Below the pieces are notes generated by a model. The model saw only the letters and a program-made list of their open reading frames with translations, was not told where the DNA came from and made no database searches. Position numbers and translations under genes: made by a program. Positions 1 to 59,225 of a DNA stretch of 59,225 bases are shown here, piece after piece. Source of the stretch: Bacteroidia bacterium (GTDB lineage Bacteria; Bacteroidota; Bacteroidia; UKL13-3); NCBI GenBank assembly GCA_025454975.1, contig JALONK010000019.1, forward strand, positions 1 through 59,225, given 5' to 3'. Every line of letters begins with the position of its first letter. Within the stretch, counting starts at the first letter, position 1.

Positions 1-59
1 AAGGCTAAACTGTAATCGCGTTGACTGCGTCTTTTTCTTTGTTCATCTGTTTTTTTCAT
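1..59 (-). CDS. IS3-family transposase OrfA, N-terminus only
   Basis: An ATG on the minus strand at 59 opens a frame that runs off the window after 19 codons: MKKTDEQRKRRSQRDYSLA. This basic start followed by an RDYSLA-type motif resembles the N-terminal helix-turn-helix of OrfA transposases of the IS3 group, which usually continue with a FKL-VV segment. Only about 59 bases are present, so the family call rests on a short match and on the adjacent inverted-repeat-like sequence. Confidence 0.5.
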   Translation of the reverse strand, partial: MKKTDEQRKRRSQRDYSLA

Positions 60-94
60 AATAAGTCGATTTTTTGTCAACTTATTTCAGGACA
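1..94 (-). mobile_element. End of an IS3-type insertion sequence (partial)
   Basis: This is the 5' end of an insertion element that continues beyond the left edge. It contains the start of a transposase ORF on the minus strand. Outside the ORF, the minus strand reads TGTCCTGAAATAAGTTGAC from position 94, which resembles the terminal inverted repeat of Bacteroidota IS3-group elements and begins with TG as that family does. The exact outer boundary (about 94) is inferred. The other end and the target duplication cannot be seen. Confidence 0.6.
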
Positions 95-105
95 AGACAC
101 TTTAT

Positions 106-135
106 AAAAAAAAGCCGCCGTAGTTGGCGGCTTTT
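106..135 (-). terminator. Rho-independent terminator of the crotonase gene
   Basis: GCCGCC (114-119) pairs with GGCGGC (126-131) around a 6-nt loop, extended by flanking A/T pairs. Read on the minus strand it ends in a run of eight T. It lies just downstream of the stop codon at 139. Confidence 0.85.
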
Positions 136-138
136 GTA

Positions 139-912
139 CTATCCTTTAAAATTTGCTTTTCTTTTTTCCATGAATGCCGATGTGCCTTCTCTAAAATCTT
201 CTGATCCAAAGAAGTTACCGAATTCGTTTATTTCAACATTATTACCATCCATTTTCTTTTCGTAATATGCATTTACGCAGCGAATAACAGAAGCAACAGC
301 GGCGGGTGATTTTGTTTTTACCTTGCTTAATATTTCTTCGCATTTAGCGATGAGTTGGTCCTGCGGAACTACATGATTTACCAACCCCATTCTGTAAGCA
401 TCATGTGCAGTTATCATATCTGCTGTTAACAGGTATTCTAAGGCTAAACCTCTACCAATAAGTTGAGCTAAACGTTGAGTTCCTGCATAGCCGGGAGTAA
501 TTCCCAAATTTACCTCAGGTTGTCCAAATCGTGCATTTTCTGATGCAATACGCATATGACACGACATGGCTAATTCGTTACCACCACCCAATGCAAATCC
601 ATTAACTGCTGCTATAACAGGTTTAGGACATTTTTCAATCGTGTTTAATACTGCATGACCTTCAGCGCTCATGCGTGTACCTTCTTCAACATTAAAATTA
701 ACAAATTCGCTGATATCAGCGCCGGCAGCAAACGCTTTAGTTCCCGCACCGGTAAGGATTACACCTTTAACTTCATTGTTTTCATAAATAGATGCTACAG
801 CTTCACGAATATCTTTTAGTGTTTGGATATTCAATGCATTCATTTTCGATTCACGGGTAATTGTGATATACATAATCCCGTTTTCGATGTTTGTTGAGAT
901 GTTTTGAGTCAT
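139..912 (-). CDS. Enoyl-CoA hydratase/isomerase (crotonase) family protein
   Basis: A 257-aa crotonase-fold protein. It probably hydrates or isomerises an enoyl-CoA thioester in fatty-acid or amino-acid breakdown in the cytoplasm. Visible landmarks are the SKMNAL start of the fold, the oxyanion-hole segment AFAAGADISEF, and the GGGNELAMSCHMRIA and FGQPEVNLGITPGYAGTQRL segments. The latter carries the Glu positions typical of hydratases (GNE and PEV). A start at 912 (MTQNIS) fits the family better than the in-frame ATG at 927, which would add MTGNV. It is a single gene with its own terminator. The exact substrate cannot be told from sequence. Confidence 0.9.
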   Translation of the reverse strand: MTQNISTNIENGIMYITITRESKMNALNIQTLKDIREAVASIYENNEVKGVILTGAGTKAFAAGADISEFVNFNVEEGTRMSAEGHAVLNTIEKCPKPVIAAVNGFALGGGNELAMSCHMRIASENARFGQPEVNLGITPGYAGTQRLAQLIGRGLALEYLLTADMITAHDAYRMGLVNHVVPQDQLIAKCEEILSKVKTKSPAAVASVIRCVNAYYEKKMDGNNVEINEFGNFFGSEDFREGTSAFMEKRKANFKG

Positions 913-1114
913 AACATTTCCTGTCATTATTCTTATTATTTAGGTTTAAATTTTATTGATAGTGCAAACTATTATTCTTAACAAAGTTGTACCTAATTAG
1001 TTATGCACAACTCTAATAACGATTTTAAGTTCAGAAGTTTTGTTAATTAAAGGCACTGTTAATCAAGTATTTATTTATAGATTTTTAAAGCACCTTAAAA
1101 CCTGATTTTTCTCA

Positions 1115-1681
1115 TTAAGGATTGCCGGTTTTTCTTAGGTGTATAGGGCTAAACTGTTTGCAATAATCTTTCACGAAACTATTAAAAGTGCTGTCGTTCA
1201 CTTTGTATAGGGATAATGTATCTCCGTCGTTAACAAATCGCTCTGCTGTTTCTAAATATTTTCCGTATTCAAAAGGAGATGATTCATAAAAAAGATAAAC
1301 CAGCAATTTTTTATTCTGTTGAAGTTTAAAGTATGAACTGTACCAAATTTTTTTATTTACCGGATCGTTTACCGACACATAATATTCATCACCAATCTTA
1401 CTTAGTACGCAGTTACTATCTAATACGAAGCGTTTGGTTTCATCTTTTTGTTTGATGGTAATTACATTTGTAGTAATGTGAACCATGTCGGTGTCCTTCG
1501 GGTTCTTTTTTCCGAGAAATAATAACCTGTTGTTTGATTTACTTGGTTGATACTCTCCACGAAACTCCATTGGGAAATCAGTAATCTTTTCGCCGGGGAA
1601 CCGATTTAAATGAAGCGGTTTACAACTGATTATGATGAGTAAAGCGCACGTAAAAATGACTACATGATATTTTATTTTCAT
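1115..1681 (-). CDS. Predicted lipoprotein, function unknown
   Basis: A 188-aa protein with a lipoprotein signal: a hydrophobic stretch ending in LIIISC, with the lipidated Cys about residue 20. The mature part is a small beta-rich-looking domain with no motif I recognise. Its start codon overlaps the stop of gltX by 4 bp (ATGA), so the two are cotranscribed and probably translationally coupled. That coupling probably reflects operon packing rather than a shared function. It is likely an inner- or outer-membrane-attached periplasmic protein. Confidence 0.75.
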   Translation of the reverse strand: MKIKYHVVIFTCALLIIISCKPLHLNRFPGEKITDFPMEFRGEYQPSKSNNRLLFLGKKNPKDTDMVHITTNVITIKQKDETKRFVLDSNCVLSKIGDEYYVSVNDPVNKKIWYSSYFKLQQNKKLLVYLFYESSPFEYGKYLETAERFVNDGDTLSLYKVNDSTFNSFVKDYCKQFSPIHLRKTGNP

Positions 1682-3210
1682 GAATGATTAATCTTATCCA
1701 AGGCATTTTTAAGCCTCTTGATTATAGCCGTTTTTCCAATTAGCGCGCTTAATTCAAACAATGGTGGTCCACCTGCTACACCACTTATACAAACACGAAG
1801 TAATTGTAAAAAATCTTTATTACTTAACCCATATTTATTCAATGCTTCATGATATGCAGCTTCCATAGTTACCGCTGAAAATGAATCATTGGCTTGTAAT
1901 AATTGAATAAGTTCCTGCAAAACAAGCGGGCTTTTTTCATTCCATTTCTTTTCAATTACACTAGTATCGTAAGCAGTAGGATCAACAAAGAAATAACTGC
2001 TAATGCCCCAAAGTTCTTTTATGAAACTGATTTTCTCTTTCACTAATCCGCAAACAGCTTCCAAATAAGCATTATCAGCAACAATTTGGTGTTCACTTAA
2101 CTGTTTTTTTAGTGCCTCAACCAATACCTTATTATCTGTATGTCGCACATATTGTTGGTTGAACCATTTTGCTTTATTAAGGTCGAACTTAGCTCCCGAC
2201 TTACTAACCCTGTCTAGGCTAAAGGCCTCTATTAATTCAGATTTAGAAAATAATTCTTGATGTGTACCCGGATTCCAACCTAAAAAGGCTAATAAATTAA
2301 CAACTGCTTCGGCAAGATAACCGCTCTCGCGATAACCACTGCTTATTTCTTGTGTTGCCGGATCTTTCCATTCCAAAGGAAAAACTGGAAAACCTAAACG
2401 ATCACCATCTCTTTTACTTAATTTACCATTGCCTTCAGGTTTTAACAACAAAGGCAAATGAGCAAACTTAGGCATAACATCTTCCCAACCTAAATATCTA
2501 TATAATAATACATGAAGCGGGGCAGAAGGAAGCCATTCTTCACCCCTGATTACATGAGTTATTTGCATTAGGTAATCATCAACCACATTAGCTAAATGAT
2601 AGGTTGGCATACCATCACTTTTATACAACACCTTATCATCCATTTGTGAAGTGTTGATATTTACCCACCCACGAATTTCATCATGAAACTTTACATCGTC
2701 CTTTTTTGGAAGTTTAATTCTAATCACATAAGGATCGCCTGAATCTAATCTTTTGTTAACTTCATCTTCAGGTAAGGTAAGTGAGTTTTTCATGGCCATT
2801 CGGGTAATAGCGTCGTATTTGCTATCAACGTTACTTGCCTTCAAACGTTCGCGCATTGCTTCTAATTCTTCAGAAGTATCAAATGCATAATATGCGTGTC
2901 CGGCATTTACCAATTGCATAGCATATTGCTTATACATTGGTTTCCTGTCGCTTTGACGATATGGTGCGTGCGGCCCATCTCCAAAACCAATTCCTTCATT
3001 AGGATTGATGCCTAACCATGATAAGGCTTCAATAATGTATTCTTCGGCACCGGGTACAAATCGAGTTTGATCAGTATCTTCTATACGTAAGATAAAATCA
3101 CCTCCATGTTTTTTGGCGAATAAATAATTGTAAAGGGCTGTGCGAACTCCTCCAATGTGCAGTGGTCCTGTTGGACTTGGTGCAAAACGAACTCTAACTT
3201 TTCTATCCAT
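1678..3210 (-). CDS. gltX: Glutamyl-tRNA synthetase
   Basis: A class I aminoacyl-tRNA synthetase of 510 aa that charges tRNA-Glu (non-discriminating activity cannot be excluded). The N-terminus has RFAPSPTGPLHIGG, in which HIGG is the HIGH signature, and the second signature is KLSKRDG. The C-terminal third is the helical anticodon-binding region. Length fits bacterial GltX. I start it at the ATG at 3210 (MDRKVRVRF) rather than the upstream TTG at 3225, because a TATCTTTG promoter box lies at 3223-3230 and would overlap the longer start. The downstream lipoprotein gene overlaps by 4 bp. Confidence 0.97.
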   Translation of the reverse strand: MDRKVRVRFAPSPTGPLHIGGVRTALYNYLFAKKHGGDFILRIEDTDQTRFVPGAEEYIIEALSWLGINPNEGIGFGDGPHAPYRQSDRKPMYKQYAMQLVNAGHAYYAFDTSEELEAMRERLKASNVDSKYDAITRMAMKNSLTLPEDEVNKRLDSGDPYVIRIKLPKKDDVKFHDEIRGWVNINTSQMDDKVLYKSDGMPTYHLANVVDDYLMQITHVIRGEEWLPSAPLHVLLYRYLGWEDVMPKFAHLPLLLKPEGNGKLSKRDGDRLGFPVFPLEWKDPATQEISSGYRESGYLAEAVVNLLAFLGWNPGTHQELFSKSELIEAFSLDRVSKSGAKFDLNKAKWFNQQYVRHTDNKVLVEALKKQLSEHQIVADNAYLEAVCGLVKEKISFIKELWGISSYFFVDPTAYDTSVIEKKWNEKSPLVLQELIQLLQANDSFSAVTMEAAYHEALNKYGLSNKDFLQLLRVCISGVAGGPPLFELSALIGKTAIIKRLKNALDKINHS

Positions 3211-3222
3211 AAGAAACGGGCG

Positions 3223-3230
3223 CAAAGATA
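3223..3230 (-). promoter_or_regulatory. -7 promoter element (TAnnTTTG) for gltX
   Basis: The minus strand reads TATCTTTGC, an exact match to the Bacteroidota -7 consensus, about 13 bp before the ATG at 3210. No clear -33 TTG sits at the ideal distance. The element supports the shorter gltX start. Confidence 0.55.
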
Positions 3231-3302
3231 ATATTTTAGTTGAAACGCTTGCTGTTAAGAATCAGCAATGTAATTTTAACGCTATTAACGTATTGGATGT
3301 GC

Positions 3303-3926
3303 TCAGATAGTGAGCGCTTTCAGTTGTTCGAATAAATTTTTGTCTAAAGGATTTTCAGCCCAAATGGTAGTGATACCCACAGTATTTGCGCCTTTTAAAT
3401 TCAGTTTAGAATCGTCGATAAAAACCACATTTTCTGCTTTTAAATTCATTTGGTTAAGCACATACGAATAAATTTCGGCATCGGGTTTTCGTAAACCAAT
3501 TTCATAGCTGTAATACACTTTATCAAAAAATGATGTCCAGTTTAAATCGGGATAAGTTTGATTGAAATAGTTGTTAAATGCATCAATATGAATGCTGTTT
3601 GTATTGCTTAACAGTATAACGGTAGCATTTTTGCGAAGTTCGGCCAACATCTGCAGTCGCTCATTTGGTAAATCTAACAACATAGCATTCCAAGCGTCAT
3701 CTATCTGTTGATTAGTGATTTCACCCTTTAATATGTTTTTTATTTGTTGACGGAAAGTATCCGCATTAATTTTTCCCTTTTCAAATAAATGAAGCACATC
3801 TGTTTGTAGTTGTACCGCTTCTAAATCAATTCCAAGCCTACTGAAAGCCCTTATCGTTTTATCTTGGTCGAGGTTTAATATCACTCCACCTAAATCGAAA
3901 ATTATAGTCGAAATTTTTGTGTTCAT
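3303..3926 (-). CDS. HAD-superfamily hydrolase
   Basis: A 207-aa haloacid dehalogenase-like phosphatase, probably acting on a small phosphorylated metabolite. Motif I is FDLGGVILNLD; its first Asp is the nucleophile, but the second catalytic Asp position is G. Motif II is ILLSNTN, the conserved Lys lies in GLRKPDAEIY, and motif IV is VVFIDDSKLN. This is the YihX/epoxide-hydrolase-N-like subgroup, where FDxGGV is common. I prefer the ATG at 3926 (MNTKIS) over the GTG at 3941. The gene stands alone, divergent from the tRNA at 3976. The substrate is unknown. Confidence 0.85.
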   Translation of the reverse strand: MNTKISTIIFDLGGVILNLDQDKTIRAFSRLGIDLEAVQLQTDVLHLFEKGKINADTFRQQIKNILKGEITNQQIDDAWNAMLLDLPNERLQMLAELRKNATVILLSNTNSIHIDAFNNYFNQTYPDLNWTSFFDKVYYSYEIGLRKPDAEIYSYVLNQMNLKAENVVFIDDSKLNLKGANTVGITTIWAENPLDKNLFEQLKALTI

Positions 3927-3930
3927 ATAC

Positions 3931-3961
3931 TTGTTTAACACTTTGTAAAAACTTATGTTTG
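3931..3961 (+). promoter_or_regulatory. Bacteroidota-type promoter for the CAT tRNA
   Basis: TTG at 3931-3933, a 20-bp spacer and TATGTTTG at 3954-3961 match the Bacteroidota housekeeping promoter (-33 TTG, -7 TAnnTTTG). The predicted start of transcription, about 3968, lies just before the tRNA at 3976. Confidence 0.7.
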
Positions 3962-3975
3962 CACTCCTTTAATAA

Positions 3976-4049
3976 GGGCCCTTAGCTCAGTAGGTTAGAG
4001 CATCTGACTCATAATCAGGGGGTGGTAGGTTCGAGCCCTACAGGGCCCA
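3976..4049 (+). tRNA. tRNA with CAT anticodon, probably tRNA-Ile2 (lysidine type)
   Basis: A full cloverleaf: acceptor GGGCCCT pairs with AGGGCCC, the D arm is GCTC/GAGC, the anticodon stem TCTGA/TCAGG closes the loop CTCATAA (anticodon CAT), and the T arm contains GGTTCGAGCC. No CCA is encoded. CAT can be elongator Met, initiator Met or Ile2. The overall pattern resembles E. coli ileX as I remember it. The acceptor pairs C4-G69 and C5-G68 are those reported as determinants for the TilS lysidine synthase, so Ile2 is favoured. Elongator Met remains possible. Confidence 0.93.
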
Positions 4050-4052
4050 CAT

Positions 4053-4083
4053 AAAAAAAACCGGACAATTGTTCGGTTTTTTT
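4053..4083. terminator. Terminator after the tRNA, between convergent units
   Basis: AAAACCGGAC (4057-4066) pairs with GTTCGGTTTT (4071-4080) with one G-T pair, followed by T's. A-rich sequence on the other side lets it also work for the minus-strand TPR lipoprotein unit that ends at 4124. Confidence 0.8.
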
Positions 4084-4123
4084 GTGCTTATAATTTGGCT
4101 GTTCTCCATTAGAATATCGAAAC

Positions 4124-4816
4124 TTACCTTGAAAAGTTTTGCATCAATTGGTCTAAGTTTCTTCTTGCCATAATAAAGTCGGGATAAATTTGAATGGCCT
4201 TTTGAAATGCCATAGCAGCTTCACGATATTTTTGAGTTTGAATAAACATATATCCTTTCATGTTCCAACAAGCAGCAATCACAGGTACTTTTTGTGTGCG
4301 CATTTGATCAATCATCATATCTACACTGTCAGGTTTATTTTTAAATTTATCCATCATGGTGTTAATGGTAGTTTCTGCTGATGTGAAATCACCTGTAAGT
4401 AATTCGGCTGATGCTTGTTTATATATAAATTCAACTTTTCCGGTTTTTTGAAACATTTTCTTCGACAGGGCTAATAATTCATCATCTTTTCCTAGTTGTT
4501 CAAGCGAAATCATTTTATATTTTGTCAACTCTTCATTGTCGGGTTTGCGTTGAAGTGCTTGATTGGTAAGCGTTAAGCAGGCTTCAAAATTTTGGGCAGC
4601 CAAATATAATGATGGTAATGAATCGCGTAATACATGCGTGCTGTCTTCGGCTAATATCAGTTGAACTGCCGTTATAGCCGTTGGAACATCTTTTAAATCA
4701 TAACTGTTTTTAAACAACGTTTCAAGTTTAGCGGTTGATTGTTTTTCAGTTTGTTTACACGCAACTGTTGATGTAATAATGCCGATAGTTGCCAGTTTAA
4801 TTTTTATGTTTTTCAT
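4124..4816 (-). CDS. TPR-repeat lipoprotein
   Basis: A 230-aa protein with a lipoprotein signal (lipobox STVAC, Cys about residue 20) followed by helical repeats across the whole mature chain. The clearest TPR is the last, with the pattern MQ-KYREAAMAFQKAIQIYPDF. TPR proteins are scaffolds, so a periplasmic protein-protein role is likely but the partner is unknown. The gene overlaps the end of the upstream epimerase gene by 20 bp, so it is cotranscribed and translated from within that gene. Confidence 0.8.
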   Translation of the reverse strand: MKNIKIKLATIGIITSTVACKQTEKQSTAKLETLFKNSYDLKDVPTAITAVQLILAEDSTHVLRDSLPSLYLAAQNFEACLTLTNQALQRKPDNEELTKYKMISLEQLGKDDELLALSKKMFQKTGKVEFIYKQASAELLTGDFTSAETTINTMMDKFKNKPDSVDMMIDQMRTQKVPVIAACWNMKGYMFIQTQKYREAAMAFQKAIQIYPDFIMARRNLDQLMQNFSR

Positions 4817-5819
4817 GATATAATAAAAAATGCTTACAAATATGTTTAACAGAGTAATCTAACGGACGGAATTGAAATCCTGTTTCTGTTGATATTTTCT
4901 CCGACGAGTAATAATATTTTTTTAATGATGCCCTTGCAGTTTCTTTTGTTATTGATGATCGTTTTCCGGTAAGCAGTGATAATAATCCGGTTAATCGCCA
5001 AGCAAATTCAGCCATCCAAGGCTTTACCTGAATAGAAGGAGGCTTTTTGCCAAGTTCAGATGCTATCTTAAACATAAAATCTTTCATCGGCCAATTACCT
5101 CCAACCAGAACAAACCTTTGGTTATTTATATTTTTATCAACCAGGCTTATTGTTGCTTCGGCTACATCTTCAACATCTACGTAACCATTGATACCTTCTG
5201 TGAAAAACGGCATGTTTTTCCAAACCATGTTAAATAATGCACACGAACCTTTATCCCATTTTCCGGCACCAATAATTACACCGGGATTTACTACAACAAC
5301 TTGCAATCCTTCTTCTGCACCTCTCCAAACTTCTAATTCTGCCTTATATTTACTGATGGCATAGTTGCTGTTTAATGATGAATCAGTCCATTTGGTTAAT
5401 TCGTTGATATGAGAACCATCAGCAGCTCTTCCTAATGCTGCAATTGAACTAATATAAGCAAGTTGAGAAATTTTGCAGGTTAAGCAAGCATTTACAACAT
5501 TTGCTGTCCCTTCCACATTTACCTTCATCATGCTATCTCTGTCTTGTGCATGAAAAGAAACTACGGCAGCAGCATGGTAAACCGTACTTGCATTTTTGAA
5601 AGCAACCTCAAGGGCAGAAATATCTAGAATGTCGGCTTCAAACCACGAAAGATTATTTAGTGTGGTTTCTTTTTCAGAAAAATATAATGAATAAATGTAG
5701 TTAAATTCATCCAAACTGCTGTTGTACCTTTTTAAGGCACGCACTTCAAAACCTTGCTGCAGTAGTTTACATACAAGATGTGCGCCTAAAAAACCTGTTG
5801 CTCCTGTTACAACTTTCAA
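4797..5819 (-). CDS. NAD(P)-dependent epimerase/dehydratase (extended SDR)
   Basis: A 340-aa extended short-chain dehydrogenase. The N-terminal TGATGFLG is the dinucleotide-binding Gly motif. The catalytic YxxxK appears as YAISK, preceded by the SSIAALG Ser segment. The C-terminal half is the variable substrate domain. It is similar to the dihydroflavonol-reductase-like group. The start appears to be a TTG at 5819, since no in-frame ATG precedes the Rossmann strand and an in-frame stop lies upstream. Its 3' end overlaps the TPR lipoprotein. It may act on a nucleotide sugar or a small carbonyl compound; the substrate is not known. Confidence 0.85.
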   Translation of the reverse strand: MKVVTGATGFLGAHLVCKLLQQGFEVRALKRYNSSLDEFNYIYSLYFSEKETTLNNLSWFEADILDISALEVAFKNASTVYHAAAVVSFHAQDRDSMMKVNVEGTANVVNACLTCKISQLAYISSIAALGRAADGSHINELTKWTDSSLNSNYAISKYKAELEVWRGAEEGLQVVVVNPGVIIGAGKWDKGSCALFNMVWKNMPFFTEGINGYVDVEDVAEATISLVDKNINNQRFVLVGGNWPMKDFMFKIASELGKKPPSIQVKPWMAEFAWRLTGLLSLLTGKRSSITKETARASLKKYYYSSEKISTETGFQFRPLDYSVKHICKHFLLYHEKHKN

Positions 5820-5882
5820 TGTGGAAATGTTTATTTAACTGCGCACGAAAATAAACTAATTTGTGAGCAATAAAACGATATC

Positions 5883-6971
5883 ATGCAAATTAGCGATTTC
5901 TTAAGTCCTGTGCCTACTTCAGTATTCGATGCCATAGGTAATACCTCAGTAAAAAGTTTGGTAAATATAATTGACATCCATACAGGTAAAGTACCTGAAT
6001 TATCTGGCGCTCACATAGCATTGATTGGTGTAAAGGATGATCGTTGGAATGATTTAGGAGCAGGAAGCAGGATTACTCCGGATCATATCAGAACCCAGTT
6101 GTACAAGTTAATTAAACATAAATATGACATCCGCTTGGTTGACTTAGGGAATATTGAAGCCGGTAATACCTTTAACGATACACTATTTGCTTTAAATGCT
6201 TGTTTGAAGGAACTTCATGAACAACGTATTGTTACCGTAATATTAGGTGGAATTTCTGATTTAGCTTACGGTCAGTTTACTTCATACCAAGGTGTTAATC
6301 ATAACCTTAATGTATTGGTAGTTGATGCTAAAATTGATCTTAAAGAGCATGAACAAGACCCTGCAAGGGCTAATTATTTGTATAAAATGATTACGCATCA
6401 ACCAAATTATTTGTTCAATATCACTCATGTAGGTAACCAAGCGTATTTTGTTGAGCAAGAAAGTATAGATGCTTTTGATAGAATGAACTTTGATATGTTC
6501 CGACTTGGGCAAGTAAGGGCAAACATCCAAGAAACAGAGCCACTTGCTCGAAATGCGGATATGGTTGTTTTTAGTATGAACAGCATAAAGGCCGCCGACG
6601 TTTCGGCAAGTGTTGAAATGAATCCAAATGGATTATATGGTGAAGAGGCTTGCCAGATTGCACGTTATGCAGGTATGGGTAATGATGTAAGTTCATTCGG
6701 TTTGTTTGATTTGAATGCATCTAAAGATAAATCGCAATGCGGTAGTGCTTTGGCCGCCCAAATGTTATGGTATTTTATTGATGGGTATTACAACAGGAAA
6801 AATGATTATCCAACAAAAGAAAGTAAAGACTATTTGATTTATCGAACTACTTTTAAAAATGCTGAATACGAGATTGTGTTTTATAAAAATATCTATAACG
6901 AACGTTGGTGGATGGAGGTTCCATATCCTAAAGAAAAAACTAAAGAGAAAAAATTCCTGATCGTTGGATGA
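5883..6971 (+). CDS. Arginase/formimidoylglutamase-fold protein with degenerate metal site
   Basis: A 362-aa member of the ureohydrolase (arginase) fold, the kind often annotated as formimidoylglutamase in Bacteroidota. The order of motifs is retained but most dimanganese ligands are not. The GGDHS motif is GGISD (122-126, ligand His replaced by Ser). DAHxD is DAKID (148-152, His replaced by Lys, both Asp kept). SxDxD is SMNSI (231-235, both Asp lost). Only two of six usual ligands remain, so ordinary Mn-dependent hydrolysis is unlikely. It may be a pseudoenzyme or use different chemistry. No histidine-degradation genes lie nearby. It is divergent from the epimerase. Confidence 0.8.
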   Translation: MQISDFLSPVPTSVFDAIGNTSVKSLVNIIDIHTGKVPELSGAHIALIGVKDDRWNDLGAGSRITPDHIRTQLYKLIKHKYDIRLVDLGNIEAGNTFNDTLFALNACLKELHEQRIVTVILGGISDLAYGQFTSYQGVNHNLNVLVVDAKIDLKEHEQDPARANYLYKMITHQPNYLFNITHVGNQAYFVEQESIDAFDRMNFDMFRLGQVRANIQETEPLARNADMVVFSMNSIKAADVSASVEMNPNGLYGEEACQIARYAGMGNDVSSFGLFDLNASKDKSQCGSALAAQMLWYFIDGYYNRKNDYPTKESKDYLIYRTTFKNAEYEIVFYKNIYNERWWMEVPYPKEKTKEKKFLIVG

Positions 6972-7003
6972 GGGCATATCAAAAATTGATTTGATAACAA
7001 GTA

Positions 7004-7039
7004 TTTGTATCTGCCTATTTGAAACAGCGGTAATTTTTG
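7004..7039 (+). promoter_or_regulatory. Possible promoter of the 7081-18224 operon
   Basis: TTTG at 7004-7007 and TAATTTTTG at 7031-7039 resemble the -33/-7 Bacteroidota pattern, but the -7 box carries one extra base and the spacer (23) is long. It is the best candidate in the 109-bp gap before the operon and is weak. Confidence 0.35.
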
Positions 7040-7080
7040 TATCATTGTAATTAACCCTATTACCCGAAGTTGCTAGCTTC

Positions 7081-9432
7081 ATGTACTTTATTGCTGAAAA
7101 ATTAGGATTTGCTTGCCGACGGCTTGTTATTAGTTTATTGTTTTTAAATGCAATACTCCTGTTATTGCATGTAGTAGAAATTGTATTAGTAGTTAAGCAT
7201 CACAACAACTTATTAAATTCAACAACCATTTTCACCATTTTTTGGAATAATGTGATGTTTATTTCATGGGTTGCAGTACTCATGGGAATCCCGTACATGT
7301 TAATGTATTTGATTAGCGATTTCGTTTCTAGGATGTTATTTGCAATCTGTATCATTTTAATCATCATCACACACATCGGGCTTTCGCAATATTATATTAC
7401 TGCAGAAACGTTATTGGGAGCTGACTTATGGAATTACAGTTATGATGATATTGTTCTTACCGTTAAGGCTTCAACTCAAATTGCATGGTGGCAAATTTTA
7501 GGTATTCCATTGTTGATCGGTTTTGTTATGCGTATGCATTATTACTTTCAACAGCGAACCCTTAATCTTAAACCTACCTTGATTGTTTACTTAACCTTTA
7601 TAGGTATTTTTTTAGTGGATAATATAGGATTGATTCCGGCATTAGCCGATGTTACGCAACGTAATTTAGCTGCACATAAATCGGCATATTTTTACACTAA
7701 AACCTATCAATATTTAAAAGAACAATCAAATGATAATGGTATCAAACCATTGTATGCAAGCGAATCAGCCTTTCCTTTTCAAATTAAACAAGATACAGTT
7801 GATTATTTAGGGGATTATCTTCAAAAAACTGATACACCACCTAATTTTGTATTTGTATTGGTTGAAGGCTTAGGCCGCGCTTTTACAGGACCTCAAGCTA
7901 CGTATGGCGGAGCCATGCCATTTCTTGATTCACTTTCTCAACGCGGGCTTTATTGGAGTAATTTTTTAACCACCACAGGTCGAACTTTTGGTATACTTCC
8001 TTCTATATTAGGCTCGTTGCCGTATGGTGCATCCGGCTTTATGGAAATGGGTAAAAGCGCTCCCTTTCATACTTCTTTAATTCAATTACTTAAAGCTAAT
8101 GGCTATTATACCGGTTATTTTTATGGTGGCGATGCCAGGTTCGACGGACAGCGTACATTTTTAGAAGGAGAAGGAATACATCAAATATTTGACGAGTATG
8201 ATTTCCCTTCTTCATACGAAAAAATGCCACTTACCAGCGAAAATTTCACTTGGGGATATCCTGATAAGGCTGTTTATGACTTTAGTTTTCAGGCAACAGG
8301 ATTTAAATCACCATACCTTAAGGTTTACCTTACCTTATCAACACATGAACCATTTAAGTTGAAAGAATTACCCTTATATAACCAACGATTTAATCAATTA
8401 GCTGCTAAATTAAATAATGTAGAGGTTAATCAAAATGCTAATGCCTTTAAAACATTGATGTATGCTGATGATGCATTGAGAAGTTTATTAGCTAACTACG
8501 CTAAATTACCTGAATTCAAAAGAACAATTTTTATTATTACCGGCGACCACCGAATGATTCCTGTTCGACATAAAAATGATATTGATCGTTACCATGTTCC
8601 TTTATTAATTTATTCACCCTTGCTTAAAAATGCACAGCAATTTAAATCGCTTAGTTCACATGCTGATGTGCCTGCTACCGTTGTTAGTTATTTAAGAAAT
8701 AATTACCAGTTGCAATTTCCTGATTCAGTGCACTGGCTGGGTAGCGGACTTTCTTTTATAAAAGAATTTGGTAGTACCAAACAGTTAGCTATCATGAAAA
8801 ATAAAGGCGATATCAGTGAGTATGTATATGGAACAGCATTTTTATCATCAGGCGATTTATATGAAATTAAAGATAACCTCGAACTTACAGGAAACCGAGA
8901 TGAGGACTTAAAAGAAACAACTGTTTCGTTACTAAATCGTTTTAAAGAGTTGAACACTTTCGTGTGTAAAAATAATGTGTTATATAACACCATTTATGCA
9001 TCAACCATAAACGACATTGGGCATTGGCATTCCGATTCGAGCCATAACACAATAGATGAAAAACCTATAAAAGTAAAGGAATTACCAACAAATACTGCTT
9101 CAAGTAAGGAGGAGAAAAAATCAAAACAAATCGATAAACAAGTTATCAATCAAAATGAAACAACCAATAAAATAAATAAAGGAGTAATTAAGGGAGAAGC
9201 CTTTTATATTCGAGGCAAAGTAGCCTACGAATTAAAGGAGTTTTCACGTGCACGTTTGCTTTTGCAGCAAGCATTAGATGCGGGTTATGTTCTACCTGAG
9301 GTTTATCGAGTATTTATTAAGTTGGAATTAGATGAAAACAACCAAACCATAGCTATGCAATGGTTAGAAAAGGCCGAGAAGATTTTCGGGAGAGAAGTGT
9401 TTAAACAAGAAAGGAAGTTGTTAAGTAAATGA
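7081..9432 (+). CDS. LtaS/sulfatase-fold membrane transferase with C-terminal TPR
   Basis: A 783-aa inner-membrane protein of the alkaline-phosphatase superfamily, LtaS/phosphoglycerol-transferase branch. Roughly residues 1-200 hold five hydrophobic segments. The extracytoplasmic catalytic domain has VEGLG (Glu262), TTTGRTFG (Thr302 as likely nucleophile) and ITGDHR (Asp489-His490), matching the metal-site pattern of LtaS-like enzymes. After a charged Lys/Glu linker (about 660-700), the last 90 residues form TPR-like helices. Family members move phosphoglycerol or phosphoethanolamine onto glycans. Here it heads an exopolysaccharide-type operon, so decoration of that polymer is inferred. It overlaps the next gene by 4 bp. 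Confidence 0.82.
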   Translation: MYFIAEKLGFACRRLVISLLFLNAILLLLHVVEIVLVVKHHNNLLNSTTIFTIFWNNVMFISWVAVLMGIPYMLMYLISDFVSRMLFAICIILIIITHIGLSQYYITAETLLGADLWNYSYDDIVLTVKASTQIAWWQILGIPLLIGFVMRMHYYFQQRTLNLKPTLIVYLTFIGIFLVDNIGLIPALADVTQRNLAAHKSAYFYTKTYQYLKEQSNDNGIKPLYASESAFPFQIKQDTVDYLGDYLQKTDTPPNFVFVLVEGLGRAFTGPQATYGGAMPFLDSLSQRGLYWSNFLTTTGRTFGILPSILGSLPYGASGFMEMGKSAPFHTSLIQLLKANGYYTGYFYGGDARFDGQRTFLEGEGIHQIFDEYDFPSSYEKMPLTSENFTWGYPDKAVYDFSFQATGFKSPYLKVYLTLSTHEPFKLKELPLYNQRFNQLAAKLNNVEVNQNANAFKTLMYADDALRSLLANYAKLPEFKRTIFIITGDHRMIPVRHKNDIDRYHVPLLIYSPLLKNAQQFKSLSSHADVPATVVSYLRNNYQLQFPDSVHWLGSGLSFIKEFGSTKQLAIMKNKGDISEYVYGTAFLSSGDLYEIKDNLELTGNRDEDLKETTVSLLNRFKELNTFVCKNNVLYNTIYASTINDIGHWHSDSSHNTIDEKPIKVKELPTNTASSKEEKKSKQIDKQVINQNETTNKINKGVIKGEAFYIRGKVAYELKEFSRARLLLQQALDAGYVLPEVYRVFIKLELDENNQTIAMQWLEKAEKIFGREVFKQERKLLSK

Positions 9433-10694
9433 GAATATTAGTGTTGTTTATGTTTATAGTTGCGTTTAAAACAACAGTTTTAGCTCAAGGTGTAGATTCT
9501 TTATTTAAGGTGGCACGCAACTATGCATTTAACGGTAAACCTGAATTGGCAAGGTCTATTTGTTTTGACATTTTAAAAACAAGTCCGGATTACAGCGATG
9601 TGAAATTACTAATTGGCAGAACATATAGTTGGTACGGCATGCGTGATTCGGCAAGATATATGTTTAATGACGTATTAAGGAAAGATAGCCTTAATGCAGA
9701 AGCCTGGGCAGCACTGGCCGATGTTGAATACTGGGACGATAAACCTGAAACAGCTTTATTTGCTGCAAATAAAGGCTTAGAAATTGATCCCAAAGACCAA
9801 CCTTTATTGGTTAAAAAAATAAATGCTTTAGCTGATTTAAAAAGATTTGAAGAAGCAGAAGTTGCTTTACGTGAACTAAAAAAGTTAGACACTTCTTTGG
9901 TTTTGTATAAACCATTGGCGAATAAATTGTATCGTTTACAGGCTAAAAGTCATTTTTCTGTGGGGGCGTCGTTTGATTATTTTGCTAATAATGTTTATTC
10001 CGAACCATTTTTCCATTATCAATTTGTACAATGGGGATTTAAAGCTCCCAAGAATACTTTTATTATTAGGATGAACTTTAATCAACGTTTTGGCTCATCC
10101 GGTGCTCAACCGGAAATTGATTGGTATAAAAGTTTGAAGCGACGAATGTACCTGTATATAAATTATGGATATACAACATTTGATTTATTTCCGATACATC
10201 GTGTAGGGCTTGAGTTGCATAAAAACCTGCCTCGGAGTTATGAGGTATCTGCCGGCTTTAGGTTATTAGATTTTGGTCCGGGTAGTAATGTTATGATTTA
10301 TACAGGTTCGGTAACTAAGTATAAAGGTAATTATGCTTTTATTGCTCGCACTTTCATTACACCCGACGATGAAACAAATTCTTTTTCACGTTCATTGTTA
10401 ATTAGCATCCGAAGGTATACCTTAGATGAAGATAATTTTTTGGGGATTGTTACAGGAGCCGGTTATTCGCCTGATCAACGAACTTGGCAAACTAGTAATA
10501 ACAATAATGATGGTTCGAGAGATAAGTTATTATTTTTACAGGCATATAGGGCAGGGTGGATTTATTCTTTCACTCATAATTTTAAACATTTATGGACCAT
10601 TGAGTTTGACTATCGTTATCAGGAATTACCCTTTAATACAAGCGAATTTACACATACTATTGGGATGAGTTTAAGTTATAGAATTAGATACTAA
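9429..10694 (+). CDS. YaiO-type outer-membrane beta-barrel protein with N-terminal TPRs
   Basis: A 421-aa protein with a signal peptide ending in VLAQG. Residues about 20-160 are TPR helices (for example AWAALADVEYWDDKPETALF). From about 170 to the end it alternates aromatic and polar residues in a beta-barrel pattern and closes with GMSLSYRIRY, a terminal aromatic strand. This is the architecture of YaiO, which is linked to polysaccharide export in other bacteria. Position between the LtaS-like enzyme and the synthase genes suggests it is the outer-membrane pore or docking protein. Start overlaps the previous stop (ATGA). Confidence 0.8.
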   Translation: MRILVLFMFIVAFKTTVLAQGVDSLFKVARNYAFNGKPELARSICFDILKTSPDYSDVKLLIGRTYSWYGMRDSARYMFNDVLRKDSLNAEAWAALADVEYWDDKPETALFAANKGLEIDPKDQPLLVKKINALADLKRFEEAEVALRELKKLDTSLVLYKPLANKLYRLQAKSHFSVGASFDYFANNVYSEPFFHYQFVQWGFKAPKNTFIIRMNFNQRFGSSGAQPEIDWYKSLKRRMYLYINYGYTTFDLFPIHRVGLELHKNLPRSYEVSAGFRLLDFGPGSNVMIYTGSVTKYKGNYAFIARTFITPDDETNSFSRSLLISIRRYTLDEDNFLGIVTGAGYSPDQRTWQTSNNNNDGSRDKLLFLQAYRAGWIYSFTHNFKHLWTIEFDYRYQELPFNTSEFTHTIGMSLSYRIRY

Positions 10695-10695
10695 T

Positions 10696-11058
10696 ATGAT
10701 AAATAACTATCAATATATAAATTTAGAATACTTGTACACCATTGCGGATAATGACCCTTTATTTGTAAATGACATGATTAATGATTTTATAAAAATTATT
10801 CCCGGTTACATTTACGAACTAGAAAAAGCAATAGATGAAAATAACAGTGACCTTATTTATTTTTTAGCACAAAAATTAAAATCATCTGTAACAATTGTAG
10901 GTGTTAGTGATATTTTGGCTAAGGCTGATGGGGTTGCACATGCCATGAAGTTTAAACAAGATATTATTACTGCAAAACGTGAAATGGTTTCGGTAAGCGA
11001 ATTGTTTTTAAGAGCGAAGTCGGAACTTGAAATTGAATTAAATGTAATTAACCACTAA
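10696..11058 (+). CDS. Hpt-like protein lacking the phosphoacceptor histidine
   Basis: A 120-aa helical protein that reads as a single histidine-phosphotransfer domain: an N-terminal helix with DMINDFIKIIPGYIYELEKA and then LAQKLKSSVTIVGV. In active Hpt domains this second stretch is AHxLKGxxxxxG, with the phosphorylated His at the position occupied here by Gln59. It therefore cannot relay phosphate in the usual way, and may serve as a docking or inhibitory protein. It starts 1 bp after the YaiO gene and ends 6 bp before a response regulator, so it is in the same operon. Confidence 0.75.
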   Translation: MINNYQYINLEYLYTIADNDPLFVNDMINDFIKIIPGYIYELEKAIDENNSDLIYFLAQKLKSSVTIVGVSDILAKADGVAHAMKFKQDIITAKREMVSVSELFLRAKSELEIELNVINH

Positions 11059-11064
11059 TTTGCA

Positions 11065-11430
11065 ATGAACTTGAAAAAAATACTCATTGTAGAAGACGAA
11101 GACCTAGTTAGAAAAGCACTGGAGTTCCGCTTGAAAAAAGAGGGCTATCAGGTAACTGCTTGTGCCGATGGAAAGCAGGCCATCGAAACTATTGATGGTT
11201 CAAGTTTTGATTTGGTTATTACCGATATGATGTTACCTTATAATAATGGTTTAGAAGTGGTTACTCATCTTAAAAATAAAAGTAAAGAAACACCCATTAT
11301 TGTTCTTACGAATATAGGATTGGAAAATGTAGTACTGGATGCTTTTAATATGGGTGCAGATGACTATATGACCAAGCCTTTTTCTCCAAATGAACTTTCG
11401 GTTCGAATTAAACGACTAATCAAATCTTGA
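11065..11430 (+). CDS. Single-domain response regulator
   Basis: A 121-aa CheY-like receiver with no output domain. All key residues are present: acidic pair in VEDED (10-13), phosphorylated Asp54 in VITDMMLP, Thr in IIVLTN, and Lys in DDYMTKPF. It is likely phosphorylated by the hybrid kinase encoded at 15438-18224 or by another Hpt, and works by protein contact. Neighbouring genes suggest the membrane HEAT protein or the Hpt-like protein as partners, which is inference. Confidence 0.92.
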   Translation: MNLKKILIVEDEDLVRKALEFRLKKEGYQVTACADGKQAIETIDGSSFDLVITDMMLPYNNGLEVVTHLKNKSKETPIIVLTNIGLENVVLDAFNMGADDYMTKPFSPNELSVRIKRLIKS

Positions 11431-11492
11431 GTTGTTTTACATTTCATCTGTTTAACATCAGTGTAACAAATGAAGTTCCATCTGAATTGTCA

Positions 11493-12629
11493 ATGGTTGA
11501 TAAAGCCACTGAAATGATACGAGCTGAATTAAATTCTACAGAAATATTAATCAGGGTTTGTGCGGTTTTATTGGTGTTGTTTATACTCTTGTTTATTAGC
11601 TTTTTTATTACTTTAATGGTTGCAAGAAGTATTCATAAATATAATGATAAATACAAGGCACAACTTAAAGAAAAATATGAATTATTATTAACAGGTATTA
11701 TTTTTAATGAAGAAGAAGAGTTAGAAACAGATGAATTTAAGGAGTCGAAACAAAGAGTAATTAATCACTTTAAAAAGAAGTATCTTAAGAATAGAAAAAA
11801 TCGTAATATACTCCGTGAACATATTGTACTCTTACATAAAAATTTTGCAGGTACATCGGCCAATATTTTAGAACGATTGTATGTTGAATTGAAATTGCAT
11901 AAAGAAGCATTACAAGAGTTAAATTCACCGGATTGGGGCATTCAGGCAAATGCTGTAAGAGAACTTGCTCAACTTAATATTTTAGATGCAGCGCCTAAAC
12001 TTAAAAGAAGAGCGCGACACGAGAATCCGATTCTAAGGATTGAAGCGCAAGTTGCTGCACTAACTATGGATGAACAAGACCCATTTTCTTTTTTAGATAA
12101 TAACAGGAATCATTTAACCACATGGCATCAGATAAATTTAGCGGCAAATATGAACAAGATAGGTGCCGAAAAATTACCTCAATTCAGCAGGTGGTTCAAT
12201 TCGCCAAATGATAGCATCGTTTTGTTTTGTGTTAAAATGACTTTGCAATACGATCAATTTGACAGCATTCCCGAATTAATTAAACTGCTTAAGCATAGAA
12301 GTGATGAAATTATTGCCCAGGCAGCTTATGTATTGGGGGAGTTTAGTGCTACAGATGCCGATGTTAATTTATTAAACGCATTTGTGAACGCTTCGGTTAA
12401 AGTAAAACTTAAAATTATTGAAGCCATTGGAAAGTGCGGTACTGAAGAACATATTCCATTTTTAGAACAACAACTATTGCAAAATGATTTAACCATTGCT
12501 ACCAAAGCTGCTGAGGCATTGCTGATATTAGGTGATGATGGATATAAGGTTTTAACGCGTAACGCAGATTCTCCTTTATTTGCTGTAGCCGAAATTTGTA
12601 AACAAGTATTAGACGAACGAAACAATTAA
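11493..12629 (+). CDS. Membrane-anchored HEAT-repeat protein
   Basis: A 378-aa protein with one strong N-terminal transmembrane segment (about residues 16-42 from the ATG at 11493) and a cytoplasmic charged linker. A series of HEAT-type helical repeats fills the rest, for example WGIQANAVRELAQLNI, DEIIAQAAYVLGEF and TIATKAAEALLILG. HEAT solenoids bind proteins, and a scaffold next to the GT2 synthase that follows 1 bp later is a reasonable inference. A TTG at 11427 overlapping the regulator's stop would add 22 residues. I prefer the ATG, but the start is open. Confidence 0.8.
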   Translation: MVDKATEMIRAELNSTEILIRVCAVLLVLFILLFISFFITLMVARSIHKYNDKYKAQLKEKYELLLTGIIFNEEEELETDEFKESKQRVINHFKKKYLKNRKNRNILREHIVLLHKNFAGTSANILERLYVELKLHKEALQELNSPDWGIQANAVRELAQLNILDAAPKLKRRARHENPILRIEAQVAALTMDEQDPFSFLDNNRNHLTTWHQINLAANMNKIGAEKLPQFSRWFNSPNDSIVLFCVKMTLQYDQFDSIPELIKLLKHRSDEIIAQAAYVLGEFSATDADVNLLNAFVNASVKVKLKIIEAIGKCGTEEHIPFLEQQLLQNDLTIATKAAEALLILGDDGYKVLTRNADSPLFAVAEICKQVLDERNN

Positions 12630-12630
12630 C

Positions 12631-14061
12631 ATGACATTACATAATACCATAGAAATTTTAAATACTGCTGTGTTTTTTTATGCCATCACCATCAGTATTG
12701 CTTATGTGGTATTAGCTCTTTTAAGCGCTAGGGCTATTCATGTGTATATGCGTAAAAATAAATTTGTTGATCATAACTTAATTTTAACATCACCTCATGC
12801 GCCTTCTGTTTCATTAATTGCACCTGCCTATAATGAAGAAAAAAGTATCGTAGAAAATATCAGATCATTACTAAGTATACATTATACCAGCTTTGAAGTG
12901 ATAATTGTAAATGATGGAAGCAAAGACAATACCCTTCAAACTATTATTGATGCGTATCAATTAGTTCCTGTACAATATTTTGTGAATAACAAATTAAACA
13001 CTAAAACTGTAAGGGCAGTTTATAAATCAACCAATAGAGCATTTAAAAAATTAATTGTAGTTGATAAGGAAAATGGTGGAAAAGCAGACGCCCTTAATGC
13101 AGGAATCAATGTTTCGCAATATGATTTGATTACATGCATTGATGTAGATTGTGTGGTGGAACAAGATGCGATTTTGAAACTCGTTAAACCTTTTTTAGAA
13201 GAACGTAACCATGTTATTGCTACAGGTGGGGTTGTTCGAATTGCTAACTCATGTGTGGTACGACATGGCCGATTAGTTGAAATACATGCACCTAAAAATA
13301 TTATACCGAGGTATCAGGTAATTGAATATTTACGTGCTTTTTTATTAGGGCGTATGGCATGGAGTAAACTTAATGGTCTCTTATTAATAAGTGGTGCATT
13401 AGGTATTTTTGATAAGTCGGTTGTTATTGCATGCGGCGGCTATCGAACCGATACTGTTGGCGAAGATATGGAATTGGTTGTACGAATGCGGAAGTACATG
13501 ACCGACCATAAATTAAAGTATCGTGTAGTTTATATCCCTGATCCTTTATGTTGGACAGAGGCTCCTGACGATTATAAGGTTCTTGCCCGCCAAAGAAATC
13601 GTTGGATGCGCGGAACAATGGAAACTTTATGGTTTCATAAATATTTGTTTTTAAATCCTAAATATGGATTGTTAGGATTAGTTAGCTATCCTTTTTGGTT
13701 ATTTTTCGAATGGTTGGCTCCTATCGTCGAATTTTTAGGATTGCTCTATTTTATTTTTTTAGTGTTTATTGGTTACAGCAATTGGCATTTCTTTTTAATT
13801 TTATTTTTTACCGTATACTTCTTTGCCATTACCATTTCTATACTAGCTTTGGTTTACGAAGAATTTAGTTACAGGCAATATGCTAAACACGCTGATATTA
13901 TCAAATTTATCAGCACTTTATTAGTTGAGCCTTTAATATATCATCCTCGTTCGGTGTGGTGGGGACTAAAGGGTAACCTTGATAAGTTTAAAGGATATGG
14001 AAGTTGGGGCGAGATGACCCGAACCGGATTTACTGAAAAGCCTTCGGAAAGTAAGGAATAA
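12631..14061 (+). CDS. Processive family 2 glycosyltransferase (PgaC/cellulose-synthase-like)
   Basis: A 476-aa inner-membrane polysaccharide synthase. An N-terminal transmembrane helix (about 12-36) precedes the GT-A domain with APAYNEE, VNDGSKDN, the DxD-type DVDC, the acceptor Asp in GEDMEL and the processivity motif RQRNRW. Two or three C-terminal transmembrane segments (about 345-410) complete the channel. This layout matches poly-N-acetylglucosamine and hyaluronan-type synthases. With the YaiO barrel and LtaS-like enzyme in the same operon it probably makes the exported polymer. Sugar identity cannot be read from the sequence. Confidence 0.9.
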   Translation: MTLHNTIEILNTAVFFYAITISIAYVVLALLSARAIHVYMRKNKFVDHNLILTSPHAPSVSLIAPAYNEEKSIVENIRSLLSIHYTSFEVIIVNDGSKDNTLQTIIDAYQLVPVQYFVNNKLNTKTVRAVYKSTNRAFKKLIVVDKENGGKADALNAGINVSQYDLITCIDVDCVVEQDAILKLVKPFLEERNHVIATGGVVRIANSCVVRHGRLVEIHAPKNIIPRYQVIEYLRAFLLGRMAWSKLNGLLLISGALGIFDKSVVIACGGYRTDTVGEDMELVVRMRKYMTDHKLKYRVVYIPDPLCWTEAPDDYKVLARQRNRWMRGTMETLWFHKYLFLNPKYGLLGLVSYPFWLFFEWLAPIVEFLGLLYFIFLVFIGYSNWHFFLILFFTVYFFAITISILALVYEEFSYRQYAKHADIIKFISTLLVEPLIYHPRSVWWGLKGNLDKFKGYGSWGEMTRTGFTEKPSESKE

Positions 14062-14091
14062 AATGTAACTTGCTTATGATTAACATTTGAT

Positions 14092-15438
14092 ATGCGCATC
14101 TTTATCATAGAAGATGATATTTGGTACAGTGAAATTCTTGTTTACCATTTATCATTGAATCCCGACTATGAAATTCATAAGTTTAACACTGCTGCCGAAG
14201 CATTGTTAAACTTATACCTAAAACCCGATGTAATAACACTGGATTACTCGCTTGATGATGCTCGAGGTGATGAAGTATTAAAGAAAATAAAAGCTTATAA
14301 CCCTGAAATTGATGTAATCATTATCTCAGGTCAAGAAGATGTGTCAACAGCTATTGGCTTACTAAGGGAGGGTGCCTTTGATTATTTTGTAAAAGATGAT
14401 GAGGTAAAAGATCGCTTATGGAATGCCTTGATAAAGATTAGGGATAAAAAGAATTTACAGAAGCAGGTAGAAGATTTAACGAATGAGGTTGTTGATAAAT
14501 ATGAAATTACCAAAACCATTATTGGTAACAGTACGGCAATTAAACAAGCGCTTCACTTAGTTCAAAAGGCTACCAAAACTAATATAACCGTAAGTATCAA
14601 CGGCGAAACAGGAACAGGTAAAGAGCTTATTGCTAAAGCCATTCACTACCATAGTGAAAGAGCCAAAAAACCATTTGTAGCAGTAAATGTTGCTGCAATC
14701 CCGAAAGATTTAATGGAAAGTGAACTTTTTGGGTATGAAAAAGGTGCTTTTACAGGAGCATTAAATAGGAGGATTGGCAAATTTGAAGAGGCAAATAAAG
14801 GCACTTTGTTTTTAGATGAAATTGGTGAACTGGATTTAAACTTGCAATCGAAGTTATTACGTGCATTACAAGAGAAAGAGATTACAAGAATTGGTGGTTC
14901 AGGTACAATTTCCATAGATGCAAGAATTATTGTTGCCACCCATAAAAATTTACAACAGGAAGTTGTTAAAGGAAATTTTAGAGAAGATTTGTATTACCGA
15001 CTACTTGGCTTGCCCATTTATTTGCCTCCGTTACGCGAACGTGGTAACGATGTTTTACTTATTGCTAAAGCTTACTCCGATAGGTTTTGTAAAGAAAATA
15101 AATTAAGCAAAAAACAAATTAGTCAAGATGCTCAACAAAAGTTATTGTCGTACCCTTTTCCCGGTAACGTTCGTGAGTTGGCAGCCATTATGCATTTAGC
15201 AGTTGTTTTATGTGAAGGTGATTGCATTCAAGCTGATGATATTACATTTCAATCATCGGATACCGTAAATAATTTATTGTTGAATGAAAGAACACTTGAA
15301 GATTACAACAAACTTATTATAGAACATTTTTTACAGAAATATGGGAATGATGTGCTATTGGTAGCCAAGAAACTTAACATAGGGAAATCAACTTTATACC
15401 GAATGATTCAATCGGGTTTAATTAAACACAATAAGTGA
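14092..15438 (+). CDS. NtrC-family sigma-54-dependent response regulator
   Basis: A 448-aa transcription activator. The N-terminal receiver (1-120) has EDD and Asp51 in VITLDYS. The AAA+ domain has Walker A GETGTGKE, the sigma-54 contact loop GAFTGA (218-223), the Walker B region LFLDEIGEL and the R-finger segment FREDLYYRL. The C-terminus has a Fis-type helix-turn-helix (LLVAKKLNIGKSTLYRMI). It pairs with the hybrid kinase that overlaps its stop by 1 bp. The sigma-54-like site in front of the surface-protein gene at 18377 is a natural target. Confidence 0.93.
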   Translation: MRIFIIEDDIWYSEILVYHLSLNPDYEIHKFNTAAEALLNLYLKPDVITLDYSLDDARGDEVLKKIKAYNPEIDVIIISGQEDVSTAIGLLREGAFDYFVKDDEVKDRLWNALIKIRDKKNLQKQVEDLTNEVVDKYEITKTIIGNSTAIKQALHLVQKATKTNITVSINGETGTGKELIAKAIHYHSERAKKPFVAVNVAAIPKDLMESELFGYEKGAFTGALNRRIGKFEEANKGTLFLDEIGELDLNLQSKLLRALQEKEITRIGGSGTISIDARIIVATHKNLQQEVVKGNFREDLYYRLLGLPIYLPPLRERGNDVLLIAKAYSDRFCKENKLSKKQISQDAQQKLLSYPFPGNVRELAAIMHLAVVLCEGDCIQADDITFQSSDTVNNLLLNERTLEDYNKLIIEHFLQKYGNDVLLVAKKLNIGKSTLYRMIQSGLIKHNK

Positions 15439-18224
15439 TGAAAAACAGCGATAAGAATCAGGATATAGAATGGTTAAAGCGCAGATTAGATGATGTAGAG
15501 GCAGATTTTACGCGCACTAAAAACGAACTCGAGTTATTAAGGAAAACTTACGATGAATTAAAAACTAATACCGAGAAACAATCTTTAATATATCAACAGA
15601 TAAACGAACAATATAGCAGGCATATTCATAAAAATCATGCGCGCTTTACCGCCATTATTTCAAATATGCACACCGCTTTATTAGTTGAAGATGCCGACCG
15701 AAAAATCTTATTGACTAATCAATTGTTTTGCGACTTGTTTAACATCACTGCTTCTCCCGACCAACTAGTAGGTTTTGATTGCAGCAGTTCGGCTCAACAA
15801 AGCAAAGTGATGTTTATGGATGAAGAAGAGTTTGTGAGGGATATTGATACATTACTCATCAATCGACAGCCTGTATATGGTCAAGTTCTGTTTATGAAAA
15901 ATGGAAAAATATTGGAACGTGATTATGTTCCAATATTTGATGGTAGCGACTATGAAGGACATTTCTGGCAATATCGCGATGTTACTGATGAACGTGAATT
16001 AAGAAACGAACTCGAAAAAATTGCTCGGTTCCCCGACGAAAATCCAAATCCTGTAATGCGTTTTTCAGGTGATGGCAAGCTACTTTATAGTAATAAAGTC
16101 GGAACGCAATTAATAGAAGTATTAAATGAATTTAAACCTGATTCATTAAAGCAACTTATTACAGATACGTTACAACACAAGGAAATAACTGCTGTGGAGT
16201 TGCAAGTAGGTTCAACTATTTATCAGGTGAACAAGGTTTACATCCCCGAAAAAAACTACATTAATTTATATTTTTCTGATATAACTGAGAAGTATTTATA
16301 TCAACACAAACTTGCTGAACAACAAAAGTTTTATGAAACTATTTTAAATAAAATCCCTACCGATATTGCCGTTTTCGATGCTCATCACCGTTATGTTTTT
16401 GTTAACCCTGTAGCGATAAAGGATGATGAAATTCGCAAATGGATAATTGGTAAGGATGATTTTGAATATTGTAAGTATAGAGATAAGCCTTTATTGATAG
16501 CACAAACCAGAAGGGAAAAGTTTAATCAGGCAGTTGCTTCTAAAAATGGCACATCATGGGAAGATGAATTACTTACACCAAATGGTAAAGAATATGTTTT
16601 TCGACGGATGTTTCCCGTTTTTGATGAACAAGGAAATCTACAAATTGTTATCGGATTTGGTATTGATATCACTAAGATTAAAATAGCCGAATTGAAAGCA
16701 GATGAATCGCGTAAGTCGAAAGAAATATTTTTGGCAAATATGAGTCATGAGATTCGTACACCGATTAATGGGGTTTTAGGTTTGGCAAATATGTTACAAA
16801 AAACACGGTTGTCAACTCAGCAGCAAAACTTCATCAGTTTATTAAAACGTTCTGCCGAAAGTTTATTGGTTATTATTAATGATATTTTAGACTTAGCAAA
16901 AATTGAAAGTGGTAAGTTTGATATTGAGAAAATTCCTTTTAACTTACATGAAGTATGCTTGCAAGTAATACAAACCTTAGCGTTTAAAGCAGAAGAAAAA
17001 CAACTTCAGCTTATTTATTCTCCAAACAATATTGATGATTTAAACTTGTTGGGTGACCCTTATCGCCTTAATCAGATACTTATAAATTTATTAAACAATG
17101 CCATTAAATTTACCCATACAGGTAAGGTAGTATTAAACGTTACTTCATCACAAATTAATGCTCAACTGGTATCTGTACAATTTTCAGTGGTTGACACAGG
17201 TATTGGTATAGAATCGGAGAAGTTGGATGGAATTTTTGAAGAGTTTAATCAAGCCAATGAAACTATTTCAAGAAAGTTTGGGGGCACAGGACTTGGTTTA
17301 TCTATTTGTAAAAAGCTTATATCATTACAAGGCGGCAAAATTTGGGTAGATAGTGAATTAAATAAAGGAACAACATTTTATGTTTTATTAGAATACCCTA
17401 TTACAGCACTCAGGGTTAAACCTGATGTGCAAGAAATTTATAAGAATGTTAATGCACTTAAAGGTAAAAGAGTATTAATTGCAGAAGACAATGAAGTAAA
17501 TATGTTTATCGCTAAAAGTTTATTGCTAGAGTGGGGAATGGAAGTTGAAGAAGCGGTTAACGGATTGATTGCATTAGAAAAGTATAACCAATTATCTTTT
17601 GATATTGTTATAATGGATATGCAAATGCCTGAAATGGATGGAGCATCTGCAACTAAGGCTATTCGTAAGATAGAAGAATCGTCGAAATTACATGTTCCTA
17701 TCATAGCATTAACAGCCAATGCCATTAAAGGCGAAAAGGAAAAGTATTTAGCTATAGGTGCTGATGATTATTTATCTAAACCTTTTGATGAAAATGATTT
17801 ATTTGAAAAAATTGCATCCTTGTTAAAGCTATCAACCCATTCGCTACATGATTTAGCCCAACCTCTAAACTTCGATAAAACTTATCCATTATACAGCACT
17901 ACATTAATTGATAGAATAGATAAAGACAATAAAGATTTTTTGCTGAGCATGATGCGAATGGTGGTTACAACACTACCACAAATTACAGATCAGATTTTTA
18001 GTGCTGTTGAAGAACAAAACTACGAACAGGTAAATAGGCTTATGCATAAACTTAAAGCAACAGTTCAAACATTACAAATTCATAAAGCCGTTGAACTTAT
18101 CGAACGTATTCAACATGATATTGAAAACCAACAATTAGAAAATATAAAAGATATGGCCATTCGTTTGGTATATTTCCTTCAAACTGTAACACAAGCCATT
18201 CGGCAAGACTTTGATATTCGGTAA
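15438..18224 (+). CDS. Soluble hybrid histidine kinase (PAS-HisKA-HATPase-REC-Hpt)
   Basis: A 928-aa sensor kinase without transmembrane segments. An N-terminal coiled coil (1-60) is followed by two or three PAS-like domains (about 65-430). HisKA carries FLANMSHEIRTPINGV with His437, and the ATPase has an N box and GGTGLGLSI. The receiver has Asp727 in VIMDMQMPEMDG, and a C-terminal Hpt has LMHKLKA with His870. It is thus a complete phosphorelay in one chain, sensing a cytoplasmic signal. It probably feeds the NtrC-type regulator and the single-domain regulator upstream. ATG at 15438 shares one base with the previous stop; a GTG at 15435 is the alternative. Confidence 0.93.
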   Translation: MKNSDKNQDIEWLKRRLDDVEADFTRTKNELELLRKTYDELKTNTEKQSLIYQQINEQYSRHIHKNHARFTAIISNMHTALLVEDADRKILLTNQLFCDLFNITASPDQLVGFDCSSSAQQSKVMFMDEEEFVRDIDTLLINRQPVYGQVLFMKNGKILERDYVPIFDGSDYEGHFWQYRDVTDERELRNELEKIARFPDENPNPVMRFSGDGKLLYSNKVGTQLIEVLNEFKPDSLKQLITDTLQHKEITAVELQVGSTIYQVNKVYIPEKNYINLYFSDITEKYLYQHKLAEQQKFYETILNKIPTDIAVFDAHHRYVFVNPVAIKDDEIRKWIIGKDDFEYCKYRDKPLLIAQTRREKFNQAVASKNGTSWEDELLTPNGKEYVFRRMFPVFDEQGNLQIVIGFGIDITKIKIAELKADESRKSKEIFLANMSHEIRTPINGVLGLANMLQKTRLSTQQQNFISLLKRSAESLLVIINDILDLAKIESGKFDIEKIPFNLHEVCLQVIQTLAFKAEEKQLQLIYSPNNIDDLNLLGDPYRLNQILINLLNNAIKFTHTGKVVLNVTSSQINAQLVSVQFSVVDTGIGIESEKLDGIFEEFNQANETISRKFGGTGLGLSICKKLISLQGGKIWVDSELNKGTTFYVLLEYPITALRVKPDVQEIYKNVNALKGKRVLIAEDNEVNMFIAKSLLLEWGMEVEEAVNGLIALEKYNQLSFDIVIMDMQMPEMDGASATKAIRKIEESSKLHVPIIALTANAIKGEKEKYLAIGADDYLSKPFDENDLFEKIASLLKLSTHSLHDLAQPLNFDKTYPLYSTTLIDRIDKDNKDFLLSMMRMVVTTLPQITDQIFSAVEEQNYEQVNRLMHKLKATVQTLQIHKAVELIERIQHDIENQQLENIKDMAIRLVYFLQTVTQAIRQDFDIR

Positions 18225-18264
18225 TCCCAATATAGGAATTTATTGCCCGTATTGGGATTTTTCT
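18223..18264 (+). terminator. Terminator ending the eight-gene operon
   Basis: AATCCCAATA (18223-18232) pairs exactly with TATTGGGATT (18250-18259), followed by T's. It overlaps the stop of the kinase gene and separates the operon from the surface-protein gene, which therefore needs its own promoter. Confidence 0.75.
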
Positions 18265-18333
18265 TGCGCCTTATACTAAATATGATACAATGTAAATATC
18301 AGATAAACAGGCGGTAAGAAAATATTTTTCTAT

Positions 18334-18350
18334 TTGGCATAAGTATGGTT
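18334..18350 (+). promoter_or_regulatory. Candidate sigma-54 promoter for the giant surface protein
   Basis: TTGGCA-TAAGTA-TGGTT: the -24 half matches YTGGCA exactly, and the conserved G of the -12 half is at the right 12-bp distance (18336 to 18348). However, the -12 element reads TGGT instead of TTGC. It lies 27 bp before the ATG at 18377, downstream of a terminator and immediately after genes for an NtrC-type activator and kinase. No TAnnTTTG box is seen in this gap. Confidence 0.5.
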
Positions 18351-18376
18351 AACAGGTATTCACAATATCTGTAGTC

Positions 18377-21300
18377 ATGAAAAACTTTTTATTTGTTATT
18401 CTTTTTGTTAACCTGCTAACAACGGTAGGTGTATATGCACAAACCAACATTCAGTCTGTTACCTCAGGAAGTTTTAATTGGAGCCAAACAACAGCATGGC
18501 AAGGTGGAATAGTTCCGGGACGTACACATCATGCCGAGATTAGGGCAAACACAACGGTATTATTAACCAATGATGTTGTTATTAATAACCTCGTTATTCG
18601 CTCAGGAGCCACTTTGTTTTTGCCTGTAAATAGTAATCGAATATTAACGATTGAAGGAAATTTAACTATTGAATCAGGTGGTGTTTTAAGTATCACAAGC
18701 AGCGGAAGTGTTAGCTCATCTGTCCACCATCAATTGATTGTTAAGGGTAATATTATTAATAATGGAACTTTAGATTGTGATGTAAGTGTTGGAGGATTTA
18801 ACCACCGTACTACACTATTTTTAAAGGGTAAAGGTTCACAAAGTTTTGATGTGGATGGTGCTAGTGAAGATTATTTTAATGTAGTTATTGATAAGGATGA
18901 TTCGGTAACAAATAATCAGGTTATTATCACAGCACCTTCATCATTCACATTTAATGTTAATCAATTTAGGGTAACATCAGGTGCAACATTTTTATTCGAG
19001 TCGAATGCTAATGAATATACACTTGTTGTGGATAGCAATTTATTGATTGAACAAGGAGGAGCGATCAGTACGCAAGTAACAACAAATACAAAAGACCTAG
19101 AACATGAAATTATTATTTATGGTAACTTTATAAATAATGGAACTTACGATGCGTACGCTGTTCGTAGAGCTACATACGCAATCTTAACCACCTTTATGGG
19201 AACTGCCTCACAACAATTTACTTTAGGTGTGTTGTCGGTAACTAATTTTTATGAAGTAACAATTGATAAAAACAATAATACAGCAAATAATACCCTTACT
19301 TTTACACCTGCCGGAATCATTACTTTTGAAGGGGGTTCAATAGCTAATGCACGTTTTTTTAATTTCACTAATGCAAAGTCTAACTTTGTTTTAACAGGAA
19401 ATGCCACGTTTGTTTCACATTTTATCAATCAAAATAGTTTTGATAATATTAACTTTACTTTAAATGCACCAAACGCAATTATTGGAGGTTTTAGCGGTGA
19501 TTTTGATCTGCGCAATCAAACTACAGTAAACATAAATGCAGGTGTTTTTTTAGTTGGTACTGCCAACGGACATAATCTTGTGTTAAATGCATCAAACACT
19601 AGGTTAAATATTAATGGAGGTACCTTAAGTATTGCATCTAATCAAACTTTCGATAGAGGATTAACTACATTAAGTTCAGGTGAAATAATTGTAGGTAGGG
19701 TGGCAATTAATTCAGGTAATAGTTCTTTTCAAATTGCTTCATCAAATTTTGTTGCAACAGGTGGAGTAGTATCTATTGCTAATCCTAATCAAGGTTCAGG
19801 TAATGATGTTGATTTGTCGGCAACCGAGGCGGCTACATTTTCTAATCAATCATCCATTAAGATTGGGTATGGTTTAACCACATCAGGTTTAACGTTTAAA
19901 GTGGCAGACAATATTTATAAATTAACTTTTGAACCCGGTAAAAATCTAACGGCAAAATTATCAGGAACATTAACAATAAATTCATCCATTGATTTAGCTG
20001 AAGGGAAGCTACAACTTAACAATAATCGTTTGATTGTAGCAGGAAGTTTATTTAATGTTACTCAAAATCCTATCATCAGCACAGCTTCAAGTTCATTAGA
20101 GTTTACTGGAAGCAGTAATGTTGAATTTGCATTAAGTCAAACATCAAATAATATTACTAATCAACTCAACACCCTTATTGTTCGAACCTCAAATAATGCC
20201 ATAGTTACCATGCGTTCGAATGTTAAAGTATCCGGAACTTTTTCCCTAACCTCAGGTGATTTAGCCATTGATAGTGATACGTTAACTTTAAGGGATGCTG
20301 TTAATATTACTACGAGTAACGCTAATGCTATAAGAGGAAGTGCAAATGCCATAGTTCAATTCACAATTAGTGCAAATCGAACTATACATTTTGATCAATC
20401 CGTTGATTCGGTTACCAACTTTCTTAAACAATTATTAATTAATAATACAAATTCAGCGGTTATTACTATTGGAAATAAGTTAGTATTGGCAGAACTACGT
20501 ATTCTTTCAGGTTCAGTTAATATTTCAGGTCAGTCGCTAGTAATTGCCGAATTAAATGGTAATGCTAGAGCTAATGTAATAACCAATAGTTCAACTAACC
20601 TTAGTATTGTTGGAAATAATACCTTAGATATTCCATCAACCATTACTACCACCAATATAATCACCGTAAATCGGCCGGGTGGAACCGTATCAATCAATGC
20701 AAATATTTCTGCAACAAGAGTGAATTTGATTGCAGGAACATTAAACGGAAATGGCAGAACCATTACTTTTAACCAATGGGAAAATAATGGAGGGCAATAC
20801 ACGGCAGGTTTAGGTGGACGAGTAATAACAACAGGCAGTAGTAGCATTGCAGGGGCTGTTGTAACTCAGTTTAACCGAATTGATATTGGTTCAACTTCAA
20901 CTTTAAACATTACATCAAATGTTGTGGCTGACTCAATTATAATTCCTGCTTCAAACAGCAGTATTTCTATTACTTTAAACTCAGGTGATACCCTTCGTGT
21001 GAATAGAAGTTTTATTATTAATCAACCAACCTCAAACTCACGCACAGCATTATTTCAGGTAACCGGTGGTGTAGCATATTTAAGAGGTCAACTGCAATTA
21101 TCCGGCACTAGTACAGGAACTTCACGGGTGACACAAATTACAGTGAACACAGGTGAAGTTCATATACCGGCTAACCTGGTTGTTTCCGGAACTACACCTG
21201 CGAATAAGAACTTTAATTTAGTTAATGGTAATGGACGTTTGGTGATATATGGTAATCCAACATTAACTAACGCATCATTTACTTCAGGAATAAACAGTAG

Positions 21301-23707
21301 TATTGTTTTTGGTGATAGTAACGTTTTACAACAATTTAATAAATTCGGTTCAGGTACCTATTCAAATATTGTTTTTGCTAATCGTTCGGTATCCGGGGTA
21401 CGACTAGCAGCTAATCTTTCATCGGCTGATTTTACGGGAAATTTAATTGTAGAAGCCGGGAAATTTCATGATGTCGGATTTGCAATTTCTGCATCAAATG
21501 GAAAAACATTTAATATTAAAGCTAATGCAGAATATGTTCATACCTCAACAACTTATCCGAATTTTAGTACTTATCTATTCGAAACCGGAAGTATGTTTAA
21601 TTATGCTCACATTGCTGCTATCAATATTCGTCAAGCCGATTATGATGGATTAGCTTTAAGCGGTGGAAGCGTAAAATCAATGGTTAGTGATATAACCGTA
21701 AAAGGTTTATTAAGATTGGATAGTGGTTACCTTTCTATCGGATCAAACACACTTACTTTATCAGGTGGATTTATTGGGAATGTTAACAACAACTTGCGCG
21801 CAAACGGAAATTCTAATTTACGCTTAAACGGTACAGGCAATATTGGAGCATTATTTATAGATCAAACAATAGAAGGTGTAACAAATACATTTAGTTCAGT
21901 TACACTTAACAGAAATGGAGGTGTTATTACCTTGGCCAATCGTTTGCGTATACACGATGTAATCACACCTACTGCGGGTACCTTGAATAGCAATGGACAC
22001 TTAGTATTAACTTCAACACAAAATAAAACAGCACGAGTTGCGTCCGGTAACGGGAATGATATTATTGGAAACGTAACTGTTGAAAGATATATTCCGGCTG
22101 TTACTCGAAGGTATCGTTTCTTTTCATCGCCTGTAAAGAACTTCACATTTAATCAATTGGTAGATGATATTTTTATTAGCGGTCCGGGTGGTGCTGCTAA
22201 TGGATTTGATCCATCAACTGCAAATGGACAAACAATTTTTACTTATCAAGAATCAACAACAGGTGGTAGAGGATGGAAAGGACTAACACATGTAAATAAT
22301 GGATTAGCCGCAGGCAGAGGAGCTATTGTATTTATTCGTGGTGATAGAAGCATTGGTACCCCAAATTGGTTTACAGCACCATTTCCTGCACAAAATGCAG
22401 TTACACTAGATGCCTTTGGTGAATTAAATTCGGGTGATATAAATGTAGCGTTAAGTTATACTAATACCGGCAACAGTTTGGCTGATGGTTGGAATTTAGT
22501 TGGTAATCCTTACCCATCACCCATTGATTGGAATAGTTTAACTAAAACTAATATTGCACCGTTTTATTACATTTTAAACCCGTTAACCGGTAGTTATGAA
22601 GTTCAATCGGCATCGTCAGCTCCAATTGCATCCGGACAGGCATTTTTTGTAAAGGCTATAGCATCTAACGCCGCCATAGGGTTTACCGAAAGTTCAAAAG
22701 TTGGAACCACACCAAACACTTTTTTTAAGACAAATGCTATCGAACAACTTGAGGTAGTTATGCAACTTGATTCCTTAAATGCAGATAAAGCTATGTTGCA
22801 ATTTGTGAAAACTGCCGGCACAGGTTTTAATCAACTGGAAGATGCACCTAAGTATTATAACAGTATTATAAATTTATCTTTTTTAACTAGCGATGCACAA
22901 GAGGTACAGTTGAGTGCAGTGCCAAATACATTATTAACAGATACATTTTCTTTAGTTACATCAACAGGTGTAGGTGGTTCATATACTTTACATTTTAATT
23001 TACAGCAACTTCCTTCAAGTACCGGCATATATTTATTAGATGCTTATATCAACGGGAATTTTGATTTACGTCAACAAAACTATTATACATTTAATGTGAT
23101 GCTTAATGATACGGCAACATTTAGAAATAGGTTTAAGGTTGTTTTTGTAACCAATGCTGTATTACCTGTTAAATGGGGAAATGTGGAAGCGAAACAAAAA
23201 TATGATAAGGTTGAAGTACTATGGAATACAGTTACGGAAGTAAACAATAGTAGGTTTGAAGTTGAGCGAAGTATTGATGGATTAAATTTTAAAACCATTG
23301 GAAAGGTATTAGGTTCGGGTAATTCCAATGTATATAATAGGTATCAATTTTATGATGAGGAGATTGATTTAAGCGGGTTGCAAACCATATTTTATCGAAT
23401 AAAGCAAATTGATTATGATGGAAAATTCAGCTATTCGAAAGTTGTAACAGTTCATAACGATAATATAAAAACTGCTGAAGAGTTTTTACTTTTCCCTAAC
23501 CCGGCAAGCACAAACACTACTATACAAACCACATCACCTATAGTTGAAATAAAATTGACAGATGTGAGTGGAAAAGAAATAAATGTTAATCATGAAATAG
23601 GAGTAAATCAATTGAGCATTGCTGTTAAAGATTTAGCTCGTGGGGTATATTATGTTCAAGTAAAAACACTTGCCTTCATGGTTGTAAAAACCCTAATAAT
23701 AGAATAA
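18377..23707 (+). CDS. Giant surface protein with beta-repeat body and T9SS type A sorting domain
   Basis: A 1776-aa secreted protein. A signal peptide (ending VGVYAQ) precedes about 1200 residues rich in N, T, S and G, with repeated short beta-strand units such as LTIESGGVL, LRLDSGYLSIGSNTLTLSGG and LNSNGHL, which suggests a beta-helix or stacked-strand shaft. A compact segment begins near RRYRFFSSPV (about residue 1240). The C-terminal 85 residues form a T9SS type A domain with LLFPNPAS and GVYYVQVKT. It is probably exported by T9SS and attached to the cell surface or the exopolysaccharide. The next gene follows after 4 bp. Confidence 0.88.
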   Translation: MKNFLFVILFVNLLTTVGVYAQTNIQSVTSGSFNWSQTTAWQGGIVPGRTHHAEIRANTTVLLTNDVVINNLVIRSGATLFLPVNSNRILTIEGNLTIESGGVLSITSSGSVSSSVHHQLIVKGNIINNGTLDCDVSVGGFNHRTTLFLKGKGSQSFDVDGASEDYFNVVIDKDDSVTNNQVIITAPSSFTFNVNQFRVTSGATFLFESNANEYTLVVDSNLLIEQGGAISTQVTTNTKDLEHEIIIYGNFINNGTYDAYAVRRATYAILTTFMGTASQQFTLGVLSVTNFYEVTIDKNNNTANNTLTFTPAGIITFEGGSIANARFFNFTNAKSNFVLTGNATFVSHFINQNSFDNINFTLNAPNAIIGGFSGDFDLRNQTTVNINAGVFLVGTANGHNLVLNASNTRLNINGGTLSIASNQTFDRGLTTLSSGEIIVGRVAINSGNSSFQIASSNFVATGGVVSIANPNQGSGNDVDLSATEAATFSNQSSIKIGYGLTTSGLTFKVADNIYKLTFEPGKNLTAKLSGTLTINSSIDLAEGKLQLNNNRLIVAGSLFNVTQNPIISTASSSLEFTGSSNVEFALSQTSNNITNQLNTLIVRTSNNAIVTMRSNVKVSGTFSLTSGDLAIDSDTLTLRDAVNITTSNANAIRGSANAIVQFTISANRTIHFDQSVDSVTNFLKQLLINNTNSAVITIGNKLVLAELRILSGSVNISGQSLVIAELNGNARANVITNSSTNLSIVGNNTLDIPSTITTTNIITVNRPGGTVSINANISATRVNLIAGTLNGNGRTITFNQWENNGGQYTAGLGGRVITTGSSSIAGAVVTQFNRIDIGSTSTLNITSNVVADSIIIPASNSSISITLNSGDTLRVNRSFIINQPTSNSRTALFQVTGGVAYLRGQLQLSGTSTGTSRVTQITVNTGEVHIPANLVVSGTTPANKNFNLVNGNGRLVIYGNPTLTNASFTSGINSSIVFGDSNVLQQFNKFGSGTYSNIVFANRSVSGVRLAANLSSADFTGNLIVEAGKFHDVGFAISASNGKTFNIKANAEYVHTSTTYPNFSTYLFETGSMFNYAHIAAINIRQADYDGLALSGGSVKSMVSDITVKGLLRLDSGYLSIGSNTLTLSGGFIGNVNNNLRANGNSNLRLNGTGNIGALFIDQTIEGVTNTFSSVTLNRNGGVITLANRLRIHDVITPTAGTLNSNGHLVLTSTQNKTARVASGNGNDIIGNVTVERYIPAVTRRYRFFSSPVKNFTFNQLVDDIFISGPGGAANGFDPSTANGQTIFTYQESTTGGRGWKGLTHVNNGLAAGRGAIVFIRGDRSIGTPNWFTAPFPAQNAVTLDAFGELNSGDINVALSYTNTGNSLADGWNLVGNPYPSPIDWNSLTKTNIAPFYYILNPLTGSYEVQSASSAPIASGQAFFVKAIASNAAIGFTESSKVGTTPNTFFKTNAIEQLEVVMQLDSLNADKAMLQFVKTAGTGFNQLEDAPKYYNSIINLSFLTSDAQEVQLSAVPNTLLTDTFSLVTSTGVGGSYTLHFNLQQLPSSTGIYLLDAYINGNFDLRQQNYYTFNVMLNDTATFRNRFKVVFVTNAVLPVKWGNVEAKQKYDKVEVLWNTVTEVNNSRFEVERSIDGLNFKTIGKVLGSGNSNVYNRYQFYDEEIDLSGLQTIFYRIKQIDYDGKFSYSKVVTVHNDNIKTAEEFLLFPNPASTNTTIQTTSPIVEIKLTDVSGKEINVNHEIGVNQLSIAVKDLARGVYYVQVKTLAFMVVKTLIIE

Positions 23708-23711
23708 GCAG

Positions 23712-24089
23712 ATGATAAAAGTTTTTATTTTCGAAAATAGCATCATGCATCACGAAATTATCAAGTTTGCATTTACAACAGAAGCTATGCATGCAGAGGT
23801 TTTTTCTGGTTACGATGAACAAATATTTAATTTAACATCCTTACCTGATGCAGTAGCAGTAAATTTTAACTTCGAAGGTGCCTTAAACGGTGAGCAATTG
23901 TTGGTTGCCATAAAACAATTATTTCCCTACATACCCTTGGTTATGTATTCAAGAGTAGCCAAAAAGGAGGCAGCAGTTATTGCATTTGAGTTAGGTGTTT
24001 ATTATCATTTGTTTAATAAAGATGAACACTTGCATCACTTTCCTAAAATCATTCGACAAGTAGTTCAAAAATTCAATGATGAGAGATAA
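23712..24089 (+). CDS. Receiver-like protein with Asp-to-Asn at the phosphosite
   Basis: A 125-aa single-domain protein with the pattern of a CheY-like receiver. The first strand is KVFIFENS, where the acidic pair is Glu8-Asn9. The third strand is VAVNFNFEG, with Asn51 at the place of the phosphorylated Asp. The fourth is LVMYS, and FNKDE carries the conserved Lys103. Without Asp51 it cannot accept phosphate normally, so it may be locked in one state. It begins 4 bp after the surface-protein gene and is probably cotranscribed with it. Confidence 0.75.
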   Translation: MIKVFIFENSIMHHEIIKFAFTTEAMHAEVFSGYDEQIFNLTSLPDAVAVNFNFEGALNGEQLLVAIKQLFPYIPLVMYSRVAKKEAAVIAFELGVYYHLFNKDEHLHHFPKIIRQVVQKFNDER

Positions 24090-24189
24090 ATTAATTAAAC
24101 CTGTATTAAATGTTTGTTGTAATCGTTTTTTATCCTTATTTCGAAATACGGCAACCTATCTTAATACTTCAATTTTTAACTAGTAACTA

Positions 24190-25281
24190 ATGAATATTAT
24201 TCATATTCTAAGAGGGAAAGCTATACCTGAGTCGAAGAATTCGATAAATAGGGTTGTATATACATTAGCTGCAAATCAGGTTGAAGCCGGGCATGATGTA
24301 ACCGTATGGGGCTTGCATAATGATGCTATTCATAATTATCCTCCTCGTAATTTTAAAACCATATTATTTAAAACCGGATTGTTAGGTTTATGGTTAAGTA
24401 AGTCGTTATTGAAACAACTTAATCAATTAAAAACAACCGATATGGTGCACCTTCATGGCACCTTTAATCTTGAGTGTTTGTTACTTGCCTATCGGTTAAT
24501 AAAGAAGAATATTCCATTCATCTACACTCCTTATTGCAGTTCGGCCAGGCGACATCGCATTATCAAATTGCCTATTACAAAATGGATTATTGATCAACTT
24601 GAATTATATGTAATGAAGCATGCAAAGATGGTTCAATTCGTGCAGTCGTTTGAGTTGGAATGGTATAAGGATGCCGAAATTAACGCCTCTTATATTCCGG
24701 TTGGTCAGCATGTTCATCACCTACAGTTTAAGTTTAGTCCGGTACTCATTGAAGAATACCCGGTGTTTGCCACACTTTATTTAAAAGAACATGATACAGG
24801 CGGACTTCTTACAATTATTCATGCTTTTGAACTGTATAAGCGTGCAGGTGGAATGGGAGAGTTATGGATTATTACTGATGTTAACGACTATAAAAGCATT
24901 AAAAATGACATAAGTCGTTCAGGTATTGAAAAGTTTAGTCGCTTTATGTTTTATACAACCGAACAAGAAAAGTTAAATTTAATTGCAAATACAACTTGGA
25001 TGGTTGCCATGAATGCGAAGGATATATTACCATTACATGTATTAGAAACATTAGCAATTCAGGTTCCGGTAATTGTAAATGAGCAAAGCGATTTGGCTGA
25101 TAAAATTGTAGCTTATCAAGCCGGTTATAATATAGGAGAACCAACACCTGTTGCTTTATGTAAAACATTTATTCATGCCTATTATGAAGTTAACAGGGCT
25201 AGAGAACTAGGTAAAAATGGTTATCGATTAGTATTACGAGAGTATAACTGGAATAAAATTATCGAGCAATTTAACCACTAA
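24190..25281 (+). CDS. GT4-type glycosyltransferase
   Basis: A 363-aa GT-B fold glycosyltransferase, probably retaining GT4-like. The N-terminal domain starts MNIIHILRGKA and has LAANQVEAGHDVTVWGL and MVHLHGTFN. The C-terminal domain has the nucleotide-sugar region around LHVLETLAIQVPVIVNEQSDLADKIV, corresponding to the E-x7-E-like motif. No membrane segments. It would transfer a sugar from a nucleotide donor to a glycan or protein. Its place between two receiver-like genes suggests it modifies the surface protein or the polymer made by this locus. Confidence 0.82.
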   Translation: MNIIHILRGKAIPESKNSINRVVYTLAANQVEAGHDVTVWGLHNDAIHNYPPRNFKTILFKTGLLGLWLSKSLLKQLNQLKTTDMVHLHGTFNLECLLLAYRLIKKNIPFIYTPYCSSARRHRIIKLPITKWIIDQLELYVMKHAKMVQFVQSFELEWYKDAEINASYIPVGQHVHHLQFKFSPVLIEEYPVFATLYLKEHDTGGLLTIIHAFELYKRAGGMGELWIITDVNDYKSIKNDISRSGIEKFSRFMFYTTEQEKLNLIANTTWMVAMNAKDILPLHVLETLAIQVPVIVNEQSDLADKIVAYQAGYNIGEPTPVALCKTFIHAYYEVNRARELGKNGYRLVLREYNWNKIIEQFNH

Positions 25282-25289
25282 ATAGGTTC

Positions 25290-25338
25290 AAACAGCATTT
25301 TACATCAAATTACCGCAGATTATCATAAAATGCTGTTT
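25290..25338. repeat. Perfect 13-bp inverted repeat in the leader of the next gene
   Basis: AAACAGCATTTTA (25290-25302) and TAAAATGCTGTTT (25326-25338) are exact inverse complements separated by 23 bp. No T run follows, so it is not a standard terminator. It lies 9 bp after the glycosyltransferase stop and 45 bp before the ATG at 25384. It could be a structured leader or a binding site. Confidence 0.6.
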
Positions 25339-25383
25339 AAATAAATAAACAGCCATTTGTTTTGTAAAGTAAGTTTTGACAAT

Positions 25384-25872
25384 ATGAAAAAATTATTAGC
25401 ATTTATCATTGAATCCAACACGGATGATGCAGCCCAGATGGCATCAATATTAGGAGGTACAGGTAAATATGATACATTGGTATATTATTCAGTTAAAGAG
25501 TGTATACCACATTTAAATATTAAGCCTGATTTGATTGTATTAAACTATCATAATCAAGAAGAGCAAATGGAATTAACATCCCATTTAGCGCTACATCAAC
25601 AGTCGAAAAATTTGGTTATTCTTTCAACTAAGGAAGAAATCAGGCACTTGTTATCACAGTCGAACCTACCCAACCATGTAGTTGATGTTGTGGTTAAAAA
25701 TGAATGGGCTGATATGCAGTTGGAGCGAATTGCTGCCAATTTTTACAGCATGAATTCTTTAGTGTTATCAAATACGGCATTACTGGAAGAAGTTAGATCA
25801 GAGCGTAAAAACATGTTATTGTTTTTAGGGATATTAATAGCCTTGTTCTCAGCCAGTATTATATATCAGTAG
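25384..25872 (+). CDS. Tail-anchored receiver-like protein with Asp-to-Asn change
   Basis: A 162-aa protein. Residues 1-125 follow the receiver pattern: KKLLAFIIESNTDD, then PDLIVLNYHNQ with Asn54 at the phosphosite, LVILSTKEE, and a Lys in VVKNEW. The extreme C-terminus (about 144-162) is a single hydrophobic segment, LLFLGILIALFSASIIYQ, that would anchor it to the inner membrane from the cytoplasmic side. The acidic-pocket residues are reduced (Glu10-Ser11). A TTG at 25357 adds 9 residues, but the ATG is preferred. Probably a non-phosphorylatable signalling adaptor; function is inferred. Confidence 0.7.
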   Translation: MKKLLAFIIESNTDDAAQMASILGGTGKYDTLVYYSVKECIPHLNIKPDLIVLNYHNQEEQMELTSHLALHQQSKNLVILSTKEEIRHLLSQSNLPNHVVDVVVKNEWADMQLERIAANFYSMNSLVLSNTALLEEVRSERKNMLLFLGILIALFSASIIYQ

Positions 25873-25897
25873 ACGTTTACCGTCTACTGATTTTTGT
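25867..25897. terminator. Shared terminator containing both stop codons
   Basis: CAGTAGACG (25867-25875) and CGTCTACTG (25881-25889) pair perfectly around a 5-nt loop, followed by TTTTTG on the plus strand. The TAG stop of the receiver-like gene (25870-25872) and the TAG stop of the minus-strand RHH gene (25884-25886) are both inside the stem. Confidence 0.8.
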
Positions 25898-26060
25898 TTT
25901 TGGTTGGTTTTAAACGGCCACTTTCTTTAAGTTGTTTGTTTAACATCCATTCTATCTGTCCATTTACAGATCGAAATTCGTCGGCCGCCCATTTTTCAAT
26001 GGCACCCATCATCTCTTTACTGATACGTAAGGCAAATGCTTTTTTTTCAGTATCACTCAT
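25884..26060 (-). CDS. Small ribbon-helix-helix (Arc-like) DNA-binding protein
   Basis: A 58-aa ORF from ATG at 26060. It reads MSDTEKKAFALRIS, a beta-strand of the Arc/MetJ type, then KEMMGAIEKWAADEF and SVNGQIEWMLNKQLKESG, two helices with the SxNxxI/E turn of ribbon-helix-helix repressors. A Lys-rich tail follows. It lies 11 bp downstream of the PH-like membrane protein gene and is the last gene of the SPFH operon. It probably regulates that operon through the TGATAT boxes near its promoter, which is inference. Confidence 0.82.
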   Translation of the reverse strand: MSDTEKKAFALRISKEMMGAIEKWAADEFRSVNGQIEWMLNKQLKESGRLKPTKNKNQ

Positions 26061-26071
26061 GTGCTCTGATA

Positions 26072-26569
26072 TTATGCTGTTACGTTGATACCATATTTGT
26101 TTTTCAGGTAAATTAAATAGGCATTTAATTGGTCACCTCTTTGTGTTCCAATCATTATGATGTGGTCATTATTTAAGGTTACTTCCAAGCCTGTAACACC
26201 ATAAACATTATAAGCTACCCTGTCTTTTCTCCATCTTTTCCTGTATCCCCATCCGCCATATTCACTTAAAGGTTCAAACTGTTTAACCTTTGCTTCTTTT
26301 ACATCTTCCCATAAAATTTCTTTCTTTTTTACAAAGGGCAACTTAAAGTCAATTTGAATTCTTTTCTCATCAATAATGGTTTCCATGCCCATTAACGATA
26401 TGATTCCTACAACAAATAATGCAATTAGAATAGGGATTAAAATATAAATTAGAGGAGTGTCTTTCTGTGTTCCTATACCTACACTGATAGCAATAGGCAC
26501 GAACAACGATGGTAGAAATACGAACCACCAATGTTTAAAGAAGTTTTGTTTTTCGTTAAATGTTTCCAT
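26072..26569 (-). CDS. Small membrane protein with PH-like C-terminal domain
   Basis: A 165-aa protein with two hydrophobic segments (about 12-33 and 40-63) followed by a beta-rich cytoplasmic domain (about 65-165). The signs of a bacterial PH-like fold are ETIIDEKRIQIDF, ILWEDVKEAKV, and a closing helix DQLNAYLIYLKNKYG. I do not recognise a named family with certainty. It lies 5 bp after the SPFH gene and 11 bp before the RHH gene, so the three are one unit. A membrane partner of the SPFH protein is the likely role. Confidence 0.72.
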   Translation of the reverse strand: METFNEKQNFFKHWWFVFLPSLFVPIAISVGIGTQKDTPLIYILIPILIALFVVGIISLMGMETIIDEKRIQIDFKLPFVKKKEILWEDVKEAKVKQFEPLSEYGGWGYRKRWRKDRVAYNVYGVTGLEVTLNNDHIIMIGTQRGDQLNAYLIYLKNKYGINVTA

Positions 26570-26574
26570 AATAG

Positions 26575-27429
26575 TTAAGAATGTAAAGTACCTGCATTAA
26601 TTACCGGATTGGCCGACTTATCACTACACAATACTACCATTAAATTGGAAACCATAGCGGCTTTTTTATCGTCATCCAATTCAATTATTTTTTCGGCAGA
26701 TAGTTTTTTAAGTGCAAGGTCGACCATGCCTACTGCACCTTCTACAATTTTAGTTCTAGCGGCAACAATTGCTGTTGCTTGCTGGCGTTGTAACATTGCT
26801 CCGGCAATTTCCGATGCATAAGCCAGATTGCTGATTCGCGCTTCAATTACTTCAATGCCTGCTATAAACAAACGTTCGCTTAGTTGATGTATGAGTTGTT
26901 CGTGAATTTCGTTTGCACCGCTTCTTAATGAAATCTCTGTTTGTTCGTCGTCAAAGTTGTCATAAGGATAGGTTCCGGCTAATTGGCGTATGGCCGACTC
27001 ACTTTGAATTTTTACAAAACTTTCGTATTCATTTACTTCAAAGGCTGCCTTGAAAGTGTCGGCAACGCGCCATACCAATACAATACCAATCATAATCGGA
27101 TTACCCAATTTGTCATTCACTTTAATGGGCTGACTATCGTTATTTCTTGCCCTTAAAGATATTTTTTTCTTCACAAAAAAAGGATTCATCCAAAAGAATC
27201 CATTAGTTCTAACTGTTCCTTTATATTCTCCAAAAAGAATCAAAACAACTGACTCGTTTGGGTTAACAATAAAGAATCCAATCATTAAAAAAAGAGATAA
27301 AATAATTGACACTAATCCCGGGGCAATTAGTTTAAAAGCCAGCATGGTTGCACCGCTTGCTATACCCAATAATGTGATCAACAACATTAAAAAACCTGAT
27401 GAAGGTTGAGTGATTTTTTCGTTTTTCAT
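26575..27429 (-). CDS. SPFH/band-7 membrane protein
   Basis: A 284-aa member of the SPFH (stomatin/prohibitin/flotillin) superfamily. Two hydrophobic N-terminal segments (about 12-55) precede the SPFH domain with NPNESVVLILFGEY, VRTNGFFWMNPF and the RARNNDSQPIKVND segment. The C-terminal helical region has IEVIEARISNLAYA and AAARTK-like coiled coil with AMLQRQQATAIVAARTKIVE. Such proteins form membrane microdomain scaffolds and cage-like oligomers. It heads a three-gene operon with its own promoter (27451-27482). Confidence 0.88.
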   Translation of the reverse strand: MKNEKITQPSSGFLMLLITLLGIASGATMLAFKLIAPGLVSIILSLFLMIGFFIVNPNESVVLILFGEYKGTVRTNGFFWMNPFFVKKKISLRARNNDSQPIKVNDKLGNPIMIGIVLVWRVADTFKAAFEVNEYESFVKIQSESAIRQLAGTYPYDNFDDEQTEISLRSGANEIHEQLIHQLSERLFIAGIEVIEARISNLAYASEIAGAMLQRQQATAIVAARTKIVEGAVGMVDLALKKLSAEKIIELDDDKKAAMVSNLMVVLCSDKSANPVINAGTLHS

Positions 27430-27431
27430 AA

Positions 27432-27450
27432 TGATATTAAAATGATATCA
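27432..27450. promoter_or_regulatory. Tandem TGATAT boxes, possible RHH operator
   Basis: TGATAT occurs at 27432-27437 and 27443-27448, exactly 11 bp apart, and the second is part of the palindrome TGATATCA. They lie between the -7 box and the SPFH start codon, over the expected transcription start. Eleven-bp phasing is typical of ribbon-helix-helix half-sites, and the operon encodes such a protein. Confidence 0.45.
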
Positions 27451-27482
27451 CAAAGATATAAATATTTTTTTATTATTTACAA
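27451..27482 (-). promoter_or_regulatory. Bacteroidota-type promoter of the SPFH operon
   Basis: Read on the minus strand: TTG at 27482-27480, a 21-bp spacer, and TATCTTTG at 27458-27451, an exact TAnnTTTG. The start codon at 27429 is 22 bp downstream. Confidence 0.7.
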
Positions 27483-27584
27483 CCGTTGTTTAATTATTTA
27501 CACTATCGGAAAGAGATTTGGATGAGTGGTTCGTACGATTGATAATTAACTTTAATCGAAATGAGCTAAATTGCGGCACTATTT

Positions 27585-29663
27585 ATGACAACACCTAAAA
27601 GATATTTAGTTACAGCGGCATTGCCTTACGCTAACGGACCTGTGCATATTGGTCACCTGGCCGGATGTTATTTACCGGCAGATATTTATGTGAGGTACCT
27701 GAAGCTTAAAGATAAAGATGTAGTGTTTATTTGTGGTAGCGATGAACATGGTGTGCCCATTACGATTAAAGCTAAAAAGGAAGGTGTAACCCCGCAGCAA
27801 GTGGTAGATAAATATGATGCATTAATGAAAAATGCATTTGCTGAATTTGGTATACAATTTTCTTATTATGGAAGAACTTCCTCTGCTACCCATCATCAAA
27901 CAGCAAAAGATTTCTTCAAAACATTATATGATAAAGGGGTATTTAAAGAAGAAATAACAAACCAATATTACGATGAGCAAGCAGGTCAGTTTTTAGCTGA
28001 TCGTTATATCGTTGGAACCTGCCCGCGTTGCGGAAATCCTAATGCCTACGGCGATCAATGTGAAAAATGCGGGACTAGTTTAAATCCAACCGATTTAATT
28101 AATCCGAAATCAACCTTAAGCGGAGCAACGCCTGTGTTAAAAGAGACTAAAAATTGGTTTTTACCGATGGGTGAATTGCAACAAACCGAAACTTTTAAAA
28201 ATTATATTACACGTTTTGATCATTGGAAAACCAACATTAAAGGGCAATGCCAAAGTTGGTTGTCTGAGGGTTTACAATCACGCGCCATGACTCGTGATTT
28301 GGACTGGGGTGTTCCTGTTCCTGTGGAAGGTGCAGATGGTAAGGTTTTATATGTTTGGTTTGATGCTCCGATTGGATATATAAGCGCAACAAAAGAGTAT
28401 TATAACCAATCAAACGAATGGGAGAAATATTGGAAACAAGAGGACACACAATTAGTCCATTTTATTGGAAAGGATAATATCGTATTTCATGCTATTATAT
28501 TTCCAATGATGTTGATGTCGCATGGTGGCTTTAAATTACCTGATCAAATACCTGCCAATGAATTTTTAAATTTAGAAGGCGATAAAATATCAACAAGCCG
28601 AAACTGGGCGGTTTGGTTGCATGAATATTTAAAAGATTTTCCGGGTAGGGAAGATGAATTAAGATATGTATTGACCGCTATTGCACCTGAAACCAAAGAC
28701 AGTGAATTTACTTGGAAAGATTATCAAACACGTGTGAACAGTGAATTAGTAAGCATACTTGGCAACTTTGTTAATAGAGTAATGGTACTTACTGAAAAAT
28801 ACTATCTGGGAGTTGTTCCTACATCAAAAAAATTTACTGATGAAGTTTTAAAATCAGCACAGTCAACAGCATTGTTAGCTGTGAGTTCTTCTATAACCCA
28901 AATGGAAACATATATCGAGTCGTTTAGGTTGCGAGATGCACAAGCTGAATTAATGAATATTGCAAGAGCAGGTAATAAATACTTAGCCGAAACTGAACCA
29001 TGGAAACTGGTTAAAACAAACAAAGAAGCAGTTGAAGGAATTATGTTTGATGCCTTACAGATTTGTGCTAAATTGGCCATTGCAGCTCAACCTTTTTTAC
29101 CCTTTACATCAGCTCGTTTACAGGCAATGTTAAATATAAATAATATTGAGTTTTCATCAATTTATAATGATATTGTGCTTCCTAGTGGGAATCAATTAAA
29201 ACCTGCTTCTATATTATTCAAGCAGGTTGAAGATGCGGAAATTCAACCACAACTTGATCGTTTAGCCAAAATTAAAAAAGATAATGAAACAAACGATACA
29301 ACAGCTTCCGGAGCTGCTAGTTTAAAGCAGGTAAAAGAAGATATTTCGTACGAAGATTTTGATAAAATTGATTTACGTGTAGGTAAAATATTACAAGCTG
29401 AACGTGTACCTAAAGCAGATAAATTATTAAAGCTTACTGTTGACTTAGGATTTGAGAAACGAACCATTTTAAGTGGTATAGCCGCTTATTACCAACCCGA
29501 AGAGTTAATTGGTAAATCTGTTACCGTAGTTGCTAATCTTGCTCCAAGAAAAATAAGAGGCATTGAAAGTCAAGGCATGCTATTAATGGCAGGTAATGAT
29601 ATTGATAAATTGTACAGCGTTGGTCCGGAACAAGAAATTGAACCCGGCAGTATCGTAAAATAA
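27585..29663 (+). CDS. metG: Methionyl-tRNA synthetase with C-terminal tRNA-binding domain
   Basis: A 692-aa class I synthetase that charges tRNA-Met, including the initiator. The catalytic domain has [16 protein letters not shown] with the HIGH signature, the zinc knuckle [18 protein letters not shown], and KISTS as the KMSKS loop. A helical anticodon domain follows, then a Thr/Ser-rich linker and an EMAPII-like OB-fold tRNA-binding domain (about 585-692) with [20 protein letters not shown] and [18 protein letters not shown], which also mediates dimerisation. Length is as in E. coli-type MetG. It is a single gene, divergent from the SPFH operon. Confidence 0.97.
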
Positions 29664-29735
29664 TCTTCCTTTTTTAGGTTTGGAAATTATACCGTTAGAG
29701 GTTAAATTCACGTTAACCAATAAACAGGTATTTTT

Positions 29736-30434
29736 ATGAAAACATTAAACGTTGATTGGTTTTATACCAACCTGCCTGATACGGAATACAAACGTTATAT
29801 TTTACTGGCATATTTGCAAAGTGTGCATGCTGAGTTTAATCACTTGCATTTGTATCCTGCATTAGCTGATTTAATTAAACATTACAACAACCTTCAGCAA
29901 TTTAAAAAACAAAAAGAACAGCTTTATCAATCATTTCCGGATTATATATCGTCTATTGATTTGAAACATTTTCATGTTAATTTAACGAAACAAATTACCG
30001 ACGATGAGCTTATGAAACATTTGGATGAAGTTATTGAATATAGTATTCCATTAATGCAAAAACATTTAGACGAAGGCAAAGAGTTATACGAATTTATCGA
30101 GCGGGAAATTGAGCTGATTCCTATTGGTATTTTACCGATATACCGAAAGGAAGGTTATTTAATGTTTAAACGTGAACAAATTTTGGTTTATGAATATGAA
30201 CTGAAGTTATTTGAGCATGCCAGCGAAATCTTTAGGAGTATAAGTACCAAATTTATTACTGATTATCATTTGAGTTTTTTACATACAGCTGAGTATATAA
30301 AACGTGATATAATTAATCAAAATAAAAAGTTACCTAATCCTGCGTTTTTTTATGTCGAGTCGGCACACGATTATCCTGTACATACAACAGTATTACCCAT
30401 AACAAAAAGGCTGCTATTGCAATATGTTGCATAG
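29736..30434 (+). CDS. Conserved hypothetical protein
   Basis: A 232-aa soluble, mainly helical protein with no signal peptide or membrane segment and no motif I can name. It is rich in Tyr, His and Leu, with a long charged helix EVIEYSIPLMQKHLDEGK and a beta-looking middle part GILPIYRKEGYLMFKRE. Codon use and length argue for a real gene. It follows metG by 72 bp and may be read through from it. Its stop codon lies within a terminator hairpin. Confidence 0.75.
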   Translation: MKTLNVDWFYTNLPDTEYKRYILLAYLQSVHAEFNHLHLYPALADLIKHYNNLQQFKKQKEQLYQSFPDYISSIDLKHFHVNLTKQITDDELMKHLDEVIEYSIPLMQKHLDEGKELYEFIEREIELIPIGILPIYRKEGYLMFKREQILVYEYELKLFEHASEIFRSISTKFITDYHLSFLHTAEYIKRDIINQNKKLPNPAFFYVESAHDYPVHTTVLPITKRLLLQYVA

Positions 30435-30443
30435 CAGCCTTTG
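30404..30443. terminator. Bidirectional terminator between convergent genes
   Basis: AAAGGCTGCTAT (30406-30417) pairs with ATAGCAGCCTTT (30431-30442). The plus-strand gene stops inside it at 30434 and the minus-strand T9SS gene ends at 30465. Confidence 0.75.
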
Positions 30444-30464
30444 CTATTAAAATTTAAAAATAAA

Positions 30465-31307
30465 TTATCTGTTAACTAGCAATTGTTTTGTAATTGTTTG
30501 TCCATTACATGAAACGGCAAGAATATAATTTCCCGAGGCATAATCTGATAAATCGAAGGATTGATTATTGTATCCTGCCGGTGTAAACTTATCAAACAAT
30601 AAATAGCTTTCACTTCCATTAATGGCATAAAGTCTTATCTTTAGTTGTCCGCTCACAGGAATGTTAAACCTTACATGTAATTGGTCGCTTGTGGGATTTG
30701 GATAAACTGATACATCCGTAATCCAATTTTTTTCTTTTAAACCTACTACCCCTTCTTTATATAATGTAAGGGTTGATAAGTAAGTAACATCACTTGGTTT
30801 ATGTCCTTCGTGATTATTATTAAACGCTCCCCAAAAGGTTACCTTTTTAGTATCATCGGTTGGTGCAATCCAATCAAAATACCAGACCATTGAATCGCGG
30901 CTTCTTACACCTCCACTTCTGTAAGTTACATATTTACCATTTTCTCCAACTAATTGAGTTTTTACTGTATCTGTTACGATTAAAGTACCTTGTAAATTTC
31001 CTTGGGAATCTTGCGGTGAAACTTGAAAGCCGAATATGGTTGAAGTAATTCCGACATTTAATGCTCTTATAGTGTAACGCTGACCGGGAACAAATCCGGT
31101 TGCGGGTACATTTGATGAAATCCAATTATTTACCCTAAAAGTATTACCTCCATGACAAACTGTGCAATCTTTTAAACTGTCGCCGGGAGAACCTGTATGT
31201 CCTGGAACAGTTCCATCTCGTTGTTTAAAACGTGAAGTGAAATCAAAGGATTGTAAACCCATTACTAAAGTAATTCCTGCTAATAATGTGTATATCAATT
31301 TTTTCAT
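30465..31307 (-). CDS. Secreted T9SS protein with CXXCH motif
   Basis: A 280-aa secreted protein. Signal peptide residues about 1-20; then GHTGSPGD and CTVCHGG (Cys48, Cys51, His52), the CXXCH c-type heme attachment pattern. A beta-sandwich follows (about 60-190, with GQRYTIRALNVG, GFQVSPQD and VTFWGAFNNNHEGH), resembling the Reeler-like choice-of-anchor family that carries this motif in Bacteroidota. The C-terminal 80 residues are a T9SS sorting domain with VSVYPNPTSDQLHVRF and SGNYILAV. Whether heme is bound is not known; one CXXCH without a clear distal ligand could also bind a metal. Monocistronic. Confidence 0.82.
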   Translation of the reverse strand: MKKLIYTLLAGITLVMGLQSFDFTSRFKQRDGTVPGHTGSPGDSLKDCTVCHGGNTFRVNNWISSNVPATGFVPGQRYTIRALNVGITSTIFGFQVSPQDSQGNLQGTLIVTDTVKTQLVGENGKYVTYRSGGVRSRDSMVWYFDWIAPTDDTKKVTFWGAFNNNHEGHKPSDVTYLSTLTLYKEGVVGLKEKNWITDVSVYPNPTSDQLHVRFNIPVSGQLKIRLYAINGSESYLLFDKFTPAGYNNQSFDLSDYASGNYILAVSCNGQTITKQLLVNR

Positions 31308-31546
31308 ATATAAGAATTTGCGCTAATCTAAAATTTTTTGATGACCATAACAAATAAAACGGATTTTAAACACTTTCAAAAGTATTGCTAATAACAGACA
31401 TCGGTTTGAGCAAGATTTTTATTCATGATTATGATTTTTTATAGGCTGCTTGACAAAATCAAATATAATAGTACATTCGCAGGTCGAAAATTTAAGCTAT
31501 TTTAGCCTAAGTTGCGCACGTACAAATTTTGAATCGAAACATATAA

Positions 31547-32593
31547 ATGAAGTTATCACAATTTAAGTTCAATTTCACCGAAAGTTTAATTGCCAAGCAT
31601 CCTGCCGATGTAAGGCATGAAAGTAAAATGATGGTTTTAGACCGCAAAAAGGGCAAAATTGAACACAAAACTTTTAAAGATATCCTTGACTACTTTGATG
31701 ACAGGGATGTAATGATTGCCAACAATACAAAAGTATTTCCTGCCAGGTTATATGGCAGCAAAGAAAAAACCGGTGCGAAAATCGAAGTCTTTTTGCTTCG
31801 TGAACTTAATAAGGAAATGAAGTTGTGGGACGTGTTGGTTGATCCTGCGCGTAAAATTCGTGTAGGTAATAAACTTTATTTTGGTGATGATACCTTAGTT
31901 GCTGAAGTAGTAGATAATACAACTTCAAGGGGAAGAACGATAAGGTTTTTGTTTGACGGAAGTGATGAAGAACTGTGGAAGTTAATTGAAAAGTTAGGAG
32001 AGATGCCCATTCCACGCTACCTATCACGTCAGGTTGAAAAGGCAGATAAAGATCGTTTCCAAACCATTTTTGCGAAACACATCGGAGCAGTTAGTCCGCC
32101 TAGTGCAGGCCTACATTTTACCAAAGAACTTATGATGCGTTTGGAAATTAAAGGTGTTACATTTACTGATGTTACGGTTCATAATGGTTTAGGAGCATTT
32201 CGTCCGGTTGAGGTAGAAGACTTAACTAAGCATAAAATGGATAGTGAGTACTTTGATATTCCTTTAGAAACAACCAAAATTGTAAACCGAGCGTTAGATG
32301 ATAAAAGAAAGGTGTGTGCTATTGGGTCGTCTGTAATGCGTGCAATTGAATCATCAGTTTCATCAACTGATAGGTTAAATATTAATAAAGGTTGGACGGA
32401 TAAATTTATTTTCCCGCACCACGACTTTAAAATTGCAAATGCCATGATTACTAATTTTCATCCGCCTGAATCAACTCTGTTAATGATGAGCGCCGCATTT
32501 GCAGGATATGACGAATTAATGGAGGCCTACAATGAGGCTGTGAAAAAGAAATATAAATTTATGGTTTATGGAGATGCATTACTGATCATCTAA
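31547..32593 (+). CDS. queA: S-adenosylmethionine:tRNA ribosyltransferase-isomerase
   Basis: A 348-aa QueA, the enzyme that transfers the ribosyl part of SAM to 7-aminomethyl-7-deazaguanine at the wobble base of tRNA to form epoxyqueuosine. Family landmarks: the start [29 protein letters not shown], the conserved [26 protein letters not shown] and the C-terminal [19 protein letters not shown]. Full length. It stands alone with a strong terminator directly after it. No other queuosine genes are in the window. Confidence 0.97.
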
Positions 32594-32612
32594 TCAATAA
32601 TCCAATTAAAAC

Positions 32613-32649
32613 AAAAAACCGGATGCGTTATGGTATCCGGTTTTTTTTT
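32613..32649 (+). terminator. Terminator of queA
   Basis: AAAAACCGGAT (32614-32624) pairs with ATCCGGTTTTT (32635-32645) around a 10-nt loop and runs into nine or more T. Confidence 0.88.
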
Positions 32650-32706
32650 ATGCACTTATTTTAAATTAATATAACATTAAAATCAGATGGTTATATTTGT
32701 TATGTC

Positions 32707-33234
32707 ATGAAACTATTAATTGCAACATTTGCGGCATTAACCTGTATGGTTTGTGCAGCGCACGCATCGGATACACTAAAGGTAAACGGTGCAAAAAAAA
32801 CCATTTCATATGGAAAATTAACCATTACAGGTTCTACTACTATTAAACAAATTATGGATCGTATAGGCAAACCCTCAAGAATTTATAAAATGGCAGGCGT
32901 TGATCGAATTTACGTGTATGATAGCTTAGGGTTAAGTTTTGATATTGGGAAAAATAAAACTCAAATGGTTGAACAGGTTTATATAACCATGCAATCATTA
33001 AAAGATAAACGACATGCAAACCTTAACTTTAAAGGAGTACTGATGATTGATGGCATACTAATTAATGCCCAAAGCGGTGATAAAATAATAACAAGTAAAA
33101 CTTCATTTAAAGAATTGAATTGTTTTTCATCTTTGTGTGCATCAAATAATGGCAGTGGATTTTCTGCTTCATTTAACTTTACCAATGAAACAAGAAACCA
33201 ACTTGCCATAATTACATTTGGGTATAAAAAATAA
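32707..33234 (+). CDS. Secreted protein of unknown function
   Basis: A 175-aa protein with a signal peptide (MKLLIATFAALTCMVCAAHAS, cleavage near 20). The mature part has GKLTITGSTTIKQIMDRIGKPSRIYK and YVYDSLGLSFDIG, the layout of a small domain seen in Bacteroidota periplasmic proteins where a GKP segment is followed by YxYDxLGL. I cannot give a function. Two Cys in the C-terminal half (LNCFSSLCAS) could form a disulfide. It lies 5 bp before the tRNA-binding protein gene, probably in one transcript. Confidence 0.75.
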   Translation: MKLLIATFAALTCMVCAAHASDTLKVNGAKKTISYGKLTITGSTTIKQIMDRIGKPSRIYKMAGVDRIYVYDSLGLSFDIGKNKTQMVEQVYITMQSLKDKRHANLNFKGVLMIDGILINAQSGDKIITSKTSFKELNCFSSLCASNNGSGFSASFNFTNETRNQLAIITFGYKK

Positions 33235-33239
33235 CCAAC

Positions 33240-33572
33240 ATGCTTGCATCGCCTGATCAATTTTTTGATATAGAAATAAAAGTTGGCACCATTGTTAAAG
33301 CCAATACATTTGTTGCTGCCAAAAAGCCCGCTTACCAATTGTTGATTGATTTTGGAGATATAGGACTTAAAAAATCATCAGCTCAAATTACTGATTTATA
33401 TACACCTGAGAGTTTAGTAGGTAAACAGGTGTTGGCAGTGGTTAACTTTCCGCCAAAACAAATTGCTAATTTTCTAAGTGAGGTTTTGGTCTTAGGATTA
33501 ACTAATGCCTCGGGCGAAGTTATTTTAATTTCACCCGACTGTGAAGTTGAGAATGGTTTGCGACTAAGTTGA
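33240..33572 (+). CDS. csaA: CsaA-like tRNA-binding domain protein
   Basis: A 110-aa stand-alone EMAPII-like OB-fold domain. It has FFDIEIKVGTIVKA, YQLLIDFGDIGLKKSSAQIT, VNFPPKQIANFLSEVLVLG and LISPDCEVENG, the full CsaA pattern, and is related to the C-terminal domain of MetG. CsaA dimers bind tRNA and have been described as having export-related chaperone activity in other bacteria. Its 3' end overlaps the convergent HsdR-N gene by 9 bp. Confidence 0.9.
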   Translation: MLASPDQFFDIEIKVGTIVKANTFVAAKKPAYQLLIDFGDIGLKKSSAQITDLYTPESLVGKQVLAVVNFPPKQIANFLSEVLVLGLTNASGEVILISPDCEVENGLRLS

Positions 33573-34013
33573 GAATGGATAATTAGGAATTTTTGCAGCA
33601 ATGGTATAATCCGTATAGTTTTCAGCATAGGTGCAGAATAATAATTCAACACCATTGGTGATTAATAAATGTGGCACTTGAAGCGATTGGTTGTAAATGG
33701 CAGCTTGTCTAAATGTTTCATTAGAAAGGGATACGTCAGGTGATTTACATTCGGCTAATAGAATGGGTTTGCCTAAATTATTGAATACAAGCACATCAAA
33801 GCGTTTTTGTAAACCATTAATTATCAATCCTTTTTCAATTGCTATTAATGACGCAGCGCAACCGCATGTATCAATTAAGTAGCGAACAAGATGTTGGCGG
33901 ACCCATTCTTCCGGGGTTAGCACTACGAACTTTTTACGAATAATATCGAAAATGCAGGATCTGTTTTTATCCTGTTTAATATTAAACTTATATGAGGGAA
34001 AAATCAACTGCAT
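33564..34013 (-). CDS. Type I restriction enzyme R N-terminal-like nuclease domain protein
   Basis: A 149-aa stand-alone HSDR_N domain of the PD-(D/E)XK superfamily. Visible: LTPEEWVRQHLVRYLI (helix with the conserved Glu), KRFDVLVFN with Asp73, PILLAECKSP with Glu88 and Lys90, and FRQAAIYNQSL plus LLITNG. All catalytic positions are present, so nuclease activity is possible, but there are no methylase, specificity or helicase genes nearby, so this is not a complete restriction system. It is divergently transcribed from holA with 22 bp between start codons. Confidence 0.82.
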   Translation of the reverse strand: MQLIFPSYKFNIKQDKNRSCIFDIIRKKFVVLTPEEWVRQHLVRYLIDTCGCAASLIAIEKGLIINGLQKRFDVLVFNNLGKPILLAECKSPDVSLSNETFRQAAIYNQSLQVPHLLITNGVELLFCTYAENYTDYTIAAKIPNYPFST

Positions 34014-34035
34014 TGATTACTATTGTAAAACCAAA

Positions 34036-35046
34036 ATGGCTTCCGAAAATAACTCAGATTTCAATAAAATACTATCTGCATTTAAATCGCGGAAATTTGC
34101 ACCGGTATATTTTTTATATGGCGCCGAGCATTATTTTATTGATGAATTGAGTAATTATGCCGAACATCACATTTTAAATGATGCTGAAAAAGGGTTCAAT
34201 CAAACCGTTTTTTATGGGAAAGACGTAGATGGTCCAACAATTATTAATACGGCTAAGCGTTTTCCGATGATGGCAGAATATCAGTTGGTAATTGTTAAAG
34301 AAGCGCAAAATTTAAAGAAGTTAGATGAGTTGGAGTCTTATTTTGAAAAGCCGGTTCCATCCACTATTCTGATAATTTGTTACAAGAAAGATAAGCTTGA
34401 TAAACGAACAAAAGTTTATAAGCTATTAAGTAAGTATGTTGTATTTGAGTCGAAAAAGTTATATGATAATCAACTTTCGCCTTGGATAGAGTCGTACTTA
34501 AAGAGCAAGGGATACAGCATTACTCAACGAAGTGCCATGTTAATTGCCGACAGTTTGGGAAGCGACTTAGGAAAAATTACCAATGAACTTGAAAAATTAA
34601 TCATTAGTAAAGATAACAACGACAAGCAGATAACCGACACAGATGTAGAGCTAAAAATCGGTATTAGTAAAGAATTTAATATTTTTGAGTTGATAGCGGC
34701 CATAGCTACTAAAAATAGTGGCAGAGCATTTCACATAGCTCATCACATTACAAAAAGTAAAGAGTTTAGCATTATTGCCACCTTAATTAACATGAATAAT
34801 TTTTTCAGTAAAGCTTATATGGTGAAGCAAAGCAATATTAAAGACAGTTTTCAGCTACAAAAACAATTTGGATTCAACAGTTTTCAGGTTAAAGACTACA
34901 TGTCGGCTGCTGCCAAATATAGTGCGGATGAACTGGAAAGGTGTGTACGTATTATGCATGAGTACGACTTAAGAAGTAAAGGTATAAATAATGGATCGGC
35001 AACCCACGATCAGTTATTAAAAGAAGTGTTGCTGAAAATACTTTAA
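34036..35046 (+). CDS. holA: DNA polymerase III subunit delta
   Basis: A 336-aa delta subunit of the clamp loader, which opens the beta sliding clamp at replication start sites. The N-terminal part has FAPVYFLYGAEHYFIDELSNY, typical of HolA where the Walker A of AAA+ relatives is decayed. The middle has LDKRTKVYKLL and VVFESKKLYDNQLSPWI, and the C-terminal collar domain has FNIFELIAAIATKNSGRAF. I choose ATG at 34036 (MASENN); an upstream start at 33952 would run through the divergent HsdR-N gene's 5' end. Confidence 0.9.
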   Translation: MASENNSDFNKILSAFKSRKFAPVYFLYGAEHYFIDELSNYAEHHILNDAEKGFNQTVFYGKDVDGPTIINTAKRFPMMAEYQLVIVKEAQNLKKLDELESYFEKPVPSTILIICYKKDKLDKRTKVYKLLSKYVVFESKKLYDNQLSPWIESYLKSKGYSITQRSAMLIADSLGSDLGKITNELEKLIISKDNNDKQITDTDVELKIGISKEFNIFELIAAIATKNSGRAFHIAHHITKSKEFSIIATLINMNNFFSKAYMVKQSNIKDSFQLQKQFGFNSFQVKDYMSAAAKYSADELERCVRIMHEYDLRSKGINNGSATHDQLLKEVLLKIL

Positions 35047-35117
35047 TTAAAATCCGAGTAAAAGAGTTTTGATATGCCCGAAACATATCTATATTAGCAA
35101 ACCTAATATTTAAATCA

Positions 35118-36698
35118 ATGGGCATATTCTCACGAAAAAATATCAATCAGCTATTACAGGAATCAGAAAAGCATGAGTTGAAGCGCACGCTTGGTGCAGG
35201 TAATTTAGTGGCATTAGGTGTTGGTGCAATCATTGGTGCCGGCTTATTTGTACGTACAGCATCAGCCGCTGCAGAAGCTTCGGGGCCTGCTGTTACCATA
35301 TCATTTATGGTTGCAGCATTGGGCTGTGCATTTGCAGGGTTATGTTATGCCGAGTTTGCTGCCATGATACCAATTGCCGGAAGTGCATACGCTTATAGTT
35401 ATGTAACCATGGGCGAACTTGTAGCATGGATAATTGGTTGGGCATTAATTATGGAATATGCACTGGGTGCTGCCACAGTAAGTATTGCCTGGAGTGAATA
35501 CTTAAATAATTTATTCAATGGAGCCATTCCATATGAATGGTGCCATAGTCCTTTTGAGGCGCTGCATCGAGTTACGGCACAGCATCTTCAGGCAATAATA
35601 AGCTATCAGCCAAGTTGGGCTGCAATGGTTAAAAATGGTGAATTGATATTAACAGAAGAACAATTTTCATCTTTACCTTCGAACTTATCATCGTTAGTAA
35701 TGGTAACTAATGGAATAGTAAATTTACCTGCCTTACTTGTTCTTGCCATTATCACCTTAGTTTTAATTAGAGGAACTCAAGAGAGCGCAATATTTAATGC
35801 CATTATTGTATTTGTAAAAGTGGCAATTGTATTACTTTTTATTGGCATTGGATGGCAGTACATCAACCCTATCAATCATACACCATATTTTATTCCCGAA
35901 AATGCAATAGGGCATGAAGGCTTCTTTAAACATGGAATTGGAGGAATTTTTGGTGGAGCTGCCATTGTATTTTTTGCGTTTATAGGTTTTGATGCTGTTA
36001 GTACCGCAGCACAAGAAGCTAAAAATCCAAAACGTGACATGCCAATAGGTATTTTAGGTTCTTTAGTTGTATGTACGATTTTATACATTTTATTTGGTCA
36101 TGTTTTAACAGGTGTTGCAAATTGGCAAGAGTTTAAAACTGCCGGTAAAGAAGCATCGGTTGCTTACGCCATTCAAACTTACATGAAAGAATACCAATGG
36201 TTAGCAACATCTGTAACTGTGGCTATTCTTGCAGGTTTTAGTTCGGTAATTTTGGTTATGTTGATGGGGCAAAGCCGCGTGTTTTTCAGCATGAGTAATG
36301 ATGGATTAATGCCAAAAGTGCTAAGTGACTTACATCCTAAATTTAAAACTCCTTATAAAGCTAACCTTATTTTATTTGTTTTTGTAGGATTGTTTTCAGC
36401 ATTCGTTCCGGGCAGTGTTGCAGGCGATTTAACAAGTTTCGGAACATTATTCGCTTTTGTATTGGTAAGTGCAGGTGTATGGATAATGCGCGTAAAATCG
36501 CCTGAAATTCCTAGACCATTTAAAACACCATTAGTGCCTATTGTTCCCATTCTTGGTGTATTGGTATGTACGTTAATGATTATTGCTCTTGATGCAGAAA
36601 CATTAAAAGTAGCAGCCATATGGATGTTAGTTGGCTTGATTGTTTATTTCATTTATGGTAAACGAAATAGTAAACTTAACAAAGCAATTAAGGAATAG
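35118..36698 (+). CDS. Amino-acid permease (APC superfamily, CAT-like)
   Basis: A 526-aa inner-membrane transporter with about 12-14 hydrophobic segments. TM1 carries LGVGAIIGAGLFVRT, the substrate-binding unwound G-rich motif. TM6 has GIGGIFGGAAIVFFAFIGFD, followed by the loop AAQEAKNPKRDMPIGI, a strong signature of the cationic-amino-acid and YfnA-like transporters. It probably takes up amino acids with protons; the exact substrate is unknown. Its stop overlaps the convergent gene by 11 bp. Confidence 0.92.
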   Translation: MGIFSRKNINQLLQESEKHELKRTLGAGNLVALGVGAIIGAGLFVRTASAAAEASGPAVTISFMVAALGCAFAGLCYAEFAAMIPIAGSAYAYSYVTMGELVAWIIGWALIMEYALGAATVSIAWSEYLNNLFNGAIPYEWCHSPFEALHRVTAQHLQAIISYQPSWAAMVKNGELILTEEQFSSLPSNLSSLVMVTNGIVNLPALLVLAIITLVLIRGTQESAIFNAIIVFVKVAIVLLFIGIGWQYINPINHTPYFIPENAIGHEGFFKHGIGGIFGGAAIVFFAFIGFDAVSTAAQEAKNPKRDMPIGILGSLVVCTILYILFGHVLTGVANWQEFKTAGKEASVAYAIQTYMKEYQWLATSVTVAILAGFSSVILVMLMGQSRVFFSMSNDGLMPKVLSDLHPKFKTPYKANLILFVFVGLFSAFVPGSVAGDLTSFGTLFAFVLVSAGVWIMRVKSPEIPRPFKTPLVPIVPILGVLVCTLMIIALDAETLKVAAIWMLVGLIVYFIYGKRNSKLNKAIKE

Positions 36699-37194
36699 GA
36701 ATTTTCAATTTAAACTTTATGCTTAATAGTTGTGGGAGGTTAATTGCATCTCCCATCAACCTAAAATCTAGGTAGATGAAGGATATTTTATCTCCTGTTT
36801 TTGTCCTTGTTAACTTAATCATTACTTCTTGGTTTATTCCATTTATATATAACTTACCATTTATATCCATTTCATCGGGTAAGTTGTGGTTTAACGCTAA
36901 TCTGGTGAAAAATTCAGGTTCGTCAATTTGAAGTTGAAATTCAGGAATGTTTAAATTTTGCAAGTAAATAGTTTTATCATGCGGTTCTATTAACTGCCCT
37001 ACATTACTCACAAATAACACGCGTTCTTGAGGCAAGGTGATGATATTTATTTCATCTGTTTTTAAATAACAACCGGCGTTTAATTCATCCGGAAATAAAA
37101 GTAGGGTTGCCTGCTGAATAGAGGGAGTTTGTGCTACTGATGTTATGATAGTTATATAAAATGATAAAATAAATAAATAAATCTGTTTTTTCAT
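36688..37194 (-). CDS. Secreted protein, possibly YceI-like
   Basis: A 168-aa protein with a signal peptide (ending SVAQT). The mature chain alternates beta strands (VLFVSNVGQLIE, LQIDEPEFFTRLALNHNLPDEMDINGK seen in part, GDKISFIYLDFRL) in a manner that recalls the YceI lipid-binding barrel, but the match is weak. It overlaps the end of the FAD oxidoreductase gene by 4 bp and is translated after it, suggesting a shared unit. Function unknown. Confidence 0.65.
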   Translation of the reverse strand: MKKQIYLFILSFYITIITSVAQTPSIQQATLLLFPDELNAGCYLKTDEINIITLPQERVLFVSNVGQLIEPHDKTIYLQNLNIPEFQLQIDEPEFFTRLALNHNLPDEMDINGKLYINGINQEVMIKLTRTKTGDKISFIYLDFRLMGDAINLPQLLSIKFKLKIPIP

Positions 37195-38324
37195 TTTGCC
37201 TGTAACATTAATGTTGAAACTTCATCTGCAATTTTTGCTGCTAATGCAATGCCCATTCCATTTAACCTGGCACCAACTACTAAATGGTTATTTATACGCT
37301 TCACTAATGGTGTTTTTTGTTCATTAAAAGCCATGATACCACTCCAACGGTATTCAATTTGGAATGGAGTTTCAGGAATAATCATTTCTTCCAGAAAAAA
37401 TTGCAATTGATGTTGAATTCTATCGGTAATATCGAATGAGGTAGTTGTTTCTCCTTCAAAATCTAGGTTTCTTCCACCACCAAAAATGATTCGTTCCCCG
37501 TAATTCCTAAAATAATAATAACCTTCATCAAACTGGAAGATACCGGTAAACTTTAGTCCGGGAATAGGAGCTGTACAAATTACTTGGCCTCTGCCGGGAA
37601 TTATTTCTTCATTTGGTAAAAACTGTGAGGTAAATGCATTTGTTGCTAAACAAACTTGCTTAGCCGTAAAGGTTATTAACTGTTGGTCGTGTTTACACAC
37701 TACTTTTGCCCGGTTACCTTCAGTATCAATCTCCACTACATTAATTCCATTGATTATTCTTATCTGCAAAATCCCTGCATAGTTCATCAATGTTTTCATC
37801 AATTGCCCTGTGTCTATTTGTCCTTCAAACGGGTTGAATAACATGGTATCAACCATGGTTTTATTAAAGCCGAATTTTTCGATGAATTGAGGCGCATGAT
37901 AGAACACTTGCTTTTTGAATAATTTAAACAGCAAGTTGTTTAAATGGTTAATTTTATCTTCAATATCAAGTTGGTTATTTAATAATAATTCAAACCCACC
38001 GTAATTAATAAAGTTGATGTTATCGTCGCCAAGTCTTTTCCTTAATAAATATAAACCAACCCACCTGTCATCAATTAATTTTAAAAATGCTGATTCACCC
38101 AAGCGTTGATAATCAGCCCATTTTTCGGTAAATGAACCTATACAAGCAAAACCTGCATTTTTAGTACTTGCTCCCGAGGGTAAAGCACCTTTTTCAAGCA
38201 CAAGTACCTGTGCTTTGGGTTCTTTTTCTTTGATAGCACAAGCCGTATTTAATCCGGTGATACCACTACCTATAACTATATAGTCATAAGCTAAAAACGT
38301 ATTTTGTTCCCAAAAGCTAAGCAT
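37191..38324 (-). CDS. FAD-dependent oxidoreductase (DAO family)
   Basis: A 377-aa flavoenzyme of the glycine oxidase/D-amino-acid oxidase fold. The N-terminal Rossmann motif is YIVIGSGITGLNTA followed by VLVLEKG and SGASTKNAGFACIG. The C-terminal part has YRWSGIMAFNEQKTPLV and GARLNGMGIALAAKIADE, the second FAD-contact segment. It probably oxidises an amine or amino acid with release of peroxide or transfer to quinone. The start is about 176 bp downstream of the ettA stop, beyond a terminator. Substrate unknown. Confidence 0.88.
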   Translation of the reverse strand: MLSFWEQNTFLAYDYIVIGSGITGLNTACAIKEKEPKAQVLVLEKGALPSGASTKNAGFACIGSFTEKWADYQRLGESAFLKLIDDRWVGLYLLRKRLGDDNINFINYGGFELLLNNQLDIEDKINHLNNLLFKLFKKQVFYHAPQFIEKFGFNKTMVDTMLFNPFEGQIDTGQLMKTLMNYAGILQIRIINGINVVEIDTEGNRAKVVCKHDQQLITFTAKQVCLATNAFTSQFLPNEEIIPGRGQVICTAPIPGLKFTGIFQFDEGYYYFRNYGERIIFGGGRNLDFEGETTTSFDITDRIQHQLQFFLEEMIIPETPFQIEYRWSGIMAFNEQKTPLVKRINNHLVVGARLNGMGIALAAKIADEVSTLMLQAK

Positions 38325-38432
38325 GATTGAAGTTTGTTAACCCCCTTTACTTCAAACATATAATATTTTTTTGGAAGATTTAAAACTTAAATTAAGGATA
38401 TAGCATAGTGTTTATAATTCTTCTTCTCGAAT

Positions 38433-38473
38433 AAAAAAAAGCATGTAACCCAAAATGTAGTTACATGCTTTTT
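38433..38473 (-). terminator. Terminator of ettA
   Basis: AAAAAGCATGTAAC (38436-38449) pairs perfectly with GTTACATGCTTTTT (38460-38473). On the minus strand it ends in eight T. Confidence 0.85.
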
Positions 38474-38499
38474 ATGTGGTATTATTTTACTTAAGTTAT

Positions 38500-40182
38500 T
38501 TAAACTATTTTTTTGTACTTAACCCTTGTAGGTTGAACATTTCCTAAACGTTCGCGTTTGCTTTGTTCATAATCGCTATAATTACCTTCAAACCAAACCA
38601 CTTGTGAATTGCCCTCAAATGCTAAGATGTGCGTGGCAATTCTGTCAATAAACCAACGGTCATGGGAAATCACTACCACGCATCCGGCGAAGTTTTCTAT
38701 CGCCTCTTCCAAAGCACGTAAAGTGTTTACATCAATATCATTGGTAGGCTCATCTAATAACAACACATTGCCACCATCCTTTAAAGTCATGGCTAAATGA
38801 ACCCTATTTCTTTCACCACCACTAAGCACACCAACCTTTTTACTTTGGTCGGTTCCACTTATATTAAATTTACTAATGTAAGCCCTGGCATTTACTTGCT
38901 TACCTCCAACCATCATATTTTCGGTACCACCGCTTATTACTTCAAAAACACTTTTTTCAGGAAGTAATTCTTTATGGCTTTGGTCAACATAAGCAACCTT
39001 TACTGTTTCACCAACACTAAACTCTCCACTATCGGGTTTTTCAATACCCATCATTAGTTTAAACAAGGTAGTTTTACCTGCACCATTCGGACCGATAATA
39101 CCTACAATGCCACCTTTAGGCAGGTTAAAATTTAAGTTTTCAAACAAGAGTTTATCACCAAATGCTTTGCTAACGCTTTTAGCTTCTACCACTACATCGC
39201 CTAAACGTGGGCCTGGAGGAATAAACAGTTCAAGTTGTTGTTCTTTTTCTTTCGATTCTTCATTAAGTAATTTTTCATAAGCATTTAAGCGTGCTTTTTG
39301 TTTAGCCTGACGTCCTTTAGGACCTTGACGGACCCAATCCAACTCACGTTCTAATGCTTTAGCTCTTTTACCTTCAGCTTTTTCTTCGGCTTTTAAGCGG
39401 GTTGCTTTCTGTTCGAGCCAACTGCTGTAATTGCCTTTCCATGGAATACCTTCACCGCGGTCTAACTCCAAAATCCAACCGGCTACGTTATCTAAAAAAT
39501 AACGGTCGTGGGTAACAGCAATAACAGTTCCCGGAAAGTTTTGAAGATATTGTTCAAGCCAATCTACTGATTCAGCATCTAAGTGGTTGGTAGGTTCATC
39601 AAGTAACAAAACATCAGGATTACTTAATATCAATCTGCATAAGGCAACACGTCGTCTTTCACCTCCGGATAAAACTGAAATTTGAGTATCAGGATCGGGG
39701 CACCTTAAAGCATCCATTGCTTTTTCAAGCAGGGTATCAATTTCCCATGCATTAGCTGCATCAATTTTGTCTTGTAATTCAGCTGAACGATTCATTAAAG
39801 ATTCCATTTTATCGGCATCTTCGTAATTTTCAGGTAGGCCCATAGCCTCGTTAACAGCATTATATTCATCTAATAGTGCCATAGTTGAAGCAACACCTTC
39901 TTTTACAATATCAATTACTGTTTTGGTATCATCCAATTGTGGTTCTTGCTCCAGGTATCCTATTTTATAGTTCTTGCTATCAAATACAACTTCCCCTTGA
40001 AACTCCTTATCTATACCGGCTATAATGCGCAATAAACTTGATTTACCTGATCCATTTAAACCAAGTACACCAATTTTTGCTCCATAAAAGAAAGAGAGAT
40101 AAATGTTTTTTAACACTTGTTTTTGAGGCGGATAAATTTTACTGACTCCCGCCATTGAAAATATAATTTTTTGATCTGTCAT
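38500..40182 (-). CDS. ettA: Energy-dependent translational throttle protein (ABC-F ATPase)
   Basis: A 560-aa soluble ABC-F protein with two ATPase domains and no membrane part. Domain 1: Walker A GLNGSGKSS, signature LSGGERRRVAL, Walker B VLLLDEPTNHLD. Domain 2: GPNGAGKTT, LSGGERNRVHL, LLLDEPTNDID. Between them is the charged linker that enters the ribosomal E site, and the arm region carries WELDRGEGIPWKGNYSSWLEQK in part. Length and the EttA-type C-terminus (WFEGNYSDYEQSK) match the family. EttA controls entry of the 70S initiation complex into elongation according to ATP/ADP level. Single gene. Confidence 0.96.
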   Translation of the reverse strand: MTDQKIIFSMAGVSKIYPPQKQVLKNIYLSFFYGAKIGVLGLNGSGKSSLLRIIAGIDKEFQGEVVFDSKNYKIGYLEQEPQLDDTKTVIDIVKEGVASTMALLDEYNAVNEAMGLPENYEDADKMESLMNRSAELQDKIDAANAWEIDTLLEKAMDALRCPDPDTQISVLSGGERRRVALCRLILSNPDVLLLDEPTNHLDAESVDWLEQYLQNFPGTVIAVTHDRYFLDNVAGWILELDRGEGIPWKGNYSSWLEQKATRLKAEEKAEGKRAKALERELDWVRQGPKGRQAKQKARLNAYEKLLNEESKEKEQQLELFIPPGPRLGDVVVEAKSVSKAFGDKLLFENLNFNLPKGGIVGIIGPNGAGKTTLFKLMMGIEKPDSGEFSVGETVKVAYVDQSHKELLPEKSVFEVISGGTENMMVGGKQVNARAYISKFNISGTDQSKKVGVLSGGERNRVHLAMTLKDGGNVLLLDEPTNDIDVNTLRALEEAIENFAGCVVVISHDRWFIDRIATHILAFEGNSQVVWFEGNYSDYEQSKRERLGNVQPTRVKYKKIV

Positions 40183-40204
40183 GTGAACCCGATTATATAC
40201 TGCG

Positions 40205-40242
40205 AAAATAAAAATAAAGCCCGACTGTAAAAGCCGGGCTTA
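40205..40242 (-). terminator. Terminator of the universal stress protein gene
   Basis: AAGCCCG (40217-40223) pairs with CGGGCTT (40235-40241). On the minus strand the hairpin is followed by a T-rich run (TTTATTTTTATTTT). Confidence 0.75.
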
Positions 40243-40261
40243 AAAAATTTAGTACTTACAA

Positions 40262-41146
40262 TTAATATCCCCAACCTCCGATTACTCCTGTTTTTGTAGG
40301 ATTAATGCACATCACAGGAACTTTCTGAGACGTGTTCACGATTTGCTGAGCATAAGTACCAAAAATATACTCACTAAAGTCTTTGTCTTCAGTTTGTGTC
40401 ATAATCATTAATAAATCAGCTTGAACTTTTTCGGCATACTTTAAAGTTTCAGTTGCAAAGTCGTCTTCCAGTTTATCAGCTACATGCACGTTAAAGCTTA
40501 TACCATTTTCTTTTAACATAGCTTCTATTTGATGTATTGCACCCTGAATTTTTGTATTTAAAAACTCATCAGAAGTTTTAAAGGTAAATAATTGAATGTT
40601 TGATTGGTAAGATTTTCCTAAATGTATCGCCCATTTAATTTTTTGACGCGATTCTAAGGTTAAATCTACGGGAAAAACTATGTTTTTATAAACGTTAGAG
40701 GTTTGTGCCGACTTCACAACAATTACCGGCACTTTACTTTCTAAAATAGTTCTTGATGCATTACTTCCAATTAATTGACCTAAGCCTGATGCTCCGTTAG
40801 AACCCATAATGATGCTGTCGCACTTAAGGGCTTCTGTTGTTTCATTAATTACATGGTAAATTTTACCTGTATGCACGTGCACACTACATGAAATTCCATG
40901 TTGTGCTTGAATATCATCCGCTAATTTTTGTAATCGAGTATTAATAGCTTCTTTGGCAAGTTCTTCTTGTTTTTCGTTTTTTCCTAAACTTAATAATCCG
41001 CTTAAAAAAGCTTCTTCCATTACATACAACAGGGCTAAATTATTATTAAAATGTTTAGCTACATTTATGGCATGATTGAGGGCGTGCATGGCTATATCGC
41101 TAAAATCAACCGGAACCAACATGGTATTTTTTTGTAATGTTTGCAT
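40262..41146 (-). CDS. Universal stress protein with two UspA domains
   Basis: A 294-aa tandem UspA protein. Domain 1 (about 7-148) begins MLVPVDFSDIAMHALNHA and has the ATP-binding motif GSNGASGLGQLIGSNA, fitting G-2x-G-9x-G(S/T). Domain 2 (about 158-282) begins NIVFPVDLTLES and has LMIMTQTEDKDFSEYIFGTYA, in which the Gly motif is not preserved, so only the first half is likely to bind ATP. A TATTTTTG -7 box is at 41175-41182. Likely induced in stress or stationary phase, as the family is. Confidence 0.9.
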   Translation of the reverse strand: MQTLQKNTMLVPVDFSDIAMHALNHAINVAKHFNNNLALLYVMEEAFLSGLLSLGKNEKQEELAKEAINTRLQKLADDIQAQHGISCSVHVHTGKIYHVINETTEALKCDSIIMGSNGASGLGQLIGSNASRTILESKVPVIVVKSAQTSNVYKNIVFPVDLTLESRQKIKWAIHLGKSYQSNIQLFTFKTSDEFLNTKIQGAIHQIEAMLKENGISFNVHVADKLEDDFATETLKYAEKVQADLLMIMTQTEDKDFSEYIFGTYAQQIVNTSQKVPVMCINPTKTGVIGGWGY

Positions 41147-41174
41147 AGTGGTATTTTTTTATAAAATTTCGTTG

Positions 41175-41182
41175 CAAAAATA
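41175..41182 (-). promoter_or_regulatory. -7 promoter element for the universal stress protein
   Basis: The minus strand reads TATTTTTG, an exact TAnnTTTG, 28 bp before the ATG at 41146. No clear -33 TTG. Confidence 0.45.
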
Positions 41183-41238
41183 ATGCTCAACTGTAGAGTA
41201 AAAACATGACATTCATAAGATTTAACTTATTTTAACTA

Positions 41239-42108
41239 ATGAACAAACAAATTAAGGAAAGCGAGCTCATATTAAATGACGATGGAAGTATATATCATTT
41301 ACATTTATTGCCCGATGATATAGCTGATACCATTATACTGGTGGGTGATCAGGATAGGGTGCCTCTTGTTTCCGGTTATTTTGACAAGGTTGAGGTGAAA
41401 AAACATAAACGTGAATTTGTTACACATACCGGTTTTATTGGTAAAAAACGATTGTCGGTTATTAGCACAGGGATAGGTACTGACAATATTGATATTGTGC
41501 TTAATGAATTAGACGCACTGGTTAATGTTGATTTAAATACTCGTGAAATTAAACAGCAACAAACAGTATTAACTTTTGTAAGAATTGGTACAAGTGGAGC
41601 ATTGCAGCCCGACTTAGGTGTAGATAGCATTTTGATTTCATCACATGGTTTAGGATTAGATGCATTATTAAACTTTTATGATTATGAAGAAACAGAAGAT
41701 ATTTTCGATTTGAGAAGTCAAATAGAAGACCAGTTAGATTTATTATTTATTAATCCTTATTTATTTAAAGCACCCGGTAACATCATTAATAAATTCTTAT
41801 CAGTTTATGATGGCGGAATCACCGCTACTTGCTGCGGGTTTTACGCTCCTCAGGGTCGAACATTGCGCGCAGAAACGAAATATGAGAATTTGATACGGAA
41901 ACTATCTCAAATAAAATTGGCTGAACATAGAATTACCAATTTTGAAATGGAAACAGCGGGTATTTATGGAATGGCGGCTGTACTCGGACATGAAGCATTA
42001 AGTGTGAATGCCATTTTAGCCAATAGGGTTACAAATACGTTTAGTAAAAAACCTGAGGTAATAGTTAAGCAGGCAATTGAAAAAACGTTGGAAGTATTAA
42101 TTGCTTAA
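41239..42108 (+). CDS. Nucleoside phosphorylase (PNP/UDP family)
   Basis: A 289-aa phosphorylase of the uridine phosphorylase/AMP nucleosidase group. Landmarks: ILVGDQDRVPLVS near the N-terminus, ISTGIGTDNIDIVLNEL, FVRIGTSGALQPDLGVDS (phosphate/ribose segment) and ITNFEMETAGIYGMAAVLGHEAL (the FEMExxG ribose-binding motif). It cleaves the N-glycosidic bond of a nucleoside for base salvage; uridine is the likely but unproven substrate. Its stop overlaps the convergent TolC gene by 4 bp. Confidence 0.88.
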   Translation: MNKQIKESELILNDDGSIYHLHLLPDDIADTIILVGDQDRVPLVSGYFDKVEVKKHKREFVTHTGFIGKKRLSVISTGIGTDNIDIVLNELDALVNVDLNTREIKQQQTVLTFVRIGTSGALQPDLGVDSILISSHGLGLDALLNFYDYEETEDIFDLRSQIEDQLDLLFINPYLFKAPGNIINKFLSVYDGGITATCCGFYAPQGRTLRAETKYENLIRKLSQIKLAEHRITNFEMETAGIYGMAAVLGHEALSVNAILANRVTNTFSKKPEVIVKQAIEKTLEVLIA

Positions 42109-43538
42109 AAAGCAAATAATTTAACTCCGGTTCCCCATTGCAATGCCACTTTGGCTTTGGCGTATTTGGCTCGTAGTTCTACCAATTTAACTTGAGCTTC
42201 AATTAAACTTCTTTCACGTGCATTAACTAGAAACAGTGAACTTTCTCCGTTGTCAAATCTAATTTCTTCCGCATTTCTAAGTACTTCGGCGCTTTGGGTA
42301 AGGTATTCCTGAATTTTTATCAGTTGGGCTAAATTATCAAGTTCATTATAAGCAGTATAAATACCATTGGTAATTTCACGTTTATTTTGAATTAGCTCAA
42401 ACTCTGTTTGTTTAATTTTAAACTTTGAAAGTGCTAATTTCCCTCTTTCTTTTCTTAGGAATAGGCTACTGTAAAATTGAACCCCAAACTTGTAATTATT
42501 TGCAAAAATATTATTAACTCCATCAGGCTCACCTGCACTGTTAAAACTTCTATATGGGTAATAATTTAAGTTAACTTGTGGTTTGATATTTTCTGCAGCT
42601 AAACGTCTGTCAAATTCAAGTTGTTTCAATTTAACATTTAGTTTAACTATCTCCGGATGATTTTGATCGGCAAAGCTAATTAATGTTCTTAAAGAGTCGG
42701 AAGATATAACAATTGATTCGCTTCCATTTTGTGCAGGTATTACATTGCTTTTTAGTTGAACAGGTACATTATTTTCCGACCATAAAAAATTTCCTAACAT
42801 GTAACCGGCATTTAAAAAGTCAACCATGGCTTCAACAAATAACACTTCACGGCGTTTATATTCAATAGATGCTTCAACCGAGTCAATAGGTTTTTCTTCG
42901 CCTAATTTAATACGATTTTTTATGAAGGAAAGTCGGTTACTTGCCACCACCATATTGGTTTGCATAAGCTTATATCTTTCATAAGCCAAGTACCAGTTCC
43001 AATATTCTTTAGCAGCCTCAAATAATAGTTTATTTATTTGTTTGATGCGCTCAGCTTCATTTAAATTTTGGAGCAATTGTGCTTGTCTTAAAGCCACTCT
43101 TCTGCTGTCTATAAATAGTCCTCGACCAATAGGTACACTCACTCCACCATATAACAAACTGTAGCCATTAAAAGTATTGTTTTGAGCATCATATTTTGCA
43201 CGTTCAGGGTCAATGTTAGTACCCGAGCTCTGTTCCATTCCGGCTTTTAGTTCAACACCCGGGAGTGTTGGAATTTTTAAGGTAGGGGTAAAATAGGTAT
43301 AAGATTCTTTTCCATTTCCTGTTTTATTATTGTAATCCATATCTATCACCGGATCGAAACCTCCTCTTGCCATTCTTAATTCGGCTTTTGCCATTGGCGT
43401 TAAAGTATTGGCTTGAGCAGCCACAGGATGATATTTAATTACCTGATTAAAATAATCGTTAAAGTTAAGTGCAACCGTATCCTGTGCACTTAATCCATGC
43501 GTAAATACAAATGATAATAAAATTAAAATGTACCGCAT
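42105..43538 (-). CDS. TolC-family outer-membrane channel
   Basis: A 477-aa outer-membrane efflux protein with a signal peptide (ending GLSAQD). Two long coiled-coil OEP repeats are visible, for example LNEAERIKQINKLLFEAAKEYWNWYL and YTAYNELDNLAQLIKI in parts, ending in LIEAQVKLVELRAKYAKAKVAL. It would form the trimeric exit duct of the tripartite exporter encoded with the HlyD protein (3 bp upstream) and the ABC protein. Substrate unknown. Confidence 0.9.
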   Translation of the reverse strand: MRYILILLSFVFTHGLSAQDTVALNFNDYFNQVIKYHPVAAQANTLTPMAKAELRMARGGFDPVIDMDYNNKTGNGKESYTYFTPTLKIPTLPGVELKAGMEQSSGTNIDPERAKYDAQNNTFNGYSLLYGGVSVPIGRGLFIDSRRVALRQAQLLQNLNEAERIKQINKLLFEAAKEYWNWYLAYERYKLMQTNMVVASNRLSFIKNRIKLGEEKPIDSVEASIEYKRREVLFVEAMVDFLNAGYMLGNFLWSENNVPVQLKSNVIPAQNGSESIVISSDSLRTLISFADQNHPEIVKLNVKLKQLEFDRRLAAENIKPQVNLNYYPYRSFNSAGEPDGVNNIFANNYKFGVQFYSSLFLRKERGKLALSKFKIKQTEFELIQNKREITNGIYTAYNELDNLAQLIKIQEYLTQSAEVLRNAEEIRFDNGESSLFLVNARERSLIEAQVKLVELRAKYAKAKVALQWGTGVKLFAF

Positions 43539-43541
43539 CAG

Positions 43542-44948
43542 CTATTTTTTCTTTTCAGTTTTTTCTTCGCTTTTTTCTTCAGATGATGTTTTGGCAGATT
43601 TGCTGTCGCTTTCATCCATTTTACTAATTTTCTCGATCATGTCAGGTGGGAAGCCATTAAATTGACGCCACAATTCATAACCTAACAATACATTATTTAA
43701 CATCGCCCATCCATATACTCCTCCACCTGCACGTATAAGTTCAGGCCAAGGTTCATCGTTAGGGTCTGGAGTAATTAAAACCCTAAACTTTCCATTTTTA
43801 CTATTTACTCGATCAATAACTCTTACAACACCACCAAACGTACCAACACTAACATTACTCCAACCGCTAAACACAATAGCCGGCCAACCGTCAAATTGCA
43901 AACGAACCTTAACACCATCCTTCAATAAGGGGATATCAACAGTATTTACATACAATTCAACCGCCATTTGTGCTTTATCGGGCATAATCGTAACCACTTC
44001 TTCGCCATCTTTGATATTTTCACCAACACCTGCTCTCAGTGCTTTAACTATATATCCATCTTGGGGCGCCTTAATGGCATACATGCCACTTCTTACCTTA
44101 AGATTGCTGAAGTCAATCTGCATTTTTGAAACGTCGGCTTGTGATTCAAAAACTTCTGCGGCTGTTTCATTCAAGGTTGATTCGGCTTTAGAGATTTTAT
44201 CGAGATATTCAGCTTCAATGCCATTAAGTTCAATTTCTGCATTGATTAATTCATTTTGTGCAGTATTAAATTTGTTCTCGGCAGAAATAAGTTTCGCTTG
44301 CGCTTCTTGATTTTTATTAGTTCTGTTTTGTAATTCTGTTAAACTGGCCAAACCCTTATTAAACAACTCTTCAAGTCGTTTAAACTGATCCTCTGCAAGG
44401 CGTTGATTTACGCGAGCTGCCTCATATTCTGCTTTTTCTCCGGCCACCTTAAAGCGCATTTGTTTAACCTTGTTTCTAGCTTGAGCCAACTTAAACTTTA
44501 AACCACTTTTTAGCGCTTCAATTTGCTTTTGTAACGCAATTATTTTTTCTCTTTTTGACCCAATTGATTCTTGTTTACTTTTTATCTGATCATCTGTTCT
44601 TGATAATAATTGTGGATCAAGGTATTTTTCTTTTACCTCGGATATTAATAATAAGGTATCACCTTTCTTAACAAATGCACCTTCCCTGATATGCCATTTT
44701 TCTATTCGGCCTGCAATTATACTTGGCACTGATTGCGGCCTATCCTGAGGAGTAAAAGGTGTAACTTTACCATAGCCTTGAATATTTTGTTGCCATGGCA
44801 AAAACAACATGGCCAATAAAGCAATTAATACACCTGTCATCCATTTTCGAATGATGCTGTAGCGTTTAGGAGTATTCACAAGTTGTGAAGCATACAACTT
44901 GTTCATATTTGTTTTGTCTTTGATATTATTTTCTGACAGGTTTAACAT
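43542..44948 (-). CDS. HlyD-family periplasmic adaptor
   Basis: A 468-aa membrane fusion protein. One N-terminal transmembrane helix (about 34-52, WMTGVLIALLAMLFLPW) is followed by a biotinyl-lipoyl half-motif GRIEKWHIREGAFVKKGD. A long alpha-helical hairpin (about 110-290) comes next, then the second lipoyl half IKAPQDGYIVKALRAGVGE and a beta-barrel. The C-terminus is a Lys/Glu/Ser-rich tail. It bridges the ABC protein and the TolC channel; all three genes are in one operon with 3-7 bp gaps. Confidence 0.92.
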   Translation of the reverse strand: MLNLSENNIKDKTNMNKLYASQLVNTPKRYSIIRKWMTGVLIALLAMLFLPWQQNIQGYGKVTPFTPQDRPQSVPSIIAGRIEKWHIREGAFVKKGDTLLLISEVKEKYLDPQLLSRTDDQIKSKQESIGSKREKIIALQKQIEALKSGLKFKLAQARNKVKQMRFKVAGEKAEYEAARVNQRLAEDQFKRLEELFNKGLASLTELQNRTNKNQEAQAKLISAENKFNTAQNELINAEIELNGIEAEYLDKISKAESTLNETAAEVFESQADVSKMQIDFSNLKVRSGMYAIKAPQDGYIVKALRAGVGENIKDGEEVVTIMPDKAQMAVELYVNTVDIPLLKDGVKVRLQFDGWPAIVFSGWSNVSVGTFGGVVRVIDRVNSKNGKFRVLITPDPNDEPWPELIRAGGGVYGWAMLNNVLLGYELWRQFNGFPPDMIEKISKMDESDSKSAKTSSEEKSEEKTEKKK

Positions 44949-44955
44949 GTGTTAT

Positions 44956-47154
44956 TTAAATAAAACCTTTATTAACTAAATCATTATAAGTACCTGAAGC
45001 AATAATTTTTCCTTCTTGCATCACAAGCACCGTATCACATTTTTCCATGATAATACGCTCGTTACTCACAATTAATAATGCACAAGTATGATGCCCGTTT
45101 AATAGTTGATTCATGATAAATTCTTTTTCACTTTGTTCGGCATTGGTAAAAAACTCATCAATCAAAAGTAACTTAGGCTTTTCAGCAAAACTTCTGGCTA
45201 ATAATAATTTTTGTTTGTTGCTTTTTGACAGAAAAGTACCGCCTGCTTCTAATGGTGTAAAAATCCCCTTTTCAAGCGACTGAATAAATTGGGTTAAACC
45301 TGCTTGTTCAATTGCTGCTTGAATATCTTGCAAAGTAATTCCGGTTCGATTTAGCGAAATGTTCTCTTCAATGGTTCCTTCAAAAATATCCTGGTCGCTT
45401 AAGTTATCAGCAATAATTGAACGATATGAATTAAGGTTGATTTGTTTAAGCGGTAAATCATTTACAATAATTTTTCCTTCATACTGATGCAGTAAACCGG
45501 CAACAATTTTCATTAGAGTTGACTTGCCCGAGCCATTATAACCAGTAATACAAAGTTTCTCTCCTTCGTGAATAGTTAAATTTACATCCTGTAATATTGG
45601 TTTTTTAGCTCCATCGTATTTATAGCTAAGTCTTGATAACTTAATATTAAAGTTATTTTTAATGTTTAGGTCATATAAATAAACGCCATTGTCTCTTTCT
45701 AACTCCAAATCGGTAATGTGTCCAACTTTATCAGCAGCGGTTATTACATCATATACATTTTCTAAAGTTGAAATAAGCTTTTCAACCGATGATAATACAA
45801 GTAATATAATTACTTCGGCAGCTACAAATTGTCCAAGATTAATTTGACGTTCAACTACCAATACCCCACCTAAAACAAGTAAGCCGGCAGTAATGAAAGT
45901 TTTAAATGCAATAATGGCTTTAAACTGTTTTACTAATACTTTAAAGTGACTCTGGCGATATTTTAAATAATTAGATAAAAGTTTATCCATTTTCTGCATT
46001 GGCAAAGGAGTGTTGCCTGCTTGCTTAAACGTGGTTAACGTCCTTGCCATTTCTTCAATCCAATAAGCAACTTTATATTTGTATTTACTTGAATTAATAT
46101 CGGTTTCCATGGCTTTTTTTCCGGTGAAATAGAATACCAGAAAAATAAAGAAGGTGATAAATAAGCCTAAGAAAATGAATAATGGATGATAGAAGGAAAG
46201 TAAAATCAACCCAAAAAGAATTTGAATACCTGCTGTACTTAAATCAATTAATATCTTGGGTAATGATTTTTGAATAGTAAGTACATCAAAAAAGCGGTTC
46301 ATTAATTCTGGAGCATACGACTGCCCAAGTCCTTCTATTTTTAACCTGGGTATTCGATAAGTAAATTCAACTGCTGCTTTAGCAAAAATCCTTTGCTGCA
46401 AAACTTCCACCACGCTTAATTGCAAAACTTGAATCCACCCACTTATAATAGTAGCTGCAATCACAAGTAGCATCAATACAATTACAGAATTTAAAAACAA
46501 CCCGCCGGAAATCAAACCAATAATGGCCTGTATGCCCAAAGGCAAGGCCAGGCTCACCAAGCCCATCATAATTGCATAAAAGTAAATATAACTGATGTCT
46601 TGCTTTTCTTCACGTAACAATCGAAAAATACGTTTGATGGGCGAGGCATGTTCGTTGTGTTCATTAATCAATAAAGAGGGGACAGGATAGCCGCTATAAA
46701 AGATTATATGATTATCGGGAGCATCCAGTGCTTGCTGAAATTGACCAAGTAAGTTTTCCTTTTTAAGACTTCCAATGGTATGTAAAAGTTCAAAAAGTTC
46801 GTCTACTGTTATTTTTTTATCAGCTTCATTTGCTTTTTGAATAATAAAGTGGTCTTTTTCGCCGGCACAAACAATTGCGGCAGAAATAGAATTATTATTT
46901 TTAATAAAAAACAACAGCGGATGAGTGAGCACCCCTAGTTCAGTTCTTAAGCCTGCTTCATCCAAGTGGTGTAATGTAAAAATAAACTTGGATGCATCAG
47001 CCATCTCATTCAGTACATCACTAAATTCCTGCAAATTGGATGCACTTTCTCCCGAATAACGTTTATTTTTCTCTTGAAAAACAAATTCATCAAATGGAGT
47101 TTTTGATGCTTTTAAAAATAATTTTAAGGTATCTTTTATCTGAATAAAATTCAT
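44956..47154 (-). CDS. Type I exporter ABC protein with degenerate ATPase motifs
   Basis: A 732-aa half-transporter of the HlyB/LapB class. Residues 1-165 form an N-terminal domain that does not show a C39 peptidase Cys motif. Six transmembrane segments (about 188-455) follow, then the ATPase domain. Walker A is intact (GYNGSGKST, 538-546) and Walker B has IDE (665-667). The signature LSGGQ is LSKSN (642-646), the Q-loop Gln position is Ser, and the H-loop His is replaced in IVSNE (about 697-698). A homodimer would therefore have two altered ATP sites. With HlyD and TolC genes it forms a complete exporter. Substrate unknown. Confidence 0.85.
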   Translation of the reverse strand: MNFIQIKDTLKLFLKASKTPFDEFVFQEKNKRYSGESASNLQEFSDVLNEMADASKFIFTLHHLDEAGLRTELGVLTHPLLFFIKNNNSISAAIVCAGEKDHFIIQKANEADKKITVDELFELLHTIGSLKKENLLGQFQQALDAPDNHIIFYSGYPVPSLLINEHNEHASPIKRIFRLLREEKQDISYIYFYAIMMGLVSLALPLGIQAIIGLISGGLFLNSVIVLMLLVIAATIISGWIQVLQLSVVEVLQQRIFAKAAVEFTYRIPRLKIEGLGQSYAPELMNRFFDVLTIQKSLPKILIDLSTAGIQILFGLILLSFYHPLFIFLGLFITFFIFLVFYFTGKKAMETDINSSKYKYKVAYWIEEMARTLTTFKQAGNTPLPMQKMDKLLSNYLKYRQSHFKVLVKQFKAIIAFKTFITAGLLVLGGVLVVERQINLGQFVAAEVIILLVLSSVEKLISTLENVYDVITAADKVGHITDLELERDNGVYLYDLNIKNNFNIKLSRLSYKYDGAKKPILQDVNLTIHEGEKLCITGYNGSGKSTLMKIVAGLLHQYEGKIIVNDLPLKQINLNSYRSIIADNLSDQDIFEGTIEENISLNRTGITLQDIQAAIEQAGLTQFIQSLEKGIFTPLEAGGTFLSKSNKQKLLLARSFAEKPKLLLIDEFFTNAEQSEKEFIMNQLLNGHHTCALLIVSNERIIMEKCDTVLVMQEGKIIASGTYNDLVNKGFI

Positions 47155-47301
47155 CAGTGCTTATTAACAGTAAACCAAACGATTTTGTTTAATTGCGTTT
47201 TAACAATCAGGCCGCAAAATAACAAAATAAATCAGAAATATGAGATTAGTCATTGGTTAACAAATATTTATTTTTCCGTTTTTTCAAGTAGGGATTATCT
47301 G

Positions 47302-47309
47302 TATTTTTG
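47302..47309 (+). promoter_or_regulatory. -7 promoter element for pckA
   Basis: TATTTTTG, exact TAnnTTTG, 30 bp before the ATG at 47339. No clear -33 TTG. Confidence 0.45.
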
Positions 47310-47338
47310 TCGCCTATACCTAATAGAACAACCTAAAT

Positions 47339-48934
47339 ATGACAACCAATTCAATAATTGAAACCATCCTGCAACATGCAGGCGAATCATTTATTAACCT
47401 AACACCAGCGCAACTTGTAGAGCACGCGGTGAAAAACGGTGAAGGTGTTTTAACTGATACCGGAGCTTTAATGGCTGATACGGGCGAATTTACCGGTCGT
47501 TCTCCTAAAGATAAGTTCTCGGTGTGCGATACCAAAACCGAACAAACAGTTTGGTGGGGCGATGTAAACCAAAAGTTCGACCCGGCAAAATTTGAGTCGT
47601 TGCTAAACAAAGTAATCAAGTATTACGAAGGCAAGAAAATTTATGTGCGAGATGCATACGCATGTGCTGATCCTCGTTACCGATTAAATATTCGCGTAAT
47701 TAACGAAACAGCATACCACAATTTATTTTGTAATAACTTGTTTTTGCGACCTACATCTGATGAGTTAAAAGGATTTACTCCCGAGTGGTTAATCCTAAAT
47801 GCACCCGGCTTTAAAGCAGTAGCAGCGGAGGATGGCACCCGTCAACATAATTTTTCTATAATTGACTTCAGTAGAAAGATTATATTAATAGGCGGATCGG
47901 GTTACACCGGTGAAATGAAAAAAGGTATTTTTACCGTGTTAAATTACATCTTACCTGAAGAAAAAGGTGTATTATCTATGCACTGTTCTGCTAATATTGG
48001 AAAGAATGGTGATACTGCTATTTTCTTTGGATTGTCTGGTACCGGCAAAACTACCTTATCGGCTGATCCTGACCGTAAACTGATTGGAGACGATGAACAT
48101 GGATGGGCAGATGATTCTGTTTTTAATTTTGAAGGCGGTTGTTATGCGAAATGTGTTGATTTAACACAAGAGAAAGAACCGCAAATTTTTAATGCTATTA
48201 AATTTGGTTCATTAGCCGAAAATACAAGATTTATTCCCGGAACATCAACCATTGATTATACTAATATTTCAGTTACAGAAAATACCCGTGCTGCATATCC
48301 AATCCATTTGATTAATAACATCGCTGTTCCTTCTGTTGGTGGAGCACCTGAAAATATTTTCTTCTTAACTGCTGACGCATTCGGAGTATTGCCTCCAATT
48401 TCTAAATTGAGTGTTGGACAGGCTATGTACAGCTTTATTAGTGGTTATACTGCAAAAGTTGCAGGAACAGAGGCCGGAGTAACTGAGCCGCAAGCTACAT
48501 TCTCTGCTTGTTTTGGTAAAGCATTTTTACCGCTTCATCCGGGCAAATATGCCAAAATGTTAGGTGATAAATTAAAAGCAAATCCGAATATCAATGTTTG
48601 GTTAATAAATACCGGCTGGACCGGTGGTGCTTATGGCGTTGGTTCACGTATGAAATTATCATATACACGTGCTATGATTACCGCTGCTTTAAATGGCGAT
48701 TTAAAACAAGTAGAATTTGAAGCACATCCAGTGTTTGGCTATCAAATGCCTAAATCATGCCCTAATGTTCCAACCGAGTTGCTAAATCCACGCAACACAT
48801 GGTCGGATAAATCTGCTTATGACGCTCAAGCTAATAAGTTGGCCAATATGTTTGTTAAAAATTTCGAACAATTTGCAGCCGGTGTTGATGCTGAAATTCT
48901 TGATGCGGCTCCAAAAGCAACCTTAAACGCATAA
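47339..48934 (+). CDS. pckA: Phosphoenolpyruvate carboxykinase (ATP)
   Basis: A 531-aa ATP-type PEPCK that converts oxaloacetate and ATP to PEP, CO2 and ADP, the first step of gluconeogenesis. Motifs: LMADTGEFTGRSPKDKFSV (oxaloacetate/Arg site), the PEPCK kinase-1a P-loop GLSGTGKTTLSADP, kinase-2 IGDDEHGW, and NVWLINTGWTGG plus GSRMKLSYTRAM near the C-terminus. Length is as in bacterial PckA. Monocistronic with promoter and strong terminator. Confidence 0.97.
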   Translation: MTTNSIIETILQHAGESFINLTPAQLVEHAVKNGEGVLTDTGALMADTGEFTGRSPKDKFSVCDTKTEQTVWWGDVNQKFDPAKFESLLNKVIKYYEGKKIYVRDAYACADPRYRLNIRVINETAYHNLFCNNLFLRPTSDELKGFTPEWLILNAPGFKAVAAEDGTRQHNFSIIDFSRKIILIGGSGYTGEMKKGIFTVLNYILPEEKGVLSMHCSANIGKNGDTAIFFGLSGTGKTTLSADPDRKLIGDDEHGWADDSVFNFEGGCYAKCVDLTQEKEPQIFNAIKFGSLAENTRFIPGTSTIDYTNISVTENTRAAYPIHLINNIAVPSVGGAPENIFFLTADAFGVLPPISKLSVGQAMYSFISGYTAKVAGTEAGVTEPQATFSACFGKAFLPLHPGKYAKMLGDKLKANPNINVWLINTGWTGGAYGVGSRMKLSYTRAMITAALNGDLKQVEFEAHPVFGYQMPKSCPNVPTELLNPRNTWSDKSAYDAQANKLANMFVKNFEQFAAGVDAEILDAAPKATLNA

Positions 48935-48957
48935 TAACAATTATTTCGAATATTGCA

Positions 48958-48988
48958 GAGGCAGTCTCCAAAAAGACTGCCTCTTTTT
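48958..48988 (+). terminator. Terminator of pckA
   Basis: GAGGCAGTCT (48958-48967) pairs perfectly with AGACTGCCTC (48974-48983), followed by five T. Confidence 0.92.
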
Positions 48989-49019
48989 GTTTAATTTACA
49001 CCCAAATTAAAATATTTGA

Positions 49020-52000
49020 ATGAGTATTGATTTTAATGAATTATTTAAAACTGAACTAACTAAGCTAAATAAAGAGCAACAAGAAGCGGTGTTTACAACC
49101 GAGGGTCCGGTATTGGTAATTGCAGGTCCGGGTACAGGTAAAACCCAAATCCTTGCTGCACGTATAGCAAATATTATCAGTTTAAGTGATAATAAACCTG
49201 AAGACATTTTATGTTTAACCTATACTGATGCCGGTGCCATTGCCATGCGAAAGCGTTTATTACAATTTATTGGTCCGGATGCATATAAAGTAGAGGTGCA
49301 AACGTTTCATGCCTTTTGCAATATGGTAATTCAAGACAACCTTGATTATTTTGGCTTAAGGGGATTAGATGCCATTAGTGAGCTTGAGCAAATTCAGTTT
49401 GTGCACCAAATTATTGATGGATTTCCTGCGAATCATCCTCTAAAAAGATACACCGGTGAAGTCTATTACGAAACAAGCAAACTCATTAATTTGTATGCAC
49501 AAATGAAGCGTGAGAATTGGACAGCTTTATACTTAGAAAAACATATTGATGCATATTTAGAAGATATAAAAACAAGAGACGAATTTATTTATAAGCGCAA
49601 TTCGAAATATGGTAAGGCCGGCGAACTAAAAGTCAAGGAGTACGAACTGGAAGTTCAAAAAATGAACCAACTAAAGGCGGCAGCAGAAACCTTTGAGCAA
49701 TATCAGCAATTATTAAAAAAGCATAGCAGATATGATTTTGCAGATATGATTTTATGGGTAATCGAAGCCTTTCAACAAAAGCCTGAAATGTTAAATCATT
49801 ACCAAGAAAGATATCAATATGTTTTAGTGGATGAATATCAGGATACCAGTGGTGCTCAAAATGAAGTATTATCTTTATTGATTTCATATTGGGATAGTCC
49901 AAACGTATTTTGTGTAGGTGATGATGATCAGTCAATCTATCGTTTTCAAGGCGCTAATGTTGAAAATATACTCCTATTTAAAAAACGTTATGCTCATCAA
50001 GGGTTAACGGAAATTTCACTTGTTGAAAATTATAGAAGTACGCAAAAAATTTTAGATGCTGCAAAGGCATTAATTCAAAATAATACATTACGAATTAATC
50101 CCGATAAACATTTGCTTGCAAAAGGCGCATCAAACCAAGGCGAAACAATAGCGCCGGTAATCACTGAATATCACAATACCTATCATGAAGCTGTAGCCAT
50201 CACCAATAAAATTATTGCACTTAAAAATAATGGAGTGCAGTGCAACGAAATTGCAGTTATTTATCGAAAGCATGCTCAAGCTGAAGATATGATAAAATAT
50301 TTGCAACAGATTGGCATTGCAGTGAACACGAAAAAAAGAATTGATGTATTACATGAACCAATTATTAAAAAGTTATTGCAAATATTAAGGTATATCAGTG
50401 CCGAAAATACTAAAGTGCACTCAGGAGAGGTTTTTATCTATGAGCTGTTGCACTATGATTTTTTTGCGATTCCTCCGATTGAAATAGCTAAAGTATCTGT
50501 TCAAGTGTATTCAAAAAATTTTAACGAACGAAAAACATCTTGGCGTGAAGAAATCAAATCGGCATTAAAGAAGAAAACTGCTGATTTATTCAATCAGGAA
50601 AAAGAAGAGGGTAAGCAAATGGCTTATGCATCAAAGATAATAGAAGGATGGATTGCTGCGGGTATAAATTTAACAACGCAACAATTAATTGAGCGGGTAA
50701 TTAATGAAAGCGGGATATTGGTGCAAAGTTTAACCGGTGCCGATAAACGCATGAATATGCAGGTATTGCAAACTTTTTTTGACTTTGTGAAAAGTGAATG
50801 TGCTAAAAACCCGCGGTTACAATTAAAACATTTATTAGCATTAATTGAGTTAATGCAAAAAGAACAAGTGTCATTAGCAGTACAGTTGATATCCTTTGCC
50901 GAAGATGGTGTTAATTTTTTAACTGCACACAGTTCCAAAGGTCTTGAATTTAGCCATGTTTTTATGTTGGGATGTAATGCCAAAACGTGGGAGCAAAATA
51001 AACCTATACATGAGTATAAATTGCCGGATAACCTTTATTTAAGTGTTAATGAGCAATACCAAGAAATGGATGATACAGCCGAAAATCGTAGGTTGTTTTA
51101 TGTGGCTATGACAAGGGCAAAAAAAGAATTACATATTAGTTATGCTAAATATGATAACAATGGAAAAGACTTGGAAAAAAGTAGGTTTGTTGCTGAGTTG
51201 GAGAGTAATTCTTCATTGATATCACAATATGTTGCACTTTCGGATGATGATCTGATAACCTTTCAAGCATCAGTGTTATCGCCGGCCTATGCACCGCCGC
51301 CTTCTTCATTATTTGATAACGAATTTGTTGACGAACTTCTACAAAAATATTCATTAAGTGTTACACATTTAAACAATTATTTAAAGTGCCCAACTGCATT
51401 TTATTTTAATAACTTAATAAGGGTTCCGGCTCCATTAAGTGCTTCAATGACCTTTGGCAGTGCTGTTCATTATGCTTTAGAAATGTTATTTAGAAATATG
51501 AATGCACATCCTCTAAAACAATTTACTTCGGTTAATCAGGTTGTTAATGACTTTAAATGGTACATGAAACGATATGAAGATTCATTTGTTGAAAATGAAT
51601 ATAAACTAAGGGTTGAATACGGTGAAAACATTTTATTAGGTTTTTATGAAAAGTATATTGACGAGTGGAATAAAATAACCAGCGTTGAAAGAAGTTATAG
51701 GAATGTAGTAATGGAGGGGGTGCCATTAAATGGTAAGTTAGATAAAATTGAATTTGATGGAAGTCATGCGAACGTTGTTGATTATAAGACCGGACAATAC
51801 GAAAAAGCTAAATCAAAATTTTTACCACCTCAACCCGAAAAAGTAGAAAAATCCGTAGCAGCAAATAAGCCTGTTAAATTTGAAGATGAATATGGGGGTG
51901 ATTATTGGCGTCAGGCTGTGTTTTATAAAATATTGATTGACCATGATAAGCATACATCATGGCAAATGCAAAGTGCTGAGTTTGATTTTGTGGAACCCGA

Positions 52001-52229
52001 TAAACAGACTAGCGATTATATCAAGCATAGGGTGCATATTAACCACAACGATATTGCAATTGTTAAACAACAGATTATTACGGCATACAGCAATATAAAG
52101 GCAAAGAAATTTAATAACGGCTGTGGCGACGAAAACTGTACTTGGTGTAGCTTTGTAAATACTTATTATGCCGGAACTAATGAATTAAGTATAAACTTAA
52201 GTGATACAGTAAATGACGAGGATGTTTAA
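49020..52229 (+). CDS. UvrD/AddA-type helicase fused to a PD-(D/E)XK nuclease with Fe-S staple
   Basis: A 1069-aa SF1A helicase-nuclease. Helicase motifs: Q-motif LNKEQQEAVF, Walker A AGPGTGKTQ, Ia TYTDAGA, II LVDEYQDT, III GDDDQSIYRFQGA, IV ENYRS, V TAHSSKGLEFSHV, VI RRLFYVAMTRAKKEL. The C-terminal nuclease has LDKIEF (Asp908) and VVDYKTG (Asp921, Lys923). Cys790 (YLKCPTAFYF) and Cys1035, 1040, 1043 (CGDENCTWC) are spaced like the Fe-S staple of AddB-type nucleases. It probably resects or processes DNA ends, alone or with a partner. No addB or recC-like gene is beside it. Confidence 0.92.
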   Translation: MSIDFNELFKTELTKLNKEQQEAVFTTEGPVLVIAGPGTGKTQILAARIANIISLSDNKPEDILCLTYTDAGAIAMRKRLLQFIGPDAYKVEVQTFHAFCNMVIQDNLDYFGLRGLDAISELEQIQFVHQIIDGFPANHPLKRYTGEVYYETSKLINLYAQMKRENWTALYLEKHIDAYLEDIKTRDEFIYKRNSKYGKAGELKVKEYELEVQKMNQLKAAAETFEQYQQLLKKHSRYDFADMILWVIEAFQQKPEMLNHYQERYQYVLVDEYQDTSGAQNEVLSLLISYWDSPNVFCVGDDDQSIYRFQGANVENILLFKKRYAHQGLTEISLVENYRSTQKILDAAKALIQNNTLRINPDKHLLAKGASNQGETIAPVITEYHNTYHEAVAITNKIIALKNNGVQCNEIAVIYRKHAQAEDMIKYLQQIGIAVNTKKRIDVLHEPIIKKLLQILRYISAENTKVHSGEVFIYELLHYDFFAIPPIEIAKVSVQVYSKNFNERKTSWREEIKSALKKKTADLFNQEKEEGKQMAYASKIIEGWIAAGINLTTQQLIERVINESGILVQSLTGADKRMNMQVLQTFFDFVKSECAKNPRLQLKHLLALIELMQKEQVSLAVQLISFAEDGVNFLTAHSSKGLEFSHVFMLGCNAKTWEQNKPIHEYKLPDNLYLSVNEQYQEMDDTAENRRLFYVAMTRAKKELHISYAKYDNNGKDLEKSRFVAELESNSSLISQYVALSDDDLITFQASVLSPAYAPPPSSLFDNEFVDELLQKYSLSVTHLNNYLKCPTAFYFNNLIRVPAPLSASMTFGSAVHYALEMLFRNMNAHPLKQFTSVNQVVNDFKWYMKRYEDSFVENEYKLRVEYGENILLGFYEKYIDEWNKITSVERSYRNVVMEGVPLNGKLDKIEFDGSHANVVDYKTGQYEKAKSKFLPPQPEKVEKSVAANKPVKFEDEYGGDYWRQAVFYKILIDHDKHTSWQMQSAEFDFVEPDKQTSDYIKHRVHINHNDIAIVKQQIITAYSNIKAKKFNNGCGDENCTWCSFVNTYYAGTNELSINLSDTVNDEDV

Positions 52230-52297
52230 TTTTCCATAAAACTTTTGAGGCTACTACTTGAAAAGTATTCCTCTCAGCTATTATTAAATTAAATTTT

Positions 52298-52672
52298 TTA
52301 CGCTACAAAATCAGCAAAGTCTCTTTCTATTTCAATGAATGCATCGGTGCTTTCAATAAGACCAATTTTGATAAGGGCATATGCTGTTTCAGTTTTTTTT
52401 CTAAGGTCAGGGCTTGGGTTGTCAACTAATTGTTCAATATCATTCACATAAACATGCATCATCAATTCGAGGTGATTAATTTTATCGGTCAACTCCCTGA
52501 TTTTATTAAAGAGAATTTTTTGTTTTTTTGAAAACTTCCTGTTGTAGAATGTTGGTGTGAAATCTAATAAATCAGTAGAAATTAATTTAATTTCTCTTTT
52601 GTAAACATGTATAACATGAAGCCATTTATCATGTTTAACATCAATGATGGGGTATTGTAAAAGGGTAAGCAT
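52298..52672 (-). CDS. Hypothetical helical protein
   Basis: A 124-aa soluble, charged, mainly helical protein without signal peptide. The N-terminus has VKHDKWLHVIHVYKREIKL, then a long coiled-coil-like stretch with KKQKILFNKIRELTDKINHL. It contains no motif I recognise. It is isolated between two convergent/divergent genes. The ORF ends in a normal TAA-type stop and has codon use like its neighbours, so it is probably real. Confidence 0.6.
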   Translation of the reverse strand: MLTLLQYPIIDVKHDKWLHVIHVYKREIKLISTDLLDFTPTFYNRKFSKKQKILFNKIRELTDKINHLELMMHVYVNDIEQLVDNPSPDLRKKTETAYALIKIGLIESTDAFIEIERDFADFVA

Positions 52673-52814
52673 ATTGGTTCAATCGTATTGGAAACTAATA
52701 TATTATATGCTAAATACCAAACACTTTAATACAATTTAATTTGAAAGTAGGTTTAAGTTAACACCATAAATCTCAAATTGACAAATATCTTAACACACCA
52801 TAATTGAAAACCTA

Positions 52815-52822
52815 TATTTTTG
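52815..52822 (+). promoter_or_regulatory. -7 promoter element for fumC
   Basis: TATTTTTG is an exact TAnnTTTG. It ends 21 bp before the ATG at 52844 and overlaps the alternative TTG start at 52820, arguing against that start. No clear -33 at the expected distance. Confidence 0.5.
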
Positions 52823-52843
52823 CCGACTGTTAATATAAGTACA

Positions 52844-54238
52844 ATGAAATATAGAATAGAACACGATACTATGGGCGAGGTAAAAGTACCAGCCGACAAG
52901 TACTGGGGGGCTCAAACTGAGCGTTCAAGGAACAATTTTAAAATCGGACCGGAAGCAAGTATGCCGAAAGAAGTGATACATGCTTTTGCATATTTGAAGA
53001 AGGCAGCTGCGCATGCCAATTGCCATTTAGGTGTTCTTTCAACCGATAAACGAGATTTGATTAGTAAGGTGTGCGACGAAATTCTTACAGGTGCGTTAGA
53101 TGAGCAGTTTCCATTAGTAATTTGGCAAACCGGAAGCGGTACACAAAGCAATATGAATGCGAATGAAGTTATTGCCTATCGTGCACATGTATTAAATGGA
53201 GGTAAACTTAGTGATGAAAAAAAGGTATTACACCCAAATGATGATGTAAATAAATCGCAATCTTCAAATGATACCTATCCAACAGCAATGCATATTGCTG
53301 CCTATAAAATGGTGGTTGAAACCACAATTCCGGGTATTCAAAAGCTACGCGACACTTTAGCAGAAAAGGCAACTTCATTTAAACATATTGTTAAAACAGG
53401 CAGAACGCATTTTATGGATGCAACGCCATTAACTTTAGGACAAGAATTCGGTGGTTATGTGCAACAACTAGATAATGGTATTCGTGCTTTAAACAATGCC
53501 CTGGAGATGGTAAAAGAACTAGCCTTAGGTGGTACTGCTGTTGGTACCGGCCTCAATGCACCAAAGGGTTATGACGTGTTGGTAGCATCAAAAATTGCTG
53601 AATTTACCGGATTACCATTTGTTACAGCACCAAATAAATTTGAGGCTTTAGCTGCGCATGATGCAATGGTTGAACTAAGCGGTGCTTTAAAAAGAGTTGC
53701 GGTTAGTTTAATGAAAATAGCAAATGATATACGCATGTTATCTTCAGGTCCGCGTAGTGGTATAGGTGAAATTATTATCCCTGACAATGAGCCAGGTTCA
53801 TCAATCATGCCCGGTAAGGTTAATCCAACCCAACCGGAAGCGATAACTATGGTAGCGGCTCAGGTAATGGGTAATGATGTTGCTGTTAGTGTTGGTGCAA
53901 GCAATGGTCATTTCGAATTAAATGTATTTAAACCGTTGATAGCAGCTAATGTATTACAAAGCGCAAGACTAATTGGAGATGCCTGTGTAAGTTTTAATGA
54001 TAATTGTGCAATTGGTATTCAACCTAATCATGATATTATCCAACGCCATTTAGAAAACAGTTTAATGTTGGTTACAGCTTTAAACCCACATATTGGTTAT
54101 GAAAATGCTGCGAAAATTGCTAAAACAGCACATAAAGAAAACAAAACATTAAGAGAAGCAGCTATTGGTTTGGGTTTGTTAACTAACGAGCAGTTTGATG
54201 CCTGGGTTAAGCCTGAAAATATGGTTGGGAATTTATAA
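52844..54238 (+). CDS. fumC: Class II fumarate hydratase
   Basis: A 464-aa fumarase that interconverts fumarate and malate in the TCA cycle. It starts [16 protein letters not shown], the typical FumC N-terminus, and carries [33 protein letters not shown] and the superfamily signature [14 protein letters not shown]. The catalytic Ser is in that last motif. The FumC rather than aspartase identity rests on the N-terminus and length. Single gene with terminator. Confidence 0.96.
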
Positions 54239-54275
54239 TTAATCATTGTAGAATACGATTATTCCTATATAAACC

Positions 54276-54308
54276 AACCGGGTTGCATTTGAGCAGCCCG
54301 GTTTTTTT
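54276..54308 (+). terminator. Terminator of fumC
   Basis: AACCGGGTTGC (54276-54286) pairs with GCAGCCCGGTT (54293-54303) with one G-T pair, then a T run. Confidence 0.88.
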
Positions 54309-54323
54309 ATTATCATTGCTGTA

Positions 54324-54959
54324 ATGGAATTTATAGAACCAATATGGAAAGGGGTAGTTACCGGGTTATTGTTTACTTTAACCTTCGGAACAGTATTTTT
54401 TTCGTTAATACAAACAAGCATTAAAAGGGGGCTAAACCAGTCATTATTTATTGCACTAGGTGTAGTGCTTAGTGATGCATTTTTTATTGCAGTAGCTGTT
54501 TTAGGAACTTCGTTTATAGTGGATGAGATGATTAAGTTTAATAATGAAATAAGGGGAGTAGGATTTGTTTTTTTAATGATTATTGGCTTACGTTCCATAT
54601 TGAAGAAGGAAGTTGATCATAGCAATGATGCTGCTCCTGTTGAAAAGAAAGATATATTGTATGTTTTAAAGGGAATAATGTTAAACAGTATAAATCCTAT
54701 GATTTTAGTGAGTTGGATGGCGCTCACAACTTATGTCAAAACAGTTTATCTCTTTAATTTAAATCAGGTTATGCTATTTTATCTGGTAGTATTAGCCACA
54801 ATGTTTTTTACCATGTTTGCCATAGCCTATTTTGCAGGTAAACTACGTCACATACTATCAAAGGAATATATGCATAAATTAAATGTTGGCAGTGGCATAG
54901 TTTTTATCATTTTTGCGATAGTTATCGTATGGCCTTTTCTCGAGAACGCGATAAATTAA
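54324..54959 (+). CDS. LysE-family translocator
   Basis: A 211-aa membrane protein with about six transmembrane segments, matching the LysE/RhtB exporter family. It has GVVTGLLFTLTFGTVFFSLI, KRGLNQSLFIALGVVLSDAFF and the conserved loop KGIMLNSINPMILVSWMAL with the NP motif. Members export amino acids or small metabolites. Its stop overlaps the convergent radical SAM gene by 4 bp. Substrate unknown. Confidence 0.88.
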   Translation: MEFIEPIWKGVVTGLLFTLTFGTVFFSLIQTSIKRGLNQSLFIALGVVLSDAFFIAVAVLGTSFIVDEMIKFNNEIRGVGFVFLMIIGLRSILKKEVDHSNDAAPVEKKDILYVLKGIMLNSINPMILVSWMALTTYVKTVYLFNLNQVMLFYLVVLATMFFTMFAIAYFAGKLRHILSKEYMHKLNVGSGIVFIIFAIVIVWPFLENAIN

Positions 54960-55978
54960 CTCCATACTTTAGTGCCTTCCGTACAATTGGTACAGATATC
55001 AATTTCTTTTCTACTTTTTAAAATAGCAGATCTAAATCTTTGGTAAGCTTCATTTCGCCATACTGAGCTAAAAGATTCAGTACTTGTATTTCCGAAGCGA
55101 TGTGTTGCATCTTTATCAAAACAACAAGGTACTACCAAACCGTCCCAAGTTATTACACTGCCTCGCCACATTCTCCAGCATTGGTTTAATAGTTTATTTT
55201 TTATTTTATAACTACCGTCAGGTTGTTTTTCGTATCTGCTTAAATCATTATTCTCTGGTATAAAAGCATCGCTGGTTTGATAATCGTAAATTTGGGCAGT
55301 TTTAATTCCAAGTTCATCTACGCCAATCTCCTTTGCCAATCTTTTAATTTCCGGAATTTGATGTTCGTTATGTTTAAAGGCTATGAATTGCCAGATAATA
55401 TGCGGAGTGGTTTTACCAAGTTTTTTTTTCCAATATAGTAACTTCGATGTACCATCAATTACTTTATCTATTTTACCACCAATCCTGTATTTTCCGTAAG
55501 TATCCTGTGTTGTGCCATCTATAGAAATAATCAATCTGTCTAATCCACTCAACACTGTTTCTTTCGCCAAGTCATCAGTAAAATAGTGTGCATTACTACT
55601 GGTAGCAGTGTAAATATTTTTTGACGAAGCATAACGCACAAAATCAAGAAATGATTTATTTAAAAACGGTTCACCTTGAAAATATAAAATCAACCAAACC
55701 AAATCATGTTCTAACTCATCAATAACTTTCTTAAATAAGTCAATTCCAAGCATACCAGTATCTCTTGTAAATTCGCGCAAGCCGCTTGGGCATTGCGGGC
55801 AACGAAGATTACAACTAGTTGTTGGTTCGATTTCGATACTGGTTGGGTTACCCCAAATAACAGGTTTTTTGGTTGTTTTCGAATAATAATAACTTGCATA
55901 CAACTTCACAAAATTCCATATACGCCGGTTATTAAGCTTTGACAATAAATTGATTCCGTCTGTGATATTTCTATTCAT
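54956..55978 (-). CDS. Radical SAM/SPASM domain protein
   Basis: A 340-aa radical SAM enzyme. The TIM-barrel half begins with TSCNLRCPQCPSGL, the CxxxCxxC that holds the SAM-binding [4Fe-4S] cluster. The C-terminal SPASM-type region has QCWRMWRGSVITWDGLVVPC, then CFDKDATHRFGN and ICTNC, providing Cys for auxiliary cluster(s). Such enzymes mature peptides or modify other molecules. No small precursor peptide is evident beside it. I use the ATG at 55978, since the longer frame begins with a TTG at 55990. Substrate unknown. Confidence 0.88.
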   Translation of the reverse strand: MNRNITDGINLLSKLNNRRIWNFVKLYASYYYSKTTKKPVIWGNPTSIEIEPTTSCNLRCPQCPSGLREFTRDTGMLGIDLFKKVIDELEHDLVWLILYFQGEPFLNKSFLDFVRYASSKNIYTATSSNAHYFTDDLAKETVLSGLDRLIISIDGTTQDTYGKYRIGGKIDKVIDGTSKLLYWKKKLGKTTPHIIWQFIAFKHNEHQIPEIKRLAKEIGVDELGIKTAQIYDYQTSDAFIPENNDLSRYEKQPDGSYKIKNKLLNQCWRMWRGSVITWDGLVVPCCFDKDATHRFGNTSTESFSSVWRNEAYQRFRSAILKSRKEIDICTNCTEGTKVWS

Positions 55979-56120
55979 TTTTCCAAACAATATTAGCTAA
56001 ATTATCCGGTAACAACCTAACATCATTTTTGTGTTAAGAAAGTGGAAGTATTGATAAAACTAATACTTTCAAATTTGGTCAGTTTTTTGCTTAGGCTAAG
56101 AGTACAAATTAATCTTTATT

Positions 56121-56996
56121 ATGAAACATACTACAGCTATTATTTTATTGGCATTAGTGATTACAGCCAGTTCTTGCAAAATTATTGTACAAGACGAAAT
56201 TGGGGTAAGAAGAAAACTAGGAAGGTTGGATACAACTGTAATTGATCCGGGAGCGAAATTTTTCAATCCATTCTTAAGTAAAATCATCACTTTAAAGGTT
56301 CGAACTGTGAACATAGAAATGAACTTAGGATTACCATCAAAAGAGGGTTTAACAGTAAATAGTGAAATTTCAATATTATATCGCATCAGGCGTGAAGCAG
56401 TTCCTTTGATTTTAGTAGAAACCGGAATACAATTCGAAGAGGTTTTAATTAAACCAATTTTCAGGTCAGCCGCTGCCGATATATGTGCAAAGTTTGAAGC
56501 AAAAGACATGCATAGTAATAAGCGAAGCATCATTGAAAGTGAGATTAAATCAAGAATGATGGAGTTATTAGAATCTAGAGGATTTATTATTGAACAGGTG
56601 TTGATGAAGAGCATTGTATTACCGGCGGGCTTAGCTAAAAGTATCGAGGAGAAGATGCAAGCCGAGCAAGATGCGCAACGCATGGAGTTTGCAAAAGAGA
56701 AAGAAAGGAGAGAAGCTGAACGTAAATTAATACAAGCAGAAGGTGATAAAAACAGCCGTATTGTAGCAGCCGAAGCTCAAAAGCGTATTTTAGAACTAGA
56801 AGCTGAAGGGCGCGCAAATGCTACTTTAAGAGAAGCAGAGGCACAAGCAAAAGCTAATGATATGTTGAATCGTAGTTTAAATAATATGGTATTACGCAAC
56901 AAGCAGATTGAAGCCTTTCAAAACTTGAGTCGTAGCAATAACAGCAAAGTAATTATTACAGATGGTAAAACTCCTTTATTGGGTTTAGAACCATAA
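56121..56996 (+). CDS. Lipoprotein-anchored prohibitin-like SPFH protein
   Basis: A 291-aa SPFH protein of the prohibitin group. Unlike usual prohibitins, which have a transmembrane helix, it starts with a lipoprotein signal ending in TASSC (Cys about 20). Then come VQDEIGVRRKLGRLD, PGAKFFNPF, the SPFH core with EGLTVNSEISILYRI, and a long coiled coil (about 175-265, AKEKERREAERKLIQAEGDKN in part). It may form a periplasmic or outer-membrane-attached ring scaffold. It is unlinked to the other SPFH gene at 26575. Confidence 0.85.
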   Translation: MKHTTAIILLALVITASSCKIIVQDEIGVRRKLGRLDTTVIDPGAKFFNPFLSKIITLKVRTVNIEMNLGLPSKEGLTVNSEISILYRIRREAVPLILVETGIQFEEVLIKPIFRSAAADICAKFEAKDMHSNKRSIIESEIKSRMMELLESRGFIIEQVLMKSIVLPAGLAKSIEEKMQAEQDAQRMEFAKEKERREAERKLIQAEGDKNSRIVAAEAQKRILELEAEGRANATLREAEAQAKANDMLNRSLNNMVLRNKQIEAFQNLSRSNNSKVIITDGKTPLLGLEP

Positions 56997-57003
56997 TCGA
57001 ACT

Positions 57004-57056
57004 GCCCCGGCCTAATCATTTAGGTATTTACTTGAGGTGAATAAAATGGCCGGGGC
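57004..57056. repeat. GC-rich 9-bp inverted repeat enclosing a smaller hairpin
   Basis: GCCCCGGCC (57004-57012) and GGCCGGGGC (57048-57056) are perfect inverse complements, 35 bp apart, in otherwise AT-rich DNA. Inside, CCTAA (57011-57015) can pair with TTAGG (57020-57024). The two pairings share bases, so they exclude each other in part. No T run follows. It could end the SPFH transcript or be a regulatory structure. Confidence 0.5.
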
Positions 57057-57078
57057 TTATCCAATTTTGATATTAAAC

Positions 57079-57108
57079 TTGATTAAATATGGAGTTTGTC
57101 TATATTTG
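57079..57108 (+). promoter_or_regulatory. Bacteroidota-type promoter of tRNA-Leu
   Basis: TTG at 57079-57081, a 19-bp spacer and TATATTTG at 57101-57108 match the -33/-7 consensus exactly. The tRNA starts 25 bp downstream. Confidence 0.78.
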
Positions 57109-57132
57109 CATCCCACTTATCAAAAATGTACT

Positions 57133-57217
57133 GCCCAGATGGCGGAATTGGTAGACGCGCTGGTCTCAAACACCAGTGGATTCAAAACCCGTGCCGGTTC
57201 GACCCCGGCTCTGGGTA
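57133..57217 (+). tRNA. tRNA-Leu (anticodon CAA)
   Basis: A class II tRNA of 85 nt. Acceptor GCCCAGA pairs with TCTGGGT (first pair G-T), the D arm is in GCGGAATTGGTAGACGC, and anticodon stem CTGGT/ACCAG encloses CTCAAAC with CAA. A long variable arm follows, then GGTTCGACCC in the T arm. CCA is not encoded. CAA reads UUG leucine codons. Confidence 0.96.
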
Positions 57218-57221
57218 CATT

Positions 57222-57249
57222 AAAAGCCCTTGATTACGAGGGCTTTTTT
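57222..57249 (+). terminator. Terminator of tRNA-Leu
   Basis: AAAAGCCCT (57222-57230) pairs perfectly with AGGGCTTTT (57239-57247) and continues in T's. Confidence 0.9.
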
Positions 57250-57313
57250 ATGCTCGTTTAAAAAGTTATTCAACGATTTTTTGAATTATTAAGTTATCCA
57301 TTAGCAACTCCCG

Positions 57314-57475
57314 TCATTCTGGTTTTCTAAGTGCTTTTTTGAGTAATGTCTGCAAATAAACTCCACTATGATAATAAACCTCTGATAAGTTGAATACCAC
57401 AAATCTGCTAACACACTTATATTCTTCATGACTAGAGTAATGTTTACCGGTTCTTTTAATTGACCTTAAAAACAT
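57314..57475 (-). CDS. Possible small ORF of 53 aa, unrecognised
   Basis: In the roughly 300-bp gap between tRNA-Leu and the GNAT gene, an ORF from ATG at 57475 to TGA at 57314 encodes 53 residues beginning MFLRSIKRTGKHYSSHEEYK and ending LLKKALRKPE. It has a basic N-terminus, an aromatic middle and no motif I know. It could be a remnant of a larger gene or chance. Low confidence. Nothing else is visible in 57250-57555 apart from AT-rich sequence. Confidence 0.3.
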   Translation of the reverse strand: MFLRSIKRTGKHYSSHEEYKCVSRFVVFNLSEVYYHSGVYLQTLLKKALRKPE

Positions 57476-57555
57476 TCTAATTCAATTCAAATTACTTTAA
57501 GCTTATCATTACACTCATTATAACTAAGTTTATTATATATCAGTGGTTAATAATC

Positions 57556-58065
57556 TCATTTTTCCAGTATTAACTTCCACTGTAAATAGGTTTCATTTTC
57601 AGCAGTTTTTACAAAGTTGTTTTTTTCAAGAACTTTGAATGAAGCAATATTGGTTTTATCTGTGCCGGCAGTTATTGCATTTATGTTATTTTGTGCTTTT
57701 GCCCAAGTGATAAATCCACCGACTATTTCCGTCATGTAACCTCGTCCTTGAAACTCATCATAAGTACCATATCCAATTTCAATTTCCCCATCGGCATTTG
57801 GCTCACCAAATATACACATGTCGGCAACTATTTTATTTTCAGCCTTTGAAATAGCTGTCCATAATGTTGAATACAAATAATTTTTTGTGATGTCGGCAAC
57901 ATTTGGTAATATATTTTGCTCTAACGCTTCTTTTAGTTCAGTTGAAATAATTTTTGATGTTTTTTCCAATCCTAACTCAGCCTCTAATGAATAATCATTT
58001 TTAGCGTGTTTCAGTAACTGATTATAGGTTAATGGTTTTAAAATTAATCTTACAGTTTCAATCAT
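57556..58065 (-). CDS. GNAT-family N-acetyltransferase (RimJ/RimL type)
   Basis: A 169-aa acetyltransferase. It starts MIETVRLILKPLTYNQL, typical of the RimJ/RimL group, and has GEPNADGEIEIGYGTYDEFQGRGYMTEIVGG, in which QGRGYMTE is the acetyl-CoA pyrophosphate loop (motif A). A second segment ITAGTDKTNIASFKVLEKNNF follows (motif B). It may acetylate a protein N-terminus or a small amine; the substrate is unknown. Isolated gene. Confidence 0.9.
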   Translation of the reverse strand: MIETVRLILKPLTYNQLLKHAKNDYSLEAELGLEKTSKIISTELKEALEQNILPNVADITKNYLYSTLWTAISKAENKIVADMCIFGEPNADGEIEIGYGTYDEFQGRGYMTEIVGGFITWAKAQNNINAITAGTDKTNIASFKVLEKNNFVKTAENETYLQWKLILEK

Positions 58066-58421
58066 TATGTTAATTATGGTTGTTTTAAATTTATTTGATT
58101 CTGGATAATTAATAGCTTAGCAAGTGTTTTTTGTGAAGTTAAGTAATATAAATTTCAGTTTATTTATTTCGCAATTAAGCTATTCTATGATTTGGCCATA
58201 TATTTTAGATGTAATTATGATAAATATTATAATATACTGTTTTTAGTGGGTTACATGTTTTGTGTTATCAAGCCTGATTGCCTTTTATATATGATGCCTT
58301 CAATCTTTCGCTGTAAATTAAAGTGAAATTAGTTTTAGGTTCTATTTATTAAAATTTTCTTTAATATTTTGGTATCTCATTTATTTTAAATAATTTAGAT
58401 TTTGATTGAAAATTAACTCTA
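58066..58421. other. AT-rich intergenic region with no gene seen
   Basis: This 356-bp stretch between the divergent GNAT and secreted-protein genes is very AT-rich and has no ORF of note, no clear hairpin terminator and no exact TAnnTTTG box. TAGATTTTG near 58398 is a poor match to the -7 element of the downstream gene. It presumably holds the two divergent promoters. Confidence 0.5.
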
Positions 58422-59225
58422 ATGAAAAATATATACAAATCCTATTATTTGGTGCTCACTTTATTTATTGCCTTACTAACTTCCACAGTATCGCAAGCCC
58501 AAATTATTGTTCAAGTTGGTACCGGAACGGCTGCAAGCCCAAACAATGGACAGCCCGCTCCTTATGGCGCTTGGTTTTCCCAATCTCGTTATCAAGTGCT
58601 TATTTTAGCTTCAGAATTAAACGCGCTTGGTTTAGCCGGCCCTGCTAATATTAATGCACTAGCCATGAATGTTACCAACCTTAATGGTGCAGGTGCTCAT
58701 CAAAATTTTACTATTAAAGTTAAGCAAACTACCCTTACTGCTTTAACTGCTAATTTTGATAACCTAAACCTTACCACCGTTACCAATCCGGTTAATTATT
58801 CAGTAATTCCTGGTTGGAATACGCATACGTTCAATGCGCCGTTCTTATGGGATGGTACTTCCAATTTACTTTTTGATATTTGCCATGATAATGGTAATAA
58901 TAACTGGTCAAATTCACCACAAGTTGAGGTTAGTAATACTCCATTTGCAAGCGTAGTGCAATCATGGAGCGATCAACTTACAGGTGTTATGTGTCCAACA
59001 GGTGGCGCTGCTACAACATATACCAGTCGCACTAATATCAGGATTACAGCAAATCCTGTTTCTACCGGTCCAAATCCAAATTTATTCCCTCCAATTGCCA
59101 ACTTTGCTTATAATAAAGGTATTGATACCGTATGGGTAAACAGTCCTTATGCTTTTGTTAATAATAGTATTGGCGATAGCGCAAATTATTGGGATATCAT
59201 AGGTATGACAGGTACCAGAACCTGC
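58422..59225 (+). CDS. Large secreted protein, N-terminal part only
   Basis: An open frame of 268 codons from ATG at 58422 runs off the right edge, so it is 3'-partial. It has a signal peptide (MKNIYKSYYLVLTLFIALL, cleavage near STVSQAQ) and a beta-rich N-terminal domain with GTGTAASPNNGQPAPYGAWF, SELNALGLAGPANINALAM and LLFDICHDNGNNNWSNSP. This pattern is common at the start of large Bacteroidota cell-surface proteins that end in T9SS sorting domains. The C-terminus is outside the window, so the T9SS assignment is inferred. Confidence 0.82.
   Translation, partial: MKNIYKSYYLVLTLFIALLTSTVSQAQIIVQVGTGTAASPNNGQPAPYGAWFSQSRYQVLILASELNALGLAGPANINALAMNVTNLNGAGAHQNFTIKVKQTTLTALTANFDNLNLTTVTNPVNYSVIPGWNTHTFNAPFLWDGTSNLLFDICHDNGNNNWSNSPQVEVSNTPFASVVQSWSDQLTGVMCPTGGAATTYTSRTNIRITANPVSTGPNPNLFPPIANFAYNKGIDTVWVNSPYAFVNNSIGDSANYWDIIGMTGTRTC

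Follow-up and report, generated by a model that had tools for sequence, protein, structure and literature searches.

A single open reading frame of a Bacteroidia bacterium encodes P0001, a receiver domain that has lost its phosphorylatable aspartate and ends in one hydrophobic tail. This combination of a tail anchor with a lost phosphosite is found in 1 of the 56 tail-anchored receivers that we collected, namely P0001 itself. The gene lies in a stretch of 59,225 nucleotides, here called the window. In some loci of other genomes, gene order, overlapping genes and one gene fusion link a tethered receiver to the polysaccharide machinery. Receivers have mostly been studied as soluble switches. Single-domain response regulators, pseudo-receivers and tail anchors are each known kinds; what is new is their combination. 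Our confidence in the fold, the tail and the kinship of P0001 is high, and it is moderate for the mechanism.

Fold and hydrophobic tail of P0001

The features of the window are listed in Table 1. P0001 is read from an ATG; a TTG upstream, at 25357, would make a protein of 171 aa. The residues MKKLLA that follow the ATG are also the start of L002, a homologue from the same genus.

Table 1. Features of the window discussed in the text
Feature	Position	Strand	Remarks
HPt-like stand-alone protein, GT2 operon	10696..11058	+	Gln59 where same-genus orthologues have His
PgaC-like GT2 synthase	12631..14061	+	best NCBIfam match PgaC_IcaA, below cut-off
Sigma-54 response regulator, receiver intact	14092..15438	+	active-site residues kept
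PAS-HisKA-HATPase-REC-HPt hybrid kinase	15435..18224	+	HPt 20.9 bits, below cut-off 24.6
Large secreted protein, 1776 aa	18377..23707	+	type IX sorting tail; sub-threshold G8 match
P0002, second Asn-type receiver (E8, N9, N51), no membrane tail	23712..24089	+	PF00072 21.9 bits
P0003, GT4 glycosyltransferase	24190..25281	+	PF13439 above cut-off; homologues in Wza-Wzc-Wzx-GT4-polymerase cassettes
P0001, tail-anchored pseudo-receiver	25384..25872	+	162 aa, ATG start
Codon AAC, Asn54 of P0001, phospho-acceptor position	25543..25545	+	sequence
P0001 C-terminal hydrophobic segment, residues 144-162 (M144-Q162)	25813..25869	+	hydropathy, AlphaFold2

Pfam and NCBIfam give nothing above cut-off for P0001, and PF00072 is unmatched even at E ≤ 1. 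Sub-threshold Pfam/NCBIfam matches to NMT_C, TuaF and PRK08118 were rejected as family evidence, as was the single weak match (E 0.16) of a phmmer search against PDB sequences. A receiver HMM made in this analysis matches the protein. The AlphaFold2 model is a (βα)5 receiver fold (mean pLDDT 91.6, pTM 0.79) with strands at residues 4–9, 29–34, 50–54, 77–81 and 99–104 and helices alternating. It was built on an alignment of 50 related sequences, comprising 49 of the 55 other tail-anchored receivers and L002, and is not fully independent because these rows were receivers. A Foldseek search with the model gave 111 PDB matches at E ≤ 0.001, and receivers make up nearly all of the best 50 of the 111. 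The best match is the receiver of FrzS from Myxococcus xanthus. The receiver-plus-linker of DctD and RssB, both of which have long helices after the receiver, are also among the matches. Helix 5 of P0001 (residues 109–161) enters the C-terminal hydrophobic segment without a break. An earlier note on this DNA, made from the sequence alone, had proposed a receiver-like domain and named structure prediction as a check; the fold and the unbroken helix bear it out.

The single C-terminal hydrophobic segment noted there is also confirmed. In a 19-residue Kyte–Doolittle window the tail reaches 2.17 versus at most 1.01 in residues 1–135, and the protein has no hydrophobic segment elsewhere. Among shuffled sequences, 46 of 20,000 carry an equally hydrophobic window in the last 22 residues and 1,179 of 20,000 carry one anywhere. 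The hydrophobic core is short, about 17–18 residues. On an approximate membrane-insertion scale, the best sums are −3.25 (favourable) for 17 residues, −0.52 for 19 and +1.84 (unfavourable) for 20. Charged residues (RSERKN) stand just before the tail and none comes after it, from which an N-in orientation is expected. These sequence features predict that the C-terminal tail anchors P0001 in the inner membrane.

Active site

The active-site residues of P0001 are E10 and S11 (acidic pair), N54 (phosphosite), S81 and K105. P0001 has thus lost the phospho-Asp and the second residue of the acidic pair but keeps S81 and K105, and V102 replaces the aromatic residue of the Y–T switch. The Asn assigned to the phosphosite by the earlier note is confirmed by its AAC codon. 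A review defines a pseudo-receiver as one without at least one of five conserved residues (PMC12632262), and P0001 falls under this definition of a pseudo-receiver or aspartate-less receiver through S11 and N54. According to the review, the activation and inactivation of bacterial pseudo-receivers are still a mystery (PMC12632262).

The second Asn-type receiver proposed on the other side of the glycosyltransferase is also present, as P0002 with N51, and the intervening gene is a GT4. The PF00072 score of P0002 lies below the cut-off of 30.2 bits, and its Lys column is unsure in the active-site alignment.

The locus and its neighbours

The GT2 operon contains a stand-alone HPt-like protein that scores 12.4 bits with PF01627, below the cut-off. 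Its orthologues in G002, G008 and G003 pass the cut-off and have the phosphotransfer His. Downstream of the GT2 gene, the sigma-54 regulator has as its best NCBIfam match the PEP-CTERM-box response regulator TIGR02915, below cut-off, a family linked to exopolysaccharide loci. Read by eye, the hybrid kinase has the HisKA His, the receiver Asp and the HPt His. The large secreted protein lies between this kinase and the two pseudo-receivers. Like the receivers of the cassette, P0002 comes after the hybrid kinase, although here the secreted-protein gene intervenes.

Within the genus, the GT2 gene is followed either by the P0001 homologue L002 (G001) or by a gene of 696–700 aa (G002 locus L017, G008 locus L018), which appears from its sequence to encode methionyl-tRNA synthetase. 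L002 is intact and tail-anchored, lies directly downstream of GT2 and is about 30% identical to P0001. In addition, G001 carries a canonical tail-anchored receiver (L078) flanked by a hybrid kinase and Wza-Wzc. The GT2 gene of the window is separated by 13.5 kb from the counterpart of the 696–700 aa gene. This interval holds the sigma-54 regulator, the hybrid kinase, the secreted protein, P0002, GT4, P0001 and two opposite-strand genes.

Positions 14092–25872 thus combine a sigma-54 regulator, a hybrid kinase, a receiver and GT4 in one block. No gene of the window is labelled Wza, Wzc, Wzx or polymerase, and PF00953 has no match on the window contig. With no transferase, Wza or Wzc in the block, the clearest partner of P0001 is missing. 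Two Wza matches are found elsewhere in the same genome; the stretches around them contain no such receiver or GT4, and the six stretches of this genome that were examined hold no other tail-anchored receiver. The block, which adjoins a PgaC-like synthase locus, looks like a cassette stripped of exporter, flippase, polymerase and transferase. Because the phosphotransfer residues of the kinase and of the sigma-54 regulator are kept, the transcriptional branch might still run, whereas the direct branches probably could not.

An exopolysaccharide cassette around GT4 homologues

The GT4 flanking P0001 proved meaningful: such receivers are frequent in the exopolysaccharide cassette in which its homologues lie. 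With P0003 as query, which does not depend on receivers, 21 of 395 genomes match at E ≤ 1e-22, including its own. Of the 21 places outside this genome, 20 were fetched; the remaining one, in G211, is L051. Among the 20, 19 loci are long enough to judge; L098 is too short.

At least Wzc and a polymerase-like gene surround GT4 in 19 of 19 loci. A search near GT4 homologues, which the earlier note had suggested, finds a receiver directly before Wza/Wzc in 14 of them. One further locus (L103) has a receiver fused to Wza, and four have no receiver before Wza/Wzc (L093, L099, L102, L110). A sigma-54 regulator is visible in 12 of the 19. In L107, one of the 14, Wza is not recognised and an opposite-strand frame lies between the receiver and Wzc. 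Pfam confirms Wza and Wzc in L078 and a protein of the Wzy_C type in L051. Pfam gave the cassette protein labelled Wzx no match, and the label is therefore tentative, leaning on similarity among the loci.

Five of the 14 pre-Wza/Wzc receivers have a TM tail (L092, L096, L105, L107, L108) and nine have none. A TM-tailed receiver likewise precedes Wza in L051 and L078, which had been found in other ways. A basic-then-hydrophobic tail is seen in 6 of the 9 TM-less receivers versus 0 of 51 other single-domain receivers, by thresholds fixed after the tails had been inspected. These short tails (L091, L095, L097, L100, L101, L106) may be amphipathic membrane anchors.

Tail-anchored receivers elsewhere in the class

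With a canonical tail-anchored receiver as query, 151 of 295 genomes of the class match at E ≤ 1e-16, a list that mixes ordinary receivers with matches reaching into the tail. Forty-six loci were fetched, and 41 of them hold a tail-anchored receiver by our filter. The other five are L045, L062, L063, L065 and L080; L063 is the same place in G119 as L107, where a tail-anchored receiver was later counted. Together with L015 and the window, the 41 loci make up 43 loci in 39 genomes with 56 tail-anchored receivers, counts that are not estimates of prevalence because loci were mostly picked for matches reaching the tail. The view of the earlier note that C-terminally anchored receivers are uncommon does not hold: outside the window we count 55, spread over 38 further genomes of the class. 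The five active-site residues are intact in all 55.

A wider set of 78 comprises the 56 tail-anchored receivers, 18 cassette receivers or fusions, P0002, L002 and two other receivers of the window. Three of its members are non-canonical: P0001, P0002 and an extra receiver of 127 aa in L096. L002 is canonical in the active-site alignment, but its β4–α4 segment is shortened, which makes the position of its T residue unsure.

Within five genes of a tail-anchored receiver, a histidine kinase is found in 31 of 43 loci, an HPt-like gene in 18 and a sigma-54 or LytTR regulator in 16. The HPt assignment was confirmed by Pfam in the three loci checked (L026, L030, L039). A polysaccharide gene lies within the same distance in 7 of the 43 loci, the window included, and in two of these on the opposite strand only. 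None was found, with few seeds and within five genes, in the other 36. With a kinase in 31 loci and no polysaccharide gene in 36, polysaccharide control is therefore not the sole role of tail-anchored receivers.

Phylogeny of the receivers

Receivers with an X or with a domain match shorter than 86 residues (2 of the 56 tail-anchored) were omitted from the trees and identical rows were dropped; in one sampling, the kinase, LytTR and other classes contributed at most 15 rows each. The 154-row tree contains 55 tail-anchored rows, namely 54 of the 56 and L002, and all 55 share one side with sigma-54 receivers (SH-aLRT 94). On this tree the tail-anchored label changes 13 times (45 for shuffled labels), at least 4 of them by starred branches. 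The 13 changes mean that the tail-anchored set is not one clade, that "family" is to be used loosely and that tails have repeatedly been gained or lost.

P0001 is sister to L002 in the 154-row tree (SH-aLRT 95) and in the 92-row tree (85), on long branches. The pairing may be an artefact, both sequences being long-branched and about 30% identical. In the 92-row tree, P0001, P0002 and L002 fall inside one 52-row group (SH-aLRT 90), which also holds 18 of 19 pre-Wza, 3 post-PGT, 18 sigma-54 and 10 of 49 other tail-anchored rows. Seventeen pre-Wza receivers and two others form one group (95) without P0001 and P0002, and P0001 groups with L002, L079 and others (81). With few columns and long branches, finer placement is unsafe. 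By BLAST, with matches to L040, L078 and L028 and also to other receivers, P0002 may be a pre-Wza-type receiver that lacks the tail; the tree, in which its branch measures 3.04, does not place it there.

Overlap and fusion with the initiating transferase

In L079 and L081, a PF00953 transferase gene overlaps by 4 nt with the start of the gene for a tail-anchored receiver, when the latter is read from its first ATG. In L108 (17980–19656, G379), one frame of 558 aa contains PF00953, PF00072 and a C-terminal TM segment. Linkage to an initiating transferase is thus seen in these three relatives. PF00953 transferases are polytopic. The receiver part of the fusion is modelled by AlphaFold with the same long final helix (residues 501–557); the model of the whole (pLDDT 67.3, pTM 0.40) is too weak to show docking.

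The PGT-REC-TM fusion is a single case. A strict search (E ≤ 1e-90, three candidates scored per genome) recovers it in 1 of 395 genomes, G379. A looser search of 252 genomes (E ≤ 1e-40, up to five candidates per genome) shows no two-domain open frame among the matches listed, which come from 73 of the 252. In G257, considered as a second fusion and rejected, the match reaches a receiver but crosses two stops, at a place where a transferase gene adjoins one for a sigma-54 regulator.

Proposed role of P0001 and alternatives

P0001 is kin to the tail-anchored receivers that belong to an exopolysaccharide cassette of Bacteroidota, and its tail would keep the receiver domain at the inner face of the membrane. 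For its canonical relatives we envisage that a relay of hybrid kinase and HPt would pass phosphate to the tethered receiver; this receiver would in turn act on a polysaccharide enzyme at the membrane by touching it directly. The target would be the initiating phosphoglycosyl transferase in the clearest cases and possibly the Wza/Wzc exporter in others. P0001 itself most likely needs no phosphorylation and would serve the neighbouring GT4, the GT2 synthase or both as a membrane adaptor that is either constitutive or gated by a ligand. The precedents of EpsW and FrzS, the gene overlap, the fusion and the position in the cassette favour a tethered receiver that acts by contact. The fold, the tail, the loss of the active site, the relatives, the cassette, the gene overlap and the single fusion were established computationally; for P0001, we infer membrane insertion, the partner and the direction of regulation. 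Our tentative proposal, to which we give somewhat less than an even chance, is that P0001 acts in polysaccharide synthesis as a membrane adaptor independent of phosphorylation, a role that can be compared with those of EpsW and FrzS.

Part of the same evidence would fit a decaying remnant, a reading that we consider unlikely. Here the cassette would have lost Wza, Wzc, Wzx, polymerase and transferase and left both receivers under relaxed selection. The cassette genes are indeed missing from the block, both receivers carry Asn as the phosphosite residue and sit on long branches (2.32 and 1.51 in the 154-row tree), the stand-alone HPt has Gln for His, and G002 and G008 do without the block between GT2 and the next gene. 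However, the reading frame of P0001 is intact, its fold confidence is high, and the tail and the active-site Lys are kept. L002, at about 30% identity, is still an intact tail-anchored frame beside GT2, and such divergence is more than an unselected frame should survive. It is also improbable, and more so, that the tethered P0001 is a decoy which docks on the hybrid kinase or HPt without taking phosphate and so lowers the flux to the sigma-54 regulator. The regulator and the kinase do keep their phosphotransfer residues (the latter by eye), the trees put the receivers of sigma-54 regulators close to the tail-anchored set, and the frequency of kinases near tail-anchored receivers would suit this role; yet a cytosolic decoy would need no tail.

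Two further readings concern the domain itself. Deamidation of Asn54 to Asp would restore a phosphorylatable receiver, and a reversion of Asn at this site has been reported for one receiver (PMC4395418); with an acidic-pair residue also lost (Ser11) and Val102 at the switch position, we regard this as very improbable. That P0001 is no receiver at all and is instead an unrelated small membrane protein is hardly credible: Pfam and NCBIfam are silent above cut-off, but the AlphaFold2 model, the Foldseek receivers and the receiver HMM speak against it.

Extended beyond P0001, the adaptor reading leads to a broader proposal, which we regard as rather unlikely as a whole. Bacteroidota would steer exopolysaccharide synthesis post-translationally through receivers which TM or amphipathic tails tether to the membrane and which are docked on either the initiating transferase or the Wza/Wzc exporter. 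In the PGT-REC-TM fusion this link would be covalent, and P0001 would be a phosphorylation-free version that locks or retunes the control where an HPt and two receivers have lost their phosphotransfer residues. If true, recurrent tethered receivers would open the post-translational control of surface sugars in Bacteroidota to direct tests. P0001 offers a tractable case of a pseudo-receiver, with two glycosyltransferases nearby and canonical relatives for comparison.

Relation to known systems

The canonical tail-anchored receivers (L015, L078, L079, L081 and others) share with P0001 the order of receiver and C-terminal membrane segment; unlike P0001, they have all five active-site residues. 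In M. xanthus, EpsW, described as a single-domain regulator and phosphorylated on Asp58, activates in its phosphorylated form the initiating phosphoglycosyl transferase EpsZ post-translationally (PMC12802240). As in the relatives described here, a single-domain receiver is tied to polysaccharide initiation. EpsZ is monotopic (PMC12802240), whereas the transferases found here are of the PF00953 type. P0001 itself differs from EpsW in having Asn (N54) in place of a phosphorylatable Asp and no transferase in its block.

The FrzS receiver has Ser at the second acidic position and binds neither Mg2+ nor BeF3 (PMC1974792), and FrzS controls EPS production (PMC3158785). It resembles P0001 in the Ser at the same acidic-pair position and in having no phospho-Asp; unlike P0001, it is part of a polar motility protein, for which the text available describes no C-terminal membrane tail (PMC1974792). 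RitR shares the Asn phosphosite, whose substitution is reported to be without effect, but is a DNA-binding regulator (PMC4395418). Judged by title, and with phrase matching that may be narrow, our literature search found no tail-anchored or membrane-anchored receiver among the papers listed. Nor did these, with incomplete coverage of subscription papers, include a fusion of a receiver with a phosphoglycosyl transferase or such a cassette.

Further observations on the cassette

In L103 (13711–14895), one fused frame holds both a receiver and a Wza-like lipoprotein precursor. If it were cut at the lipobox, the receiver would be left with a tail anchor; alternatively, the frame could reflect a missed internal start or an assembly fault. 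A gene of 178–183 aa recurs beside the sigma-54 regulator of the cassette in L095, L096, L101, L103, L104, L106 and L108.
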